Assembly: GCF_000015825.1 (NCBI RefSeq)
Contig: NC_009051.1
Span: 1,916,695 to 1,980,694 of the forward strand
Length of the DNA: 64,000 bases
Reading direction: 5' to 3'
Source: Methanoculleus marisnigri JR1
GTDB lineage: Archaea; Halobacteriota; Methanomicrobia; Methanomicrobiales; Methanoculleaceae
Part shown: positions 1-64,000 of the stretch, piece after piece
Numbering within the stretch: the first letter of the stretch is position 1
Layout: each line of letters opens with the position of its first letter
Program-made: the position numbers and the translations under genes
The notes under the pieces: model-generated
Databases searched by the model: none
Seen by the model: only the letters and a program-made list of their open reading frames with translations
Told to the model about the DNA's origin: nothing

Positions 1-620
1 ACCGGCGCGCCGTGGATATGATGGGCATTGAAGAGGCGGACGGCATCGCGCAGGGTGGCGGTGAGCGGCAGGGTCAGAAGCGGGGTGCTCATATAGTGCT
101 TGATAGGCTGTTTGGGGAGGGATATCATCTCGGAGACGCTGATAAGAAGCGCCTGCAGGTTCTCGTCCATCCCGAAGACCTCGCCGCGGACGAGAAGTTT
201 ATTCACCGGCGTGGGTCCGATCGAGACCATATCCCCGACGCGGAAGAGCTTCACGCTCCCGATGATCCTGACCATCGCCTGGCACAGGTCGGGGTGGCAG
301 AGGGTGGTGAACCCGAGTTCCCTGACGCGGACACCCTTCACCCTCTCGCCGTCGCGGAAGATCGGCACCTCGGACTGGTGCTCGAGATCCCCGAGATTCA
401 GTTCCCTGTACGCACCTGCGGTCGGGCTGTACCCTCCTTTGGGGCCGGGAACGCCGTCGACCAGCCCGAGGGCCTTCAAGGCCTGCATCTGGTTGCGGAC
501 GGTGCCGGGGTTGCGCTTCAGCACCTCCGCGATCTCCTCACCTTTTATAGAGTGGGAAGACTGATGGTATAGGGTAATCAGAGTTATCAGGATATCCTTC
601 TGAATCGGAGAGAGCTCCAT
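1..620 (-). CDS. HTH-CBS domain transcriptional regulator (partial, C-terminus beyond left edge)
   Basis: The minus strand opens with an ATG at 620 (MELSPIQKDIL) and stays open to the window edge, about 206 codons. The first ~65 residues form a winged helix-turn-helix with the pattern IAEVLKRNPGTVRNQMQAL. A middle domain of ~110 residues follows, and at the edge a CBS motif begins (STPLLTLPLTATLRDAVRLF, then HHIHGAPV). This order matches the archaeal family of predicted regulators with C-terminal CBS domains (COG2524 type). CBS domains usually bind adenosyl ligands, so a regulator sensing energy or SAM state is inferred. It is divergent from the NOG1-like gene. The target is unknown and the remaining CBS part lies outside the window. 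Confidence 0.85.
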   Translation of the reverse strand, partial: MELSPIQKDILITLITLYHQSSHSIKGEEIAEVLKRNPGTVRNQMQALKALGLVDGVPGPKGGYSPTAGAYRELNLGDLEHQSEVPIFRDGERVKGVRVRELGFTTLCHPDLCQAMVRIIGSVKLFRVGDMVSIGPTPVNKLLVRGEVFGMDENLQALLISVSEMISLPKQPIKHYMSTPLLTLPLTATLRDAVRLFNAHHIHGAP

Positions 621-659
621 AATTATCAGTCATTATACGTTGTTTAAATACATTAGGTT

Positions 660-1649
660 GTGCGTAACGTGGAATTCGAAACCATCCCGACCGTTCCTAC
701 GGCGGACGAAGTGCTCGACCGCAGTCTTCGCAGGGCGGCAGCCAAGAAGAAGCTGAAGACCAACGTCGATACCGCGAACGAGGAGTTCGTGAGAGCGGTC
801 GCGAAAGCCATCCACGACAAATTAAAGAGTGTGGTCAGCTCGTTTCCGAGCTTCGAGCGCCTCTCGCCCTTTTACCAGGAGGCGGCCGACATCCTCGTCT
901 CGCTCGACCGGCTGAAACGATCCCTCGGCGCCGTCAACTGGGCGGCCGACCAGATCTGGGTCATCGGCTCCGGTTACGCCCGCAGCATGCGATCCGGAGT
1001 AGACACACCCCCAAAACGGCGGCAGGCCGTCGCCCGCATAGCCTCCATCGTTCACCAGGTGGAAGACGATCTCGTATACTTAAACGAGGCCCGGAACATC
1101 CTGCGGAAACTCCCGCACGTGAACGACGACGACTTCACCGTGGTGGTTGCGGGATTCCCAAATGTAGGGAAATCCTCATTTATCCGGCTTGTCTCCACGG
1201 CGGAACCCGAGATCGCCGCCTACCCGTTCACCACCAAGGGGATCGTCGTCGGCCACCGCGAGATCGGCAAGCGCGACCGGATCCAGTTCATCGACACACC
1301 CGGGGTTCTTGAGCGCCCGGCGGACGAGAGGAACCCCATCGAGCGGCAGGCGGTCAGCGCCATCATCAACACGGCCGACGTCGTCCTCTTCATCCTGGAC
1401 GCAAGCGAACACTGCGGCTACTCGCTCGACGACCAGAACCGGCTCCTTGAGGAGGTACACCGGCTCGTCGACGTGCCGGTGGTGACGGTCGCAAACAAGT
1501 CGGATATCCGGGGGATCGAGGGCTACCCGGCGATGTCCACCCTCACCGGCGAAGGGGTGGGGGCGGTGCTGGACCTCCTGCTCGCGTTCAGAAAGGAAGC
1601 CACGAAAACGAACCTGCGAGAGCCGCCCCAACCAGAAACCCAAGAATAG
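660..1649 (+). CDS. NOG1-like GTPase
   Basis: A 329-residue GTPase. An N-terminal helical region (1-155) precedes a TRAFAC G domain: G1 GFPNVGKSS (165-173), a switch I region with YPFTTKG, G3 DTPG (212-215) and G4 NKSD. The helical N-terminus plus the YPFTTKG signature is typical of NOG1/Obg-like GTPases, which act in large ribosomal subunit assembly; that role is inferred from family. GTG at 660 is the longest start; a second in-frame GTG at 669 (VEFETIP) is equally plausible. A TATA-like TTTAAATA at 643-650 would place the transcript start close to either codon, so the message is probably leaderless. The last 62 bases overlap the convergent protease gene. Confidence 0.88.
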   Translation: MRNVEFETIPTVPTADEVLDRSLRRAAAKKKLKTNVDTANEEFVRAVAKAIHDKLKSVVSSFPSFERLSPFYQEAADILVSLDRLKRSLGAVNWAADQIWVIGSGYARSMRSGVDTPPKRRQAVARIASIVHQVEDDLVYLNEARNILRKLPHVNDDDFTVVVAGFPNVGKSSFIRLVSTAEPEIAAYPFTTKGIVVGHREIGKRDRIQFIDTPGVLERPADERNPIERQAVSAIINTADVVLFILDASEHCGYSLDDQNRLLEEVHRLVDVPVVTVANKSDIRGIEGYPAMSTLTGEGVGAVLDLLLAFRKEATKTNLREPPQPETQE

Positions 1650-2493
1650 CCCCGCCGTTTAAGGGGGGGAGACCCGCCTGGGGGTTGCCCTTGTTGACAA
1701 AGTAGAGGAGCACCGCAAGGCCGACGAGCGACCCCACCATCGCGCCGAGTGTCGGGGCGGAGAGGGTCCAGAGGACTGCGGGCGCATCCACGAAGACGTG
1801 CGACGACGCGACAAGGATCGAGGGCATGATGAGATCGCCCATACCCATGACGAACGCGCCGCGCTCCTCCCCCTCACTGATGTTGAGCCCCTCTTTCCTG
1901 AACGAGTAGTCCGCTCTCTTCGGAACCACGACCATTATGGGCGCCTTCGTCTCGAGGACGCCTTCGGCCAGCGTGATCATGTGTTTCGTCCGGTAGACCG
2001 ATATGGCGTCGTAGACCGCGAGCAGCACGAGCAGCACGAGCACCGGCAGGACGGCGAGGGATATCCCGAAGATGGAGGCAACCCCGGCGGATATCAGCAC
2101 GCCGAGGATATCGATGACGTACCATTCCGGGTAGAGGTAGAGGAGCGCAGTCACCGCAACGGCACCGATGAGCGTCCCCGCCGCCGCGGCGGTGGTGGGC
2201 CCGAGCGCGAGGAGAGAGAGCGCACCGAATATGTAGAGGAACGTCATGAAGAGGGCAAACCCGATGAACGCAGCGATAAAACGCCGACCCCCCGTCCGGA
2301 GCAGGACGAGCAGGACCAGGGTGAAGGCGAGCAGCATCCCTATAAATATCAGGGGATTCGCCACCGATTCGGGATCTTCAAACGCAACAAGCCCCGCCGC
2401 CTGCATCGGCATGACGAGGACGATAGCGATGATCTGGACGAACAAAAGCATCAGGGGCATTCCAAGAAGAGGCAGCCAGTCGCGTATCTGCAT
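1588..2493 (-). CDS. Presenilin/signal peptide peptidase-family intramembrane aspartyl protease
   Basis: A polytopic membrane protein of 301 residues with about nine hydrophobic segments. Both catalytic motifs are present: YD in AVYDAISVYR (Asp162) and GxGD in VMGMGDLIMP (Asp220), with LPPL near residue 276 where the family has PAL. The numbering agrees with the Methanoculleus marisnigri presenilin homologue used for the first crystal structure of this protease family; the likeness is from memory. The ATG at 2493 follows a GGAG motif; an in-frame GTG one codon upstream is less likely. It should cleave single-pass membrane substrates within the bilayer; the natural archaeal substrate is unknown. 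Its 3' end overlaps the NOG1-like gene. Confidence 0.95.
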   Translation of the reverse strand: MQIRDWLPLLGMPLMLLFVQIIAIVLVMPMQAAGLVAFEDPESVANPLIFIGMLLAFTLVLLVLLRTGGRRFIAAFIGFALFMTFLYIFGALSLLALGPTTAAAAGTLIGAVAVTALLYLYPEWYVIDILGVLISAGVASIFGISLAVLPVLVLLVLLAVYDAISVYRTKHMITLAEGVLETKAPIMVVVPKRADYSFRKEGLNISEGEERGAFVMGMGDLIMPSILVASSHVFVDAPAVLWTLSAPTLGAMVGSLVGLAVLLYFVNKGNPQAGLPPLNGGAILGFLVGAALAGSFSWLPF

Positions 2494-2520
2494 CACAAAA
2501 CTCCACTCATTATAGGTAGG

Positions 2521-2528
2521 TTAATTAA
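2521..2528. promoter_or_regulatory. Palindromic TTAATTAA, possible shared TATA element
   Basis: This 8-bp palindrome lies about 28-35 bp from the protease ATG (2493, minus strand) and about 23-30 bp from the small membrane protein ATG (2551, plus strand). Both distances fit an archaeal TATA box, so one element could serve both divergent genes, the plus one leaderless. This is position-based inference only. Confidence 0.4.
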
Positions 2529-2550
2529 TGCATCCTCATCACTTTAAATT

Positions 2551-2865
2551 ATGGAGATTCGCGAACTCATCGGCGATATCGTTCTCACCATCGTGATGGT
2601 GGTCTCCACCGTCGTGCTGGTGATGCGGTTCTGGCAGGACCTGATCATAGCGGCGGCTGCGACGTTCATGATGCTCTCCCTCGGAGGACTGCTCATCTCT
2701 CTCGGTATGAAGATTGTGAGCCTCGAGCAGAGCGTCGTGCAGCGGGAGCGCACCATGCGCGTGAACATGGAGGAGATGGGAAAGACGATGACCGCCAGAT
2801 ACGACAACACCGTAAGCCACATGGAGGAGATCGTCGACGGCCTCTCCCGGCGGATGTACCGGTGA
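2551..2865 (+). CDS. Small two-helix membrane protein with C-terminal coiled coil
   Basis: A 104-residue protein that I do not recognise as a named family. Two hydrophobic segments (about 9-27 and 31-53) are followed by a heptad-rich, charged tail (SLEQSVVQRERTMRVNMEEM) that is probably a cytoplasmic coiled coil. A TATA-like element ends about 23 bases upstream of the ATG, suggesting a leaderless transcript. It sits between the presenilin-type protease and FEN1. A small bitopic protein divergent from an intramembrane protease could be a partner or substrate, but nothing in the sequence proves this. Confidence 0.7.
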   Translation: MEIRELIGDIVLTIVMVVSTVVLVMRFWQDLIIAAAATFMMLSLGGLLISLGMKIVSLEQSVVQRERTMRVNMEEMGKTMTARYDNTVSHMEEIVDGLSRRMYR

Positions 2866-2913
2866 ACCGGATCGCCATCTTAATGGCATATCCCCCTCTC
2901 ATGATCAGGTAGC

Positions 2914-3915
2914 ATGGGCGTTGCTATCCGAGACATCCTGGCAGACTGTAAAGAAACGTTGACGTGGGACGATCTATCCGGCATCGCCGCATTGGACGCT
3001 CATAACGCACTTTACCAGTTCCTTTCCATCATCCGGCAGCCGGACGGCACACCGCTGATGAACGGTGCGGGCCGGATCACCTCGCACCTCTCCGGCATCC
3101 TCTTTCGGACGGTGAACTTCCTGGAAAAGGGCATCCGCCCGGTCTTTGTCTTCGACGGGAAGCCCCCGGAGTTCAAGCAGGAGACGATCAACGAGCGGCG
3201 CGAACATCGCGCCCGGGCCGACGAGGCCTGGAAGACGGCGCTCCGGGAAGGCGATATGGAGGAGGCCTACAAGCAGGCGAGCGCATCCGCCCGTATCGAC
3301 AGCCACACCATCGCATCGTCCCGCGAACTCCTCGACCTGCTCGGCATCCCCTGGGTGCAGGCGCCGAGCGAGGGCGAAGCGCAGGCGGCTTACATGGCGC
3401 GGCAGGGGAAGGTCACCTACGCGGTCTCCCAGGACTACGACTCGCTTCTCTTCGGGTCCCCGGTGCTGGTCCGGAACCTCACCGTCAGCGGGCGGCGAAA
3501 GACCAGGGGACGGACGATCACGGTGAACCCCGAGAGGATCGTCCTCTCCTCCTTCCTCGACCGTCTCGGCGTCACGAGAGAGCAGCTCGTCAAGATCGGC
3601 ATCCTGGTGGGCACGGACTTCAACCCGGGGATCCGGGGCGTCGGCGGCAAGACGGCCTTGAAGATCGTGCGGAACGGCGAGTTCGAGTCCGTGATCGCCG
3701 AGAAGCAGCCCGACTTCAACCCCGCCCCCATACGCGACTTCTTCCTCAACCCGCCGGTCACCGACGACTACACCCTCGAGTGGAGGACGCCGGACGTCGA
3801 GGGCGTCGTGGAGATGCTCTGTGGCCGCTACGACTTCTCCGAAGAGCGCGTCAGGAGCGCTCTCGCCAAGGTCTCGGTGAAGGCGACCCAGAAGACGCTG
3901 GATGCCTGGTTCTGA
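2914..3915 (+). CDS. fen: Flap endonuclease 1
   Basis: A 333-residue protein of typical archaeal FEN1 length. The N-terminal XPG domain has the acidic metal-binding residues ([11 protein letters not shown] near 27; [10 protein letters not shown] near 78) and the internal XPG domain has [10 protein letters not shown] and [10 protein letters not shown]. An H3TH region follows ([19 protein letters not shown]). The extreme C-terminus, QKTLDAWF, is a canonical PIP box for binding the PCNA sliding clamp. The enzyme removes 5' flaps during Okazaki fragment maturation and long-patch base excision repair. The DNA-binding start MGVAIRDIL differs slightly from the more common MGVxLxxL but fits the family. 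Confidence 0.97.
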
Positions 3916-4301
3916 CCGCCGAAACGGCGAGCGCCCAAAATAGTCGACGTGAGTTGTCCGAGAAGCAAAAAAACGCTTATTTTTCATCGGATACAGGCTC
4001 CGGCGAACGACACAAGAGATATATGTGAGGACGACCCATCAGACCGATTGAAGACTCCTTACCGGGATTTCAAGGCATGATGGAGGGTGCACGAGCCGGA
4101 CAACGGGCATCGTATCCCCGATCGCCGTCCTCCCGGCTCTCCGAGCCCCTTCCCGGGCCGCCATAGCCAAACCATCCGCATTCTCCATCGCTCAGAGTAG
4201 CTCCGCCAGATCCGGAGGTTCCGCAGGGACCGCCGTAAGAATCGCTTTCTCGAACATGCTGTCCGAAGAACCGGGCGGCAGGAACTATACAGGTGATCGA
4301 T
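3916..4301. other. Intergenic region without recognisable gene
   Basis: These 386 bases lie between fen and the DUF2193 gene. No reading frame on either strand has a recognisable product, and I see no tRNA-like or other RNA fold I can name. The 3' end carries AGGTGAT at 4291-4297, the ribosome binding site for the next gene. The stretch is long for this gene-dense segment and may hold a long leader. Confidence 0.5.
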
Positions 4302-5801
4302 ATGAGAGAACTCTACGAGAAGATGATCAACGAGGCCATGACCGCCCAGCGGGCGGACGTGGAGATGGTAAAAGCAAAACGCGGCCAGAAGTTCGTCCTC
4401 GCGGACACGAAACCCTACGTCGATGCCGTCCGGAAAATGACGGCGATCGGCGACCAGAGCCGGGCGGTCATCGACCTCCACAAGAACTCGGTGATCTCGC
4501 ATGCCGAGGTCCTGCAAAGCCTCACGACGACCGTCCGCCCCGAAGACGATCCCTTCGTCGAGCATTACCAGACACCCGTGGTGCTCGAGATCCTCAAAAG
4601 CCAGGACGAGGCGTTCGCAAAGAGCGTCGACGCCTTCACGGAGGCAATCGCGGCTGCCGAGGCCAGGATCGGCCTTGAAGCGGTGCGGCGCTACGGCGGG
4701 TTCTACGGCCCCACCTGTGTCGTCGACTTCGCGCTGATCCCGGGCAGCACGAGCAACGTGGTGAACCGGGTGCTCCAGAAGACCGATATCCCGGTCGAAC
4801 ACAAGCAGGCGATCCTCGCCGCCAAATCGTGGGGGATGAACACCTCCTACGGGTTCGGGGACACCTTCGCCCACGCCCTCGAGGAAGGGGCCACCCCCGG
4901 CGAGGCGACGGCGAAAGAGGTCGAGATCATGCAGAGGATCTACCGCAACCCGATCGAGGCCCAGGCGGAACTGATGGATGCGGCGGGGATGACGTCCTTT
5001 GACGCGCGGAAGTACATGAGCGAGTACCGGCGGCGGATGGAGCCGACGGTTCGCGCCGCCGTCGACGACGGCGTCCACTACGCGAACATCCTGACTGTTC
5101 CCGCCTACAGCGTCGGCGACGTCGCGCACCACATCGCTCAGTCGACCTTCAACATGTGCAAGGACGACGTCGTCATGGCGATCATCGAGGCGGTTACGGA
5201 GGTGATGGAGTCGTCGCTTAAGAACTCGCTCGACGCCTACAAGAGTTACTGGGACGTCCTCTCGCTCGCGACCGGTGCATCCGCCGCCGCCACCGAGTAC
5301 ATCCTCGAACTCGACGCGCTCAACGCACCCATGGTCGTCGACCTCCTCACGAAGAGGTTCCACAACTACGTCCTCGCCTACCCGGCCCGGGGAGCCGCTG
5401 CGGAACTCCACAACTGCGACTTCATGGACATGATCTACCGCGGCTGGAAACTCATCGACAAGGCACGGAAGGGCCGGAACGGCGCCGACGAGACCCTGAC
5501 CCCGATGGTCGGCAAGTACCCCGTCGACCTCTCACCCATCCACGCAAACGAGGTGCTGATGAACCCGCAATGGTACGCCTACCCGGCCTGCGCCATAACC
5601 GTCCGGTTCTCCGCCCTGATGCGCCTTGCCGACTACCCGTGTCTCCTGACGAGCGAGCCCGTGACCGCGACGATGATGACGAACGTCATCGCTCTCGAGA
5701 AGGCGACGCCCGCCGCTCCGGTTCGGGCCTGCAAGAACTGCGCCACGACGAGCCTTGTCGACCAGAGGCAGCACTACTGCCAGTGGAAAGAGGCGGTCTA
5801 G
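4302..5801 (+). CDS. DUF2193 family protein
   Basis: A 499-residue soluble protein, mostly alpha-helical, which I assign to the archaeal DUF2193 family found largely in methanogens; no function is established. The ATG at 4302 is preceded by AGGTGAT, so I prefer it to the in-frame GTG at 4293. No membrane segment or signal peptide is visible. The C-terminus has a Cys cluster (RACKNCATTSLVD, then HYCQW) that could bind a metal. The gene is followed within 12 bases by a Cys-rich DUF2180 gene and then by aqpM, all co-directional, suggesting an operon. A role with the small zinc-finger-like neighbour is inferred from position only. Confidence 0.82.
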   Translation: MRELYEKMINEAMTAQRADVEMVKAKRGQKFVLADTKPYVDAVRKMTAIGDQSRAVIDLHKNSVISHAEVLQSLTTTVRPEDDPFVEHYQTPVVLEILKSQDEAFAKSVDAFTEAIAAAEARIGLEAVRRYGGFYGPTCVVDFALIPGSTSNVVNRVLQKTDIPVEHKQAILAAKSWGMNTSYGFGDTFAHALEEGATPGEATAKEVEIMQRIYRNPIEAQAELMDAAGMTSFDARKYMSEYRRRMEPTVRAAVDDGVHYANILTVPAYSVGDVAHHIAQSTFNMCKDDVVMAIIEAVTEVMESSLKNSLDAYKSYWDVLSLATGASAAATEYILELDALNAPMVVDLLTKRFHNYVLAYPARGAAAELHNCDFMDMIYRGWKLIDKARKGRNGADETLTPMVGKYPVDLSPIHANEVLMNPQWYAYPACAITVRFSALMRLADYPCLLTSEPVTATMMTNVIALEKATPAAPVRACKNCATTSLVDQRQHYCQWKEAV

Positions 5802-5812
5802 AGGGAGGGATC

Positions 5813-6022
5813 ATGAAGTGCTACTACTGCGCCCTTGAGGGGAAGGATAGCGAGGCGGTGGCGATCTGCATCGTCTGCGGGATGGGGCTCTGCATGGAGC
5901 ACGCGATCAGAAAGGACGTCGACGTCTGGGAGGGCGGCTACCCGCTCCCCAGCAAGCGTGTGAAGGCTCCGCTGCCGCGGATCCTCTGTCCCGCGTGCTA
6001 TACGGCCCTGTACCAGAAGTAG
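5813..6022 (+). CDS. DUF2180 family small Cys-rich (zinc-binding) protein
   Basis: A 69-residue protein with paired ligands: Cys3/Cys6, Cys19/Cys22, Cys27 with His30, and Cys59/Cys62. This spacing is that of a compact two-zinc fold and matches the methanogen DUF2180 family. The ATG at 5813 follows GAGGGAGG with good spacing and starts 11 bases after the DUF2193 stop, so the two are likely co-translated. The small size and exposed zinc sites suggest a protein- or RNA-contacting accessory factor; the actual partner is unknown. Confidence 0.85.
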   Translation: MKCYYCALEGKDSEAVAICIVCGMGLCMEHAIRKDVDVWEGGYPLPSKRVKAPLPRILCPACYTALYQK

Positions 6023-6093
6023 GGCACTCCAGATGCCCTCTTTTGGGCAAAGCCTCGTCTGCACACAAAGAAATTACCTTATTCGGTGAAATC

Positions 6094-6837
6094 ATGACCA
6101 TATCTCTTGGAAAACGATGCGTCGCCGAAGCCGTCGGGACGTTTATCCTGGTCTTCTTCGGTGCCGGCGCCGCGGTCGTCACGCTGATGCTCGCCGCGGG
6201 GACGACCCCGGCGACCCCCTTCAACATAGGGATCGGGGCGCTCGGGGGACTCGGCGACTGGCTCGCGATAGGGCTCGCCTTCGGCATCGCCATCGCCGGC
6301 TCGATCTACGCCTTCGGGCGAATATCGGGCTGCCACATCAACCCGGCGGTGACGATAGCCCTCTTTGCAACCCGCCGGCTCCCCGGCCGCGACGTCGTCC
6401 CGTACATCGCCGCGCAACTGATCGGCGCCGCGGCGGCAAGCCTGCTCTTCGCCTGGGCCGTCGGCCCGGACGCCGTAACCATCGGGGGCCTCGGGGCGAC
6501 GGCACCTTTTGTCGGCATCGGCTACCTGCAGGCAATCGTCATCGAGGCGATCGGGACGTTCCTTCTGATGCTCGTCATCATGGGCGCCGCCGTTGACGAA
6601 CGGGCCACGCCGGGCTTTGCCGGGCTTGTTGTGGGTCTCGCGGTCGCGGGGATCATCACGACGATCGGGAACCTGACCGGCGCGTCGCTGAACCCCGCCC
6701 GTACGTTCGGCCCCTACCTCGGGGACTGGCTTTTAGCAGGCCAGAACCTCTGGGAGTTCTTCCCCATCTACATCATCGGCCCCATCGTCGGTGCGGTGCT
6801 CGCCGCATTCCTCTACGACTACGTCTGCTGCGAATGA
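6094..6837 (+). CDS. aqpM: Aquaporin AqpM (MIP channel)
   Basis: A 247-residue MIP-family channel with six hydrophobic helices and two NPA boxes: GCHINPAVTIAL near 94-105 and ASLNPARTFGPYL near 198-210. Length and motifs agree with archaeal AqpM, which conducts water and, in studied examples, some glycerol and possibly dissolved gases. The ATG at 6094 follows GGTGA. It ends the DUF2193-DUF2180-aqpM run, with a 71-base gap before it that could hold its own promoter. Directly downstream lies the 45-bp repeat array. Confidence 0.95.
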   Translation: MTISLGKRCVAEAVGTFILVFFGAGAAVVTLMLAAGTTPATPFNIGIGALGGLGDWLAIGLAFGIAIAGSIYAFGRISGCHINPAVTIALFATRRLPGRDVVPYIAAQLIGAAAASLLFAWAVGPDAVTIGGLGATAPFVGIGYLQAIVIEAIGTFLLMLVIMGAAVDERATPGFAGLVVGLAVAGIITTIGNLTGASLNPARTFGPYLGDWLLAGQNLWEFFPIYIIGPIVGAVLAAFLYDYVCCE

Positions 6838-6865
6838 TCCAACCCTACCGCTTTTTGTAAAAATG

Positions 6866-7280
6866 CGACGGGCCGAAGGGCCGGAGCTGGAGCACCGCAG
6901 GTGCGACTGGCGACGGGCCGAAGGGCCGGAGCTGGAGCACCGCAGGTGCGACTGGCGACGGGCCGAAGGGCCGGAGCTGGAGCACCGCAGGTGCGACTGG
7001 CGACGGGCCGAAGGGCCGGAGCTGGAGCACCGCAGGTGCGACTGGCGACGGGCCGAAGGGCCGGAGCTGGAGCACCGCAGGTGCGACTGGCGACGGGCCG
7101 AAGGGCCGGAGCTGGAGCACCGCAGGTGCGACTGGCGACGGGCCGAAGGGCCGGAGCTGGAGCACCGCAGGTGCGACTGGCGACGGGCCGAAGGGCCGGA
7201 GCTGGAGCACCGCAGGTGCGACTGGCGACGGGCCGAAGGGCCGGAGCTGGAGCACCGCAGGTGCGACTGGCGACGGGCCG
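6866..7280. repeat. 45-bp tandem repeat, nine exact copies plus a 10-bp partial
   Basis: Units start at 6866, 6911, 6956, 7001, 7046, 7091, 7136, 7181 and 7226 with no base difference that I can find; a tenth begins at 7271 and stops after CGACGGGCCG. Each unit holds two inverted repeats: GGCC-GAAG-GGCC and GCACC-GCA-GGTGC. The period is a multiple of three, so several frames stay open across the array, but the translations are low-complexity 15-residue repeats with no start signal. I regard it as noncoding. The array directly follows aqpM. Confidence 0.97.
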
Positions 7281-7642
7281 TCAGGAACGGAGCTTGAGAA
7301 GGGCAAGCATTACCGGCCGCCGTCCATCCTTCGCGTAAACTCTACAAGAATTCTCCTAAAAACTGCTTCACACAAGAGCAAATCGGCCCGACAGAAGAGC
7401 GGTGAACCGGAACAGATCCGGTTTGCCGCAAGTATGCCCGGGATGCCCGTTCGGGCCACCCGGGGTCCCTCAGCATGGAGCGAACAACGAATTCTCGTTG
7501 CTCCCACCCGAATCGATATCCGGAGAGCCGCGCTTACCCGGTATGGGCGCCGTCGACCGGACACCCGCGACCGGGCTGTTCACATTTACCCTCGCCCCTC
7601 ATTCCCGCGGGAAATATTTATAGATTTCGGATACGCGGTGCC
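7281..7642. other. Intergenic region with hairpins and an AT-rich promoter-like site
   Basis: No convincing gene is seen in these 362 bases. They contain an imperfect inverted repeat around 7473-7501 (GGAGCGAACAACGA facing TCGTTGCTCC), a short GCCCG-TT-CGGGC hairpin near 7446-7457, and a TATA-like GAAATATTTATAGA at 7611-7624, which lies just beyond the stop of the ThDP gene. If the last functions leftward it would transcribe this spacer and the repeat array; no product is apparent. Confidence 0.45.
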
Positions 7643-9232
7643 TTACTCGAACCGTTTCGGATCGGTCTCGATATCGACGACGACGGGCACATTCATCCGG
7701 ATAGCCTGGAGAACCGCATCCGCAAGGTCCTGTGGCCGGGCCACCCGTATCCCGGCACCGCCGCAGGCCTCCGCATACGCCACGAAGTCCGGATTCGTGA
7801 GTTCGGTGCCGTAGGGCGGATAGTTCGCCTCCCTCTGCTCCTCCCGGATCATGGCAAGTTCGTGGTTGTTCATGATCGCGACGACGATGGGGAGATCGTA
7901 CTTGACCGCCGTGACGAAGTCGGCCATGACCATCGAGAATCCCCCGTCCCCGGTGATGCAGACGACGGTCGCATCGGGGTAGGCGAGTTTCGCCGCAATC
8001 GCCCCGGGGAGCCCGAACCCCATCGTCCCGAGGTAGCCGGACATCGCGAACCGCTGCCGCTTCATCCGGAAGTTCCTCCCGAACCACCACTGGTTCTCCC
8101 CGACGTCGAGGGAGATGACCGCGTCCTCCGGAAGGGTCTCGGAGAGGACTTTCATGATGTAGGGCGGGCGGATGGGGACCGCCTCCGGGTCGGCCTCCCG
8201 GTCGAGCTGGTTGAGCCATTCCTGCTTCTGCCCGGCAAGCCACGCCCCGACCTCCGTGTCCTCCCGCGGCCTGACCCGTTCCCGAATCATCGGTATGGCA
8301 ACGGCGCAGTCGCCATAGACCCCTGCCGCGAGCGGGTGTTTGCCGAGCTGGAGTGGGTCGATATCGATATGGACGGCCCGCTTCTCACCGGGGATCCCGG
8401 TGAAGTCGGAGAAACTCGCCCCGCAGGCGATCACGACGTCCGACTCCGCGACGAGCCTCTCGGCGTGCGGCGTCCCGAGCGGCCCGTGCACCCCGGCGAT
8501 CCACTCGTTCTCGTCGGGGAGGATGCCCTTCGCCCGGAAGGTGGTGACGATAGGCGCCCGGATCGTCTCTGCAAGATCGAGGACCGCTCCCGCCGCACGC
8601 ATGGCGCCGAATCCCGCGAGGATGACCGGCCGTGCGGCGCCGTCGATCGCCTCCGCCGCCGCCCGGACAGCCTCGTCGGTCGGGGCCGCCGTGACCGAGG
8701 AGAGGCAGGTCTCGCGTTCGCAGTAGGCAGGCTCGAGCGCCTCCCTCTGGATATCGTTCGGGAGGGACAACTGGGCGACGCCGCGGCCGACGATCGCGTA
8801 CCGGAGCGCCCGGGTGAGGAGTTTGACCGCCGTCGACGGGTCGGCGACGGTGTTGTTGAAGACCGCTATCGGGCGGAAGAACGCGTCCTGGTCGATCTCC
8901 TGGACGCCGCCGGGGCCGGCGTACTGCGCCTGCACCTGCCCGTTCAGGGAGAGCACGCTCGCCCGATCTTCCTTCGCGTCATACAGGCCGGTGGCGAGGT
9001 TCGTCGCCCCCGGCCCGGCGATGGTCAGGCAGACGGCGACTTTCCCCGTGAACTTGTTGTAGGCCGAGGCCGCGAGCGCCGCGGTCTGCTCGTGCCGGAC
9101 GACGACATAGTGCGCATCCGGGTTCCTCCTGACCGCGTCCACGAGCGGGAGCGACGATGAGCCGGGGATGCCGAAGTACAGGGTGATCCCCCAGGCCGCG
9201 AGCTCCGAGACCAGCACGTCGGCCACGGTCAT
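7643..9232 (-). CDS. Thiamine-diphosphate enzyme of the pyruvate oxidase/acetolactate synthase family
   Basis: About 529 residues with three domains: an N-terminal PYR domain containing the catalytic Glu (VRHEQTAALAASAYN), a central Rossmann-type domain, and a C-terminal PP domain with the ThDP/Mg motif GDGGFSMVMAD ending in MNN. It lacks features separating acetolactate synthase from pyruvate oxidase, so the substrate is uncertain. The start at 9232 (MTVADVLV) has a GGGGGTG site and leaves 10 bases after the rubredoxin stop; an upstream in-frame ATG at 9262 would overlap rubredoxin by 20 bases. Coupling to rubredoxin suggests a flavin- or iron-linked oxidase whose electrons pass to or from it (inference). 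Confidence 0.85.
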   Translation of the reverse strand: MTVADVLVSELAAWGITLYFGIPGSSSLPLVDAVRRNPDAHYVVVRHEQTAALAASAYNKFTGKVAVCLTIAGPGATNLATGLYDAKEDRASVLSLNGQVQAQYAGPGGVQEIDQDAFFRPIAVFNNTVADPSTAVKLLTRALRYAIVGRGVAQLSLPNDIQREALEPAYCERETCLSSVTAAPTDEAVRAAAEAIDGAARPVILAGFGAMRAAGAVLDLAETIRAPIVTTFRAKGILPDENEWIAGVHGPLGTPHAERLVAESDVVIACGASFSDFTGIPGEKRAVHIDIDPLQLGKHPLAAGVYGDCAVAIPMIRERVRPREDTEVGAWLAGQKQEWLNQLDREADPEAVPIRPPYIMKVLSETLPEDAVISLDVGENQWWFGRNFRMKRQRFAMSGYLGTMGFGLPGAIAAKLAYPDATVVCITGDGGFSMVMADFVTAVKYDLPIVVAIMNNHELAMIREEQREANYPPYGTELTNPDFVAYAEACGGAGIRVARPQDLADAVLQAIRMNVPVVVDIETDPKRFE

Positions 9233-9242
9233 GGCACCCCCT

Positions 9243-9440
9243 TCAGAGGTAATCTTCGTCATTTATCTCCCTCTCTTCTTCGCCGGCTCGCACGAACGCT
9301 TCCTTTCCCACGCTGCAGCGGGGACACCGCCAGTCACCGGGGAGCTCCTCGAAGAGCGTTCCCGGCGGTATCGCGGTGGCCGGGTCTCCTGCCTCCTCAA
9401 CATACTCGTAATCGCAGACACTGCAGACCCATCGTGCCAT
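9243..9440 (-). CDS. Rubredoxin
   Basis: A 65-residue protein with the four iron ligands in two knuckles: Cys6/Cys9 (WVCSVCDYEY) and Cys39/Cys42 (DWRCPRCSVGKE). The aromatic core and the GDPATAIPPGT loop are classic. The ATG at 9440 follows AGGAGTG. It is a one-electron carrier. In methanogens rubredoxin often works in oxygen and peroxide detoxification, and the FprA gene lies 1.2 kb away. The downstream ThDP enzyme starts within or just after this gene, so the two are probably one transcript. The tail past residue 48 is longer than in minimal rubredoxins and very acidic. Confidence 0.96.
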   Translation of the reverse strand: MARWVCSVCDYEYVEEAGDPATAIPPGTLFEELPGDWRCPRCSVGKEAFVRAGEEEREINDEDYL

Positions 9441-9611
9441 ATCGTCCACACTCCTAAGATGACTCTCCGGGCCGTAACCTCCTCCACGTATAAAAATGCC
9501 CCGCCGCCCGGGTGGTGGAGTCGCGGAGAGCAGGGCCGGCGGGTGCCGTGCCCCAACGATATAATACCAGGCAGACACCAACGGTATCGTTCCAGCCCAC
9601 GAGGAATCGCC

Positions 9612-10316
9612 ATGGAGATCAGAGAGATCCACCCCTTCGACCTGACGCCGGCGGAAGCGATCCGCATCCAGGAGAGGCTCCGGGAGCAGGTTCGCCGTTC
9701 CGGGGAAGCCGGGGAGGTCTCCCTCGTGGCCGGCACCGACGCCTCCTATGCAAAGGGTTCGGACGTCATCCACGCGGTCGTCGTCGCCCTCAGTTACCCC
9801 GATCTCACCGTCGTCGAGCGGGTCTCCGCCGCCGCCGTGACGACGTTCCCCTATATCCCCGGCCTCCTGACCTTCCGGGAAGGCCCCGCCCTCCTCGAGG
9901 CGTTCCGGAGACTGCGCTCCGAGCCGGACGTGGTCTTCTTCGACGGACAGGGGATTGCCCACCCCCGGGGGCTCGGCATCGCGAGCCACATGGGCGTCCT
10001 CCTGGACCGGCCCGCCATCGGGGTCGCGAAGAGCCTCCTTCTCGGCACGGCGGCCGAGCCCGCGGGGGAGAGGGGATCGACCGCCCCGATACTCCGCGAC
10101 GATGAGACGATCGGGATGGCAGTGCGGACGAGAGAGAGGGTGAAGCCCGTCTACGTCTCGGTGGGCCACCGGATCGATCTCGCGCAGGCGGTCGACCTCG
10201 TCCTCGCGACCGCACGGGGATACCGGCTCCCGGAACCGACCCGGCAGGCCCACCTCTTTGCAAACGCCGTCAGGAGGGGAGAAGGGCAGGCCACCCTCTC
10301 TTCCTCCACGAAATAG
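9612..10316 (+). CDS. nfi: Endonuclease V (deoxyinosine 3' endonuclease)
   Basis: A 234-residue protein with endonuclease V motifs: GTDASY with the catalytic Asp (near 43), PYIPGLLTFREGP, and FFDGQGIAHPRGLGIASHMG with the second Asp. The enzyme nicks DNA one phosphodiester 3' of deoxyinosine, starting repair of deaminated adenine. A TATA-like ATATAATA at about 9559-9566 precedes the ATG by about 46 bases. It stands alone between rubredoxin (divergent) and fprA. Confidence 0.95.
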   Translation: MEIREIHPFDLTPAEAIRIQERLREQVRRSGEAGEVSLVAGTDASYAKGSDVIHAVVVALSYPDLTVVERVSAAAVTTFPYIPGLLTFREGPALLEAFRRLRSEPDVVFFDGQGIAHPRGLGIASHMGVLLDRPAIGVAKSLLLGTAAEPAGERGSTAPILRDDETIGMAVRTRERVKPVYVSVGHRIDLAQAVDLVLATARGYRLPEPTRQAHLFANAVRRGEGQATLSSSTK

Positions 10317-10474
10317 AGCGAAACCGTTATCAGCGTTCGCGCCGGAGAGACGTCTGCCGGACGGCGCGGCAGAGATGCGCCGGGACGGTCGATACCCTAC
10401 GGAGGACGAAGTATGTCGAATATCATGATGAACCGTATGCCAGCCGGAACACACCCGACGGGGGCGAAGGAGTA

Positions 10475-11665
10475 ATGGCCGCACGCGAGATCGTGCCGGG
10501 CGTCTTTGCCGTCGGCGCCATTGACTGGGACCGCCGGCTCTTCGACGAACTGATCCCGCTCCCCGACGGCACCACCTACAACAGCTACCTGGTGCGGGGC
10601 AGCAAGAAGACAGCGCTGATCGACACCGTCGACCCGACGAAGACAGCGGAGCTCATGGGGAACCTGGAGTCGATCGGGGTCGAGAAGATCGACTACATCG
10701 TCTCCAGCCACGCCGAGCAGGATCACTCGGGCTCGATACCCGCAATGCTCGAACGGTTCGGCGACGCGAAGGTGGTGACGAACCAGAAGTGCCGCGACTT
10801 CCTGATCGACCTCCTCCATGTCCCCGAGGATCGGTTCATCGTCATCGGCGACGGCGATACGCTCGACCTCGGGGGAAGAATGTTCGAGTTCATCATCGCC
10901 CCCTGGGTTCACTGGCCGGAGACGATGCTGACCTACCTCAAGGAAGACCGGATCCTCTTCCCCTGCGACCTCTTCGGCTCGCACTACGCGACGAGTTCCC
11001 TCTACGTCCTCGACGAGGGCGTGGTCTACGAGTCCGCGAAACGCTACTACGCCGAGATCATGATGCCGTTCCGCTCGAGCATCAAGGCGCACCTTGCAAA
11101 ACTCGCGACACGCGAGATCGACGTGATCGCCCCGAGCCACGGGCCGGTATACGACCACCCGGCGTTCATCGTCGACGCCTACCGGGACTGGACGGGCGAC
11201 GCCGTGACGAATACGGTGGTGCTGCCGTACGTCTCCATGCACGGAAGCACCCAGGCGATGGTAGACCACTTCGTCGACGCCCTGATGAAGCGCGGCGTCG
11301 AGGTCCAGCCGTTCAACCTCCCGAAGACCGACACCGGCGACCTCGCAAAGGCGCTCGTGGACGCCGCAACGGTCGTGATCGGGGCGCCGACGGTCATCTT
11401 CGGCCCGCACCCGCAGGCGGTCTACGCTGCCTACCTCGCAAACCTCCTCCGCCCGAAGACCCGTTACGCGACGGTGATCGGGTCGTACGGCTGGGGCGGA
11501 AAGACGGTCGACACCATCGTGGAGATGCTCGGCCGGCTCAGGGTCGAGTTCCTCGATCCGGTCTACATCAGGGGTGCCCCGAAGGAGGAGAACTTCGCGG
11601 AGCTCGACCGGCTCGCCGACGAGATCGCAAAGAAGCACCGGGAGGCGGGGATCCTCTCCCCCTAG
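10475..11665 (+). CDS. fprA: F420H2 oxidase / A-type flavoprotein (flavodiiron protein)
   Basis: A 396-residue flavodiiron protein. The metallo-beta-lactamase-like half (1-250) carries the diiron ligands: H-x-E-x-D-H in SSHAEQDHSG, then His in WVHWPET, Asp in PCDLFGSHY and His in PSHGPVYD. The flavodoxin-like half (about 250-390) begins with SMHGSTQAMV, the FMN phosphate loop. In methanogens FprA reduces O2 to water using coenzyme F420H2 as donor, protecting oxygen-sensitive enzymes in the cytoplasm. The ATG at 10475 follows AAGGAG. Electron supply here could be F420H2 or the nearby rubredoxin. Confidence 0.95.
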   Translation: MAAREIVPGVFAVGAIDWDRRLFDELIPLPDGTTYNSYLVRGSKKTALIDTVDPTKTAELMGNLESIGVEKIDYIVSSHAEQDHSGSIPAMLERFGDAKVVTNQKCRDFLIDLLHVPEDRFIVIGDGDTLDLGGRMFEFIIAPWVHWPETMLTYLKEDRILFPCDLFGSHYATSSLYVLDEGVVYESAKRYYAEIMMPFRSSIKAHLAKLATREIDVIAPSHGPVYDHPAFIVDAYRDWTGDAVTNTVVLPYVSMHGSTQAMVDHFVDALMKRGVEVQPFNLPKTDTGDLAKALVDAATVVIGAPTVIFGPHPQAVYAAYLANLLRPKTRYATVIGSYGWGGKTVDTIVEMLGRLRVEFLDPVYIRGAPKEENFAELDRLADEIAKKHREAGILSP

Positions 11666-11766
11666 ACATCCCATCCTTTTTCGCGGTTGCCGCCCCGTAC
11701 CCGAACCGGCCAACCTGCACCGAAATCTTAACACGCCAGGATACCGACCAACCTTCGAGCTGAATC

Positions 11767-12789
11767 ATGCCCCCATCCGACTTCAAGAGGGTCATTGCCG
11801 AGTCGCCCTACGTCTTCGTCATCGGCGTCGCGGGAGACAGCGGGTCCGGAAAGACCACCTTCACCCGGGCGATCCGCGAGATCTTCGGGGACGACCTCGT
11901 CTCCACCATCACCATCGACGATTACCACAGATATGACCGCCAAGAGCGCAAAGTTCTCGGGATAACGCCGCTCGTCCCCGAGGCGAACCGGTTCGACCTC
12001 TTAGAAGAACATCTTGCCGAACTGAAGGCAGGCAGAACGATCGAGAAACCGGTCTACAACCACGATTACGGCCGGTTCGATCCCCCGGTGCCCTTCAGCC
12101 CCACGAAGATCCTGATCCTCGAGGGGCTGCACCCGTTCATCACCGGGACGCTTCGGGACCGGATCGACTTCAAACTCTACGTGGACCCGGACCCCGACGT
12201 CAAGCGTGCCTGGAAGATCAAACGCGATGTGGAGCGACGAGGCTACGCCCCCGAGGCCGTCCTCCGGGAGATGGAGGAGCGCAAACCCGACTACGAGCGG
12301 TACGTCGCGCCGCAGTGCCTGTTTGCGGATGCGGTCATCCGGATCGCCTTCTCGAAGTACGGTAGGGATGTGAGCGAGAAGCGCAACGTCTACCGCGTCA
12401 CCCTCTGCCAGAGCAGGCTTGATAAGAGCATCGGGGACGTCGACCTCTCCATCGACCTCTTCGGGCTCCTCTCGCTCTCCGAGCGCGACTTCATGGTCGA
12501 GTTCACCATCGAAGACGTCGGGGGGGAGGCGATGGGGGCGCTCACGTTCGACGGGGAGTTGAACGACGCCGTCGCGAGAAAACTGGAACGGAATATCGAG
12601 ATCCAGACGCAGGTGGAACCCATCGACCTCAGCCAGGACAGCGACTACCTGACGGCCGGGGATATGGCCCAGCTCATCCTCGCCTGGCGGATCATCAACC
12701 GGCGCATCTTCATCGAGAGCGCTCCGGGAGCGGGCGGGACCGGACGGACGGTGACCGGAAACAACGGACACGGATGCGGCCGAAGGTGA
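11767..12789 (+). CDS. prk: Archaeal phosphoribulokinase
   Basis: A 340-residue P-loop kinase of the PRK/uridine kinase family. The Walker A loop is VAGDSGSGKTTFTR (near 21-34), followed by TITIDDYHRYDR, a phosphoribulokinase signature, and LILEGLHPF as the Walker B region. Length exceeds uridine kinase (about 210) and fits the archaeal phosphoribulokinase described in Methanospirillum, where it makes ribulose-1,5-bisphosphate for archaeal Rubisco in the reductive hexulose-phosphate pathway. No Rubisco gene is in this window. The final ~20 residues are Gly/Arg-rich and may be a variable tail. Confidence 0.9.
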   Translation: MPPSDFKRVIAESPYVFVIGVAGDSGSGKTTFTRAIREIFGDDLVSTITIDDYHRYDRQERKVLGITPLVPEANRFDLLEEHLAELKAGRTIEKPVYNHDYGRFDPPVPFSPTKILILEGLHPFITGTLRDRIDFKLYVDPDPDVKRAWKIKRDVERRGYAPEAVLREMEERKPDYERYVAPQCLFADAVIRIAFSKYGRDVSEKRNVYRVTLCQSRLDKSIGDVDLSIDLFGLLSLSERDFMVEFTIEDVGGEAMGALTFDGELNDAVARKLERNIEIQTQVEPIDLSQDSDYLTAGDMAQLILAWRIINRRIFIESAPGAGGTGRTVTGNNGHGCGRR

Positions 12790-12869
12790 TTTTAGCCCCA
12801 TTGATCCCCCGGAAATTCGAACGGCCGCACAGGAGAAAGTAGATAAGAGCGCCCGGAGAACGTGTAACG

Positions 12870-14327
12870 ATGGATAGGATCGAGCAGTTCTCGATCATCG
12901 CAGCAGACATCGGCAGCATCTTCAAGTACATGAGCATCGCCACGGCGCTGCCTCTTGTCGTGGCGGTGATCTATGGGGAGTGGGATATGATCCTGCCCAT
13001 GGTCTCCGTCCCTGTCGTCCTCTTTATCCTCGGGATGTTTCTTCTCCAGGTACCCCGCGAGGATCGCGAGGCCCCCCTATCCGCCGCCCTCATGGCGGTC
13101 GCCCTGATCTGGCTGATCATCGCGCTGGTGAGCGCACTCCCGTTCTGCCTCGGACTCGGCGTCCCATACCTCGATGCCGTCTTCGAGGCGATGTCCGGGT
13201 GGACGGACACCGGCCTGACAATGATGCGGTCGGTCGAAGAGATGCCCCGGACGCTCCTTTTCTGGCGGTCGCTGATGCAGTGGCTCGGCGGCATCGGGAT
13301 CGTCGCCTTCACCGTCGCGATGGCCTCGAGAACCGGGCTGACCCAGTTCCGCCTCTACCGGTCGGAAGGTCGCTCGGAAGCGCTGATGCCGAGCGTCGTC
13401 GCGACGGGGTTTGAGATGTGGAAGATCTACCTGGCGCTGACCGCCGCTTCGATCGGCCTCATCCTGCTCTCGGGAGTGCCGGTCTGGGACGCGGTGAACA
13501 TCGCCCTCGTCGCCATCGCCACCGGCGGGTTCTCCGTCCACTCGGCGGGGATCCCGTTCTACAACAACCCGCTGCTCGAAGTCCTCATCGTCCCGGTCAT
13601 GATCGCCGGCGCCCTCCCGTTCAAGCTCTACTACCTCCTCTATCGCCAGAAAGACACGAGGTTCTTCGGCGACCAGCAGGCACGTCTCCTTCTCATGCTC
13701 ATCGCGCTCGGGATCCTCGTGATAGCGTGGGACCTCGTCACGCTCACCGCAACCGATCTCCCCACGGCCGTCCGCCAGGCGCTCTTCATGGCTACCGCGG
13801 CAGCCACCAGCACCGGGTTCCAGGTCGCTTCCCCGAACGAGTGGGCGAGCGTGACCGTTCTCTTCCTCGCGATGCTGATGGTGATCGGCGGAGCATCCGG
13901 GAGCACCGCCGGCGGTATCAAACTCTCCCGGGTAGTTCTCGGGTTCCAGAGCCTGGTCTGGTGGTTCCGGCGGATGTTCGTCTCCGGGAAGGTGCTCGTG
14001 CCATTCAAGTACGACGGCAAGGTGATCCCGAAGAACGTCGCCGACCTCGAGGTCTCGCGGAACATGCTGACGATCATGCTCTACTTTTTGATCATCTTCG
14101 TCGCCACGATACTGGTGATGCACCTGCAGCCGACGTCTTTTGATTCGAGCAACGTGATCTTCGAGGTCGTCACCGCGATGTGCAACAACGGCATATCGAC
14201 GGGGTTCGTCTCGCCCGATATGGAGGCTCCGGCGAAGGGCCTCTTCATCCTGATCATGTGGATCGGGCGACTTGAGGTCATTCCGGTGATCATGCTCGTC
14301 ATGGGTCTCTTCAAGCGGTCCGACTGA
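12870..14327 (+). CDS. trkH: Trk-type potassium uptake protein, membrane subunit
   Basis: A 485-residue polytopic protein of the TrkH/KtrB superfamily with four repeated M1-P-M2 units. Selectivity-filter-like sequences are visible: AMSGWTDTGLTMM (near 110), AIATGGFSVHSAG, ATAAATSTGFQVA and AMCNNGISTGFVSP, the last near the C-terminus. The gating-loop segment GGASGSTAGGIKLSR is also typical. It forms the ion-conducting part of a K+ uptake system; the cytoplasmic regulatory partner (TrkA-like RCK protein) is not adjacent. The start MDRIEQFS at 12870 is the only reasonable one. Confidence 0.94.
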   Translation: MDRIEQFSIIAADIGSIFKYMSIATALPLVVAVIYGEWDMILPMVSVPVVLFILGMFLLQVPREDREAPLSAALMAVALIWLIIALVSALPFCLGLGVPYLDAVFEAMSGWTDTGLTMMRSVEEMPRTLLFWRSLMQWLGGIGIVAFTVAMASRTGLTQFRLYRSEGRSEALMPSVVATGFEMWKIYLALTAASIGLILLSGVPVWDAVNIALVAIATGGFSVHSAGIPFYNNPLLEVLIVPVMIAGALPFKLYYLLYRQKDTRFFGDQQARLLLMLIALGILVIAWDLVTLTATDLPTAVRQALFMATAAATSTGFQVASPNEWASVTVLFLAMLMVIGGASGSTAGGIKLSRVVLGFQSLVWWFRRMFVSGKVLVPFKYDGKVIPKNVADLEVSRNMLTIMLYFLIIFVATILVMHLQPTSFDSSNVIFEVVTAMCNNGISTGFVSPDMEAPAKGLFILIMWIGRLEVIPVIMLVMGLFKRSD

Positions 14328-14372
14328 AGGGGTCGTGCCGCGGAGGGGCCGCGAAAAAAAAGAACCAGCCGG

Positions 14373-14993
14373 TTACTCCGGCAGGTAATGAAGGTATAGG
14401 TCGTCCACCGTCGCCCAGTCCCCACCGTTCTTTGCGAGCAGGTCCATGTAGGTGTGAACCTCCGGGGCGTACTTCTTCAGGACCGCGGGGGAGGTGTGGT
14501 AGAGCATGAAGGCCTCGGCGAAGATCGCCGCCTCCTTCTCCTCACCTGCGGGTGCGGTGATCCGGGCCAGGTAGGTGCCCGGGTTTTCGGCAAGCGCCGC
14601 AAACGCCTTACTCTCCCCAAACCCCATCGTGTGATAGACACGGTAGCCCACCTGCTGGACAAAGACCTCGTCGGCTCGCGCCGGATCCCTGTCCGATCGG
14701 ATATAGATGGCGTTCTCCTCGGCGACGTAGATTCCGCTCACGCTCCCGGACGCATCCTGCTGCCTGAACACCTCGCTCCTGCTGTCGATGTAGACAGTGA
14801 GGTTCTCCATAAACTCTTCCCGGATTTTGGTACTCTGCTGCAGCACCAGGGCCTCCGCAAGTGCCGCTTCGGTGCCGCTCCCATCCCTGTTTTCCAGACG
14901 GAAACCGGCAACCGGGCTCACTGAGAAGGCCGAACAAACGACGATGATGAGAACAATCGCCGCAACCAACCGTGATCGGAATCGTGGGTCCAT
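14373..14993 (-). CDS. Secreted protein with degenerate zincin-like fold
   Basis: A 206-residue protein. The start at 14993 (MDPRFRSRL) gives a clear signal peptide: a basic N-terminus, then VAAIVLIIVVCSAFSV and an APVAG-type cleavage region. No lipobox. The C-terminal half resembles gluzincin peptidases of the lethal-factor type: EVFVQQVGYRVYHTMG sits where HExxH would be, and FAEAFMLYHTSPAVL matches the downstream FAE(A/S)F segment that supplies the third ligand. Because the two His of HExxH are absent, I infer a catalytically dead or altered homologue acting outside the membrane. Family assignment is by pattern only. Confidence 0.6.
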   Translation of the reverse strand: MDPRFRSRLVAAIVLIIVVCSAFSVSPVAGFRLENRDGSGTEAALAEALVLQQSTKIREEFMENLTVYIDSRSEVFRQQDASGSVSGIYVAEENAIYIRSDRDPARADEVFVQQVGYRVYHTMGFGESKAFAALAENPGTYLARITAPAGEEKEAAIFAEAFMLYHTSPAVLKKYAPEVHTYMDLLAKNGGDWATVDDLYLHYLPE

Positions 14994-15150
14994 CGTTTTC
15001 CCTCTGCTTGACAAGAGTTTCAAACTGACCATTATATACTTTTCCAATTTTAAAAAACGAATTATAAACGTCCGATTATCAAAATGGAGTAGAGTAACAA
15101 ATGCTTAATGAGAAGAGTCGTGCAGAGAGGACAATCCAACCACAACAAAG

Positions 15151-15160
15151 CATATATAAC
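15151..15160 (+). promoter_or_regulatory. TATA-like element upstream of nitrogenase-like H gene
   Basis: CATATATAAC lies about 60 bases before the ATG at 15219 in an AT-rich spacer (15000-15160). An archaeal start site about 25 bases downstream would give a leader of roughly 35-40 bases. Assigned from position and composition. Confidence 0.5.
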
Positions 15161-15218
15161 TCCGCGCCGTGAACGCCATCCGACACCTAATTACCCATGC
15201 AAGCGCATAGTAGATGCA

Positions 15219-16037
15219 ATGAAACAGATCGCCCTCTACGGGAAGGGGGGAATCGGGAAATCCACCACTGCGGCGAACCTGTCGGCAGCACTCGCGGGAG
15301 AAGGGCTCGATATCCTGCAGATCGGCTGCGATCCGAAGCACGACAGCACCCGCATGCTGATGCACGGGACCTGGATCCCGACGGTCCTCGATCTCATCCG
15401 GGAGCGCGGAGACGAGAAGATAACCGTCGACGACGTGGTCTACCGGGGCTTTCGGGGCGTCCGCTGCGTGGAGGCCGGAGGGCCCGAGCCCGGGATCGGG
15501 TGCGCCGGCCGGGGGATCATCGCGACGTTCCAGCTCCTCGAACGCCTGAACGCCCTCAAGGGCGACGTGATCGTCTACGACGTCCTGGGTGACGTCGTCT
15601 GCGGCGGGTTTGCGATGCCGATGCGCGAGGGCTACGCCCAGGAGATCTACCTGGTCACCTCCGGCGAGTTGATGTCCATCTACGCGGCAAACAACATCGC
15701 AAAAGCCATTGCGCGGCTCTCGCGCCGGGTGCGGAGCAGGTGCACGCTCGGGGGCGTGATCTGCAACGCAAAGAACATCGAAGGCGAGCGGGAACTCGTT
15801 GACGAGTTCGCCCGCCGGATCGGCTCCCGGCTCATCGCCTACATCCCCCGCTCGAGGATCGTCCAGGTCGCGGAGCTGCAGAAACAGACGGTCGTCGAAT
15901 ACGCCCCCGAATCCGACCAGGCGGCGGTCTACCAGGAACTCGCGCGGACGGTCTACGGAAACGAGACGACGAGCATCCCCACACCTCTCGAGATGGATGA
16001 ACTCGAATCCTTCGCCCTCGAATTCGTCCAGGTTTGA
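15219..16037 (+). CDS. Nitrogenase iron protein-like reductase (NifH/BchL/CfbC superfamily)
   Basis: A 272-residue ATP-dependent reductase. The P-loop is [11 protein letters not shown] (7-17), and the two Cys that bridge a 4Fe-4S cluster across the homodimer are present: Cys95 in [10 protein letters not shown] and Cys128 in [14 protein letters not shown]. The segment [11 protein letters not shown] (35-44) is the form I associate with BchL rather than NifH or CfbC, which normally have DPKADST. It should pass electrons to a component-1 partner with ATP hydrolysis. The next gene overlaps it by 41 bases and is such a partner. Substrate is unknown. F430-pathway CfbC cannot be excluded but the two partner genes argue against it. 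Confidence 0.88.
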
Positions 16038-17064
16038 GGGGTGTACCCTGACCGGGGCGCTCTCGGTGCTCACGGAGGTACGGGACGCCGTCTCCGTCAT
16101 CCACGGCCCGGCGGGATGCACGCACCATAATTTCTCTCTCCTGCACGCCACCCACCTCTCGAACGACCGGCTCGAGGTCCCCCGCCTTCTCTCCACCCGC
16201 TTAACGGAGAACGGGATCATCTTCGGGGGCGAAGACGCGCTGGAGGAGACCATCGCGCAGGCGCTCTCGCGCTCGCCCGCCTCCGTCTTCGTCCTCTCGA
16301 CCTGCATCGTCGAGACGATCGGAGACGATGTCGCGGCCGTCTGCGCAAAAGACCGGGGCGTCCCGGTGATCCCCGTGCCGACCGCCGGGTTCCTCGGGGG
16401 GGTCTTCGAGACGGGAGTGAGGAACGCCCTCTCCTCCGTCGCATCGCTCGCCTGTCCGGGAGCGGAAGCAACCCTATCGGCAAACCTGATCGGCGAGAAG
16501 AACCTGGAGTACGGCGTCGACGAGAACGCAGCCGAGATCGCGCGCCTCCTCTCCCGGCTCGGCATCACGATCAATCTCCGGTTCGTGCGGGGGATCGAGA
16601 CACGGGATATCGGACGGCTCGGCTCGGCCGCCGTGAACATCCTCCGGGAACCGGCGCTCCGGCCGGTCGGCGAAACCCTCGAGCGGAAATTCGGCACGCC
16701 GTACGTCGACTCGTTTCCGGCGGGCCTTGCCGGAACGTGCCGGTTCCTCGAAAAGGTCGGCCGGATCTGCGGGATCGACGCATCGGCCGCCGTCGAGGAG
16801 GAACAGGGCCACCAGAAAGCGTTGCTCGGGCAGTTCGACGATATCGCCGGGAGCCGCGTGCATTTCCAGTCCCCCCACCCCATGCTCAGGGGCGATCCGG
16901 GCGCGGAGGCGATCTGCACCGAGTGTGCCGAAGCCCTCGATCTTTCCGTCGCCCCGTCCGGGTCGACGATCCCCTTCCCGTATCCGGCACCCGTCGGGAC
17001 CGCCGGTCTTGGACGGATGCTGCACCGGTGGCGGGTGCTGATCCGGGAGAAACGGCGGGGGTGA
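15997..17064 (+). CDS. Nitrogenase component 1-like protein (NifD/NifE-like)
   Basis: About 355 residues when started at ATG 15997, inside the end of the upstream reductase gene; no strong ribosome site is seen, so translational coupling is likely. Three Cys in the NifD/K cluster-ligand pattern occur: Cys16 ([10 protein letters not shown]), Cys41 ([13 protein letters not shown]) and Cys103 ([12 protein letters not shown]). The C-terminal part ends with [14 protein letters not shown]. Short length (NifD is near 480) and lack of a recognisable cofactor-holding His place it among nitrogenase-like enzymes rather than N2-fixing ones. It probably binds a P-cluster-like FeS centre, perhaps with the homologue at 19230-20396 as second subunit. 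Confidence 0.82.
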
Positions 17065-17180
17065 GGTTCCAGGGTTGCGGGCGGCAGACAGCCCCGGTAC
17101 CCACCACATCCTCTGGCGCCCGTACAATCTCTTTTATACCTCTTCTGCAGAAAAGGTCTCATCGGAGTGAGTGCCAGAGT

Positions 17181-17654
17181 ATGTTCGAACGCATCCTGTT
17201 TCCAACGGACTTTTCAGTGCCATCGATGAAGGTGCTGGACTATATCCCCGTGCTGCACGAGGCGGGAACCCGGGAGGTGGTTCTCGTCCACGTCATCGAC
17301 TCAAAGGAGATCACGCTGATCGCCTCGGGCGGGCAGGGGTTCCTCGGGACCGTGCCCGACCGGGAGACCGAGGCGCAGAGGGAGCTACGGGAAGAGATCC
17401 AGCACCGGATCGTCGATACCCGCCGGGCGCTCGAGAGACAGGGCGTGAAGGTGACCGTCCGGACGCCCCTCGGCACCCCGGGGAAGGAGATCGTGGCCGC
17501 GGCCGATGCGGAAGGAGCGTCGCTCATCGTCATCGGCTCCCACGGCCGGTCGAACATCCGCGACCGCCTGCTCGGGACGGTCTCGGAGTACGTGATCAAG
17601 AACGCCCGTCAGCCGGTTCTGGTCATCAAGCGGGAGGTGATCGGGGGGAGATAG
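17181..17654 (+). CDS. Universal stress protein (UspA family)
   Basis: A 157-residue single Usp domain. It starts FERILFPTDFS with the usual Asp, and has the ATP-binding loop IGSHGRSNIRDRLLGTVSEYV (G-2x-G-9x-G(S/T)) near 123-143, ending with PVLVIKRE. ATP-binding Usp proteins act as soluble stress or energy sensors. A TATA-like TTTTATACC lies about 50 bases upstream. It follows the nitrogenase-like genes on the same strand with a 116-base gap, so co-regulation is possible but not shown. Confidence 0.93.
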   Translation: MFERILFPTDFSVPSMKVLDYIPVLHEAGTREVVLVHVIDSKEITLIASGGQGFLGTVPDRETEAQRELREEIQHRIVDTRRALERQGVKVTVRTPLGTPGKEIVAAADAEGASLIVIGSHGRSNIRDRLLGTVSEYVIKNARQPVLVIKREVIGGR

Positions 17655-17689
17655 TTCTCTCCCACCTCCCCCTGTATCAGAAAAAGTTT

Positions 17690-18277
17690 CTACCGCTCCT
17701 GCCGGCTCTCCAGCAGCCGCCGTATCGCCCGCAGTTCCTCAACCACGGCATCGGCTGCCGGCCCCTCTGCCGGCTCGCCCCCGGTCGCGGCGACCGGCCC
17801 GGTCGTCCGCACGAAGTTCATGATCGTCTCCTGGAGATCCTTCGGGTCCGCTATCCCGTTGAGGACGATCTCCGCCTGTGCCTGGGCGGAGTAGCCGGCG
17901 GTCTGCACCCGGACCGCCGAGAAGGAGAAGAACCGCATCAGGGGGCCCTGGACGATATCGACGTTCGTGATCCGGTTGTAAGGGACGATCCCCGTCTGCC
18001 GGAACCAGACCCCGCGCCGCCAGGTCACCTCGGTGACGGTGAGCCGGTAGACGATGCTCTCGTGGTAGAGCGGGATCCAGTAGGCGATGAAGACGACGAT
18101 GGCGAGCACCGGGACGGCGAAGGCGAGAGCGACGGGCAGCCGGCTGAAGATGACGATGGGAGCGAGCCACGGCAGGACGAAGACGACGACGGCCAGGATC
18201 AGGGACGCGTAGAGGTACGACCGGAACTGCGGCACCGGTCTGAACGCTTCCCCGATGCGGAAGGTGGTGAGGGACAT
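17690..18277 (-). CDS. Membrane protein with bacterial PH-like domain (YdbS type)
   Basis: A 195-residue protein. Two hydrophobic helices (about 22-44 and 46-68) precede a bPH_2/DUF304 domain: YRLTVTEVTWRRGVWFRQTG, then IVPYNRITNVDIVQGPLMRFF and a beta-rich segment ending in GIADPKDLQETI. The tail has Glu/Arg-rich EELRAIRRLLESRQ. Members of this group are membrane-anchored and of unclear function, sometimes linked to envelope homeostasis. Its start at 18277 and stop are clean; the upstream neighbour on the same strand is a GNAT gene 29 bases away. Confidence 0.85.
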   Translation of the reverse strand: MSLTTFRIGEAFRPVPQFRSYLYASLILAVVVFVLPWLAPIVIFSRLPVALAFAVPVLAIVVFIAYWIPLYHESIVYRLTVTEVTWRRGVWFRQTGIVPYNRITNVDIVQGPLMRFFSFSAVRVQTAGYSAQAQAEIVLNGIADPKDLQETIMNFVRTTGPVAATGGEPAEGPAADAVVEELRAIRRLLESRQER

Positions 18278-18306
18278 GGTATCCCACTGATCTCAATCGG
18301 GACAGA

Positions 18307-18768
18307 TTAAATCTTGCCGGCGAAATCTCTCCTGAGGATGTAGCGATCGCCTCCCTCGCCGAAGTAGGCCGGGCAGAATTCCGTCTCCCGAAAGCCGTGC
18401 CGCTCGTAGAGCGCCCAGGCGGCACGGTTCCCCGGCGCGACCGAGAGGCAGACCTCATCCGCTCCCCGCTCCCGGAGGGCGGCGATGACGGCGGCAACGA
18501 GGGTCTCCCCGAACCCCCTGCGCCGGTACCGCTCCGCCACCACCAGCCGGACGATCCATCCCGTTGTCTGCCGGTGCTGGACGAGAGCCCCGATGGTGTA
18601 GCCGACCACCCGCCCGCCGCATTCACCGACGAGGAAGGTCCCGGCAAAGAGGACGCCGGCCTGCCGGATGAAGACCTCGGGCTTGCATCCCTCCGGGCTG
18701 TTCTCCCGCTCAAGGGCAGAGACCGACGCAAAATCCGTATCAAAGTATCCCCTGATTGTCAGAGCCAT
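18307..18768 (-). CDS. GNAT family N-acetyltransferase
   Basis: A 153-residue GNAT protein. Motif A is RLVVAERYRRRGFGETLVAA, which contains the acetyl-CoA pyrophosphate loop RRRGFG, and motif B is NRAAWALYERHGFRE. The layout resembles RimI-like protein N-terminal acetylases. I chose the ATG at 18768 (MALTIRGYFD) since homologous domains begin there; an in-frame extension to 18846 adds an atypical stretch. Substrate unknown: a ribosomal or other protein N-terminus is plausible. Confidence 0.87.
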   Translation of the reverse strand: MALTIRGYFDTDFASVSALERENSPEGCKPEVFIRQAGVLFAGTFLVGECGGRVVGYTIGALVQHRQTTGWIVRLVVAERYRRRGFGETLVAAVIAALRERGADEVCLSVAPGNRAAWALYERHGFRETEFCPAYFGEGGDRYILRRDFAGKI

Positions 18769-18842
18769 GCCGGTAGGTTCGCCGTGAGGGGTAAAAAAAG
18801 AGGAGACAATCCCCCGACGGGGAACGTTCCCGAGCCCGCTGC

Positions 18843-19052
18843 TCACTTCTTCTTGATGCTCGCCTGAAGCATGTCCCGTGCCATCCTGTAGGTCTCGATC
18901 TTGTACTGCATCATCTCGATGCGCTGTTCCTTCATCCGGATGCGGGACTCGACCATCCGTACCATCAACTGCCGCATCTCGTCCTCGTCGAGGAGATCAT
19001 ACATCCTCGCGAGAAGCATATCGTGGGTGCCGTATCCACCGTGGTGCGTCAT
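18843..19052 (-). CDS. Small coiled-coil protein, unknown function
   Basis: A 69-residue protein with an excellent ribosome site (GGGAGG about 7 bases before the ATG). The sequence is Met- and charge-rich and helical throughout (MRQLMVRMVESRIRMKEQRI) with heptad spacing, so a short coiled-coil oligomer is likely. The N-terminus has MTHHGGYGTHD. I do not recognise the family. It lies between the GNAT gene and the second nitrogenase-like component gene on the same strand. Confidence 0.75.
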   Translation of the reverse strand: MTHHGGYGTHDMLLARMYDLLDEDEMRQLMVRMVESRIRMKEQRIEMMQYKIETYRMARDMLQASIKKK

Positions 19053-19229
19053 GCCATAACCTCCCTCTCGTACCGGCCCGCCCTGAGGACGAACCGGCTC
19101 CCCGGTATCCGCCGGTTCATAAAGGTCTTATGGCAGGTACGGCTGCTCGACGGGAGGGGAAGAACAGATCGCCGCGTGTTGCCCGGTTCCCCGGACGGGT
19201 GTGCCGGCACCGGGGCAACCAGCGCTTTA

Positions 19230-20396
19230 CTAGAAGTTATCCGCGTTCCCGCTCCCTGAGTGCCGGTTCCGGTTGATGCAGGCGTTGAGCACCTCTTCCA
19301 TCAGCCGGAGCGCTCCTTCCACCCCGGCGACCGCGTGGGAGGAGAGAGCGACCCTGTCCCGGAGAGGCGGCGTCAGCCCGACGAACGCGGCGCCGGGAGC
19401 GATCGCCGCCTCGTAGGTGGAGCCGAGGATCAGGTCGGGCTCGGCGTCCAGGATCGCCTCCCGGATGACCGAGAAGTCGGTCGTGCGGGTGGTGCCGTCG
19501 CCGGAGGAACCGGAACCGTTCCGGGCGGCGACGCAGGCGATCTCGGCACCGAGATACCGGTCGAGGAGATCGGCGGCAAACGCGGCGTAGGCGTGCCCGC
19601 CGGCGATCACCGCACGGGGTGGGTCGAACCTCCTGAGGTACTTCTCGCAGGCCTTCCTGATCCGGGCATCGGCCCACGCGATCTCGTCCATGACCGGGCG
19701 GGGATCCGCGCCGTCGATCTCTGCGTCAAGCCGCTCGAAGGTCTCGCGAACGGCGTCGAGGCCGAGGAGCGAGCCGCAAGAGGTTCCGACGCCGCTTGCG
19801 AGATCCAGGTTCGTCCCGACGGTGAACGGCGCCGCCCGCCGGGTCGCGGCGTAGCGGTCGAGGCAGAAGGTGGTGGCGATGGGAACGCCTGCAAGGCTGA
19901 GCAGGCGCCGCGCCTCGAGGGCGTTCCCCCGGCAGAAGGGGTCGGTGCGGCAGACGCCGTCGATGTTGACGCCGAATACGTCGGGGTCGACCACCGGCGC
20001 TATTGTGTCGAGCGCACGGCGGTAGCCGGCCTCGAGATCGCCGAGGAACCCGGGGCTGTCGACGACGATAATCTGCCCCTCATCGGCAAGGTCGCCCATA
20101 TCCTCGCCCATGATCGCGGGCACACAGGTGTTGACCACGGCTATCCGGGCGTAGCGGCCGGCGAGCTCCCGGATCACCTCCGCGAGGCGGGACTCCGTCC
20201 CGAAGATGACCTCGTTCTCGACGAGGAACGTCCCGTGAATGGGAACCCCGACGAGCGACGCGGGGTAGAAGTAGCACCCGCTCGAACCGTGGACGACGAC
20301 GGCGACGTCCTCGAATCCCGAGAGACAGGCGACCGCCCCGGTCATCGCACAGGGCCAGAGCGGGTTTTCGCACGGTGTTTGCTGCTTTTCCTGCAT
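19230..20396 (-). CDS. Second nitrogenase component 1-like protein (NifK/NifN-like)
   Basis: A 388-residue protein homologous in pattern to the component-1-like gene at 15997. Three Cys match: Cys16 (LWPCAMTGAVA), Cys41 (VVHGSSGCYFYP) and Cys91 (VNTCVPAIMGED), with the same 25-residue spacing between the first two in both proteins. The Rossmann-like repeats PRAVIAGGHAYAAF and EPDLILGSTYEAA follow. It is shorter than NifK (about 520). A pairing with the plus-strand gene as alpha/beta subunits is inferred from the shared spacing. It is transcribed divergently from nothing nearby, with a TATA box about 30 bases before the ATG, so its message is almost leaderless. Confidence 0.82.
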   Translation of the reverse strand: MQEKQQTPCENPLWPCAMTGAVACLSGFEDVAVVVHGSSGCYFYPASLVGVPIHGTFLVENEVIFGTESRLAEVIRELAGRYARIAVVNTCVPAIMGEDMGDLADEGQIIVVDSPGFLGDLEAGYRRALDTIAPVVDPDVFGVNIDGVCRTDPFCRGNALEARRLLSLAGVPIATTFCLDRYAATRRAAPFTVGTNLDLASGVGTSCGSLLGLDAVRETFERLDAEIDGADPRPVMDEIAWADARIRKACEKYLRRFDPPRAVIAGGHAYAAFAADLLDRYLGAEIACVAARNGSGSSGDGTTRTTDFSVIREAILDAEPDLILGSTYEAAIAPGAAFVGLTPPLRDRVALSSHAVAGVEGALRLMEEVLNACINRNRHSGSGNADNF

Positions 20397-20420
20397 CTGT
20401 CTACAAGATCATGGCGGTGC

Positions 20421-20433
20421 GGGGATATAAAAG
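20421..20433 (-). promoter_or_regulatory. TATA-like element for second nitrogenase-like gene
   Basis: Read on the minus strand, TCTTTTATATCCC lies 25-37 bases before the ATG at 20396. That distance predicts a start site within a few bases of the codon, and there is no purine-rich ribosome site, which agrees with a near-leaderless message. Confidence 0.5.
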
Positions 20434-20540
20434 ACGGGGAACGACCGGGTCGTCGGGTGCACCCGGGGGCGTGATTCCCACAGAGGGGTCTTGAAAAAAA
20501 GGGAGTGCAGGTCAACGGCCTTAGACGGTTGCGACCGGGT

Positions 20541-22580
20541 TCAGGGGCTCCCGGCGGTTCCGTTGAGCACCAATGAGGCGGGGTCAGGTAGGACGAAGGG
20601 CGTATCTCCCATAGCGGCGCCTCTCTGGTTGCCGTCCAGCGTCAGGTTCAGGGAGTGGTACTGCATTGCAAACCGCGGACCCCATGCCGGATCCTGCCCA
20701 TGGGAAATCCTGACATTCACCTCGTCCGACTGCGGGAACGGAACGGTGATCTCGAACATCTGACCGTTGCCCGGGGGTACCTGCGAGGCGGTGCCCGCGA
20801 AGACCTGCTGGTCGTTCACCTCGATGATCATCCACCGCCCGCGGGGTACGTCCGATTCCGCCAGGAGGCCGGTGAACGTGAGGGTGTTCCACCCATTCCC
20901 CGAAGCATCCGTGAACTGCCGCTCGACACGTGCGGTCGTCGAACCGGCGCTAAGGTTTGCATTAGTCCCGTGCTCGCCGTGATCATCGACGATCACCGGG
21001 CCGTATTCGGAGCAGGGTCCGGTCTGTGTTCCCGACCATGTTGCCTCGTGAGACCATCCGTCCCATCCATCTCTCGACCAGATCCATTCGCTGGAGGCGG
21101 CAGAGGGTTCTTTAAAGGTAGCTGCTATGGTGTGATCCGCGTCTACTCCCTCGAAGGTGTAGGTCGTGCGGGCTCCGACGGATTCGCCGTCCACGGCGAC
21201 GTCGTCCACGGTATAGCCGCTATCGGGAGTGATCGTAAACGATTGCTCCTCACCGTAGAGAACCTGGACGTCGCCCGAGGGCGAGATGGAGCCGTGCGGG
21301 CCCGCGGTTGCGGTGATGACGTGGGTGCGGATACCGTCCTTGATGACGTAGTACACGAGGCCGTTGGTGTGCTTTGTCGTTTCGCCGAGGGTCCATAGCG
21401 TGATTTCACGGATTGCGGGGCTCTCTTCGAGGTGGAACTCTCCGCCGTGAGTTAGATAGTTCAGGGTGACCAGGAGGATGAGGGGGTCGCGGACCCACTG
21501 GGTCTTCCAGCCGAGGAGCCGCGTCGAGTAATCGGGCGTCACCCATACTTCTGTCTCTACGGTGTTATCGACGAGCTCGCCGAACCCGAGCGCAACCCAG
21601 TTGTCTTGCGTGTAGTTTTCATATGCACTGTGAATGTTCCACCCCATGACAGTCAGGGAGCCCTGCACGAAGAGGTTTCCCGTGTGCATCGGGTTGCCGA
21701 TATCGGTCATGAAGTGGCTCGAATGTCCGAGAGACGTGAAAGCGTCGTCGAGACGGTTATTGTAGTAGGCGGTCGCCGCATCGGTTGCGTTCTTCTGGCA
21801 GTTCTCGGGGGCTGCGCCGAATCCCGTCGGGACACCGGGAATTGGAGGGGTAGGTGAGGGAGGAACGTAGCCGTGGTTGTAGCAGCGCTGGAGAATTATC
21901 TCAAACTCTGAACCTTCATACCACCAATCTGGCTCATATGCATGTTCTGCTGCTATATCTGCATTTGTCTCATTAACTGAGTTATGCACGCATGCCGCCT
22001 TGATAATCCACCCATGAGTATCTGCATTCCACCGTACGCCGACTTCACCGTCCATGCTCGATGCCATCGCACGGCCGATCTCCTCGTCGAGTTCCCGGAG
22101 TGCTGAATTTTCGGACACTTCAAGCCGCACATCGCTCTTCTCGGGGACGATGGTCAGCGCAAGGCCGTCTTCCGTCTTCACGGCCCGGACCGGGTACTCC
22201 TTCCAGAGTTCTTCAAGGCTCGATCGCCAGGCGGTCTTCTCCTCCTTCGAGGCCTCGAGCCCGTCGACGAACTTCAGCACGTCGCCCCGCTGCTTCGTCG
22301 AGCCGAGCATGATCAGCGTCCACTGCGGCGAGAATTCCCAGACGCCGGGGTCGATATAGACGCCTTTCGCCATCGTGGCCCTGTCGCACTCGATCCCGAA
22401 GACTTCGCAGAGGGCGGAGGAGACAGACGTCATATCCGGCCTCTCGACAGGCTTAACAGTCGTTGCGCTCGCCGGGAAGGGTGATTCGAACCCCGCGGCG
22501 AGGACAGGCGATACCGGGATGAGCATGAGCATCAGGATCATGCCAAGACCCATGATTCGTACAAGAGATCTGTTTACCAT
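20541..22580 (-). CDS. Secreted zinc-dependent phospholipase C-like protein with InlB-type repeat
   Basis: A 679-residue exported protein. A signal peptide (MVNRSLVRIMGLGMILMLML, cleavage after LAA) is clear. The middle domain has the zinc phospholipase C/P1 nuclease pattern: His213 (AEHAYEP), then LGHSSHFMTDIGNPMHTG giving His286, His289, Asp293 and His299. Residues ~420-490 (GPHGSISPSGDV to HTIAATF) form a divergent InlB B-repeat, often a cell-surface or adhesion module. The C-terminal ~170 residues are beta-rich (WIWSRDGWDGW) and may bind a ligand. Target could be phospholipid, nucleic acid or another phosphodiester; zinc sites look intact. Local codon use is slightly AT-richer than the neighbouring core genes. 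Confidence 0.8.
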   Translation of the reverse strand: MVNRSLVRIMGLGMILMLMLIPVSPVLAAGFESPFPASATTVKPVERPDMTSVSSALCEVFGIECDRATMAKGVYIDPGVWEFSPQWTLIMLGSTKQRGDVLKFVDGLEASKEEKTAWRSSLEELWKEYPVRAVKTEDGLALTIVPEKSDVRLEVSENSALRELDEEIGRAMASSMDGEVGVRWNADTHGWIIKAACVHNSVNETNADIAAEHAYEPDWWYEGSEFEIILQRCYNHGYVPPSPTPPIPGVPTGFGAAPENCQKNATDAATAYYNNRLDDAFTSLGHSSHFMTDIGNPMHTGNLFVQGSLTVMGWNIHSAYENYTQDNWVALGFGELVDNTVETEVWVTPDYSTRLLGWKTQWVRDPLILLVTLNYLTHGGEFHLEESPAIREITLWTLGETTKHTNGLVYYVIKDGIRTHVITATAGPHGSISPSGDVQVLYGEEQSFTITPDSGYTVDDVAVDGESVGARTTYTFEGVDADHTIAATFKEPSAASSEWIWSRDGWDGWSHEATWSGTQTGPCSEYGPVIVDDHGEHGTNANLSAGSTTARVERQFTDASGNGWNTLTFTGLLAESDVPRGRWMIIEVNDQQVFAGTASQVPPGNGQMFEITVPFPQSDEVNVRISHGQDPAWGPRFAMQYHSLNLTLDGNQRGAAMGDTPFVLPDPASLVLNGTAGSP

Positions 22581-22857
22581 AGTCTGATTCTCTCCAGAGT
22601 CTGTGAGAGAAGTTCTACAGGTAAAAGGACTGTTTTAAATGACTTATTTATTGTTATGATGAATATTCGCCGATGTGGTGAATACTCATCGCTTCAAAGA
22701 GGCCCGAAGCGATTATTGGAAGCAGGGAGGGTCCGATCGTGCTCAAAGGCCTGAACAATCTGTCCGATGGTCGGGATCGGGCCGGGAATGAATTGATAAC
22801 CGAACGGGGAACGTCTCCGGGGAAATGAATGTATACCAGGAAGAAACATGCTTCTGC

Positions 22858-23622
22858 ATGCATCGCCGGCCCCTCGTCGTCCTCCTCGTCCTTGTCGTTG
22901 CCCAGGTCTTCCTCTGCGGCTGTACCTCGAGTGGGCCTCAAGATTTCAGCGTATCCTCATCATATACTCTCCACATCACGACGGATACCCGCATCGAGAA
23001 CGTGACCCTTCTCGTTCCCATCCCGGCCCGCGGTGATCTGCCTGCCATCGGTCATGACCCGATCTCCGATGCGTTTTATGCTAACCGTTTCCCAGAGCAC
23101 ATTACGCCCGCGATCGTCCCGATCGACGGCCAGTATTACCTCCGGTTAACTGCCCCGTTCCTGAGCCCTGCAGAACCTGTGCGGGTGAACTATGAAAACT
23201 ATACCTCCCTTGCAGGTGATTTCCGGCCTGAGATTGTCCCGCAAATGGTCGAAACACGGTATCCGTTCGGCAATGAGTCCCTCTTCCTCCCGAAGCAGAA
23301 CCTCGCCCTGACCGCAGGCTCCCCGGAGGCGGTTGAAACACGTGGTATCAACCCTGGATGCCGATATTCCTACACCATCCCTGTCTACGCGTATTGTGAG
23401 AACGGAAGTCGGATCGAAGTTTATTCAACTATTTGGGGCAGGAACGGATGGGTTGAGCAATTTGATGCAGGGGCACTGAATCAATACTCCGATCGTTATC
23501 ATCTCGTCATCACCGGCGAGCCGCAGGGCTGGATGGCTGCCGACGGTGTGATGACGGCAGGGGAAGGGATCTACCGGGAGTGGCAACTCAACGCCTCCAC
23601 CACTTCCGGTTCAGGGGAGTAG
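22858..23622 (+). CDS. Lipoprotein, unknown function (copy 1 of tandem pair)
   Basis: A 254-residue lipoprotein precursor. The start at 22858 (MHRRPLVVLL) is preferred over 22825 because the equivalent upstream ATG in the second copy is followed by a stop four codons later. The hydrophobic leader ends in a lipobox FLCGC, so Cys would be lipid-modified outside the membrane. The mature part is beta-rich with the motifs ENVTLLVPIPARGDLPAIG and ETRGINPGCRYSYTIPVYAY. It is a paralogue of the next gene, with most of the length aligned. Domain family not recognised. Several Asn-x-Ser/Thr sites suit archaeal N-glycosylation. Confidence 0.82.
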   Translation: MHRRPLVVLLVLVVAQVFLCGCTSSGPQDFSVSSSYTLHITTDTRIENVTLLVPIPARGDLPAIGHDPISDAFYANRFPEHITPAIVPIDGQYYLRLTAPFLSPAEPVRVNYENYTSLAGDFRPEIVPQMVETRYPFGNESLFLPKQNLALTAGSPEAVETRGINPGCRYSYTIPVYAYCENGSRIEVYSTIWGRNGWVEQFDAGALNQYSDRYHLVITGEPQGWMAADGVMTAGEGIYREWQLNASTTSGSGE

Positions 23623-23732
23623 AACGAATTTTTCGGCCTGCTGAGGCAGAAGGGGGCAGGAAATGGGCAGGTAACCCTACGGAGAGCGTCTCCGGGGGAA
23701 TGAATGTATACTGAGAGAGAATATACCCCTCT

Positions 23733-24497
23733 ATGCGTTGCCAGCTCCCCATCGTCCTCCTCGCCCTCGTCGTTGCCCAGGTCTTCCTCTGCGGCTGTCT
23801 CTCGGATGAACCACAAGGTCTTCATACACGTTTCATGCATAAACTCTCCATCAAGACGAACACGCCCATCGAGAACGTGACCTTCCTCGTCCCCGTTCCG
23901 ACACGCGACGACCTGCCTGCCATCGGTTCCGAGCAGATCTCCGATGCGTTTTACGTCGATCATCTCCCAGAACATTATGATTGCACGATCGTTCCTGTCG
24001 ACGGTCAATACTACCTCCAGTTGACTGCTCCCCAGATGGATCCTGCAAGACCGATTCATGTGGACTACTACAACTATACCTCTTTCGGCGACAAATTCCG
24101 TCCTGAGGTTGTCCCACAGTTGATCGACACACGGTACCCATTCGGCAACGAATCACTCTTCTCCCCAAAGCAGAACCTCACCCTGATCGCAGGCGCCCCA
24201 GGGATCGTTGAAACACGCGGTATCAACCCGGGATGCCGGTACTCCTACACCATCCCCGTCTACGCGTACTATGAAAATGGAACGCGAATCGAGATCTATT
24301 CGGACATCTGGGGCGAGAACGGGTGGGTTGAGCAGTTTGATGCAGGGATGCTGAATCGATATTATGACCATTATCATCTCGTCATCACCGGCGACCCCCA
24401 GGGCTGGATGCCTGCCGGAGGAGTGGTGACGACAGGGCAAGGAATGTACGAGGAGTGGCAACTCAACGCCTCCCCTACTTCCGGTGCAGGGGAGTAA
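23733..24497 (+). CDS. Lipoprotein, unknown function (copy 2 of tandem pair)
   Basis: A 254-residue paralogue of the preceding gene: both share VAQVFLCGC lipobox leaders, the ENVTFLVPVPTRDDLPAIG core, RYPFGNESLF and the ending EEWQLNAS. The duplicated unit extends upstream to a GAATGTATAC block in both copies; there the upstream ATG of this copy reads MNVY and then a stop, showing the true start is the downstream ATG at 23733. The pair probably arose by a recent tandem duplication and may form one complex or diverge in ligand. Function unknown. Confidence 0.82.
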   Translation: MRCQLPIVLLALVVAQVFLCGCLSDEPQGLHTRFMHKLSIKTNTPIENVTFLVPVPTRDDLPAIGSEQISDAFYVDHLPEHYDCTIVPVDGQYYLQLTAPQMDPARPIHVDYYNYTSFGDKFRPEVVPQLIDTRYPFGNESLFSPKQNLTLIAGAPGIVETRGINPGCRYSYTIPVYAYYENGTRIEIYSDIWGENGWVEQFDAGMLNRYYDHYHLVITGDPQGWMPAGGVVTTGQGMYEEWQLNASPTSGAGE

Positions 24498-24546
24498 AAC
24501 GGACGCACCGGGCCGGTTTTCCATAAAAAAAAGAGGGGCGGCAGCC

Positions 24547-25668
24547 CTACACCGTCTTCACAAGCGTCGCGAGGTAGCGCCCGACCTCGCTCGTCTTCTT
24601 CGCGCCGCCCATATCCCGGGTGACGAACCCGTCGAGGATGCTTCGCTCGATCGCCCGGAGAACCGCCGCCGCCGCCTCGTGCTCGCCGATGTGGTCGAGG
24701 AGCATCGAGCCCGCCCAGACGGTCGCGAGCGGGTTCGCGACGTCGAGGCCCCGGTACTTCGGCGCGGAGCCGTGAATGGGCTCGAACATGGAGGTCCCGT
24801 TCGGGTTGATGTTCCCGCCGGGGGCGAGGCCGAGCCCGCCCTGGATCATGGCGCCGAGGTCGGTGATGATGTCGCCGAACATGTTCGGCGTGACGACGAC
24901 GTCGAACCACTCGGGGTTCTTGACGAACCACATCGTGACGGCGTCGACGAAGTTGAACTCCGTCTTAACGTCCGGGTAGCCGGCGGCGACGTCCGTGAAG
25001 ACGTCGCGCCAGAGGCCGTAGACGTCGGAGAGGACGTTTGCTTTGTCGACCGAAGTGAGTTTCTTCTCCCTCGCTGCGGCAAGGTCGAAGGCATAGCGGA
25101 TCGCCCGCTCCGCACCCTCTCGCGTGACGACGCCGATCTGGTAGGCGAGTTCTTCGGCGTCGGTCTCGACATCGAGGCCGAACCTGACGCTGTAGATGTC
25201 GCGGACGACATCGAGGGTCTTTTGCTCGCGCCGTCCGGCGAACCGGGAGCCGATCCCGACGTAGAAATCCTCGGTGTTCTCCCGGACGACGACGAAGTCG
25301 ATGTCCTGCGGACCCTTGTTCGCGAGCGGCGTTGCCACGCCGTCGAGGAGTTTGATCGGCCGGAGGTTGATGAACTGGTCGAAGTGGAACCGGATCGCAA
25401 GCAGGATGCCCTTCTCGAGGATCCCGGGCTTCACCCGGTCATCGCCGATCGCCCCGAAGTAGATCGCGTTGAACTTCGAGAGTCCCCGGATATCCTCTTC
25501 GGTCAGGAGATCGCCGGTCGCGAGGTAGCGGTCGGCCCCGATATCGAAGTCGGTCCACGCGATATCGAACCCGAAGCGTTCTCCTGCGGCATCAAGGACA
25601 TCCTTTCCCGCCGCGACGATCTCGGGGCCGATACCGTCCCCGCCGATTGCGGCTACTCGGTGCTGCAT
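24547..25668 (-). CDS. leuB: 3-isopropylmalate dehydrogenase
   Basis: A 373-residue NAD-dependent beta-decarboxylating dehydrogenase. Family marks: GGDGIGPEI at the N-terminus, the substrate-loop [12 protein letters not shown], and the conserved [23 protein letters not shown] with [12 protein letters not shown] for NAD and metal binding. It oxidises 3-isopropylmalate to the leucine precursor. Methanogens also use paralogues (AksF) for coenzyme B 2-oxosuberate; the sequence does not decide that fully, but linkage to both dehydratase subunits favours a complete leucine-type module. The gene overlaps leuD by 16 bases. Confidence 0.9.
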
Positions 25669-26144
25669 GTCTTCACCTCATCCAGGTCTTTTGCGTAGGC
25701 GACAAGGCCGCCGGCATCGACGATCTCCTTCATGAACCCGGGAACCGGCTCGACGGCGAGCCGTCTCCCGTTCGCCTCGATGTAGCCTCCGGCGAGGTTC
25801 ACCGTGACGGCATCGCCGTCCCGGATGCTCTCCGCCCCGGCAGAGACCAGGGGCAGGAGACCCGTGTTCACGGCGTTCCGGTAGAAGATCCGCGCAAAGG
25901 ACTTCGCGACCACGACCTTCACCCCGGCGCCGAGGAGCGCGAGCGGCGCGTGCTCGCGGGAGGAGCCGCACCCGAAGTTGCTGCCTCCGACCACGACGTC
26001 GCCCTCCCGCGCCTCCTTCGCGAACTCGTCCCGAGTCCCCTCGAACGCGTGCTTCGCAAGTTCCCCCGGGTCGTAGATGGTGAGGAACCGCCCGGGGATG
26101 ATCGCATCCGTATCGATATCGTCGCCGAACTTCCAGACTCGCAT
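25653..26144 (-). CDS. leuD: 3-isopropylmalate dehydratase small subunit
   Basis: A 163-residue small subunit with the aconitase swivel-domain signatures [15 protein letters not shown] and [17 protein letters not shown], followed by [14 protein letters not shown]. It pairs with the adjacent large subunit (three bases away) to isomerise 2- to 3-isopropylmalate or, in an AksE role, homologous longer chains. The swivel domain contributes substrate recognition; the 4Fe-4S cluster is in the large subunit. Start ATG at 26144 is clear; leuB begins inside its 3' end. Confidence 0.92.
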
Positions 26145-26147
26145 GAT

Positions 26148-27401
26148 TCACACCTCCCTCGGGTCGGTGATCTCGCCGTAGAGGGCGCTCGCCGCCGCCG
26201 TCGCCGGCGAGGAGAGGTAGACCGACGCCTGCGCACTCCCCTGCCTGCCCCGGAAGTTCCGGTTCGACGTCGAGAGCGAGACCTCGCCGGGGGCGAGGAG
26301 GCCGAACGCCCCGCCCATGCAGGGGCCGCAGCACGGCGCCTCGACGAGCGCGCCCGCCTCGACGAACCGCTCGATCAGCCCCCCCCGGAGGGCCTTGAGG
26401 TACTCCGTTCGCGAGGCCGGGATCACGATCACCCGGACGCCGTCGGCGAACCGGTCGGCGTTCCCGAGCACCTCCGCCGCCTCGGCAAGGTCCTCGTAGC
26501 GGCCGTTCGTGCAGGAGCCGATGAAGACCTGGTCGACCTTTGTTCCCGCGACCTTTCCGACATCCACGACGTTGTCGACGTTGTGCGGGACGGCGACCTG
26601 CGGGGCGAGGTCAGTGACGTCGTAGTGCCGCCGCTCCCGGTACTCCGCGTCCGGATCGCCCGCGAGGTCGAACGGCTCGATATCACGTCGGGCGGCGACG
26701 TAGTCCCAGGTGGCCGCGTCGGGCGTCACGATCCCGGCCTTCGCCCCCATCTCTATCGCCATGTTCGCGCAGGTCATCCGGCCCGCCATGTTCATGGTGT
26801 GCATGGCATCACCGGTGAACTCGAGCGCCATGTAGGTCGCCCCGTCCGCGCCGATGTCGCCGGCGAGAGAGAGGATCAGGTCTTTCGCCCCGACCCTCCG
26901 GCCGAACGCGCCCTCGACCTCGATCCGGATGCTCTCGGGCACCCGGAAATAGAGCGCCCCGAACTTCAGGACGAACCCCATATCGGTCGAACCGATGCCG
27001 GTCGCAAACGCCCCCGCCGCACCGTAGGTGCAGGTGTGCGAGTCGGTCCCGACGATGATCTCACCCGGCGCCGCCCGCCCTTTCTCCATCACGACCTGGT
27101 GGCAGACGCCCTCGAGGAGGTCGTAGTTGTGGATCCCCTGCTCATCCGCAAACCGGCGCATGAAGACGTGGTTCTCGGCGGCGGGAATCGAGTCGGCGGG
27201 TACCTGGTGGTCGAAGAGCATAATAATCCGTTCGGGATCGAATACGCGCTCTCCACCCATCTCGCGAAAGACCCTGACCGCAAGCGGGCCGGTGATATCG
27301 TGGATCATCGCTGCATCCACTGGTGCCATCACCACCTCTCCCGCGCGGACGGATCTCCCGCACCGTTGCGAAAATACCTTTTCTGCGATAGTCGCCGACA
27401 T
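26148..27401 (-). CDS. leuC: 3-isopropylmalate dehydratase (homoaconitase-family) large subunit
   Basis: A 417-residue aconitase-superfamily subunit. The three Cys ligands of the 4Fe-4S cluster are present: GSCTNGR and [10 protein letters not shown] (CxxC). Other marks are [12 protein letters not shown] and the domain-3 [11 protein letters not shown]. Typical archaeal length (about 418). It isomerises 2-isopropylmalate, or homocitrate-type acids in coenzyme B synthesis. It leads the leuC-leuD-leuB run; a TATA-like CTAAATAC at 27433-27440 (minus strand) lies about 35 bases before the ATG, so the leader is short. Confidence 0.93.
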
Positions 27402-27547
27402 ACAGTATCGTGTTCCATTTACGCGTTCAGGACGTATTTAGTTTGCCCGGGGCCGCCGGAGTGGTGCAGTAAATCGGAGGGCGTTCCGCCCGATTTCCCG
27501 GGACATTACCCTTATGTGGCCCCGTGCGGATTCTATAAGGAGAAGCG

Positions 27548-30166
27548 ATGACCGACGGACCGACCCCGGCAATGCGGCAGTATTATTCAGCGAAAGCCCG
27601 GTACCCCGACGCCGTCCTCTTCTTCAGGATGGGGGACTTCTACGAGACCTTCGGCGAGGATGCCGGCGTGGTGGCCCGCGAACTCGACATCACCCTGACT
27701 GCCCGGGGCAGGGACAAGAACGGCGACCGGATGCCGCTCGCGGGCGTTCCCCACCACGCCGCCGAAGGCTACATCGCCCGCCTGGTGAACAAGGGCTACA
27801 AGGTGGTGATCTGCGACCAGGTGGAGGACCCGAAGACCGCAAAAGGCATCGTGAAGCGGGACGTCACCCGGGTGATCACCCCCGGAACCCTTATCGACTC
27901 CTCGATGCTCGCCTCGGCCGGCGCCCACTACCTGATGGCGGTCGCCCCCGACCGGAAAGAGACCTTCGGCCTCGCGTTCCTGGACGTCTCCACCGGCGAG
28001 TTCTTCGTATCCTCGGGCAGCGGCGGGCGCGAATACGCCGAGATCGTCTCGGAGGTCGTCAGGTACCGCCCGACGGAGGCGATCGTCCCCGAGAGTTTCG
28101 GTGACACGCTCCCCGCCCGGCTCGAGAGCCTCGGGGTGCCGGTGAGCCGCTACCGCGACGACGCCTTCGATCCCGACGCGGCCTATGAGCGGCTCTGCGG
28201 GCAGTTCGGGACGACGACGCTCGACGGCTACGGGTGCGCCGGAATGCCGGGAGCAGTCGCCGCGGCCGGAGCGGCGCTCTGCTACGCCCAGGAGACACAG
28301 CAATCATCCCTCTCCCACATCTCGGGGCTTTCGACACGGGTGCCGTCGGGGAACATGGCGCTCGACGCGATCACCCTGCGGAACCTCGAGATCACGGCGG
28401 GCATCCGGGGCGAAGGCGACGGGAGCACACTCCTCTCCGCTCTCGACGTCACGGAGACATCGATGGGGAGCCGGACGATGCGGTCGTTCCTGATCGCCCC
28501 CCTGCTCGGGAAGGATGCCATCGAGGCGAGGCTCGATGCGGTGGAGTGGTTCTTCGACCACGCGCTTGAGAGGCAGGCGCTTCGCGCGACCCTCGGCGAC
28601 TTCGCCGACACGGAAAGGATAGCGGGAAGGATAGCCTACGGGAACGCAGGGCCCCGGGATCTCGCGACGCTCAGGGATTCTCTCTGTGCCATCCCGGACG
28701 TGAAAACGCTCTTCCCCACCGACGCACCCGTGCGGGTCCACGATGCCCTCGATGCGATGAGCGATCACGCCGCCGTCACCGATCTCATCGGCCGGGCGAT
28801 CGTCGACGAGCCGCCGGCCACCGCGCGTGCCGGCGGGATGATCCGGGAGGGGTACAACGCGAAGCTCGACGAACTCCGGCACCTCGCGACGTCCGGGAAG
28901 GACTGGATCGCGGAGTTCCAGCAGCAGGAGCGGGAGAGAACCGGGATTAAGTCGCTCAAGGTCGGCTACAACCGGGTCTTCGGCTACTACATCGAGGTGA
29001 CGAGGCCGAACCTGCACCTGGTGCCGCCGGAGTACGAGCGCCGGCAGACGACCGCGAACGGCGAGCGCTACACGATCCCCGACCTCCGGGAGAAGGAGGC
29101 GATGATCGCGACCGCCGAAGAGCGCCTTACCGCCCTCGAAGCGGAGATCTACACCGAACTCGTCCGGACGCTCGTAGCAGAGGTCGCCGGTATCCAGGCG
29201 ACCGCCCGGGCGGTGGGGCTCCTCGACGTCTATTCGGCGCTTGCCGAAGTCGCCGCCCGCTACGGCTACACCCGCCCCGCGATCGAGGAGAGCGGCCGGG
29301 TTGTCATCCGCGACGGCCGCCACCCGGTGGTGGAGCGGCACCTCCCGGTCCCGTTCGTCCCGAACGACACGGAACTCGATTCCGCCGCCGACCAGATCAT
29401 GATCATCACCGGGGCGAACATGGCGGGCAAGTCCACCTACATGCGGGCGGTGGCGCTCTGCTGCATCATGGCCCAGGTGGGAAGTTTCGTCCCGGCCCGG
29501 CACGCGACGATCGGGATCGTCGACCGCGTCTTCACCCGGGTGGGAGCGTTCGACGACCTCGCCTCCGGGCAGTCCACGTTCATGGTCGAGATGCTGGAAC
29601 TTGCAAACATCTTAAACAACGCCACCGCGGGAAGTCTCGTCATCCTCGACGAGATCGGGCGGGGGACGAGCACGCTGGACGGGTGCGCCATCGCCCGGGC
29701 GGTGGTGGAGTTCCTGCACGGGAAGGCGGTCGCGGGGCCGAGAACGCTCTTTGCGACCCACTTCCACGACCTGATCGACCTCGAGGGCACCCTCAAGCGG
29801 GTGAAGAACTTCCACTTCGCGGTGAAGGATACCGGAACCGACGTCGTCTTCCTCCGTAAGATCATCCCCGGCGCGACCGACCGGAGTTACGGTGTTCACG
29901 TCGCCCACCTTGCCGGGATCCCGAAGAAGGTGACCGACCGGGCGATGGAGATCCTGAAGGAGGCGTCGGCGCGGGAGTTCTCCGGCGGCCCGCGGGCCCC
30001 CCGCTACACCCAGATGCTCCTCGTCGACCCCGGCGAGCGGGCCGTTCAGGAGAACCCCGCAGTCAGGGAACTCAAAGATCTGAACCCGAACGAGATGACT
30101 CCGATCGAGGCGTTAACCACCCTCTGCCGCCTCCAGAGGATTGCAAACGGGGAGAGAGAGCGATGA
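27548..30166 (+). CDS. mutS: DNA mismatch repair protein MutS
   Basis: An 872-residue bacterial-type MutS1. The N-terminal mismatch-binding domain has the Phe-x-Glu clamp in MGDFYETFGED (near 27-37). The C-terminal ATPase has Walker A GANMAGKSTYMR, Walker B LVILDEIGRGTS and the signature DDLASGQSTFMVEM. It recognises mismatches and small loops and recruits MutL. MutSL is rare in archaea and generally taken as acquired from bacteria; methanogens are among the holders. It overlaps mutL by four bases (ATGA), so the two are translationally coupled. Confidence 0.97.
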   Translation: MTDGPTPAMRQYYSAKARYPDAVLFFRMGDFYETFGEDAGVVARELDITLTARGRDKNGDRMPLAGVPHHAAEGYIARLVNKGYKVVICDQVEDPKTAKGIVKRDVTRVITPGTLIDSSMLASAGAHYLMAVAPDRKETFGLAFLDVSTGEFFVSSGSGGREYAEIVSEVVRYRPTEAIVPESFGDTLPARLESLGVPVSRYRDDAFDPDAAYERLCGQFGTTTLDGYGCAGMPGAVAAAGAALCYAQETQQSSLSHISGLSTRVPSGNMALDAITLRNLEITAGIRGEGDGSTLLSALDVTETSMGSRTMRSFLIAPLLGKDAIEARLDAVEWFFDHALERQALRATLGDFADTERIAGRIAYGNAGPRDLATLRDSLCAIPDVKTLFPTDAPVRVHDALDAMSDHAAVTDLIGRAIVDEPPATARAGGMIREGYNAKLDELRHLATSGKDWIAEFQQQERERTGIKSLKVGYNRVFGYYIEVTRPNLHLVPPEYERRQTTANGERYTIPDLREKEAMIATAEERLTALEAEIYTELVRTLVAEVAGIQATARAVGLLDVYSALAEVAARYGYTRPAIEESGRVVIRDGRHPVVERHLPVPFVPNDTELDSAADQIMIITGANMAGKSTYMRAVALCCIMAQVGSFVPARHATIGIVDRVFTRVGAFDDLASGQSTFMVEMLELANILNNATAGSLVILDEIGRGTSTLDGCAIARAVVEFLHGKAVAGPRTLFATHFHDLIDLEGTLKRVKNFHFAVKDTGTDVVFLRKIIPGATDRSYGVHVAHLAGIPKKVTDRAMEILKEASAREFSGGPRAPRYTQMLLVDPGERAVQENPAVRELKDLNPNEMTPIEALTTLCRLQRIANGERER

Positions 30167-31920
30167 CGAAGATCCGCGTCCTCGATCCCGACACCGTGAA
30201 CCAGATCGCCGCCGGCGAGGTCGTGGAGCGGCCCGCGTCGGTGGTGAAGGAACTCCTCGAGAACGCGATTGATGCCGATTCGACGAGCATTCTGATCGAC
30301 GTCTCCTCGGACATGGCCGCGATCACGAAGATCCGGGTGACCGACAACGGCGAGGGCATGACCCCGGAGGAGGCGGTCCTCGCGTTCCATCCCCACGCGA
30401 CGAGCAAGATCCGGGATATCGCCGACCTCTCTGCCGTCAGAACCCTCGGGTTCCGGGGGGAGGCGCTCGCGAGCATCGCCGCCGTCGCGGAGGTGACACT
30501 GGTCACCCGCCCCCGGGGAGGGGGAGCGCTCGCCGGCACCCGGCTGGTGGTCCGGGGCGGCGAGATCGTGGAGAAGAGCGAGGTCGGGGCGCCGGAGGGG
30601 ACGACGATCGCGGTGGAACGCCTCTTTTACAACACCCCCGCCCGCCGGAAGTTCCTCAAAAGCAGGAACACCGAGCTCGCCCACGTCTACGCCGTCGTGG
30701 AGAGTCTCGCCCTCGCCCACGGCGAGGTCGCCTTCCGGGTGGTGCACAACGGAAAAGAGCGGATGGCAACCCAGCGATCGGGAGGGGCCTTGAACACCAT
30801 CGCGGGGCTCTACGGCGCCGACCTTGCACGGTCGCTCGTCCCGGTCGAAGGACGGCTCCCATTCCTCGCTATCCGCGGCTACATCTCCCGGCCGTCGGAG
30901 AGCCGGGGGAACCCCTCGCAGATCTCCGTCAGCATCAACGGCAGAAGCATCGCCTCCCGGCAGATCGCCGCCGCCGTCCGGGAGGGCTACGGCACCCTTC
31001 TCCCGAAAGACCGCTACCCGGTGGCGTTCCTCGATCTTGCGATCGACACCGGTCTCGTGGACGTCAACGTCCACCCGACGAAGAGGGAGATCCGCCTCTC
31101 CCGGGAGCGGGAGATCACGGGGGCGATTGCGGCCGCCGTCGATGAGGCGCTTGCCGGTCACGACCTCGCACGCGAAACTCCGGTCGAGCCGGTGCAGCAG
31201 CAGATCATCGCGGCGGATCCCGGACAGGTGCCGACCCCGTCGCCGGTCGGCGAGCCCGGGGCACCCTACACGGCCGGGCACCGGGGGCTCACCCTCTCCG
31301 ATAAGCAACTCCGCCGGACCGAGACGGAAGGAGGAGAGAACCTCCTCCCCGCAATGGAGCCGATCGGGCAGGTGGCCGCGACCTACATCGTGGCGGAGGG
31401 GGCCGACGGCACCCTCTACCTCGTCGACCAGCACGCGGCCCACGAACGGGTCCTCTACGACCAGGTCACGGAGCAGCGCGATAAGGCGGCCGGGTCGCAG
31501 GAGCTGATCACGCCGGTCGTCCTCTCGCTCCCCCCGAAGGAGTCCGCCGCTCTCCGGGACGCGATCCCTCTCCTCGCGGACGAAGGGTTCGTGGTGGATG
31601 AGTTCGGCCGGGACACCTTCGCCGTCCGGGCGGTGCCGGCCGCCCTCGGCGCAGTCGAGGACCCCGGGACAGTCCGGGAGACGATCGCCGACCTCCTCGC
31701 CGACGAATCCCGCACCGCCCCCGACCGGCGGGAGAGGGTCACGTGTATCGTCGCATGCCGTGGAGCGGTGAAGGCCGGTGCCCTTCTCACGCCCGACCAG
31801 CAGAAGCGTCTCATCATGCAACTCGCCCGGACGAAGACCCCCTGGACATGCCCGCACGGGAGGCCGACGGTCGTGGCGTTCGACAGACGCAGACTCGACG
31901 GGATGTTTCGGCGAGGGTGA
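30163..31920 (+). CDS. mutL: DNA mismatch repair endonuclease MutL
   Basis: A 585-residue MutL. The GHKL ATPase domain has ENAIDAD, DNGEGM, HATSKI and GFRGEALASI. The C-terminal domain keeps latent-endonuclease motifs: DQHAAHERVLYDQ (the usual last Glu is Asp), ACRGAVKAG and CPHGRP. This is the methyl-independent type that nicks the discontinuous strand after PCNA or MutS activation. The linker (about 330-395) is Pro/Gly-rich as in other MutL. Start is within the mutS stop (ATGA). Confidence 0.96.
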   Translation: MTKIRVLDPDTVNQIAAGEVVERPASVVKELLENAIDADSTSILIDVSSDMAAITKIRVTDNGEGMTPEEAVLAFHPHATSKIRDIADLSAVRTLGFRGEALASIAAVAEVTLVTRPRGGGALAGTRLVVRGGEIVEKSEVGAPEGTTIAVERLFYNTPARRKFLKSRNTELAHVYAVVESLALAHGEVAFRVVHNGKERMATQRSGGALNTIAGLYGADLARSLVPVEGRLPFLAIRGYISRPSESRGNPSQISVSINGRSIASRQIAAAVREGYGTLLPKDRYPVAFLDLAIDTGLVDVNVHPTKREIRLSREREITGAIAAAVDEALAGHDLARETPVEPVQQQIIAADPGQVPTPSPVGEPGAPYTAGHRGLTLSDKQLRRTETEGGENLLPAMEPIGQVAATYIVAEGADGTLYLVDQHAAHERVLYDQVTEQRDKAAGSQELITPVVLSLPPKESAALRDAIPLLADEGFVVDEFGRDTFAVRAVPAALGAVEDPGTVRETIADLLADESRTAPDRRERVTCIVACRGAVKAGALLTPDQQKRLIMQLARTKTPWTCPHGRPTVVAFDRRRLDGMFRRG

Positions 31921-32398
31921 GATCACCTGGCCGGGGCGATGCGAAATAGCCCACAAAATCACGTGTTTTTAAAATCAATCGGGCCCATCCGCGTAAAAAA
32001 ACAAAATCCCGTATCATAATGGATTTATCCTGGGAGATCCTTACGATTGTACGTCGCAGCGGGCTTCCGCTGCAGACGAAACGGATTGAACCATACGACA
32101 CCACTCCAGCAGATTCGCCTCCATATGAGAGGAACAGAGGAGAATCACCACAGGCCTTGATACGCGACCGGACTATCGAATCGCACTTTGATATTCCCTC
32201 CCCGGCGATCCTCCCTCTGGTCACCCACGATATCCTGCTGGAGAAGAAACAGGTGACGGGGAAGCACCCCTAAACGTCCTGCTGAAGAGAATCACCTCTC
32301 AACAACTCCATTTACCCGCCACCTTTTTTTTGTGATCCCGAATTTACAGCCAGGGCTGTCATCCTCGATGCTTCCGGAATAATGGGGTGCCAAAAAAA
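31921..32398. other. Intergenic region with hairpin and T-run, no convincing gene
   Basis: These 478 bases are AT-richer than the flanks. A perfect 7-bp stem, GCAGCGG-GCTT-CCGCTGC, lies at 32056-32073, and an 8-base T run at about 32323-32331 could stop plus-strand transcription. The only plus frame of note (32019-32273, MDLSWEIL) has coding-neutral composition, no ribosome site and no recognisable motif, so I do not call it. A short noncoding RNA is possible. Confidence 0.35.
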
Positions 32399-33004
32399 TT
32401 AGAGGAAACGGAACGACTCCGCCGCCGGAGCCGCGTCGACGTTGTAAACATCGTACCCGGGGGGGAACACCGTATGCATGACCGAGTAGGTGACGCCGTC
32501 CCTGACAGCGTAACGGATGACGAAGGTATACCGGTCTTCATCGACGATGGGGACGGAGAAGACCGATCGGTATGCCGGGACGCCGTCAAGAGAGATCTCC
32601 TCCGTCGAGACCCATTCGGCATCGATCCCGGCGCGAAGGTCCTCCACGTAGGTCGTGTTCAGCGCTTCGAGAACCAGTTCCGGAACAGCGTCCACCTGAA
32701 CGGGGTTCGTGTTCACGCGAACCTCCTCGTGCTTATCCGGCGAGGAGAACCAGACACTCTCGCCGGACTCGGTGTAAAACCACCCCTCCGGGCAGGTGAC
32801 GGCATACCCGTAGGGGGTGTTGACATAGGTGCCGTTCCCGGGAACGGGCACCAGGGTAGGGGTCGGAGCCACGGTAGGGGTAGGAGGCTGGGTCGGGCCG
32901 GGGCCGGGCGGTTGCGGCGAGGAGAGTCCCGGCAGCAGAACCACCAGGACGACGGCCAGGGCAACCACGAGAACCCCGCCAATCAGCAGTTTCTCGGATC
33001 TCAT
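32399..33004 (-). CDS. Membrane-anchored protein with PsbP/DcrB-like outer domain
   Basis: A 201-residue protein: one N-terminal helix (LLIGGVLVVALAVVLVVLLP), a Pro/Thr-rich spacer (QPPGPGPTQPPTPTVAPTPT, about 30-52), then a beta-sandwich of ~145 residues with YVNTPYGYAVTCPEGW and YRSVFSVPIVDEDRYTFV, ending AAESFRFL. This layout matches the PsbP/DcrB-like fold used by extracytoplasmic anchored proteins; ligand unknown. It could be displayed on the cell surface through the flexible spacer. It lies just downstream of the Lon-like protease on the same strand. Confidence 0.75.
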   Translation of the reverse strand: MRSEKLLIGGVLVVALAVVLVVLLPGLSSPQPPGPGPTQPPTPTVAPTPTLVPVPGNGTYVNTPYGYAVTCPEGWFYTESGESVWFSSPDKHEEVRVNTNPVQVDAVPELVLEALNTTYVEDLRAGIDAEWVSTEEISLDGVPAYRSVFSVPIVDEDRYTFVIRYAVRDGVTYSVMHTVFPPGYDVYNVDAAPAAESFRFL

Positions 33005-33047
33005 ACTATCCGGGTATGTGGCCCGGGAAAGGATAAATACCCTTCAG

Positions 33048-33917
33048 TCAGGCCGTCCCGGCGGCCGGGTCGGGTGCGGGAGCACGAAGATCGGCGAGCA
33101 GGTCGTCGAGGGTATCGACGTATTTCACCCGGATGCCGAGGTTCTCCTCGATATACTGTTTCGAGTCCACGATGACCGGCCGCTGCCGCGCGATCCTCAG
33201 TCCGCCGAACGATCGGGTCTCCTCATGGTTCTCGAAGACCCGATTATTCTCGTCGGAGATGATGAGAAGCGTCTTCCCGCCGCGGCGAGCAGCCTCCGCC
33301 TTCTCGAGGATCCCGCCGACCGGGCCGATGCTCCCGTTCTCATTGAGGGTTCCCGTCACGGTCACGCTCTCGTTGAGCGCAAAGTCTTCCAGCACCGAGA
33401 GGAGCAGCGCGGCCATCAGCGCCCCCGCACTGGGGCCGTCGATCTCGGAGATGTCCTCCGGGCCCTGGATGCTGAAAATGATATCGTTCTCTGTGAGATC
33501 GGCGCGGGACCGGTTGGCGGCGACAACGACCGCAAGATTCGCGGCGTCCTGAAAGACGATCCCCATCCGGGGCGTCGTCTGGACGAGCACCCTTCCTTTC
33601 CCGGGCACGACCTCGACCGAGACGTTCACCATCGCCCCCTCTTCGGTCACCTCCTCGTAGAGTAACGGGCCGCCCCGGTCGACCTCGACCTTCTGGAGGA
33701 TGACCGGCACCTGCATCGAGGCAACGCTCCCGTTCCCAACCACCTTCACCGGGGACAGAGGGGCGACGGTCGCGGTCGGAAGAGGTTCGGCCTCCCCCGG
33801 TTTGGAGAGCGCCGGGGAGAGGCCGTCCACCGGCACGAGGGCGACGGCCAGGAGAGAGACGTTCGCAAGAAGCGATAAAACAAGCAGGATCGTCAGGGTC
33901 TTCTCCCGTATCCGCAT
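33048..33917 (-). CDS. Membrane-anchored Lon-like (S16) serine protease without ATPase
   Basis: A 289-residue protein. The N-terminal hydrophobic helix (8-28) anchors it outward, then a spacer precedes a Lon proteolytic domain: catalytic Ser163 in DGPSAGALMA and Lys206 in GPVGGILEKAEAARRGG, the S16 Ser-Lys dyad. There is no AAA module, so it acts without ATP, unlike LonB. Archaeal members of this type are membrane-linked and uncharacterised. A minus-strand TATATATC at about 33944-33951 lies some 30 bases before the ATG, so the message is near-leaderless. Confidence 0.88.
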   Translation of the reverse strand: MRIREKTLTILLVLSLLANVSLLAVALVPVDGLSPALSKPGEAEPLPTATVAPLSPVKVVGNGSVASMQVPVILQKVEVDRGGPLLYEEVTEEGAMVNVSVEVVPGKGRVLVQTTPRMGIVFQDAANLAVVVAANRSRADLTENDIIFSIQGPEDISEIDGPSAGALMAALLLSVLEDFALNESVTVTGTLNENGSIGPVGGILEKAEAARRGGKTLLIISDENNRVFENHEETRSFGGLRIARQRPVIVDSKQYIEENLGIRVKYVDTLDDLLADLRAPAPDPAAGTA

Positions 33918-33960
33918 ACGCTGCCCGAATATTATTCATCAAGATATATAGTTTCCGCAA

Positions 33961-34043
33961 GCGACTGGCGCGAGCATCACGAGCAGCAGGAGCGTGAGAA
34001 GACCGAAGGTCTTCGAGTAGCGACGCGTGCCCCGTTAGGGGCA
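33961..34043. repeat. Palindromic intergenic element related to the 45-bp repeat
   Basis: The segment starts GCGACTGGCG, the same ten bases found at the junction of the 6866 repeat units. It contains two perfect hairpins: GAAGACC-GAA-GGTCTTC at 33998-34014 and TGCCCC-GTTA-GGGGCA at 34028-34043. The first has the CCGAAGG centre also seen in the 45-bp unit. Likely one member of a dispersed intergenic palindrome family. Confidence 0.6.
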
Positions 34044-34085
34044 GGCGGAGCCATCAGAATACCGCCCCCCACCCCCCAATCCGGG

Positions 34086-34892
34086 TCAGGGCTCCGGCTC
34101 TTTGACCGCTTCCACCTCGAGGCGCACCATGGGGACGTGGATGCGGCCGTCGGCCGGGGGGAACCTCTCCACGTATCGGTTCACCACCTCTTCGATGAAC
34201 GCCGGCCGGACGTCTTCGGGCAGCGGCTCCAGGTAGAGGTGCCAGGTGGTCCGAACCCACCCCGCAAGGCCTTCAGGTAGATCGAACGCCATGTCTTTCC
34301 CGATCAGCTCGGCCCGAAGGGGCGTGAGCCCTGCCGCTTCCAGCAGTCCACGCTCCTCCTCGGCACCGTAGAAGGCGTAACAGGGGGCCGGACCACCGAA
34401 GAGCCTCGTCCAGGGCTCCTCCGTGAGTATCTCGTCCGCGATCGCGAGGATCGGTGCGGCGTTTCCCTTCCCGCCCATCTGGAGGAGGACCCTTCCCCCC
34501 GGCCGGAGAGCGCGAGAGATACCCTGAAAGACCCTGCCGTGGTCGGCGACCCAGTGCAGCGCGGCGTTCGAGAAGACCACGTCGAACTCCTCATCGAACG
34601 GCAGGTCGAGCATGTCGCCTTCGATAAGGCGGAGATTCGGATACCGCTCCGGGGGGAAGCGCTCCCGGGCGAAGGCGATCATGTCACGGGATACGTCAAG
34701 GCCGAGCACCGAGCCGGAGGGGAGGCGGGCGGCAATCTCCGCGGTCACCTTTCCCTCGCCGCACCCGAGGTCGAGAACCCGTTCGTCGCCGGCGAGTTTG
34801 ATCTTTCCAATCAGTTCATGCGCCCAGCGGGCCTGGGCGGCGGAGTGCCGGTGGTAGTCGCCCGGGTTCCACGCGTGTGCGATGATGTTCAC
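34086..34892 (-). CDS. Class I SAM-dependent methyltransferase (trans-aconitate methyltransferase-like)
   Basis: A 268-residue methyltransferase. SAM-binding motif I is VLDLGCGEGKVTAEI, acidic loop GLDVSRDMIAFA, and motif III/IV FDVVFSNAALHWV, the His-Trp being typical of the trans-aconitate/ubiE-like branch. The C-terminal half may hold the acceptor. Start is a GTG at 34892 placed directly on a GGAGGTGA run, so the true start is unclear. Substrate unknown; a small carboxylic acid is a guess. Confidence 0.85.
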   Translation of the reverse strand: MNIIAHAWNPGDYHRHSAAQARWAHELIGKIKLAGDERVLDLGCGEGKVTAEIAARLPSGSVLGLDVSRDMIAFARERFPPERYPNLRLIEGDMLDLPFDEEFDVVFSNAALHWVADHGRVFQGISRALRPGGRVLLQMGGKGNAAPILAIADEILTEEPWTRLFGGPAPCYAFYGAEEERGLLEAAGLTPLRAELIGKDMAFDLPEGLAGWVRTTWHLYLEPLPEDVRPAFIEEVVNRYVERFPPADGRIHVPMVRLEVEAVKEPEP

Positions 34893-35136
34893 CTCCGTGC
34901 TGTCTGCACGTTCCCCAGATGAGAGGTATCGCCTCCACCCGTCATCATACCTTCGGCAACGGGCCGTCCCGGCAGGTCCTGCAGGCCATCACGCTCAGCC
35001 ACCTCGCTCTTGAACCATCCAGTACCAAAAAAACCGATACCTGGCAAAATTCATCAGGATTCTCGCGCTTCTGCATGTATCGTACACAGGAACACTTCAA
35101 TACGATTTTATCCTCCTCTGTCGGAAGAAAAAAGTA

Positions 35137-36957
35137 ATGAACCAGGTACCAGAGCGCCTCCTGCGCGTTTGTCTGCCTATGTGCATCCTCGGTGTGACGA
35201 TCCTCCTCATCGCCGCTGCAGGCTGCACGAATGTCACCACCCCAACCGGTGGAGATTCCATCTCCGGGAGTGTGGTGGGGGATTACGCGGGAGGAACAAT
35301 CTACGTTGCGGCGATCGACGCCGCGGCGTATACGGCATCGGATATCAGGGTTATGGAGACCGGGGAGCATCCCGAACGCTCGCAGTACGTCAGCGGCTTT
35401 GCCGCGCTCGATGCGCCGGGCGATTACGTCATCCCCGGACTCGCCCCGGGTAACTACACCGTCTACGCCTGGGCGGATACGGATGATGACGGCCGGATCG
35501 ACCATCTCGATTACCGCGACCCGACCGGGTGGTACTGCACGCCGTCGCACCTTACCCCCGTCGGAGTCGCCGTTACGCCCGGAAGTGCCGCGACCGGCAT
35601 CGATGTAACCCTCGTCGCCCCGACACCCTACCCCGACGACGATCGGGAGATCGCCGTCGGCAGCGGCGGCGGAAGGCTCACGGTCCAGAAAGGCTGCCAC
35701 GTCCTCCAGGTATGGGGAACGCCGGAGGAACGGGCGTATGCCTACGGCTACCTCTGCGGCCCGCAGATCCGGGACTGGATCGACTACGTCCTGATCGAGT
35801 CGTTCATGCAGTCGCCCGCCGACTACGAGGACCTCTTCATCCCCTACATAGAGGAGCATATGGCACCGGCAAACCCGACGTATATGGCCGAACTCGACGC
35901 CATGCTCGCCGGGATGAACGCGAGCGGCACGGATCTCTACCTCCCGCCGGTCTCGCGCAACATCTCCCGCTACGACCTCCTCGCGGAGAACACGTATGAC
36001 TTCATGCTCTACTACAAACTCTACGGCCTCTACATGGGCGACCTCGGCATCAACCGCACCACAACAGGCGACGCCGGCGTCTCGCCGCACCTCTGCACGA
36101 GCGCGATCGCCTGGGGCAACCTGACGGAGAACGACGAGCTCGCCGGCGGGATAATCCACGGCAAGAACATGGACGGCGAGAACGACCTGCGGAAGGTCAC
36201 GGTGAACAGCCTGCTCGTCATCGCGACCGACCCGGGTCCGGGCGCGAAACGCACGGTCGGGATAGACTGGCCCGGGTTCATCGGGACGTTCAACGGCATG
36301 AACGAGGACGGCCTTGTGCTCGTGCCCCACTCGTCGCCGTCGATCCCGGACTGGAACGCGACCGATCTCATGCCCACCACCTTCCTCTACATGGATACGC
36401 TCAGGAGCGAGAGCGACGTTGCCGGGGCGTGGGCCTACTGGGAGAAGGCGAACGGGACCAGGACCGGCGGGAACAACGCAGGGGTCTCGGCACCCTACGG
36501 GAACGGGACGGGAAGCGTCCCGGCGGCCTTCGAGACGGACTCCTACGGCGGCGCGGTGCGAGGACCGGGCGTCGTCGAGCCGGACGACTGCCTCTTGATC
36601 GCGAACAACTACTACCTCTACCGGGGCGCCTATCCCCCCGCCGTCGAGCGGGTGGACGGCTACCACGCCGAAGTCAGGCCCGAGGACTACCGCTACCGGA
36701 ACATGCTCGCCCTCCTCGACGGCTACCAAAAGGAGGAGAGAACCATCGGCACGCCCGAGATGATCGCGCTCATGCAGTCGGCGTCCGTCTCGGAGGAGTA
36801 CCAGGGCACCACCGAGTACACCTTCATCGCGTACCCGGACGCGGGTGCATTCGCCGTCGCAAAAGAGGATCTCGCGGCGGGGATTTTAGATGCACCGTTC
36901 GCGGAGTTCGCGCACTTTGAGTTTGAGGAGGTGTTCGAGAGGCCCTCGACGGTGTGA
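35137..36957 (+). CDS. Lipoprotein with C45-type Ntn-hydrolase domain
   Basis: A 606-residue lipoprotein. The leader ends in LIAAAGC (lipobox, Cys30). Residues ~40-165 look like a carboxypeptidase-regulatory-type beta sandwich (SGSVVGDYAGGTIYVAAI to YVIPGLAPGNYTVYAW). The remaining part is a C45/phospholipase B-like Ntn hydrolase: Cys320 in PHLCTSAIAWGN is the likely nucleophile exposed by self-cleavage, then GIIHGKNMDGE and EDGLVLVPHSS. Such enzymes cleave amide or acyl bonds. It is extracellular and anchored; the substrate is unknown. Confidence 0.78.
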   Translation: MNQVPERLLRVCLPMCILGVTILLIAAAGCTNVTTPTGGDSISGSVVGDYAGGTIYVAAIDAAAYTASDIRVMETGEHPERSQYVSGFAALDAPGDYVIPGLAPGNYTVYAWADTDDDGRIDHLDYRDPTGWYCTPSHLTPVGVAVTPGSAATGIDVTLVAPTPYPDDDREIAVGSGGGRLTVQKGCHVLQVWGTPEERAYAYGYLCGPQIRDWIDYVLIESFMQSPADYEDLFIPYIEEHMAPANPTYMAELDAMLAGMNASGTDLYLPPVSRNISRYDLLAENTYDFMLYYKLYGLYMGDLGINRTTTGDAGVSPHLCTSAIAWGNLTENDELAGGIIHGKNMDGENDLRKVTVNSLLVIATDPGPGAKRTVGIDWPGFIGTFNGMNEDGLVLVPHSSPSIPDWNATDLMPTTFLYMDTLRSESDVAGAWAYWEKANGTRTGGNNAGVSAPYGNGTGSVPAAFETDSYGGAVRGPGVVEPDDCLLIANNYYLYRGAYPPAVERVDGYHAEVRPEDYRYRNMLALLDGYQKEERTIGTPEMIALMQSASVSEEYQGTTEYTFIAYPDAGAFAVAKEDLAAGILDAPFAEFAHFEFEEVFERPSTV

Positions 36958-37092
36958 CCGGAAGGACTCGCCACTCTTTTTTCCATCAAAAAACGCAAGA
37001 AAACCGCAGATGCCGTTTTGCGGATTATTTTCCGGCCGAAAATCCAGACAACAGGCGACGCCGTGCGAGACTCGAACCTGCTACCCGGAACA

Positions 37093-37659
37093 TCACGCCC
37101 CCATCCGGCAGAGGTCCCGCATCGCCCGGAGGACATAGAGCCGCTCCCCCTCGAGCGGTTCCTCGTCGACGACGAACGAGACGAACCCCTCGCGGGCGAA
37201 GAGTTCCCGGACTTCATCAAGATCCGTCAGCGACGAGACCAGGAGGAGGACCCGCCCGAAGGGCGCGAGCACCCTCCCGGCATCCGCGACGAACCGTTCT
37301 ATCACTACCCTTCCTGTCGGCCCGCCGTCGAGGGCGTACTCCAGCCAGTCGTCCATCCGCTCATCGGGAGCGGTCGGGAGGTAGGGGGGGTTGAAGAGGA
37401 TGAGGTCGAACGGGCCGGAGACGCCCAAAAAGAGGTCCGTCCGGACCGCTTCCACCCCCCGGGCGCGGGCGCATCGGGCGGCGTGGGGGTTGATCTCGGT
37501 CGCGACCACGCTCGCCGCCCGACCGATAAGCCCGGCCGCGACGTAGCCGCTCCCCGTCCCGACCTCGAGCACCCGATCGGTCGCCCGGACCTCGGCAAGC
37601 GCCGCCCGGAGGAGGAGAAACGAGTCTTCGGCGGGAGGATAGACCTGATCGGGGAGCAT
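37093..37659 (-). CDS. HemK2/Mtq2-like glutamine methyltransferase
   Basis: A 188-residue methyltransferase with motif I VLEVGTGSGYVA, the acidic ATEINPHAA and the catalytic NPPYLP, the signature of N5-glutamine methyltransferases. Short length and archaeal context point to the partner of archaeal/eukaryal release factor aRF1 (GGQ Gln). It ends the KsgA-DUF655-Rpb4-L21e block, with a 2-base gap after ksgA. Confidence 0.88.
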   Translation of the reverse strand: MLPDQVYPPAEDSFLLLRAALAEVRATDRVLEVGTGSGYVAAGLIGRAASVVATEINPHAARCARARGVEAVRTDLFLGVSGPFDLILFNPPYLPTAPDERMDDWLEYALDGGPTGRVVIERFVADAGRVLAPFGRVLLLVSSLTDLDEVRELFAREGFVSFVVDEEPLEGERLYVLRAMRDLCRMGA

Positions 37660-37661
37660 CC

Positions 37662-38435
37662 CTAACCCCCGCTCATCTTGTTCGCGATCAGGGCGAACTC
37701 CTCGAGCGTCAGGTCTTCGGGGCGGCGCTGCAGGAGGTCATCGGGAAGACTCGCAATCGTCCGCCCGATCGCCTCCGGCGAAAACGCATCCTTCCCGCTC
37801 CGGAGACCCTTCCGGACGGTCTTTCTCCGGTGGGAGAAGAGCACCCGGACGACGTCCGCGTAGACCCGCCGATCTGCGATCGGGTACGGCGGCTCGTGCG
37901 GCGTGATCCGGACCACCCAGGAGCGGACCGCGGGTTGCGGCCGGAACGATCCGGGCCCGAGTTCGAGGAGCGGTTTCACGGAGGCATAGGTCTGCACCAT
38001 CACCGAGAGTCGCCCGACGTTCGGCGTCCCCGGCGGCGCGACCATCCGCCGGGCAAACTCCTTCTGGTACATCAGGACCGCGACCTCAAAGCCGATCTCG
38101 AGCAGCCGGAATGTAATCTTCGAAGAAACGGAGTAGGGAAGGTTCGCGACGACGATCTCGAACGGCGGGATATCCACCTTCTTCGCGTCGCCCCTGATGA
38201 TCTCAAGACGGCCTTCCCCGATCTCGTCGGCAAACGCGATCTCGAGTTCTTCCACGAGAGCCGGATCGATCTCTACCGCGATGACGTCTGCATCCCGGTC
38301 AAGGAGGGCGCGGGTGAGGATCCCTTCGCCGGGCCCGATCTCGAGCACCCTCCGGCCGGAGACGTCAACAAAACCGGCAATCTTCTCGACGGCTCTCCGG
38401 TCGACGAGAAAGTGCTGATCCCTCGGAGCACTCAT
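37662..38435 (-). CDS. ksgA: 16S rRNA dimethyladenosine transferase KsgA/RsmA
   Basis: A 257-residue rRNA methylase. SAM motifs: QHFLVDRRAVEK, VLEIGPGEGILTRAL, IAVEIDPALV and the catalytic NLPYSVSSKI. It dimethylates two adjacent adenosines in helix 45 at the 3' end of 16S rRNA late in small-subunit assembly. Its ATG overlaps the stop of the DUF655 gene (ATGA), a pairing common in archaea. Confidence 0.97.
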   Translation of the reverse strand: MSAPRDQHFLVDRRAVEKIAGFVDVSGRRVLEIGPGEGILTRALLDRDADVIAVEIDPALVEELEIAFADEIGEGRLEIIRGDAKKVDIPPFEIVVANLPYSVSSKITFRLLEIGFEVAVLMYQKEFARRMVAPPGTPNVGRLSVMVQTYASVKPLLELGPGSFRPQPAVRSWVVRITPHEPPYPIADRRVYADVVRVLFSHRRKTVRKGLRSGKDAFSPEAIGRTIASLPDDLLQRRPEDLTLEEFALIANKMSGG

Positions 38436-38995
38436 CTCGATGTGAAGACGTGATACTTCTCGTCCGGGTCCTCGATCTCGCGCAGGATCCGGCTGACAAT
38501 CATTCGATCAGGGTGCGGGAGCGACTTGATCCGCCCGGAGATATCGGCGAAACTCTCGAACGGCTTCTTCCCGCGCTGTTCGATGATCTCCCACATCAGT
38601 TTCTTCCCGATGCCGGGAAGCAGGTGCAGCATGTGAAACTTCGGCGTGATGGGCACGGACCTGTTGAAGAAATCGACGAACCGCGGCTCGTTCTCGCGGA
38701 CGATCTCCTCGACCACGAACGGCAGTTCGAGTTTCGCCGTCGCCGTCAGGTCACTGTGACTGATCCGCCGCTTGACGCGCTCGATCTTCTCCCGCTCAGC
38801 ATCGCCGATATAGACGCGGTCGTAGATCTGGATATCCGCACCCTGCTTCGGGATGAGCTCGAGCAACTTGAACTGGTCCACGCCAACCGCCTGGACGACC
38901 GGCTCACGCTTGTAGGCCGGGCGCTGCTCGCTCACGTACCCCATGGGGAGGACATCGATGACTACCGCATTCTCCTCTTTCCTTTCGGTCTTCAT
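38432..38995 (-). CDS. DUF655 family RNA-binding-like protein
   Basis: A 187-residue archaeal DUF655 protein. An S1/OB-like N-terminal half (VVIDVLPMGYV, DRVYIGDAERE) is followed by a helix-hairpin-helix (HLLPGIGKKLMWEIIEQR) that suggests nucleic acid binding. The ATG at 38995 has a GGGGTGGTG site, preferred over the upstream in-frame GTG at 39004. It sits between rpoF and ksgA in the usual archaeal order L21e-rpoF-DUF655-ksgA-hemK, suggesting a role in rRNA or ribosome assembly. Confidence 0.92.
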   Translation of the reverse strand: MKTERKEENAVVIDVLPMGYVSEQRPAYKREPVVQAVGVDQFKLLELIPKQGADIQIYDRVYIGDAEREKIERVKRRISHSDLTATAKLELPFVVEEIVRENEPRFVDFFNRSVPITPKFHMLHLLPGIGKKLMWEIIEQRGKKPFESFADISGRIKSLPHPDRMIVSRILREIEDPDEKYHVFTSR

Positions 38996-39012
38996 TGGCA
39001 CCACCCCTTCAA

Positions 39013-39363
39013 TCAGAAGTGGGTCATTACCAGGTCGAGGATCTCGTCCAGCTCTTCCGTTGTAAGATTGAACCGTTCTTTGGCATAGATGGCCCGCAGT
39101 TCGTCCCGGGTCCGCGGCATCAGGTTCGCGATGCGGTAGGCGATCTCCTCTTTCATCTTCTCGAGCTTTACAAGCTCGTCGACGAGGGCGCGAGCCTTCT
39201 CGGAAGATGTCTTTGAAAGCTGGTTGGCATGCTCGATGCTCTTACGAAGCTCGTAGGACATCTCCTCTTCGGATTCGAGCCGGGCTGCCTCCACCGATAG
39301 GAGAGTGTCCCGCAGTTCGGGAAGCAGCATCCGCTCTTCGCTTACAATTCGTTTTACCTTCAT
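39013..39363 (-). CDS. rpoF: RNA polymerase subunit Rpo4/F (Rpb4 homologue)
   Basis: A 116-residue all-helical protein ending in PRTRDELRAIYAKERFNLTTEELDEILDLV, typical of archaeal Rpo4. It forms the stalk with Rpo7 and helps open complex formation and transcript binding. Start at 39363 (MKVKRIVSEE) is chosen; an in-frame GTG three codons upstream exists. In archaea it lies between L21e and DUF655, as here. Confidence 0.93.
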   Translation of the reverse strand: MKVKRIVSEERMLLPELRDTLLSVEAARLESEEEMSYELRKSIEHANQLSKTSSEKARALVDELVKLEKMKEEIAYRIANLMPRTRDELRAIYAKERFNLTTEELDEILDLVMTHF

Positions 39364-39384
39364 GCCAACCACTACTGTTGAGGG

Positions 39385-39678
39385 TTATACTTTCTGCGCT
39401 TTTAGATGTTGCGGTCTCGCAATCACCTGTTTTACCGAATCTCCATCCCTGACTTCGAGCAGCCATGCGCGTCCGCGCTGGCCGATGACCGTGCCGGTCT
39501 TCCCGTGGAATCTCCGGTGGGGCATGCCCTTCTGGACACTCGGCTCGACCACGACGTGCACTCTCTGCCCGATCTCGAAGCTCTGAATCACCGAGGTTAC
39601 CGGGGGGATGCCACGTTTTCTGAGGTCCTTCTTGAACTTATACCGCGTCTTCTTGCGTGGTCCATTGTGATGTGCCAT
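39385..39678 (-). CDS. rpl21e: 50S ribosomal protein L21e
   Basis: A 97-residue basic protein with family marks: HNGPRKKTRYKFKKDLR at the N-terminus, HVVVEPSVQKGMPHRRFHGKTG and GQRGRAWLLEV, ending HLKAQKV. An archaeal/eukaryal large-subunit protein near the central protuberance. It starts immediately after the Pus10 stop and is followed by rpoF. Confidence 0.97.
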   Translation of the reverse strand: MAHHNGPRKKTRYKFKKDLRKRGIPPVTSVIQSFEIGQRVHVVVEPSVQKGMPHRRFHGKTGTVIGQRGRAWLLEVRDGDSVKQVIARPQHLKAQKV

Positions 39679-39680
39679 GA

Positions 39681-40919
39681 TTACTCACCATACTCGTTAG
39701 CTGTTTTGACCAGCACCACATCGAGGCTGACAACACTTGCGGTGCGCCCCAGGATCTGGGCAAGGCTGGGCTGGGTTCTGCCGTTGTCACCCGATACCAG
39801 TTCTTTGATGTACAGGCCCGCTTCGCCGACGACTTCGACCCAGTATCTGCCGTCGACGCTACCCGTGCATTCGATATCGAGGACCTGCCGTTCCCGAACT
39901 TTATCTGCCCGTCGGTGTGCCACCCTATTCGGGGTGCGCTGCCGTATCGTTACACCTTTTAACTGATCGAGGGCCGCCCTGAACTCATCTGGGGTTACAG
40001 AACCGTCGATCTCGACCAGGATCCTGTATTTTTTATGCGCTTTGTCGGACTTAAGGCTTTGCACCATCTTCCGATCCGCCCATCCTTCAAGGTGAACCTC
40101 CACCCGGCCGGCGGCCTCCCGGTTGATCTCCGCTTCAAGCGCCGCGAGATCCACCGAACGCTTCCGCGGCTCCTCGATCTCCAGCACGAAGGGGCGGCCC
40201 GACCCGAGCATCCGGGCGTCGATATCCTCCCGACCGGCACCGTGCAGGACGGCGTTTGCTGCGTTAAAAGCCTCGATTGCCGGCCGGCCGATCAGTTCCT
40301 CGACGGAGTCGGCGTACTGCTTGCCGGTGAAGTTGCACTTCTCGCATCCCGCGCCCCGGCACGCCCGGCAGTCCCAGTGAGTCTGGGGGATGCCGCGCTC
40401 GTACTTCAGGTAGCGGCCGACGAAGAAGACGGGGTTGACCTGCACCTCGACGGTGCCCTCACCGAGATCGAGGATCGCGACGACATCGGGCTTCTTGAGG
40501 TCGGCCGTCTTCCCGGAGATTGCCGAGACGGCTTTTCCGACCTCCCGGTTCATCTCGGCCTTCAGCGGTTCGGGGTCGCGGAGCGAGAGATCGCTCCAGA
40601 CCATCTCCTCGCTCTCCGCGACGAGCGGCGGCACCTTCGTCCCGATAAGGAAGGTCTCGAACTCGATGCCGTCCACTGCTTCGACCACCCTCTTCGCCCA
40701 TTCTTCGGTGCGGGAGAGTTCGCCGCCGCATATCCAGCAGGATTCCGGGTCAGGTTCGTGGTGCGGCTCGTTTGTCGCAAGTTCGTGCGCGACCCGCAGA
40801 GCCCTGCCCCGCTCCTCGTTCGTCAGCCCAAACGACCGCTTGCCGAAGAACCGCCCGAGGCAGTGGTTGCAGGTATCGCCGTATCCAAGAATTGCTTCTA
40901 CCTCTTGTATGATATCCAT
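39681..40919 (-). CDS. pus10: tRNA pseudouridine(54/55) synthase Pus10
   Basis: A 412-residue archaeal Pus10. A THUMP-like N-terminal domain contains Cys pairs (CNHCLG near 17, CWICGGE) that bind zinc, and a later CRACRGAGCEKCNFTG set. The catalytic Asp is in GAGREDIDARMLGSGRPF. It makes pseudouridine at tRNA positions 54 and 55. Its adjacent gene encodes TrmY, which methylates pseudouridine 54 at N1, so the two steps are encoded side by side. Confidence 0.96.
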   Translation of the reverse strand: MDIIQEVEAILGYGDTCNHCLGRFFGKRSFGLTNEERGRALRVAHELATNEPHHEPDPESCWICGGELSRTEEWAKRVVEAVDGIEFETFLIGTKVPPLVAESEEMVWSDLSLRDPEPLKAEMNREVGKAVSAISGKTADLKKPDVVAILDLGEGTVEVQVNPVFFVGRYLKYERGIPQTHWDCRACRGAGCEKCNFTGKQYADSVEELIGRPAIEAFNAANAVLHGAGREDIDARMLGSGRPFVLEIEEPRKRSVDLAALEAEINREAAGRVEVHLEGWADRKMVQSLKSDKAHKKYRILVEIDGSVTPDEFRAALDQLKGVTIRQRTPNRVAHRRADKVRERQVLDIECTGSVDGRYWVEVVGEAGLYIKELVSGDNGRTQPSLAQILGRTASVVSLDVVLVKTANEYGE

Positions 40920-41488
40920 CAGGATTCCCTCCGGTCCATCTCGTTTAAGAGGACGGTGATCGTGTGATCGGCGTGCAGCGACCGCGGCCCGACCGAGTAG
41001 CGGGGGTAGTCAGCAATCAGGCCCTCTTCCTCCGCAGTGAAGTTGTGGTGATCCGAGAGGAGATAGTTCTCCGGGAGGTCGGGTGTCCCCCGGATATCTT
41101 CCCCCGCCTCGTCAAGCACCGCAAGCGGAATCTCGGAAAGAAGCCGGGCGAGCCCGCCGCGACGGACGTAGACGCCCGGCGTCGACTCCCGGAACTCGTC
41201 CCCGCAGGGGATCGAGAGCGCCTTCTTGATCAGGGCGGCGCTGCTCCGCTCGTCCGGCGAGAGGTAACGGACAACGCTACCCCGAAAGAGAACGGTCTTC
41301 TCCGGACCGGGTTCCCCGCAGAGGACGAGGTAGCACTCGACGTCGCGGCGCAGATCGTGAGAGAGGAAGAACGCGGAGTTGACGGAGCGGCAGAGGACAT
41401 CCATCCTCCCGCCGCTCCCGGGGAGATCGTTGAGGCTGAAGGTGCCGCTCGTTGCGGCAAGGTGCCCCACGACGACAAACCGCTTCAT
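40919..41488 (-). CDS. trmY: tRNA pseudouridine(54) N1-methyltransferase TrmY
   Basis: A 189-residue SPOUT-class methyltransferase ([20 protein letters not shown] at the start; [10 protein letters not shown], and [18 protein letters not shown] with the SAM knot near the C-terminus). It converts pseudouridine 54, made by Pus10, into N1-methylpseudouridine in the T loop. Its last base overlaps pus10's first; the upstream neighbour srp54 overlaps its start by four bases. Confidence 0.94.
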
Positions 41489-42816
41489 CTACTGGGTCCG
41501 CCGAACTTCTTCATCATGCGCTGCATGTTGAACTTGCCGCCGCCCATGCCTCGCATGCCTTTCAGGGCACGCTGCATGATCTTGTAGTATTTGATGAGGT
41601 CGCGGACGTCGTCGGGCGTCACACCGGCACCCCGGGCGATGCGCTGGATCCGGGAGCTCCCGAGCGTCGACGGGTCGTCGAGTTCCGGGGGCGTCATCGA
41701 GTCCATGATCACCTTGTAGCGCTGCATCTTCGTGCTGGTGATATCGTAGGCGTCGTCCGGGATCTGCATGCCACCGAGGGGGAGCATACTCATGATCTGT
41801 TTCAAGGGCCCCATCTTGTTCAGGGCCTCGAGCTGCTTGTACATGTCCCGGAGCGTGAACTTGCCCTTGAGCATGGCGTTGACGTCGAGATCCTCGCCCG
41901 AGACCGCCTCCTCCGCCCGCTCGACGAGCGCTTTTAAGTCGCCCATCCCGAGCAGCCGGGAGATGAACCCGTCCGGGTCGAACCGCTCGAGGTCGTCGAT
42001 CGTCTCGCCGCTCCCGATGAAGACGATGCCGCTCTGCGTCTCGGCAACCGCCGAGAGCGCACCGCCGCCTTTCGCCGTGCCGTCCATCTTCGTGACCAGG
42101 ACGCCGTCGATCCCGATCGCCTCGTGGAACCGGCGTGCCTGCTCGCTCGCCTGCTGGCCGAGCGCCGCGTCGATCACGAGCCACCTGTGCTCGGCGTGCG
42201 AGATCTCGTTGATGTTGACGATCTCCTCGATCAGGTTCTCCTCAAGGGCGTGCCGCCCCTGGGTATCGATGATGATGACTTCGTAGAGCTTGCGGTACTT
42301 CGGGAGGCCCTCCCGGACGATCTTGAGTGCGTCGGGTTCCTTCGGATCCCCGAAACAGGGGACGCTGATCCGGTCGCAGAGCGTCTTCAACTGGTCGTAG
42401 GCGCCCGGCCGGAAGGTGTCGGCGCAGATCACCCCGACCCGCAGCCCTTTGCGCTGGAAGTAGCGGGCGAGCTTTGCCGTCGTCGTGGTCTTCCCGCTCC
42501 CCTGCAATCCCGCCATCAGGATCGTCTGGGGCTCGAGCGCCACCTCGCCGGGCGATCCCATCATCCGGACGAGTTCCTGGTAGACGATCCGGAGAACGTG
42601 CTCGCGGACACCCATCCCCTTCGGGGGTTCCTCATCGAGGGCGCGCTGCTTGATCGTCTGGGAGAGGTGCATCACGAGTTTGACGTTGACGTCGGCGGAG
42701 AGGAGCGCCCGCTGCAGGTCGCGCACCAGTTCTTCGACCGCCGCCCGGTCGATCACCGTCTTGCCGGCGAGTTTCTTGACGGCGTCCTTTAGGGAAGTAC
42801 CGAGATTATCGAGCAT
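41485..42816 (-). CDS. srp54: Signal recognition particle 54 kDa protein
   Basis: A 443-residue SRP54. NG GTPase domain with [15 protein letters not shown] (near 105), [10 protein letters not shown] and [14 protein letters not shown]; then a Met-rich M domain (from ~300) with [13 protein letters not shown] that binds 7S RNA and [18 protein letters not shown] at the end. It recognises signal sequences during co-translational targeting to FtsY at the membrane, whose gene is next. Confidence 0.97.
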
Positions 42817-43880
42817 CAGGATTCATCTCCCAGAAGTTCGTTCACCACCGCCCGGGGCTCAAACGGCACGATGTCGTCGTAACCCTGGCCGGTTCCGAGG
42901 AAAAGGATAGGTTTCCCCACCGTGTGGGCGACCGATATGGCCGCTCCGCCCTTGGGGTCCATATCCGCCTTCGTCAGGACGACCGCATCGGTGCCGACGG
43001 CCTTGTTGAACTCGTCGGCCCGGATGACCGCGTCGTTCCCTGCAACCGCCTCGTCGACGTAGACGACGAGGTCGGGCTTCATGACCCGCCGGATCTTGTC
43101 GAGCTGGTTCATGAGGTTCGCCCGGTTGTGGAACCGGCCGGCCGTGTCGGCGAGGACGACGTCGATGTCGTGCGCTTTTGCGTACTGGACGGCGTCGAAG
43201 AGAACCGCGGAGGGGTCGGCGCCGGCCTGGTGCTGGATCGTCTTGATCCCGAGGCGGTCGGCGTGGGTCCGTATCTGCTCGATCGCGCCCGCACGGAAGG
43301 TGTCGCCGGCGCCGATAACGACCGTAAAACCGTTCGTCTGCAGGTACTGCCCGACTTTCGCGACGGTCGTCGTCTTGCCGGTCCCGTTCACGCCGGTGAA
43401 GAGGATCTTCACGGGCCGCTCATGCTCGCGGATGTAGCGCGAGAGGTCGAGCCCTTCCCCGAGCACCCCGCAGAGCGCGGAGCGCAGGGTCGATACGACC
43501 AGATCGTCGACCGAGGCACCGATCTTGCGGTGCCGGCCCACGAGGTCGCGGCGCATCCGGGCGATGATCTCGTCCGTGACCGGGAGCGCGACGTCATTTT
43601 CGAGAAGTACCATCTCGAGTTCGAAGAGCGGCTCCTCGACATCCTTCTCCTGGAGGAGAACCTCCCGCTCCCGGACGAGGACTTTTACCTTCTCAAAAAA
43701 CGTAGGGCTCTCCTGGCCCTCCTGCGCCGTCTCCTCCGCGGCCGGAGATTCCGGCTGGACGGCGGGTTCCGAAATCTCCGCTCCCTCCGGCGGCTCCTGT
43801 TCGGCCCCGGCAGCCTCCTCGATATTCGAGGCGAATTTTGTCCTGATATTCTGAAGTTTTTTCTTTAAGGAATCAAACAT
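42816..43880 (-). CDS. ftsY: Signal recognition particle receptor FtsY
   Basis: A 354-residue SRP receptor: an acidic N-terminal A region ([19 protein letters not shown]), an N domain, and a GTPase with [15 protein letters not shown] (near 163), ADTAGRFHN and [14 protein letters not shown]. It receives ribosome-SRP complexes at the membrane. The stop shares a base with the srp54 start, and prefoldin shares a base upstream, so the block is tightly coupled. Confidence 0.97.
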
Positions 43881-44338
43881 TATGAACTTCCGCCCTGGCC
43901 TGCCTGAGCCTGCCGGGCTCCCCGATACGCCGCCTCGAGGCGCCGGGAGATCTCCGTTGCCTGGCCCTGCAGTTGTTCGACCGAACCCGCGACCTTCTTC
44001 GCGAGCGCCTCAAGTTCGGTTATCCGATCCTCCAGATACCCCACCGCATCCGCGGTGGCCCTCTCGACGGAGACGTCCGCCCCGATGTTCACGAGAACGT
44101 GGCCGGCATCGAGCACCTTCACCCGGAGGTACGCGCCTCCGCCGATGGGGAGAAGGACGGCACCGTCCGCGTTCTCCTGGAGAGCGCGGAGCGTCTCGAT
44201 GGCGGCGGTGCCCTCAAGCCGCTGCTGCTCGATCATCGAGAGCTGCTGCGTCATGAGTTCTATCTGCTGCCCGTATTCGTTCAGGTACATCTGGAGGGTC
44301 TGTATCTCGCGAGGATCTGCCTGGTCCACGTCATTCAC
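43880..44338 (-). CDS. pfdA: Prefoldin alpha subunit
   Basis: About 150 residues with two long coiled coils (IELMTQQLSMIEQQR and EALAKKVAGSVEQLQG) around beta strands with LLPIGGGAYLRVKV, the prefoldin alpha pattern. It caps nascent chains and hands them to the thermosome. The start is a GTG at 44338 overlapping the L18a stop, or the in-frame GTG at 44329, which has GGTGA five bases upstream and is the better ribosome-site match. Confidence 0.93.
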   Translation of the reverse strand: MNDVDQADPREIQTLQMYLNEYGQQIELMTQQLSMIEQQRLEGTAAIETLRALQENADGAVLLPIGGGAYLRVKVLDAGHVLVNIGADVSVERATADAVGYLEDRITELEALAKKVAGSVEQLQGQATEISRRLEAAYRGARQAQAGQGGSS

Positions 44339-44522
44339 CAGCTACTACGTTAACCGATTCGATAGTGATATAACTTCTCTTCAGGCGGTGTTTGCTCCCG
44401 ATATCGGTAAGAACCTTTTCTTTTGCCTGGTTCTCGTTCGGGGCGCCGACGACCTTGCGGTACGGCTTCCACTCGTTGTTGATCTTGCACGCGCCTACAA
44501 CTTCAAACGTCTGGTTCTCCAT
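44331..44522 (-). CDS. rpl18a: 50S ribosomal protein L18a/L20e
   Basis: A 63-residue protein (MENQTFEVVGACKINNEWKP) with YRKVVGAPNENQAKEKVLTDIGSKH, the archaeal LX/L18a type. ATG 44522 follows GGAGTGAT. It lies between aIF6 and prefoldin, the usual archaeal order L39e-L31e-aIF6-L18a-PfdA-FtsY. Confidence 0.94.
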   Translation of the reverse strand: MENQTFEVVGACKINNEWKPYRKVVGAPNENQAKEKVLTDIGSKHRLKRSYITIESVNVVAGE

Positions 44523-44529
44523 GATAATA

Positions 44530-45192
44530 TCACTCCAAAAACCCAAAGACTTCTTCTATTCGTCCCAGCTCAAACCCGGTCGTGACGGACCCTGCGACGT
44601 AACCCTTGCTGTTTGCAAGGAGCCCGGTACCCACGAGACCGCTTCCCATGTTGACCGACCCGAGACCGATCGGGAGATCGACGATCCGTTCGAGGTTCGC
44701 GATCTCCGTGTCGTTGGCCCTCGGGTGGACAAGGATACCCTTGTTCGTCGCGAATCCGGCCATGCCGACGGTTTTGATGCCGCCTAGCGTTAGCCGGACC
44801 ACCGGCACCTCGAGGAACGACCCGATCTCTTCGGCAACATCGATCTGCATCTCGGGGTGGACGGCGGCAACGCAATCGTTTGCGAGAATTATGTTGCCGG
44901 CGGCGTTCATGGGACCCTTAAGCAGAAATACGTCCCGGTACTCGCTCAGGACCGCCAGTTCCTCGTCGGTGGCAAGGCCGCTGACGACCAGCCCCTGGCT
45001 GTTTCCGGAAACGAGCGACCCGATGATGCTGCTCCCCTGAATAAAGGTGCTCACGATCTCGACATCGAGTTCCCGTGCGAGGGCCGCGGTGAACTCCGCG
45101 GGCGCCCCGGGGTATACGATCGCTATATCCTCAAAGACCCGGGCATAAACGCCGATGTTCGGATCGCCGGCGAGATCGATCGTTCCCGTCAT
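44530..45192 (-). CDS. eif6: Translation initiation factor aIF6
   Basis: A 220-residue pentein-fold factor with five similar ~40-residue repeats, seen as repeated GxxAxxNxxGxxVxPxxxDxE variants such as [19 protein letters not shown] and [19 protein letters not shown]. It binds the 50S subunit to prevent premature joining. It is 1 base from the L31e stop. Confidence 0.96.
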
Positions 45193-45193
45193 T

Positions 45194-45457
45194 TCACTCC
45201 TCGGCGAGCTCGGCCTGGACCTGCCCGTCCTCGAACTTCATCGCGCGGACGCGAATCTTTCGCGGTGGCTTGGAACTTCCGTTCTCCCAGACCTTCTCGT
45301 TGATGCTCTTATCGAGTTTGACGTCCTCGCTCTTCATGTGCCGCACGAGAAACGCCCTGATATCCTTGATCGCGGTGTTGCCACGCTTCCACCGGGGTGC
45401 ACGCTTCACCTCGCGGAGGGGGATGATATAGATATGCTCCTTCAATGCTTCTGCCAT
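45194..45457 (-). CDS. rpl31e: 50S ribosomal protein L31e
   Basis: An 87-residue ribosomal protein with [39 protein letters not shown] and [19 protein letters not shown], characteristic of L31e. It lines the rim of the polypeptide exit tunnel. It follows L39e with a 4-base gap. Confidence 0.97.
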
Positions 45458-45461
45458 AACC

Positions 45462-45614
45462 TTACACCTTCAGGGAACTCCGTCTCCAGTTGCGCCGCTT
45501 CGGATGCGACGCAACCGCACGGTTGGTCTTGATCATCACCCATGCAGGCACGCGGCGGTTCTGCTCGCATGCCTTTGCCAGCCGGATCTTCCGGCCCTTC
45601 ATTAGTTTGCTCAT
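45462..45614 (-). CDS. rpl39e: 50S ribosomal protein L39e
   Basis: A 50-residue highly basic protein: [20 protein letters not shown], then [12 protein letters not shown] and [14 protein letters not shown]. This is the complete L39e motif set; it inserts into the exit tunnel. It falls just upstream of L31e, as usual in archaea. Confidence 0.96.
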
Positions 45615-45634
45615 AATGTTCACTCTCGTAATAT

Positions 45635-46225
45635 TCAGGTATCTCTCCTCGCGACCACCAGCGACTGCAGGTGGCGGGAGGGGAAGAACGACGCCGGGTC
45701 GATGCCGCGAGCGCGGAGCGCGTCCCGGATCTCCCCCTCGTAGTCGCCGTTCCCGATGCTGCCGGTCTCCCCGTACCGCACCACGAGCAGGCGTTTTGCG
45801 AGACGTTCCACCTCCGCTTTCCCGTAGCCGAGGAGCGGCCGGACGTAGGAGCAGCCGGCGGTCATCTCCAGGTGCTGGACCTCGGGGCGTTCGAGCCGGG
45901 GAACCCGGTCTTCCCGGCGGGTGCCGTCACCGACCACCGCGTACTCGGCCGAAAGGATCTCGACCGCCGTCCGGTGAACCATGTCGATTGCGTCGTTCGG
46001 GTACCCGCACGTTAGAAGCAGGTCGACGGCCTCGGAGAGCAGGTCTCTTCCGAGCACCCTTCTCCTGAAGGGAAGTCCCAGGGCGGCCGCTGCGGCCCGC
46101 ACTTCCGGGACCTCGCGGTCGGGATCGAATACACAGGTATTCAGTTCCACGCCGTAATCGCGCGCGAGCATGATTGCCGCGAGCGCGCTGTCTTTCCCGC
46201 CCGAGAAGAGCACACCTGCTTCCAT
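45635..46225 (-). CDS. PP-loop ATPase domain protein (COG2117-like)
   Basis: A 196-residue N-type ATP pyrophosphatase with the PP-loop [15 protein letters not shown] at the N-terminus and [14 protein letters not shown] near 96. It resembles predicted PP-loop proteins related to tRNA thiolation (COG2117). Likely an adenylating enzyme in tRNA modification. It is co-transcribed with L39e and PDCD5-like genes; the ATG overlaps the upstream stop by one base. Confidence 0.83.
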
Positions 46226-46563
46226 TATTTCCGCGTAATCCTGAACTCTTTCTTCGACGGCGTCAGCTGGGCAAGCAGGGCCTTCAGCTGCTCGTCGGTG
46301 ATCCGCTGCCTGACCCTGCCGCTCTGCGCGAGCATCACCAGTTGCTGCTCGACCGCTTTTGCAAACTCCGGCCGGGTCAACTTGATGGTATTGAGTCTCT
46401 CCCTCGCTTCAGGTTCGAGGATCTCCATGAGCGCAGCACGGACCTGCGCATCGATCTGCTGCTGGCGTGCGGCCTCTTCCTCCATACCCTGCTGATCCAT
46501 CGCCTGCCGCTGCATCTGTTCCATCCTGCGGCGGCGCAGTTCGGCGAGTTCGTCGTCTACCAT
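46225..46563 (-). CDS. PDCD5-family DNA-binding protein
   Basis: A 112-residue helical protein with LAELRRRRMEQMQRQ, LEPEARERLNTIKLTRPEFAKAVEQQLVMLAQSGRV and the ending KKEFRITRK, matching archaeal TFAR19/PDCD5 proteins. The family binds DNA weakly in archaea; a precise role is unknown. It follows S19e in the operon. Confidence 0.92.
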   Translation of the reverse strand: MVDDELAELRRRRMEQMQRQAMDQQGMEEEAARQQQIDAQVRAALMEILEPEARERLNTIKLTRPEFAKAVEQQLVMLAQSGRVRQRITDEQLKALLAQLTPSKKEFRITRK

Positions 46564-46582
46564 CAGTCATACCTCCTGCCGA

Positions 46583-47032
46583 TCAGTACTTCGCAAGGCC
46601 CGGGGCGGTTGTGGCGGCCTCTGATTTCAGGCCGTTTGCAACGTTGTCAAGGAAGGACCTGCCCGCCGGGGTTACCGTGCGTCCCCCACTACCGTGGGCG
46701 ACGTACCCTGCCGCTTCGAGCTGCTGGAAGATCTTCCGAACGACCGACCCGCTCCCCCGCTTGAACCGGTTCGGAGCCGCGCCGCGGTTATACTTGCCGC
46801 CGTAGGCGGAGCGCATCCTCTGGATGCCAACAGGGCCGTCGATGTAGATGCGCCGGAAAACCGCCGCCGCACGCACGTACCACCAGTCGTCATTCTCGGG
46901 GGGCATCTCTTTGTGTACCCCCGTCTTTGCAAAAGCGGCCCAGTCGGGGGGCTGAATCTGCGAATTTGTCTTGAATTCTTCTGCCACCTGCCGGATGAGC
47001 ATATCGGCAGGGATGTCATATACAGTCGTCAT
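46583..47032 (-). CDS. rps19e: 30S ribosomal protein S19e
   Basis: A 149-residue protein with WYVRAAAVFRRIYIDGPVGI, YGGKYNRGAAPNRFKRGSGS and QQLEAAGYVAHGSGGRTVTPAG, typical of S19e with its winged helix. It is involved in maturation of small-subunit RNA. First gene of the S19e-PDCD5-PP-loop-L39e run. Confidence 0.97.
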   Translation of the reverse strand: MTTVYDIPADMLIRQVAEEFKTNSQIQPPDWAAFAKTGVHKEMPPENDDWWYVRAAAVFRRIYIDGPVGIQRMRSAYGGKYNRGAAPNRFKRGSGSVVRKIFQQLEAAGYVAHGSGGRTVTPAGRSFLDNVANGLKSEAATTAPGLAKY

Positions 47033-47083
47033 AGATGAACCTCACTCTCGCTAACAGTCTTTACATATTCGTCCAGTGATGTT

Positions 47084-47344
47084 TTATATATTTCGAGGAT
47101 TGTGCCCGGGCGATCGGTTCCGCCGCTCCGTGAGGACAAGCGTCCGCCCCCGGACCTCGACCAGAACCGCACCGGCCGATGCCGCTATCTCCTCCGGATC
47201 GACCTCGGTGTTCCTGAGCCATCTCACTTTGACGACCTTCCGATCTTTGAGTTGCCGCCGGATCTCGTCGATCATGACGTTCGTGATGCCGCGTTTCCCG
47301 ATCCAGATGGTGGGCTTGAGATCCTGAAACGATTCTCTGCTCAT
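47084..47344 (-). CDS. YhbY/CRM-domain RNA-binding protein
   Basis: An 86-residue single CRM domain: PTIWIGKRGITNVMIDEIRR, KDRKVVKVRWLRN and a GxxxVxVRGRTLVLT segment. The GKRG loop contacts RNA in related proteins; bacterial YhbY associates with pre-50S. The ATG overlaps the Rpr2 stop by four bases. Confidence 0.92.
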   Translation of the reverse strand: MSRESFQDLKPTIWIGKRGITNVMIDEIRRQLKDRKVVKVRWLRNTEVDPEEIAASAGAVLVEVRGRTLVLTERRNRSPGHNPRNI

Positions 47345-47658
47345 TGCCGGGGCCTCCCGACCGGGAACCGCGACCGGTGCCCGCAGGCAAGACAGGTGAC
47401 GACCACGCGCCCCCGGTGAACCCTGACCCGGGCGTTCGACCCCGGGACCAGGTAGGTGTAGCACCGGCGGCAGAAGCGGCGTTTCAGCGGCCGTTCTATC
47501 CGAATCCGATGACGCATCCCGATCTTGCGGGCCAGTTCCACGCACCGGTTGCTCCTGTCGGGGCTTTCCGGGTAGAACTCCGCTGCACGCGCAAAGAGAA
47601 CGGCGATCCTCTCGCGAGCGAGTCTCCGGGAGCCTGATTTACGTGTTGTATCTGCCAT
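47341..47658 (-). CDS. rnp4: RNase P protein component 4 (Rpr2/Rpp21)
   Basis: A 105-residue zinc ribbon protein with Cys63/Cys66 (RRFCRRCYTYLVPG) and Cys89/Cys92 (TCLACGHRSRFP). An N-terminal helical half, RIAVLFARAAEF, completes the Rpr2 pattern. It is part of RNase P, which matures tRNA 5' ends. It leads the pair with the CRM protein. Confidence 0.94.
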   Translation of the reverse strand: MADTTRKSGSRRLARERIAVLFARAAEFYPESPDRSNRCVELARKIGMRHRIRIERPLKRRFCRRCYTYLVPGSNARVRVHRGRVVVTCLACGHRSRFPVGRPRQ

Positions 47659-47729
47659 GGTGCGATCCGTCTCAGTGGTGGGTCTTGAGATTGGAGGCGT
47701 GAGAATATATAAGAGGTTGATAGGCCCGG

Positions 47730-48356
47730 TCAACAGACCCGCACACGCCGGCCGTCGACCTCCAGGCGGCCTTCGCAGAAGAGTTTCACGGCGAGCGGGA
47801 GAGCTTCGTGCTCTTCTGCGAGGATCCGGTCGGCGAGCGTCGTCTCGTCGTCGTCCGGGAGGACCGGCACGCACCGCTGGACAACGATGGGCCCGGTATC
47901 CATCCCCTCGTCGACCAGGTGGACGGTGCAGCCCGCGACCTTCACCCCGTACTCGATCGCCTGCCTCTGCGCGTGCAGCCCGGAGAACGCCGGGAGCAGG
48001 GCGGGATGGATGTTCATCATCCTGCCCGAGAACTCGCGGACGATCCCGGCCCCGAGGATCCGCATGTAGCCGGCGAGGACGAAGAGGTCGGCCCGGCAGC
48101 CCCGCATCGCGGAAAGAAGTGCCTCCTCGTATGCGGCTCTCGTTGGGAACCGCGCGTAGTCGACGACCGTCACCGGGATGCCGGCGTTCTTCGCCCGCTC
48201 TATCGCGTACGCCCCGGGGTTGTCGGTGACGAGCCCCGCGCAGATCGCGGGGATATCCCCGGCCGCAATGGCGTCGATCACCGCCTGAAAGTTCGATCCT
48301 CTCCCCGAGACGAGGAACGCAATCCGTTTCTTATCGACAGATGTCTCTGGACTCAT
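47730..48356 (-). CDS. purN: Phosphoribosylglycinamide formyltransferase
   Basis: A 208-residue folate-dependent GAR transformylase with FLVSGRGSNFQAV, the catalytic NIHPALLPAF (His near 115) and HLVDEGMDTGPIV with the catalytic Asp. Step three of purine synthesis. It lies 21 bases downstream of the CorB-type gene on the same strand. Confidence 0.95.
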   Translation of the reverse strand: MSPETSVDKKRIAFLVSGRGSNFQAVIDAIAAGDIPAICAGLVTDNPGAYAIERAKNAGIPVTVVDYARFPTRAAYEEALLSAMRGCRADLFVLAGYMRILGAGIVREFSGRMMNIHPALLPAFSGLHAQRQAIEYGVKVAGCTVHLVDEGMDTGPIVVQRCVPVLPDDDETTLADRILAEEHEALPLAVKLFCEGRLEVDGRRVRVC

Positions 48357-48377
48357 AACTACCGTTCTCCGGGCACC

Positions 48378-49667
48378 TTACCGGGCCTCGCCCGGCGCGT
48401 TCTGAGACGCGATGATCAGTTTCACCTTGACGATCCGCCGGCCCCGCATCTGCATCACCACCAGCGTGATGTTGCTCTCCTCGATCTTGACCACCTCGCC
48501 GCGGCGGGGGATATGTCCCAGCCGGTCGATGACGAGGCCGCCGATGCTCTCGTAGGCATCCGTCAGCGGAAGGAATAACTCCAGGTCCTCGTTGAGGTGC
48601 TCCACCCACGCCCGCGCATCGACCAGGTAGACACCCTCCTCGACCTGCTGCACCTCGGGCTCCTCCTCGTCGAACTCGTCCATGATCTCGCCGACCAGTT
48701 CTTCGAGCATGTCTTCGACGGTCACGATCCCGGCAAACGACCCGTACTCGTCGAGGACGACCGCCATGTGCTGCTTCTTCACCTGAAGTTCCTTTAAGAG
48801 CTCGTCGATCTTCTTGCTCTCGGGAACGAAGTAGGGTTCGTACATCAGGCTCGGGATCGTCGCGCTCGTCTGCTGGCGGAAGGCCGCCGAGAAGACGTCT
48901 TTCACGTTCAGGAGCCCGACGACGTTGTCGATATGCTCGTGGTAGACCGGGATCCGGGAGAAACCCGTCTCGTTGAAGATGGAGAGGGCGTTCTCGAGCG
49001 TGGATGCGTCCTCGATCATGACGACGTCTATTCGCGGCGTCATCACCTCGCGAACCGTCGTGTCTCCAAAGCGCAGTACGGAGTAGAGCATGTCCCGCTC
49101 CTCCTCCTCGATGGTGCCCTCCTCCTCGCCGACGTCGATCCATTCCTTGATCTCCTCCTCGGTGACGACCGGCTCGGTCACGCCGGGCCTGAAGGCGAAC
49201 TGCCGCTTGATGCGGTCAGCGACCCAGAGCACCGGGTAGAGCACTCTCGAGAGGTAGAGGATCGGCAGGGCGACGCGGAGCGCGAGTGTCTCGGTATTCC
49301 GGGAGGCATACATCTTCGGCCCGATCTCGCCGAAGACCAGCATCAGGATGACCGTAACCCCGGTCGCTATCCCGATACCGACGTCGCCGTAGATGGCGAT
49401 CGCGATCGCGGTCGCGAGCGATGCCGCGGCCACGTTGACGATGTTGTTCCCGATCAGGATGGTGATCAGGAGGCCGTCGGTCGATTTCTTCAGTGTATCG
49501 AGTGCTTTCGCTCCCTTTCGACCCTGATTTAAGAGGGCGCGGACTTTCGCCCGGGTTATCGATATGAGGGCGACTTCCGAACTCGAGAAGAAGCCCGAAA
49601 GGAGCAGACAAACAACGAATAAAATGATCTCTATAGTTAGAAGGTCTACGACTACCATTGACTCCAC
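48378..49667 (-). CDS. CorB/CNNM-family magnesium transporter
   Basis: A 429-residue protein. A DUF21 transmembrane domain (1-~150) has four helices with the conserved SSSEVALISITRAKV and FGEIGPKMYA. A cytoplasmic CBS pair follows (VMTPRIDVVMIE; YHEHIDNVVGLLNVKDVF and GSFAGIVTVEDMLEEL), then a CorC domain. This is the CNNM/CorB type, solved from Methanoculleus thermophilus, where the CBS pair binds Mg-ATP and gates transport. It should export or regulate Mg2+. Confidence 0.92.
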   Translation of the reverse strand: MESMVVVDLLTIEIILFVVCLLLSGFFSSSEVALISITRAKVRALLNQGRKGAKALDTLKKSTDGLLITILIGNNIVNVAAASLATAIAIAIYGDVGIGIATGVTVILMLVFGEIGPKMYASRNTETLALRVALPILYLSRVLYPVLWVADRIKRQFAFRPGVTEPVVTEEEIKEWIDVGEEEGTIEEEERDMLYSVLRFGDTTVREVMTPRIDVVMIEDASTLENALSIFNETGFSRIPVYHEHIDNVVGLLNVKDVFSAAFRQQTSATIPSLMYEPYFVPESKKIDELLKELQVKKQHMAVVLDEYGSFAGIVTVEDMLEELVGEIMDEFDEEEPEVQQVEEGVYLVDARAWVEHLNEDLELFLPLTDAYESIGGLVIDRLGHIPRRGEVVKIEESNITLVVMQMRGRRIVKVKLIIASQNAPGEAR

Positions 49668-49753
49668 GCCGCATCAAGCGGCAGCATCCGGTATTGAATG
49701 ATTCCCGGCATTTTATGAATTATGTCGTGGGCAGATGTTATAAAACCAGCGCT

Positions 49754-50578
49754 TCACGGGAATACCACTCGTAGCGCCTCCGATTCCTGCGAAAGAAGCA
49801 CGACCTTCTCCTCGGACGAGAGCGCCCCGGGAAAGACCATGTCCTCGAGTTCCAGCGTGAGGTATCCACCGTAGCCCCGGTCGGCAAGTTCCGCAAGCAC
49901 CTGCAATGCCTCGGGGTCGTCGTGGATGGGGTGGTGAGGCCGCCCGTTCCCGCCGAGCGCGCTGACGTGGACGTTGACCATCCGCTCGATGCAGAGATCG
50001 ATGAACCGGATTACCTCGTCGCAGGACGTCATCATGGCGTGCCCCATATCCAGCGTGAACCAGAGCCAGGGTTCCCGATCGAGCACCTCGGCCGCGTCCT
50101 CCGCCGTCGAGAGGAGGGTGTTGACCCGGGGTTCCATGTTCTCGATCGCCACCTTCACCCGCGTCCCCTCGGCGGCTTCGCGGAGCCGGGCGATGTAGTC
50201 CTCGAACCGCCGGTAGTCGTAGGCGCTCGGGTGGCGTTTCGCCGTCCGCTTCCCCGGGTGGACGGTGACCACGGCGGCACCCATCCGCTCCGCCATCCGG
50301 ACGGCCTCGAGGGCGTAGTCGACAGAGATCTCGGCGACCCGCGGGTTGATGGAACAGGGGTTCAGGTCCAGCGACGGGGCGTGAACGGTAATCGGCGAGA
50401 GTTCCGGATGATCCGCGATGCACCGGCCAAGTTCGTCTTCAGGGCGGTCGCGAAGCCAGAAGTGCGGCGTCTCGACCCAGAACTCGAGCCCGTCGAGGCC
50501 GGACTCGGCGACGTAGTCGAAGATATGGTCGCAGGGATACTCGTGGAAGAACATGGTCGAGACGGCGAAACGACCCAT
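49754..50578 (-). CDS. TIM-barrel protein of the AP endonuclease 2/xylose isomerase-like family
   Basis: A 274-residue barrel with metal-ligand-like motifs in succession: VTVHPGKRT, VAIENMEPRV, WFTLDMGHAMM, NVHVSALGGNGRPHHPI and YLTLELEDMV. The order of His, Glu, Asp, His and Glu is that of EndoIV-like or sugar isomerase enzymes. ATG at 50578 (MGRFAVST). It is divergent from xseAB, so a DNA repair role is attractive, but sugar-phosphate isomerase is equally likely by fold. Confidence 0.85.
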   Translation of the reverse strand: MGRFAVSTMFFHEYPCDHIFDYVAESGLDGLEFWVETPHFWLRDRPEDELGRCIADHPELSPITVHAPSLDLNPCSINPRVAEISVDYALEAVRMAERMGAAVVTVHPGKRTAKRHPSAYDYRRFEDYIARLREAAEGTRVKVAIENMEPRVNTLLSTAEDAAEVLDREPWLWFTLDMGHAMMTSCDEVIRFIDLCIERMVNVHVSALGGNGRPHHPIHDDPEALQVLAELADRGYGGYLTLELEDMVFPGALSSEEKVVLLSQESEALRVVFP

Positions 50579-50588
50579 AACACTACTT

Positions 50589-50597
50589 GATATAAAC
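50589..50597 (+). promoter_or_regulatory. TATA box of leaderless xseA
   Basis: GATATAAAC lies about 20-30 bases before the GTG (50615) and ATGs (50618, 50621) of xseA, placing the transcript start at or next to the first codons. On the other strand TCTATTAGA at about 50603-50611 lies at similar distance from the TIM-barrel ATG. Confidence 0.5.
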
Positions 50598-50614
50598 CAT
50601 CGGTCTAATAGATT

Positions 50615-51865
50615 GTGATGATGCTCGGCGGTCATTCCACCGGCCCGGAACGGTTCGGCACCCCGATATTCGGGGTCTCGGAGGTCTCGGGGCTCATCTG
50701 CGACCTCCTCGACGACGCCCGCCTGCGCCGGATCTGGGTGCGGGGGGAGGTGACCAACTACAAGAACCACGCCTCCGGCCACCGTTATTTCTCACTCTCC
50801 GAGCGAAACGGAAGAAGTTCCGCGGTGATCAACTGCGTCATGTGGCGCACCTCCGCTTCAACGCTCGCGTTCGCGCCCAAAGACGGCATGGACGTCCTCG
50901 CCTGGGGCTCCGTGGAGGTCTACGAGCCTCACGGCAGGTACCAGCTGATCGTCCGGGAGATGCTCCCGGCTGGCCTCGGCGAACGCCACCTCATGGTCGA
51001 GCGCTGGAAACAGGAACTCGACGCCGAAGGGCTCTTCGATCCCGGGCGGAAACGGCCTCTGCCCCTTTTCCCGCAGCGGATCGGCGTGGTCACCTCACCG
51101 ACCGGCGCGGCGGTGAAGGATATCCTCTCGGTCATCTCCCGGCGGTATCCGGCGGACGTTATCCTCTCCCCGACGGCGGTCCAGGGTGAGGGGGCGCACG
51201 TCGAGATCGCGGAGGCGATCCGGCGGATCGACGGGCTCGCGGACGTGATCATCGTCGGGCGCGGCGGGGGGAGTTTCGAGGATCTCTTCGCTTTCAACCA
51301 CCCGGACGTCGTGCGGGCGGTCGCGGCGTGCAGGACGCCCGTGATCAGCGCCGTCGGGCACGAGGTGGACACCGCCCTCTGCGACTTCGCCGCGGACCTC
51401 CGGGCGCCGACGCCGTCCGCGGCGGCGGAACGGGCGGTTCCGGAACGCCGGGAGGTGCTCCGGGAACTTGCCGGGTGCGAGGAGAGGATGCACCTGCTCG
51501 TCCATAGCCGCCTCGCCGCTTCACAGAGCGAGGTCGAGGAACTCCGGGAGCGCATGCGCCCCGGACGGCTCGCGCGCCGCATCAACGAGCGGATGCAGCG
51601 CCTCGCCGAACACGACGACCTGCTCCGGCGGGCGGCGGTCGCCCGGGTGCAGCGGGAACGCTCCGCCCTCGCGGAGCTCCGCGCCAACCTCGAAGGAAAG
51701 AACCCTCTCGCCATCCTGGAGCGGGGATACTGCATCGTCGAGGCGGGCGGCAGGGTCGTGAGGAGCGCCGCGAGCCTCGCACCGGGCGAGCGCGTGACGA
51801 TCAGGATGATGGACGGCCGGGCAGTCGCCGTCGTGGAGGAGACAACGTATGACGAAAACCTTTGA
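50615..51865 (+). CDS. xseA: Exonuclease VII large subunit
   Basis: A 416-residue XseA with an N-terminal OB fold (VSGLICDLLDD, RRIWVRGEVTNYKNHASGH), the catalytic middle domain with RIGVVTSPTGAAVKDIL and IIVGRGGGSFEDL, and GHEVDTALCDFAADLRAPTPSAAAE, then a coiled-coil region. Together with XseB it degrades single-stranded DNA from both ends. It is a bacterial-type repair nuclease found in some methanogens. Start may be GTG 50615, ATG 50618 or ATG 50621. Confidence 0.95.
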   Translation: MMMLGGHSTGPERFGTPIFGVSEVSGLICDLLDDARLRRIWVRGEVTNYKNHASGHRYFSLSERNGRSSAVINCVMWRTSASTLAFAPKDGMDVLAWGSVEVYEPHGRYQLIVREMLPAGLGERHLMVERWKQELDAEGLFDPGRKRPLPLFPQRIGVVTSPTGAAVKDILSVISRRYPADVILSPTAVQGEGAHVEIAEAIRRIDGLADVIIVGRGGGSFEDLFAFNHPDVVRAVAACRTPVISAVGHEVDTALCDFAADLRAPTPSAAAERAVPERREVLRELAGCEERMHLLVHSRLAASQSEVEELRERMRPGRLARRINERMQRLAEHDDLLRRAAVARVQRERSALAELRANLEGKNPLAILERGYCIVEAGGRVVRSAASLAPGERVTIRMMDGRAVAVVEETTYDENL

Positions 51866-52034
51866 AGAGAAACTGGAAGAACTGCGGGGGATTGTCCGGA
51901 AACTCGAAGACGGCGATACGAGCCTTGAGGAGAGCATCGCCATCTACGAGCGGGGCGCGCTCCTCGTCAAACAGTGCGAAGACCTCCTCGGCACGGCCGA
52001 GATGAAACTCACCGAACTTGGACGCGACCGGTGA
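51849..52034 (+). CDS. xseB: Exonuclease VII small subunit
   Basis: A 61-residue helical protein, MTKTFEEKLEELRGIVRKLE, then LEESIAIYERGALLVKQCEDLL and EMKLTEL, matching XseB. The ATG overlaps xseA by 17 bases. Its end overlaps the convergent sensor kinase gene by 26 bases. Confidence 0.93.
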   Translation: MTKTFEEKLEELRGIVRKLEDGDTSLEESIAIYERGALLVKQCEDLLGTAEMKLTELGRDR

Positions 52035-53964
52035 AGCGGTAGAACCCCGGCGGGACGTCGATCTCGAATCGCACACCCTTTCCGGGCTCGCCGGTCTCCC
52101 GTATGGAGAGATCGGTGATGCCGAGGATCTCCCGGGAAAGAAAGAGCCCGAACCCGGTCTGCCGCCCGAACCCACGCTCGAAGAGGTTCTCTTTTGCTGC
52201 ATGGGGAATGCCGATACCGTCGTCCTCGTAGACGAGGCTGATCCCCCGGCCGGACTCTTCGGGATAGATGCGTATCCGGGTAACCCGTTCGCCGTGCCGG
52301 AGCGAGTTGTCGATGAGGTTTTCAAAGACCCGGACGATGAGCGGGTCGGCATACACCTCCAGATCGCGCGTCCGCACCTCGACGGCAACCGGTCCCGGGT
52401 CGAGCCCCGCCGCCGCCTCGCGGACGATACGCCGGACATCCTGCCAGGCGGGGGCGGCCACGCCGACATCCCGGTACTCCGCGGTGAAGGCCATGTAGTG
52501 CCGGATGTCCCGGATGGCTTCTTCCTCTTTCCGGCAGTACTCGAGCATCTCCGGGTCGCTCACCCGCTCGCGGAAGAGGTCGAGGTAGCCGGAGAGCACG
52601 TTGAGCCGGTTTAAGATGTCGTGCCGTGTCACGTCGGAGAGGAGGTTGAGTTTCCGGTTCGCAAGCAGGAGCGCCTCCCCCGCCATCCGCGCATCGGTGA
52701 TGTCACGGCCCACCGACTGGTACTCGGCGGCGGAGCCTTCGTCGTCGAAGGACGCCGTGTTTGTCCACTGCTGCCACCGGACCCTGCCGTCCGGCATGAT
52801 CACCCGGTGCTCGACCGTCGATACCGGGTGATCGGGGGTGAGGGAGGCGAGACTCTCCTGGATCCGGGCCTGGTCGTCGGGCGGGACGGTGAGGGCGTAC
52901 CGCCGCCCGATGAGGTCGCCGCACGGGATGCCGAGGTAACGGCAGTAGGCGTCGTTCGCGAAGGTGATGGTGCCGTCGGGGAGCCTGCGGCAGATCAACT
53001 CGGTCTGGCTCTCCACGACCATCCGGCACCGCTCCTCGCTCCGCCGGAGGGCAACTTCAGCCTCGCGCCGGGCCGTAATGTCCCGGATGTAGACGGAGAC
53101 GCCCGCACGGGTGGGGACGGCACGCACCTCGAAGGCATGCTCCCGCCCGTGGAGGTCAAACCTGCATTCGCTCACGCCGGGTCGGCCGGTCTCCGCAATC
53201 TGCCGGAAAAACCCGATAACCTCGTCGTTTCGGAGTTGCGGGAACAGGTCGTAGATGCTCTGTCCGACCGCTTCCTCCACCGTGCGGCCCGAGAGACGGG
53301 CGGCCACCCGGTTCCAGGAGAGGACGCGGCCGTCCCGGTCCAGGGCGAGGAATGCGTCGCTGACGTTCTCGGTCAGTTCCCGGTACCGGTCTTCGCTCTC
53401 CCGGAGGGCTTCCTCGACTCGCTTCTCTCCCGATATGTCGTGGAACACCCAGAGGTACTCGGCTGCACGGCCGCCTGGCCCGTAAGAGGTCGAAACGGCC
53501 GCAGTCGCCGGAACGGTGCCGCCGTCGGCTCGGACGAGCAGGAACTCCTGCGCAGGCAGATCATCGCCCCGGCCGAGCGCTGCAACGGCCGACCGGAACG
53601 CCGGGATGCTTTCCGGGTGGAGATGTGCGCCGAGAGGCGAACCCTGCAGCCGGTCGGGAGCGATGCCGAACAGGAGTGCCGCCGCCCGGTTCGCCTCCAG
53701 GACGATGCTGTCCGCGCCCGTGCAGAGGCAAATCGCCGGGAGGTGGAAAAATCGGTCGCGATATCGTTGGTATGCGGCGTCGATGCTCCGGATGCCGGCG
53801 ATCAGCGCGTCGACCTGATCGTAGATCTCGGCAAGAACGGGTTTGAGCAGGAGCAGGTTCCCCGTGGGAGCCGCATCTTCGCCGGCCCTGAGCGGGCGGA
53901 GACGGCGATCGAGATCCTCCAGGTGTTCGAGGAGGTCTTCAAGCGCCGGGGTGAGCGGTTGCAT
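52009..53964 (-). CDS. Soluble multi-PAS sensor histidine kinase
   Basis: About 651 residues. An N-terminal helical segment is followed by three PAS-type domains (about 65-185, 195-305 and 310-440 in the longer numbering, each ending DI(S/T)xxxxxE), then a histidine region LLSDVTRHDILNRLNVLSGY and a HATPase with ENLIDNSLRHG, YEDDGIGIPHAAK and GFGLFLSREILG. No transmembrane segment, so it senses a cytoplasmic cue. The start at 53964 has AGGTCAGGT; an in-frame ATG at 54018 is less likely. No response regulator is adjacent. Confidence 0.9.
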   Translation of the reverse strand: MQPLTPALEDLLEHLEDLDRRLRPLRAGEDAAPTGNLLLLKPVLAEIYDQVDALIAGIRSIDAAYQRYRDRFFHLPAICLCTGADSIVLEANRAAALLFGIAPDRLQGSPLGAHLHPESIPAFRSAVAALGRGDDLPAQEFLLVRADGGTVPATAAVSTSYGPGGRAAEYLWVFHDISGEKRVEEALRESEDRYRELTENVSDAFLALDRDGRVLSWNRVAARLSGRTVEEAVGQSIYDLFPQLRNDEVIGFFRQIAETGRPGVSECRFDLHGREHAFEVRAVPTRAGVSVYIRDITARREAEVALRRSEERCRMVVESQTELICRRLPDGTITFANDAYCRYLGIPCGDLIGRRYALTVPPDDQARIQESLASLTPDHPVSTVEHRVIMPDGRVRWQQWTNTASFDDEGSAAEYQSVGRDITDARMAGEALLLANRKLNLLSDVTRHDILNRLNVLSGYLDLFRERVSDPEMLEYCRKEEEAIRDIRHYMAFTAEYRDVGVAAPAWQDVRRIVREAAAGLDPGPVAVEVRTRDLEVYADPLIVRVFENLIDNSLRHGERVTRIRIYPEESGRGISLVYEDDGIGIPHAAKENLFERGFGRQTGFGLFLSREILGITDLSIRETGEPGKGVRFEIDVPPGFYRFTGRVQVR

Positions 53965-54102
53965 ACCTGACCTGTTCCCCACACCCTGAATGCATAAACC
54001 TATCCCCGGCGGCATCATGGGCGGGCATGCGCGTTCGGGAACCGGTCGCGATCGCGAACCCTTTTCAAAGCGTATATCGCACAGAGCGGGGCGCCATGCA
54101 TC

Positions 54103-54210
54103 ATGGTGGACGAAAAGGCGTGGGCGGCAATAAGGGTCTTTGTCGTGGGCGTCGTCGCGGCGGTTCTGCTCCTCGGCGAGATCCGGGACGGGATGCGGGG
54201 CGCCCGGTGA
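54103..54210 (+). CDS. Small single-helix membrane protein
   Basis: A 35-residue frame: MVDEKAWAAIRVFVVGVVAA, then VLLLGEIRDGMRGAR. One hydrophobic helix flanked by charged ends. A TATA-like CGTATATCGC at 54071-54080 lies about 25-30 bases before the ATG, which predicts a leaderless start right there. Family unknown. The short length makes this tentative. Confidence 0.45.
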   Translation: MVDEKAWAAIRVFVVGVVAAVLLLGEIRDGMRGAR

Positions 54211-54228
54211 CAGGTCCCGTTCAGAACC

Positions 54229-54654
54229 CTAGGGAATCTCCACCTCGAGTTCGACGACGAGTTCCTCCTCTCGCCGGAGCGCCTCGATGAACTCCCGGGG
54301 GAGGGTCGCCGCCACCCGGTCGGAACGGATGCCCACCGTCCGGTCGGAGACGAAATCGCTCCGCCGCCAGACGAGGTCGGCGGGGTGATCCAGGGTGAAC
54401 GCCGCGCTGCCCCGCGACGTCACCTCGACGGTCTCGCCGCCCGCGGTAAGCCGTGTCGTGAGCACCGCCCGATCGTCGCGGAGCAGCGCTTTGAAACCGG
54501 AGTCGAGGTCGGCGGCGCCCCTGTCGGCGGCGACGCCGATGATGCAGTCCCCGGTCTCGGTCAGCGTCTTGTCTTTCGTCACCTCAAACGTCGTCGGATG
54601 GGTTCCCCGGACCAGCGGGTGCCCCCGCGCCCGCACGATATCCCTCGCCTTCAT
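54229..54654 (-). CDS. DUF371 family protein
   Basis: A 141-residue beta-rich archaeal DUF371 protein with RARGHPLVRGTHPTTFEVTK, CIIGVAADRGAADL and an EVTSRGSAAFTLDHPADLVW stretch. The conserved HP-x-(V/I)-RGTHPTT region looks like an active or ligand site but the function is unknown. It is divergent from the zinc finger gene with a 32-base spacer. Confidence 0.9.
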   Translation of the reverse strand: MKARDIVRARGHPLVRGTHPTTFEVTKDKTLTETGDCIIGVAADRGAADLDSGFKALLRDDRAVLTTRLTAGGETVEVTSRGSAAFTLDHPADLVWRRSDFVSDRTVGIRSDRVAATLPREFIEALRREEELVVELEVEIP

Positions 54655-54686
54655 GCTTATTAGGAGAGGGATGCTATTGCTAATGA

Positions 54687-55277
54687 ATGATTAGCATCGT
54701 CTGCCCCGTCTGTAAAGAGGAGTGCGAACATCAGGTTCTCCGGGAAGCCGCCGATCTGGTGGTCCAGTGCTGCGAGTGCGGCCAGGTCCACCGGGTGCCG
54801 AAACCCCCCGAGCCCGAGATCCTCACCATCAAGGCCATCGTGAGCCAGGAGACCGAATCAATGGTCTGCAGCGTCGAGATGTTCGAGGACGAGGTTGTCG
54901 CCCTCGGCGACCGGATCGTCGCGGAGTGCGGAGACGAGGTCTTCGGGGTCGAGGTCACCGGCATCGAGGCCGGAGCCAGGCGGGTCCGCCGGGCGAAGGC
55001 CGACGAAGTGACGACCCTCTGGACCCGCGGGATCGAGCAGGTCGTGGTGAAGGCGTCGATCCATACCGGGCGCACGACCCTCCCGCTCTACCAGACCGCC
55101 GACGGCGAGGACGAGTTTGTCGTCGGGGAGTCCTACACCTTTGCAGGCCGGCGGATCCGGATCTCGCACATAAAACTCCGCGACGGCCCGGTCATCCGGA
55201 AAGAAGGCTGGAAGACGGTGGCCCGCAGGGTGAAGCGGATCTACGGGTACCTCGAGGGACGCTACCAGAGGCGGTGA
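54687..55277 (+). CDS. HVO_0476-type zinc finger protein
   Basis: A 196-residue protein with an N-terminal zinc ribbon: CPVCKEECEH and QCCECGQVHRV. The rest is beta-rich, with VALGDRIVAECGDEVFGVEV and IYGYLEGRYQRR at the end. Members of this archaeal family (HVO_0476) are likely nucleic acid-binding. The Thx-like and FKBP-like genes downstream are convergent. Confidence 0.85.
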   Translation: MISIVCPVCKEECEHQVLREAADLVVQCCECGQVHRVPKPPEPEILTIKAIVSQETESMVCSVEMFEDEVVALGDRIVAECGDEVFGVEVTGIEAGARRVRRAKADEVTTLWTRGIEQVVVKASIHTGRTTLPLYQTADGEDEFVVGESYTFAGRRIRISHIKLRDGPVIRKEGWKTVARRVKRIYGYLEGRYQRR

Positions 55278-55281
55278 TCTC

Positions 55282-55560
55282 TCACCGGGGCAGGGGCTCG
55301 GGGAGGTGGCGCCGGATTGCGGCCTCGAGGTCTTCACTGTGGACGAGCCCTTCCATCCGCTCCCTGATCTCGTCGCCATCGAGGACAAGGGTCGTCGGCG
55401 TCACCCGGAGGTTATACTTCTGGATATACTCCGGGTTCTTCACGGCATCGATCTCTTCTATCTCGATCCCGAGATCCGCCGCTGCCTCGAGGAGGATCGG
55501 GGTCTGCTCCTTGCACCCCATGCACCCTTCCTGGTAGAAACTGATCACCTTTACCGCCAT
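55282..55560 (-). CDS. Thioredoxin-fold redox protein
   Basis: A 92-residue thioredoxin-like protein. The redox pair is Cys13/Cys16 in EGCMGCKEQ, with the cis-Pro loop RVTPTTLVLDG near 53. It may reduce disulfides or glutaredoxin-like targets in the cytoplasm. Short form, like methanogen Trx homologues. It lies 45 bases downstream of the FKBP-like gene on the same strand. Confidence 0.9.
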   Translation of the reverse strand: MAVKVISFYQEGCMGCKEQTPILLEAAADLGIEIEEIDAVKNPEYIQKYNLRVTPTTLVLDGDEIRERMEGLVHSEDLEAAIRRHLPEPLPR

Positions 55561-55605
55561 GTACGGCAGGTCGCGGGGAGATTATAAAAAAGTGTGGGGG
55601 TGCCG

Positions 55606-56304
55606 TCACCCCGTTATGACGCCGAGCGTGACCCGGGCGCTGCCGTAGCGGTGCGCGATGGTCATCGAGTCGGGATTCTTGGCGGTGACTTTGCCGAAGC
55701 GCAGCGCAGGACTCTCATTGGTCTCGTTGCCGAGGGGAATATCCGGCGACGCCGTCAGCCCGAGCGGAACGAATTCGCCCACCTCCGTCCCGGTGAAGTT
55801 GAGGCCGATCCCGTCTGCATCCTCTTCGCTCAGGTTCATGGCAAGTTCGTTTTCCCCGTAGGAGAAGCTGATGGTCTTCGTCTCGCCGGGCCGCATCCCG
55901 ACGAGCCCCACGGAGATGGCGTTGGTCTCGAAGCCGAGCAGACCGAATCCCGAGAAGCCGCTGATCTCCGGGTATAAGACAGGGATAACGGCAATATTCT
56001 CGCCTGAGACCTGCCCGCCGACAGGCATCTCCAGACGCTGGGTCAGGAGGACGACGTTCCCCTTCTTGTATTCGCTCTCAAGGAGGTTCTGGTCGGTCGT
56101 GATGAGGGGGCGCCCGTCCTCGGCAAGAACGGTGTAGTCGATCACCGCCATGTTTCCTACCTGGGCGGCTGCCTTCTTCTCGAACATCGGGGCGAGGTAG
56201 GTGCCGACCATGGCAACCGCAACCAGAACGGCAATCCCCACATAGGCCCATTTCATCCAGGGGGCATTGTCGTCCTTCGAGGTCTTCTGCTGTGTCTTTT
56301 TCAT
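55606..56304 (-). CDS. Membrane-anchored FKBP-like (SlyD-type) protein
   Basis: A 232-residue protein. An N-terminal anchor (MKWAYVGIAVLVAVAMVGTY) leaves the rest outside. An FKBP-type domain is suggested by VIDYTVLAEDGRPLITT, GMRPGETKTISFSYGEN and a SlyD-like insert. Conserved isomerase residues are only partly visible, so chaperone or folding activity is inferred. It probably acts on exported proteins. Confidence 0.78.
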   Translation of the reverse strand: MKKTQQKTSKDDNAPWMKWAYVGIAVLVAVAMVGTYLAPMFEKKAAAQVGNMAVIDYTVLAEDGRPLITTDQNLLESEYKKGNVVLLTQRLEMPVGGQVSGENIAVIPVLYPEISGFSGFGLLGFETNAISVGLVGMRPGETKTISFSYGENELAMNLSEEDADGIGLNFTGTEVGEFVPLGLTASPDIPLGNETNESPALRFGKVTAKNPDSMTIAHRYGSARVTLGVITG

Positions 56305-56376
56305 TACACGTACAATTCGCCGTTTGGTGAAATAAAATGGTATTGTTCTAGAGGGGAGGAGAGAGGCCGAAGATAA

Positions 56377-56385
56377 ATTTATATC
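56377..56385 (+). promoter_or_regulatory. TATA-like element of Hsp20
   Basis: ATTTATATC lies about 75-85 bases before the Hsp20 ATG, with a purine-rich AGGAG near the codon; a conventional leader of ~50 bases is expected. Confidence 0.45.
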
Positions 56386-56461
56386 GTTTCGACACTACCT
56401 TAAGGTTAGCCTCGGGCGACCCGCTCACCCGGGGCGATCCGAGTCTACAGGAGTGATTACG

Positions 56462-56932
56462 ATGGCAAGAATCGAACGAGGGCCATACCGGACAATCTGG
56501 CAGGACTTCGACGACCTTATGGCCGAGATGGAGAGCAGGTTCCAGTCCCTGCTCGGGGGGATCAGTTCACGCGGAGAGGAAGTCCGGGGCCGGGTCGTCC
56601 CGGCGGTCCGCGACTTCCGCGTGGATGTCCGCGACCACGAGGACGAAGTGATCGTCGTTGCCGACCTCCCCGGCGTCGAGAAGGAGAACGTCGCCGTCCG
56701 GCTCATCGATCCCCAGCACCTGGAGATCACCAGCAGGCGGACGGGAGAGACCGAGGAGGAGAGCCGGGACTTTTTCATGCGGGAACGCATCTACGGGCTG
56801 ATGAGCCGCACGGTGCTGCTTCCGGCGGAAGTGGCAGACGAGAGTGCCGCTGCAACGTTTAAGAACGGGGTTCTCGAGGTCCGGCTGAAGAAGGCGCCGA
56901 CCGAGACCGGGACCGCGATCCCCATTGAATAA
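56462..56932 (+). CDS. hsp20: Small heat shock protein Hsp20
   Basis: A 156-residue alpha-crystallin protein: VDVRDHEDEVIVVADLPGVE, KENVAVRLIDPQHLEITSRR and NGVLEVRLKKAP, ending in the oligomerising I-x-I-like AIPIE. ATP-independent holdase chaperone. ATG at 56462 follows AGGAGTGATT; an in-frame GTG three codons upstream is less likely. A TATA-like element precedes it. Confidence 0.95.
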   Translation: MARIERGPYRTIWQDFDDLMAEMESRFQSLLGGISSRGEEVRGRVVPAVRDFRVDVRDHEDEVIVVADLPGVEKENVAVRLIDPQHLEITSRRTGETEEESRDFFMRERIYGLMSRTVLLPAEVADESAAATFKNGVLEVRLKKAPTETGTAIPIE

Positions 56933-56995
56933 CCATTTTTTGGGACTTTGCCGGGTTTGACCGAACATTTCATGTCGGGCCAGCGTGACACTATC

Positions 56996-57787
56996 ATGAT
57001 GGATAAGAAGAAGGTCAAGGATTACATGACCTACGACGTCGTCACCGTCAACGCCCACGGAACAGTCCGCGACGTCATCGAGACCATAAAAAAGACGCAT
57101 CACGACGGTTTCCCGGTCGTGGAGAACTCGAAAGAAGTGGTAGGCTACATATCGGCACGGGATCTCCTCTTCGCCCATCCGTCCACGCCGATAGAGCAGA
57201 TGATGTCCCGCCACCTCATCGTCGCCGACCCGGACATGAGCGTGAACGACGCCGCCCGTGTCATCTTCCGCTCCGGCATCCAGAAACTCCCGGTCGTCAA
57301 CGACAAAAACGAGCTCATCGGGATCATGTCGAACGCCGACGTCATCAGGTCCCAGATCGAGCACGTCTCGCCGGAGAAGGTCTTCAAGTTCATCGAGACC
57401 CTCAAAAAACTCTACGGGGTCGAGCCGGCCTTACGAAGAGGCTCGGTCCCGATCAATGATCTCCTGCCCACCCAGTCGAAGATCTACGAGGACGAACTGG
57501 AGGGGAGGATGTACGAGATCAAGAAGGGGCTTGCCGAACCCCTGATCGTGGTCAGGCGGCCGGGCCGCTGGATCCTGGTCGACGGCCACCACCGGGCGAT
57601 CGCGGCGAAGAGGCTCGGGATCAAGAACCTCGACGCCTACATCATCGAGGTCCGGGAGAACATCGAGCTCGGGATGGAGCGGACGGCCCGGACGCTGAAC
57701 CTCAAAACGCTCGACGACATCAAGGTGCTCGATTACGCCCGCCATCCCCTCGTCGCGCTGACGCACCGGCTCGTGCGGCACGGGTGA
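56996..57787 (+). CDS. CBS domain pair fused to ParB-like domain
   Basis: About 263 residues (from MMDKKKVKDYM). Two CBS motifs occupy 8-125 (VKDYMTYDVVTVNAHGTVRD, HHDGFPVVENSKEVVGYI; MSRHLIVADPDMSVNDAARV, LPVVNDKNELIGIMS). A ParB/Srx-like domain follows: NDLLPTQSKIYEDEL, LIVVRRPGRWILVDGHHRAI, the GHHR box being the nucleotide-binding signature. A regulatory CBS-ParB fusion is known in methanogens but uncharacterised. The ATG could be 56996 or 56999. Confidence 0.85.
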   Translation: MMDKKKVKDYMTYDVVTVNAHGTVRDVIETIKKTHHDGFPVVENSKEVVGYISARDLLFAHPSTPIEQMMSRHLIVADPDMSVNDAARVIFRSGIQKLPVVNDKNELIGIMSNADVIRSQIEHVSPEKVFKFIETLKKLYGVEPALRRGSVPINDLLPTQSKIYEDELEGRMYEIKKGLAEPLIVVRRPGRWILVDGHHRAIAAKRLGIKNLDAYIIEVRENIELGMERTARTLNLKTLDDIKVLDYARHPLVALTHRLVRHG

Positions 57788-57853
57788 CAGGCACCCCTCC
57801 CGTCGGGGGCACCCCGGGGTTTTCAGCCCGGAGGCTGCGAGCCCGGCCTCCGG

Positions 57854-58386
57854 TTAATATCGAGGATAGGAAGGCCTAGAAGCCATCCCAAACAAAGGTT
57901 CTGCAATAGCCTCGACGGCCGTGCGCCGGAACTCAATCTTCGCGGACACTTTGGCAGCATTTTCCGCCGAGTATTCGGCCATTTCTTTCCCGATCTTCGA
58001 GATGTACCGTGCTCCATCACCACCCGTGGGAACCAGCCCGACGAGGCAGACGAGCGCCATCTGCTTGTCCCCCTGGGAGATGTACACCCCGGCGTCCCGG
58101 ATGTCGCCGACAAAGACGATTCCGCTCAATGAGGAGCCGATCAGGTAGTAGACGTTGTCGTGGTTCTCCTCGGCGTAGGCGCCCAGGGTGAACCCGAGGA
58201 CCAGTTCGGCCGCTGCGCGCCCGGCGCTGTACTCGTATGTGTCGGCATCAAGCGGTTCGCCGTCTTTGCCGTCGATCCAGCCGGAGCCACGCTGCGCGAG
58301 GTCATGGTAAGCAGGGCGTAGCTGCTCTTGAGGATGTCGACCCGGTGAAAGCCGACGGGGATGCCCAAAAAGGTCTCTGAGAGTCA
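57854..58386 (-). pseudogene. Displaced, truncated copy of toxin-protein pre-toxin segment
   Basis: Bases 57911-58283 repeat 59471-59843 of the toxin-like gene, offset exactly 1560 bp, with about 320 bp identical and only a few changes at the ends. In frame, it encodes GSGWIDGKDGE and the hydrophobic ISxxxDxRDAGVYISQGDK-type pre-toxin region, then diverges after RRTAVEAI into 16 other residues (AEPLFGMASRPSYPRY) and a stop at 57854. Upstream of 58283 the sequence switches to an unrelated, out-of-frame stretch (ETFLGIPVGFHRVDILKSSY in another frame). No start or ribosome site fits, so this is a remnant. Confidence 0.75.
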
Positions 58387-58449
58387 GCAGTTCCTGCTGG
58401 ATACAAGTTATGATGAAAATCGTACAAAAAAGAAATACCGGGGTAAAGT

Positions 58450-58947
58450 CTACTCAATTCCCCGGAGGTCTACACGGCCGTAAGCGTGAACGTAGTCTCC
58501 TACATCGAGTTGGAGGTAGGAATTTTTTTTATCAATGTCAATTAGCATCCTTCCAGCTTCAAAATCGACGATGGCACCGTGCCATCGTTCAGCTCTTTTA
58601 GGGTCATCTGGAATGATGATCTCTTCTATGCAGCCATTGATGTCGAGGTCAGGTCCGGCGTAATCTCCTTGAAGGTCTAATGGTGCATCTACACTTTTCT
58701 CAGCGGCCTCCATTTTTTCCAGAGATGATACTAACATGGCCAAGATGACTTCTCTAATCCCCCCAATCATATCAGGGGTACAGAGCATATGACCTTCGAA
58801 GGCACCATCAAAGACGTATGCCTTTTGCCCGCTAGCAAATTCGATAAGAACAAGCTGTGTGTAGACGCTATCTAGATATACAGCATCAGGTACCGTACCC
58901 CGAATAAAAGTTGGAAATTTGAGTTTTTCCTTCAACTCATCCATCAT
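58450..58947 (-). CDS. Candidate immunity protein
   Basis: A 165-residue soluble acidic protein of no recognised family (MMDELKEKLKFPTFIRGTVP, GCIEEIIIPDDPKRAERWHG). It starts one base after the toxin-like gene stop with a GGATGA ribosome-type site, so it should be co-translated. Its base composition is clearly AT-richer than the neighbouring housekeeping genes, which suggests transfer. Position directly after a polymorphic-toxin-like C-terminus is the reason for the immunity call; no direct sequence proof exists. Confidence 0.5.
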   Translation of the reverse strand: MMDELKEKLKFPTFIRGTVPDAVYLDSVYTQLVLIEFASGQKAYVFDGAFEGHMLCTPDMIGGIREVILAMLVSSLEKMEAAEKSVDAPLDLQGDYAGPDLDINGCIEEIIIPDDPKRAERWHGAIVDFEAGRMLIDIDKKNSYLQLDVGDYVHAYGRVDLRGIE

Positions 58948-58948
58948 G

Positions 58949-60373
58949 TTAGTTCATCCTCAAGGGGTGTGCCGTTACAATATAGCCATTACTTCCAATA
59001 ATCAACAACAATATTTCCCCAGAATTCGGCTCCACGTAGTGGTAGACTCCGTTATCATTAATCTTTTGCCCATTCTTCGCCCCATCCAGGATAAGATTCT
59101 TTATTGCATCCTGATCCTCATACACAGGGCCGAAGACATCTCTAAACTGGTTGGTACCATGATAGTAGATGTGATTATTCTGGATATGAACCCATCCGGA
59201 TCCACCATTGTCATATACGGTTCCCAGAACCTCACCACCAGCCGAGTCAAGTGTACCTTCCTCCAGCCAGACAGCAGTTCCGTCCCCACGTTTGGTCACT
59301 CGCAGCATCTCGGTTGGCGTGAGTTTCTTTGTCTCATCGCCAACGAGATCAAGCACGTCATCGGCAGTAACACCATCCGCTGCTCTGACAACTCTTGTCC
59401 CCAGCCCCAGGAACGCTTCGTCGAGCAAGGCGACTTTCTCCACCTCACCCGCACCGCTCTTCTGGATGGCCTCAACGGCCGTGCGCCGGAACTCAATCTT
59501 CGCGGACACTTTGGCAGCATTTTCCGCCGAGTATTCGGCCATTTCTTTCCCGATCTTCGAGATGTACCGTGCTCCATCACCACCCGTGGGAACCAGCCCG
59601 ACGAGGCAGACGAGCGCCATCTGCTTGTCCCCCTGGGAGATGTACACCCCGGCGTCCCGGATGTCGCCGACAAAGACGATTCCGCTCAATGAGGAGCCGA
59701 TCAGGTAGTAGACGTTGTCGTGGTTCTCCTCGGCGTAGGCGCCCAGGGTGAACCCGAGGACCAGTTCGGCCGCTGCGCGCCCGGCGCTGTACTCGTGCGT
59801 GTCGGCATCGCCAGGTTCGCCGTCTTTGCCGTCGACCCAGCCGTCGCCGTCGGAATCGGGATTATTGGGATTGGTACCGTTGTCCAGCTCGTAGGCATCG
59901 GTCAGGCCGTCGTGATCCGAGTCGCGCGCCAGCGGGTCGGTACCGAACTCGTCCAGTTCGAGTGCGTCGCTGATCCCGTCCCCATCCCCGTCGACGCTGT
60001 TCGGGTCGCTCACGAGGATGAAGTAGATCTTCCCGTTGACCAGGACCATCTGTCCGGCCTCCTCGCCGTCGGTCAGGCCGTCGCCGTCGGAATCAGCGCT
60101 GTACGGGTCGGTGAAGTACCGGTTCCCGAAGCCGTCCCACCAGCCGGCCACTTCGAGCCAGTCGGGGATGCCGTCGCCGTCGGTATCGATATCCTGGTAG
60201 AACCGCAGGGTATAGGTCACATCGCCGTCGTTGTCGCTCAGGATACCCGAATCATGGTTCCACATCCCGATCTGGCCGCCCGCGTGAGTGAACTGAAGGA
60301 CCGGGGCGGAGACCACCAGATCGCTGACCATGGAGTCGCAAGAGCCGCCCGAGTCGTAGTAGCGAACGGTCAT
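58949..60373 (-). CDS. Polymorphic toxin-like protein with calcium-type repeats and C-terminal toxin-like domain
   Basis: A 474-residue protein. Residues 61-188 hold several thrombospondin type 3-like repeats (DTDGDGIPDWLEV, DSDGDGLTDGEE, DGDGDGISDALEL, DSDHDGLTDAYEL, DSDGDGWVDG), probably binding calcium. Residues 195-305 are a hydrophobic pre-toxin-like segment. About 393-474 form a compact small domain with GWVHIQNNHIYYHG and ending IVTAHPLRMN, suggestive of an RNase-type toxin of the BECR fold. The ATG at 60373 has no ribosome site and no signal peptide; the frame stays open upstream to a TAG at 60449-60451, encoding coding-like SAWDDYGNLG, so the N-terminus may be missing or use another start. 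Confidence 0.65.
   Translation of the reverse strand: MTVRYYDSGGSCDSMVSDLVVSAPVLQFTHAGGQIGMWNHDSGILSDNDGDVTYTLRFYQDIDTDGDGIPDWLEVAGWWDGFGNRYFTDPYSADSDGDGLTDGEEAGQMVLVNGKIYFILVSDPNSVDGDGDGISDALELDEFGTDPLARDSDHDGLTDAYELDNGTNPNNPDSDGDGWVDGKDGEPGDADTHEYSAGRAAAELVLGFTLGAYAEENHDNVYYLIGSSLSGIVFVGDIRDAGVYISQGDKQMALVCLVGLVPTGGDGARYISKIGKEMAEYSAENAAKVSAKIEFRRTAVEAIQKSGAGEVEKVALLDEAFLGLGTRVVRAADGVTADDVLDLVGDETKKLTPTEMLRVTKRGDGTAVWLEEGTLDSAGGEVLGTVYDNGGSGWVHIQNNHIYYHGTNQFRDVFGPVYEDQDAIKNLILDGAKNGQKINDNGVYHYVEPNSGEILLLIIGSNGYIVTAHPLRMN
59471..59843 (-). repeat. Parent copy of 373-bp near-identical repeat within toxin-like gene
   Basis: Matches 57911-58283 at an exact offset of 1560 bp, in the same orientation. 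It covers residues about 178-302 of the toxin-like protein. The near identity indicates a recent duplication or gene conversion. Confidence 0.9.
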
Positions 60374-60644
60374 GCCGAGGTTGCCGTAGTCGTCCCAGGC
60401 GGATTTCGCCCCGGTGCGCCGGTGACAGGCGTCAAATTCGCATAAGGTCTACTTAACCTGCTTGAATATATCAGAAAGTATATGTAACATTAAATAGCAT
60501 TTCGAACAACCAGAAACGGCCGCTCTTGATTCAGGGGGCCAGTGGACCTCAAATGCTCTGAAGGCACCTCAAGAAGACCGTTTCGCAGCCGACATGCCTA
60601 TTCGCGGACGAGAAGGGGCATGGAGGCCTGAACGGGGCGTCGAG

Positions 60645-62669
60645 ATGAGAGGAATACGAGAAACCATCACCCGCTGGACAAGAAACTACCTCAGGGAACA
60701 GCCGCCGCACCCGGCGGCGATCGCCGGACTCTACCTGCTCTGCATATCGCTCATCTGGTTCCTTCCAGGCTTTCTCGCGCCGGAACTCTTCGGCGGGGGC
60801 AACACCTACCCGTTCATCATCTTCGAATACGGCGGCGTATACCTGCTCGCGGCCGTTCTCTTCGGGTGCTCCGCGGCACTCCTCCTCGCACTGGTGAGGA
60901 GGAAGACCGGAGCGGGCGGGCGGGTAATCGCCCTGGCCGTCGCGCTCTTCCTGCTCTACCTGGTCCCCGCCTATCTTGCAGGATCGATGCAGATGATACT
61001 GCCGTTTTACGTTCCCGGGTGGGCCTACTTCGGCCTATCGCCCGCCGTCGACGTCCTGATGAGCGCCGCCATCTCCCTTTCGGGCATCGCCCTCCTCGCT
61101 CTCGCGACGATCGCGCCCATCCTCCTCATCGACCGGTACGTCCCGATGAAGCGGCCGTATGCCGCCGCGGCAGCGCTCGGCATCCTCCTCTTCCCCAGTC
61201 TGGCGGCGGCGATCTTTATGGTCGATCCCGTGCCGTCCCTCATCCCCTGGCTCTCCCTCTCCCTCTCGACCCTCTCCGTCCTCTGCCTCGGGGTCGCCGG
61301 GGCGGCGGTGCTCTCCATCCCCCTGGTCGTCCGCCATCTCCTGAAGGGGGGCGGCAACCCGCCGCAGCAGGCCCGGGTCTTCGGGTTGCTTCTCCTCTGC
61401 CTCCTCCTCGTCTGGTTCGTCCCGGGGTATCTCGACCCCGGATTTTTTCTTACGGGCTACGATCACTCGAACCCCAATCCCTGGTTGAAGAGGGGGTGGT
61501 TCGTCCCCCAGGGGCCCGGGGATCTCGAATACCCGTGGTCCACCGTCCCCACGATCGAAGGCAACTATCTCATCGACGAAACCTGTCTTGGAGGTAGCCC
61601 TCTTTCGCTCTCCCCTCTCTCCGGAAAGGTATACCGTACAGTATACACCCGGGAACACACGGAGGAGAGATACATCGTCGAACAGTGGTGGTACGAGAAC
61701 GAACGGACGTTCAGAAGCGATAAAAAAACGGCATTCGAATCTTTGAAAAGTTTCGGAGAAATTTCGGAGACGACGCTCGATCTCGGCGACCACCTCCTTG
61801 CCACCGGGTTCGAGCGCTCCGACGCGGAGCGGGAATACCCCGCCTGGCTCTTTGTCGACAAGACCACGAGGGGCTACATCCTCACCTACGAGAGGCCGTT
61901 CGACGACGGCAGGAGCAACGACTTCTTCATCGTCTACTACGGGACATACAACACCATGGGCCCCGACCCGGACAGGTCCCTCAAAGCGCTGATCGCACAG
62001 CGGCTATCCCCGTCGGCGATCCGGGCTCCCGGCGAGGGGCTCGACGAGGAAGTACCCCTGAACCGGATGCCGGAGGCGGAACCGTTCCTCTACATCTCCG
62101 AGATGATCCGGTATGCCGGCATCCTCCTCCTGACGCCCTTCCTCTTCGGGTGCTCCGTCGCGCTCCTCTTTGCGGGTGCGCTGACCGAACTGAAGACCCA
62201 AAAAAGGCGACTCGTGGCTGCGGTTCTGCTCCTCGCCGCCGTCCTCCTGTTCCTCTCCCTCATCTCCGCCTACCTGACCGGTTCGACATGGATGCCAATC
62301 CCGCCGTTTTACCTCCCCACGAGCGAGCCTCTCGGCGTATCGACTCTTCTCGATGCCCTGCTGAACCTCATGGTATTCCTGTCGGCCCTCACGCTCATCG
62401 GTCTCGGGGCGATCGCGCCGTACCTTCTCCTCAGGCGCTACCTCCCCCTGAAGCGGCCTTTCCGGGCTGTTCTCGTCTCGGGCACCCTTGTCTTCGGCAT
62501 CCTCATCTACCCGCTCATGATGATGCTTGCCGTCTGGCAGGGATTGCGTCCTGCCCCCTGGCTCTCCCCTCTTGTCTGGATAGCCCTCGGGTTCTGCCTT
62601 GCCGCCGCGTGGGCGGTGGTGATCTACGCAGTCCAGGCAGCGGCGGGGCGGGGGGGTGAATCGCCGTGA
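60645..62669 (+). CDS. Polytopic membrane protein, unknown function
   Basis: A 674-residue membrane protein. About 8-9 hydrophobic helices in the N-terminal third and 4-6 in the C-terminal third flank an extracytoplasmic-like segment (about 290-480, with ETCLGGSPLSLSPLSGKVYR and WWYENERTFRSDKKTAFESL). Two related membrane units contain IAPILLIDRYVPMKRPYAA and IAPYLLLRRYLPLKRPFRA, so internal duplication is likely. An ATG at 60645 is preferred; an in-frame ATG at 60594 is possible. The gene downstream encodes another membrane protein on the same strand. Confidence 0.75.
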   Translation: MRGIRETITRWTRNYLREQPPHPAAIAGLYLLCISLIWFLPGFLAPELFGGGNTYPFIIFEYGGVYLLAAVLFGCSAALLLALVRRKTGAGGRVIALAVALFLLYLVPAYLAGSMQMILPFYVPGWAYFGLSPAVDVLMSAAISLSGIALLALATIAPILLIDRYVPMKRPYAAAAALGILLFPSLAAAIFMVDPVPSLIPWLSLSLSTLSVLCLGVAGAAVLSIPLVVRHLLKGGGNPPQQARVFGLLLLCLLLVWFVPGYLDPGFFLTGYDHSNPNPWLKRGWFVPQGPGDLEYPWSTVPTIEGNYLIDETCLGGSPLSLSPLSGKVYRTVYTREHTEERYIVEQWWYENERTFRSDKKTAFESLKSFGEISETTLDLGDHLLATGFERSDAEREYPAWLFVDKTTRGYILTYERPFDDGRSNDFFIVYYGTYNTMGPDPDRSLKALIAQRLSPSAIRAPGEGLDEEVPLNRMPEAEPFLYISEMIRYAGILLLTPFLFGCSVALLFAGALTELKTQKRRLVAAVLLLAAVLLFLSLISAYLTGSTWMPIPPFYLPTSEPLGVSTLLDALLNLMVFLSALTLIGLGAIAPYLLLRRYLPLKRPFRAVLVSGTLVFGILIYPLMMMLAVWQGLRPAPWLSPLVWIALGFCLAAAWAVVIYAVQAAAGRGGESP

Positions 62670-62742
62670 ACGTCACCACCCTGCAGGTGAATTCCGGAAA
62701 GGTAAAGGCAGTTATCGGCAACCATACGTTCAGTGTAGATCC

Positions 62743-63711
62743 ATGACACCCGACCGCCAGACGACCCTGCAGAACCTCAGACGCCTCCTCCCCTCCTCGC
62801 TCTTCGCCGGCCTCGTCGGCGGCGGACTGCTGGTGGTGCTCCCGACCTACGTCCATACATGGTTCTGGGGGGGGATCGTCTGCTACAACCACGGACTCTT
62901 CGACACCATCGGTACGTTCCAGGGCCTGGTACTCGGCATTCTCTCCCTCCTCCTTACCGGGATGCTCCCGGTCGCCCTGCAGCGGGAGAGCGGGATGAAG
63001 AGGGACTTTGCCGTCCTTGCGGGCGGGATCGCCGGGTGCGTGGCCATTCTGGTCAACTACCTTCACTCCCAGATCACATCGATTTTCGGGCATGGATACG
63101 CTCCTGAGCTCTCCGACATCCTTGCTGCAATCATCTTTCCCTTCGCGAACCACGCTCTCCCCCTCCTGGCCATCGGCCTCGCTATGGCGGCCCTCGCCGC
63201 CCTCGGGGCCTTCGTCATCTCGTTCATCCGGGAGAGAGCAGCCGGACCGAACGAGGGGGCCGCGACATCCCGGCTCCTCCTCTGCTCCACGGCCGCCATC
63301 ATCCTCGTCATCGTGGTTCTCCCCCCGCTCGCCGCCCATGCAATGCTCGATGTCGGGATGATCGACGTAAACCCCAGAACGGCGCTGATGACGACCCTCG
63401 TCTCCGCCGAACGCACCGCGCCCGACGCAATCGTCCTCACGGTTCGCGAAGGGCCTCCCGCCACCATCTTCGACCACAGGAAGCCGTTCTCGGTCATGAT
63501 GAACGGAGTCGACGTCTCCGATGCTTCCGCGTGCACCGCAAGCGGTTTTGCCGCGACGGTCGACCCGCCCGGGGGGCTTTCGGCCGCCAAAGGATCGGAG
63601 GCCGCCTGGACAGGGACCGGAGTCTTAAACAACGGCACGCCGGTGGACGTCGTGGTCATGGCCCACGGGGTTGACGGCTCGGACCTCATCGTCATGAACC
63701 TCGGAGTGTAA
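62743..63711 (+). CDS. Polytopic membrane protein, unknown function
   Basis: A 322-residue protein, start chosen at ATG 62743 (MTPDRQTTLQNLRR). About five hydrophobic helices (SLFAGLVGGGLLVVLPTYV; GLVLGILSLLLTGMLPVAL; FAVLAGGIAGCVAILVNYL; LPLLAIGLAMAALAALGAF; AAIILVIVVLPPLAAHAML) are followed by a ~110-residue C-terminal soluble domain with FSVMMNGVDVSDASACTASG, likely outside. Family not recognised. It follows the larger polytopic gene with a 73-base gap, likely same operon. Confidence 0.7.
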   Translation: MTPDRQTTLQNLRRLLPSSLFAGLVGGGLLVVLPTYVHTWFWGGIVCYNHGLFDTIGTFQGLVLGILSLLLTGMLPVALQRESGMKRDFAVLAGGIAGCVAILVNYLHSQITSIFGHGYAPELSDILAAIIFPFANHALPLLAIGLAMAALAALGAFVISFIRERAAGPNEGAATSRLLLCSTAAIILVIVVLPPLAAHAMLDVGMIDVNPRTALMTTLVSAERTAPDAIVLTVREGPPATIFDHRKPFSVMMNGVDVSDASACTASGFAATVDPPGGLSAAKGSEAAWTGTGVLNNGTPVDVVVMAHGVDGSDLIVMNLGV

Positions 63712-63791
63712 GGCGGGGAAACCGGGAACCGGGCCGTATACAGGGTGACAGTACCCCGGCGAGCCCGGAGGAAAAAATGATCGGGGATACC

Positions 63792-64000
63792 CTAAGACCC
63801 TTCGGTCCGGGTATCGTAGTCCTCGTTCAAGACGTGCTCTTTGACGACCGTCCCTTCCGGGATGATCACCTCCGGCCAGAGCCGGGTCCCGGAGTGGACG
63901 ACCACACCGCCTTTCAGCACCGCACGCGGCCCGATGACCGTGTCGTGCTCGATGTTGCACCCGCTGCCGACGAGCGTATCGTTGTCGATGATGCTCCCGC
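63792..64000 (-). CDS. Hexapeptide-repeat protein, C-terminus (partial, N-terminus beyond right edge)
   Basis: The last 69 codons before the right edge read GSIIDNDTLVGSGCNIEHDT, VIGPRAVLKGGVVVHSGTRL, WPEVIIPEGTVVKEHVLNED, then YDTRTEGS and a stop at 63792. The I/V-x-x-x-x-(G/P) hexapeptide periodicity is that of a left-handed beta helix, found at the C-terminus of sugar-phosphate nucleotidyltransferases and in acyltransferases. The stretch LWPEVIIPEGTVV resembles archaeal mannose/glucose-1-phosphate nucleotidyltransferases. The exact enzyme is undecidable from this fragment. Confidence 0.75.
   Translation of the reverse strand, partial: GSIIDNDTLVGSGCNIEHDTVIGPRAVLKGGVVVHSGTRLWPEVIIPEGTVVKEHVLNEDYDTRTEGS

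What the first reader, a model, noticed from the sequence alone, without database searches (positions are those of the whole stretch)
6866..7280. Nine exact 45-bp tandem repeats with two hairpins per unit
All nine units are identical, which implies recent expansion or active homogenisation. Each unit forms two short stem-loops (GGCC-GAAG-GGCC and GCACC-GCA-GGTGC), so an RNA made from it would be a string of hairpins. The period is a multiple of three but there is no credible protein. It lies right after aqpM, where it could shape the transcript 3' end or act as a recombination or chromosome-organising site.
Basis: seen in the sequence. Interest (0 to 1): 0.6.

Follow-up and report, generated by a model that had tools for sequence, protein, structure and literature searches.

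The report
Archaeal intergenic DNA-hairpin repeat family
The nine identical 45-base repeats are one local burst of a spacer-DNA repeat that occurs hundreds of times in this methane-making archaeon and its relatives; each copy can fold into two tiny hairpins whose sequence changes while their shape is kept, and it encodes no protein.

Summary
In detail: 6865-7280 holds 9.2 copies of a 45-bp unit, 100% identical. The genome fits Methanoculleus marisnigri. The unit is not local: a covariance model finds 276 units at 75 intergenic sites in this genome, about 40 or more in most Methanoculleus genomes, and almost none in the rest of the order. The site is empty in 11 of 12 other species with this gene order; M. 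sediminis has a few non-identical units there, so nine copies is a recent local expansion. The unit is two mini-hairpins with fixed linkers and stems that vary but stay complementary. Loops are mostly GNA or GNNA, known to make extraordinarily stable DNA mini-hairpins. Sites favour convergent gene ends (37 against 6 divergent), with no sense/antisense bias. It is not coding: 18 of 23 arrays have periods not divisible by three. No Y1/RAYT transposase was found in this genome. Best reading: a RAYT-less, REP-like, DNA-structural repeat family, here locally amplified. Any role at 3' ends, in supercoiling or in chromosome organisation is untested.

The parts
6865..7280 (+). tandem array, 9.2 exact copies of a 45-bp unit
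   Evidence: TRF 100% matches; model R1 hits every unit at 62.6 bits
6865..6887 (+). hairpin B of the first unit: GC-GA-CGGGCC-GAA-GGGCCG-GA-GC (one G.G mismatch in the stem)
   Evidence: sequence; DNA fold; family alignment A3
6890..6906 (+). hairpin A of the first unit: GA-GCACC-GCA-GGTGC-GA
   Evidence: sequence; DNA fold; linker-only test of hairpin A in the genome
7270..7299 (+). diverged terminal half-unit (GCGACGGGCCGTCAGGAACGGAGCTTGAGA)
   Evidence: R1 24.9 bits, E 1.4e-4
6094..6837 (+). aqpM, aquaporin gene upstream of the array (context)
   Evidence: PF00230, E 6e-48
6852..6856 (+). T run between the aqpM stop and the array; T-rich stretches stand at the same place in species without the array (context)
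   Evidence: sequence and orthologous spacers
7643..9262 (-). thiamine-pyrophosphate enzyme gene, convergent with aqpM (context)
   Evidence: PF02775, PF02776, PF00205

Best explanation
The array is a locally amplified member of a Methanoculleus-wide, dispersed, non-coding family of hairpin repeats. SHOWN: hundreds of units at 75 intergenic sites; each unit is a pair of mini-hairpins with constant linkers, variable but complementary stems and mostly GNA/GNNA loops; both orientations occur; convergent gene ends are preferred over divergent ones; the window's site is empty in most related species. INFERRED: the units act as DNA, folding into mini-hairpins when a strand is exposed in replication, repair or under supercoiling; slippage or unequal recombination at such hairpins turns one unit into exact tandem copies; the family spreads by an unidentified, RAYT-independent route or by recombination between copies. 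It persists at gene 3' ends mainly because insertions there spare promoters; a further benefit there (ending transcription, absorbing supercoils) is possible but unproven.
For: Dispersal: 77 DNA matches, 276 intergenic units at 75 sites, 33 of 35 congeners. Fold: linker-only test 52/112 fully paired at insert length 15-17 against 10/316 at other lengths and 4/189 in coding DNA; double-change cells 36 against 8.8 shuffled; 27 distinct stems in hairpin A. Loops: 111 of 147 distinct tri/tetraloop hairpins are GNA/GNNA against about 10% and 6% in other hairpins; such loops give extraordinarily stable DNA mini-hairpins (PMC4686876). No transcription-strand bias, 15:15 sites, 47:53 units. Expansion: 11 of 12 syntenic species have an empty 52-113 bp spacer, M. 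sediminis 272 bp with non-identical units, this genome 546 bp. Local amplification: long arrays are mostly 98-100% identical inside but differ from each other in unit and period.
Against: No direct evidence of DNA hairpins in cells, of copy-number change within the species, or of a mobilising enzyme. The GNYA over GNRA excess that would exclude an RNA role is 24:7 in this genome but only 7:6 in inserts seen only in relatives. The window's own hairpin B carries a mismatch and its single fold is not better than many shuffles (z -1.09).
Confidence: 0.62

Rival explanations
1. Classical bacterial-type REP/BIME or REPIN: palindromes copied and spread by a REP-associated tyrosine transposase (RAYT).
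For: Short palindromes, extragenic, more than 100 copies, both orientations, clustered into mosaics.
Against: No Y1_Tnp (PF01797) in this genome even at E<=1, while the control genomes ring. In the genus 5 of the 7 genomes with a Y1_Tnp match have only 0-4 units. Stem sequences vary widely, unlike copies of one master hairpin.
Confidence: 0.1
2. RNA element: the hairpins act in transcripts as terminators or 3'-end stabilisers of the upstream genes.
For: Preference for convergent over divergent sites, 37:6, p 1.6e-6; stems would also form in RNA.
Against: Units in codirectional sites are as often antisense as sense (15:15) and not significantly closer to the upstream stop (p 0.15). A T run precedes the array and T-rich stretches stand there in species without it. 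No Rfam family overlaps the units. Tetraloops are not GNRA-biased. A symmetric hairpin could act in both orientations, so this is not excluded.
Confidence: 0.17
3. DNA-topology or chromosome-organising site (gyrase, topoisomerase or chromatin-protein binding, supercoil sink between convergent genes).
For: Convergent preference, constant linkers with shape-conserved stems, genus-wide maintenance.
Against: The same preference follows if insertions are merely tolerated away from promoters. No orientation pattern along the chromosome was seen and site density varies only modestly, 3-16 per 250 kb. Nothing tested binding.
Confidence: 0.2
4. Coding satellite: the 45-bp period encodes a 15-residue protein repeat.
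For: Period divisible by three; three frames are open across the array. A 2019 survey names Methanocella conradii as the only non-coding exception among archaeal long-repeat families, so treats the M. marisnigri ones as coding-like by default (PMC6749651).
Against: 18 of 23 family arrays have periods not divisible by three; no Pfam match to any frame; the orthologous site holds no reading frame of this kind, only a short spacer, in most species; 276 of 279 units lie between called genes.
Confidence: 0.03
5. Hairpin stems stay perfect not through selection but because a hairpin-templated copying process (template switching at quasi-palindromes) rewrites one arm from the other.
For: Stems are diverse yet mostly perfect; exact tandem copies show active slippage or recombination in the same DNA.
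Against: Does not by itself explain the conserved linkers and loop class. Not separable from selection with the data at hand.
Confidence: 0.25

Closest known systems
REP / BIME elements of bacteria (GTAG- and CGTC-tagged super-families, PMC3733652)
   Same: Short palindromes, extragenic, more than 100 copies per genome, both orientations, mosaics and clusters
   Different: Stem sequence not conserved, only its pairing; linkers and loop class are conserved instead; many exact tandem arrays; archaeal; no RAYT in this genome
REPINs with RAYT (Y1_Tnp) transposases (PMC3116915, PMC2817692)
   Same: Paired hairpins forming one unit, intergenic
   Different: No Y1_Tnp in this genome, and in the genus its presence goes with few or no units
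Prokaryotic satellites, M. marisnigri Fam_48_45_4 and Fam_102_51_3 (PMC6749651)
   Same: 45-bp and 51-bp period tandem arrays in the same species; very probably include this array (sequences in the supplement could not be read here)
   Different: The survey saw only tandem arrays and did not single them out as non-coding; it did not report the dispersed single units or the hairpins in the passages read
Extraordinarily stable DNA mini-hairpins, GNA/GNNA loops such as d(GCGAAGC) (PMC4686876 and references there)
   Same: Same loop classes on G-C rich stems; GCGAAGC itself occurs in the GAAAACGCGAAGCGTTTTC hairpin of the family
   Different: Known as a physical-chemical motif and aptamer part; no link to a natural dispersed repeat was found in the searches made here

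Membership tests
REP/BIME (broad sense) | Short palindromic, extragenic, high copy number (over 100) | tested here: met
   276 intergenic units at 75 sites
REP/BIME (broad sense) | Conserved palindrome sequence | tested here: not met
   Stem columns vary with compensation; only linkers GCGA/GAG[C/T] are near invariant
REP super-families | GTAG or CGTC tag at one end | tested here: inconclusive
   No GTAG. Reverse strand reads CGTCGC only where the stem begins CG; 7 of 25 rows of A3 have T at that place
RAYT-mobilised REP/REPIN | Y1_Tnp/RAYT gene in the genome | tested here: not met
   PF01797 absent at E<=1 in this genome, controls positive
Coding satellite | Periods in multiples of three, conserved reading frame | tested here: not met
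   5 of 23 arrays have 3n periods; no Pfam match
CRISPR array | Identical repeats separated by unique spacers | tested here: not met
   Units abut without spacers; the genome paper reports no CRISPR (PMC3035220)
Known structured RNA (Rfam) | Match to a family model over the units | tested here: not met
   None overlaps the array or the units in 20 further loci
Ordinary U-run terminator | Sense-oriented hairpin followed by a T run | tested here: not met
   No sense bias; in the window the T run precedes the array
DNA mini-hairpin structural element | GNA/GNNA loops on G-C stems | tested here: met
   111 of 147 distinct family hairpins with tri- or tetraloops
DNA mini-hairpin structural element | Hairpins form on DNA in cells | not testable with these tools
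   Needs single-strand probing in cells

The most novel reading that the evidence does not exclude
A dispersed archaeal repeat family maintained for a single-stranded-DNA shape rather than a sequence: alternating mini-hairpins with DNA-type GNA/GNNA loops and GA/GA junctions are conserved while the stems drift in compensated fashion, implying a structure-reading factor or a hairpin-copying process that is neither RAYT nor RNA-based.
Probability: 0.35. Interest if true: 0.75.

Novelty: new variant of a known kind. Interest (0 to 1): 0.52.

Why it matters
REP-like repeats are usually explained by a transposase that recognises a fixed hairpin. Here the hairpins keep their form but not their sequence, in an archaeal genus most of whose members lack that enzyme, and exact tandem expansions are caught at single sites with empty orthologues. 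This gives hundreds of natural replicate hairpins for testing how DNA hairpins arise, expand and are used at gene ends. It also corrects the default idea that satellites with a period divisible by three are coding.

Tried and rejected
Coding satellite: rejected by array periods, orthologues and lack of any family match. RAYT/REPIN: rejected for this genome by absence of Y1_Tnp. RNA terminator or 3'-stability element: weakened by the lack of strand bias, not excluded. Strand bias along the chromosome: none evident (site majorities by 310 kb bin; orc1/cdc6 genes at 529 and 639649); the replication origin itself was not mapped. Orthologous sites 1346492 and 1434245 in M. sediminis: pieces match in reversed orientation or order but not as one clean inversion, so I claim only rearrangement. 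A GNYA over GNRA preference looked strong in this genome (24:7) but is 7:6 in inserts seen only in relatives, so it carries little weight. The T1 motif as a terminal inverted repeat of a larger element: usually one copy per site, so not shown. Literature searches gave no description of the dispersed family.

Full report
WHAT IS THERE. TRF finds 6865-7280, period 45, 9.2 copies, 100% identical. The unit is GCGACGGGCCGAAGGGCCGGAGCTGGAGCACCGCAGGTGCGACTG. It lies between aqpM (6094-6837 +, PF00230) and a thiamine-pyrophosphate enzyme gene (7643-9262 -), a convergent site. A T run (6852-6856) separates the aqpM stop from the array. The window lies in a single contig of 2,478,101 bases. A survey of prokaryotic satellites lists M. 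marisnigri NC_009051.1 at 2.48 Mb and 62.1% GC with 21 satellites, among them a 45-bp family (PMC6749651). I take the host to be M. marisnigri; the sequence was not checked against a named record.

IT IS A DISPERSED FAMILY. A two-unit DNA query gives 77 matches in the own genome and matches in 28 of 35 Methanoculleus genomes. A covariance model of the unit (R1, 43 positions, 13 pairs) gives 279 matches in 70 fetched stretches. Of these, 276 fall between called genes, at 75 sites, and 3 fall in one predicted reading frame. Across 149 genomes of the order, 33 of 35 congeners have matches, most about 40 (a capped number). One genome of another genus in the family has 38. The other seven with any match have one or two each. 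The near silence of over 100 other genomes also shows that the model rarely fires by chance.

ANATOMY. Hairpin B is GC-GA-[stem]-loop-[stem]-GA-GC, with G.A oppositions inside the stem. Hairpin A is GA-[stem]-loop-[stem]-GA. The two are joined by two variable bases. To avoid circularity I fixed only the linkers. Intergenic inserts of 15-17 bases between GCGA and GAG[C/T] are fully paired over six positions in 52 of 112 distinct cases, against 10 of 316 at other lengths and 4 of 189 in coding DNA. Most of the not fully paired ones of length 15 in the first set examined have five of six pairs, including the window's own CGGGCC-GAA-GGGCCG class. For hairpin A, 27 distinct stems pass the same kind of test. 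Alignment A3 shows 99% pairing and 36 double-change cells, against 8.8 in shuffles and 14 or fewer in slid versions. Its rows were mostly chosen for pairing, so the linker-only test is the fair one.

LOOPS. Of 147 distinct family hairpins with tri- or tetraloops, 67 of 92 triloops are GNA and 44 of 55 tetraloops are GNNA. Other hairpins in the same DNA give about 10% and 6%. GNA and GNNA loops on G-C pairs are the published extraordinarily stable DNA mini-hairpins (PMC4686876). RNA would favour GNRA among the tetraloops (general knowledge). Here GNYA is 31 and GNRA 13, but only 7 and 6 among inserts seen only in relatives. A DNA role is favoured, not proved.

CONTEXT. 37 sites are convergent, 32 codirectional and 6 divergent (convergent against divergent, p 1.6e-6). 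Codirectional sites are 15 sense and 15 antisense, and closeness to the upstream stop is not significant. Gene calls are from a codon-usage script, not a curated annotation. The window's own spacers of 200 bp or more are 3 convergent, 5 codirectional and 6 divergent, a small control.

HISTORY. In 11 of 12 other species with the same order of aqpM, conserved element and TPP gene, the spacer after aqpM is 52-113 bp and no unit is seen in it. M. sediminis has 272 bp with non-identical units. The window has 546 bp with the exact array. So the element arrived before the marisnigri-sediminis split, or twice, and one unit was then multiplied. The 23 arrays found in the genome have periods from 30 to 139, only 5 of them divisible by three. 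Most long arrays are 98-100% identical inside while differing from each other. That is the pattern of local amplification, not genome-wide homogenisation. Two informative orthologous complexes are rearranged between the sister species.

MECHANISM. Shown: dispersal, conserved fold with varying stems, loop class, preference for convergent gene ends, recent expansion, and absence of Y1_Tnp in this genome. Five of the seven congeners with a Y1_Tnp match have 0-4 units. Inferred: units fold as DNA hairpins when single-stranded, and slippage or unequal exchange there yields exact tandem copies. The route of spread is unknown. The gene-end location may be simple tolerance of insertion away from promoters. 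Whether stems stay perfect through selection or through hairpin-templated copying cannot be told from these data.

KNOWN OR NEW. It works like REP/BIME elements but fails two defining tests of the well-described kinds: a conserved palindrome sequence, and a RAYT. The tandem arrays had very probably been listed as M. marisnigri satellites in 2019. I found no description of the dispersed hairpin family in the papers searched, and a survey of REPs in archaea does not mention Methanoculleus. I file it as a new variant of a known kind.

Noticed in passing
window 7380-7625, minus strand: About 215-bp conserved, structured element between the array and the TPP-enzyme gene, present in 12 species aligned (83% mean column identity, 65 predicted pairs, 10 with double changes, covariation term weak), with a TATA-like TCTATAAA/G box at its 5' side. 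It looks like an undescribed Methanoculleus small RNA read towards the array; no Rfam match.
   Followed up: partly
own genome, for example L062, L063, L125, L136; T1 motif at 38 places: About half of the 75 sites also carry a larger composite of conserved modules in a fixed order (CAGTGGACCGTGG, GGCTGACGGGGAG, GACAGGGGAGGGG on the other strand, GGGCGGGGGCAGTGCGTGGCGA), about 0.5-0.9 kb, in both orientations: possibly a second, non-autonomous dispersed element.
   Followed up: partly
L032, L036, L037, L033, L038 and other loci, intergenic: A third dispersed motif, CGCGAAGCCGCGAAG, often as an inverted pair around the hairpin units (8 sites).
   Followed up: no
L125 3192-3842 (genome about 1429795): The largest array of the family: about 14 units of 46-47 bp with a higher-order period of 139 bp, convergent site.
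   Followed up: no
L133 2924-3049: Three units lie inside the 3' part of a predicted 343-residue reading frame; a gene-call extension or units that became coding.
   Followed up: no
G033 (congener): 22 Y1 transposase matches and no repeat units, the extreme of a negative association between the two in the genus; shared ancestry may explain it.
   Followed up: no
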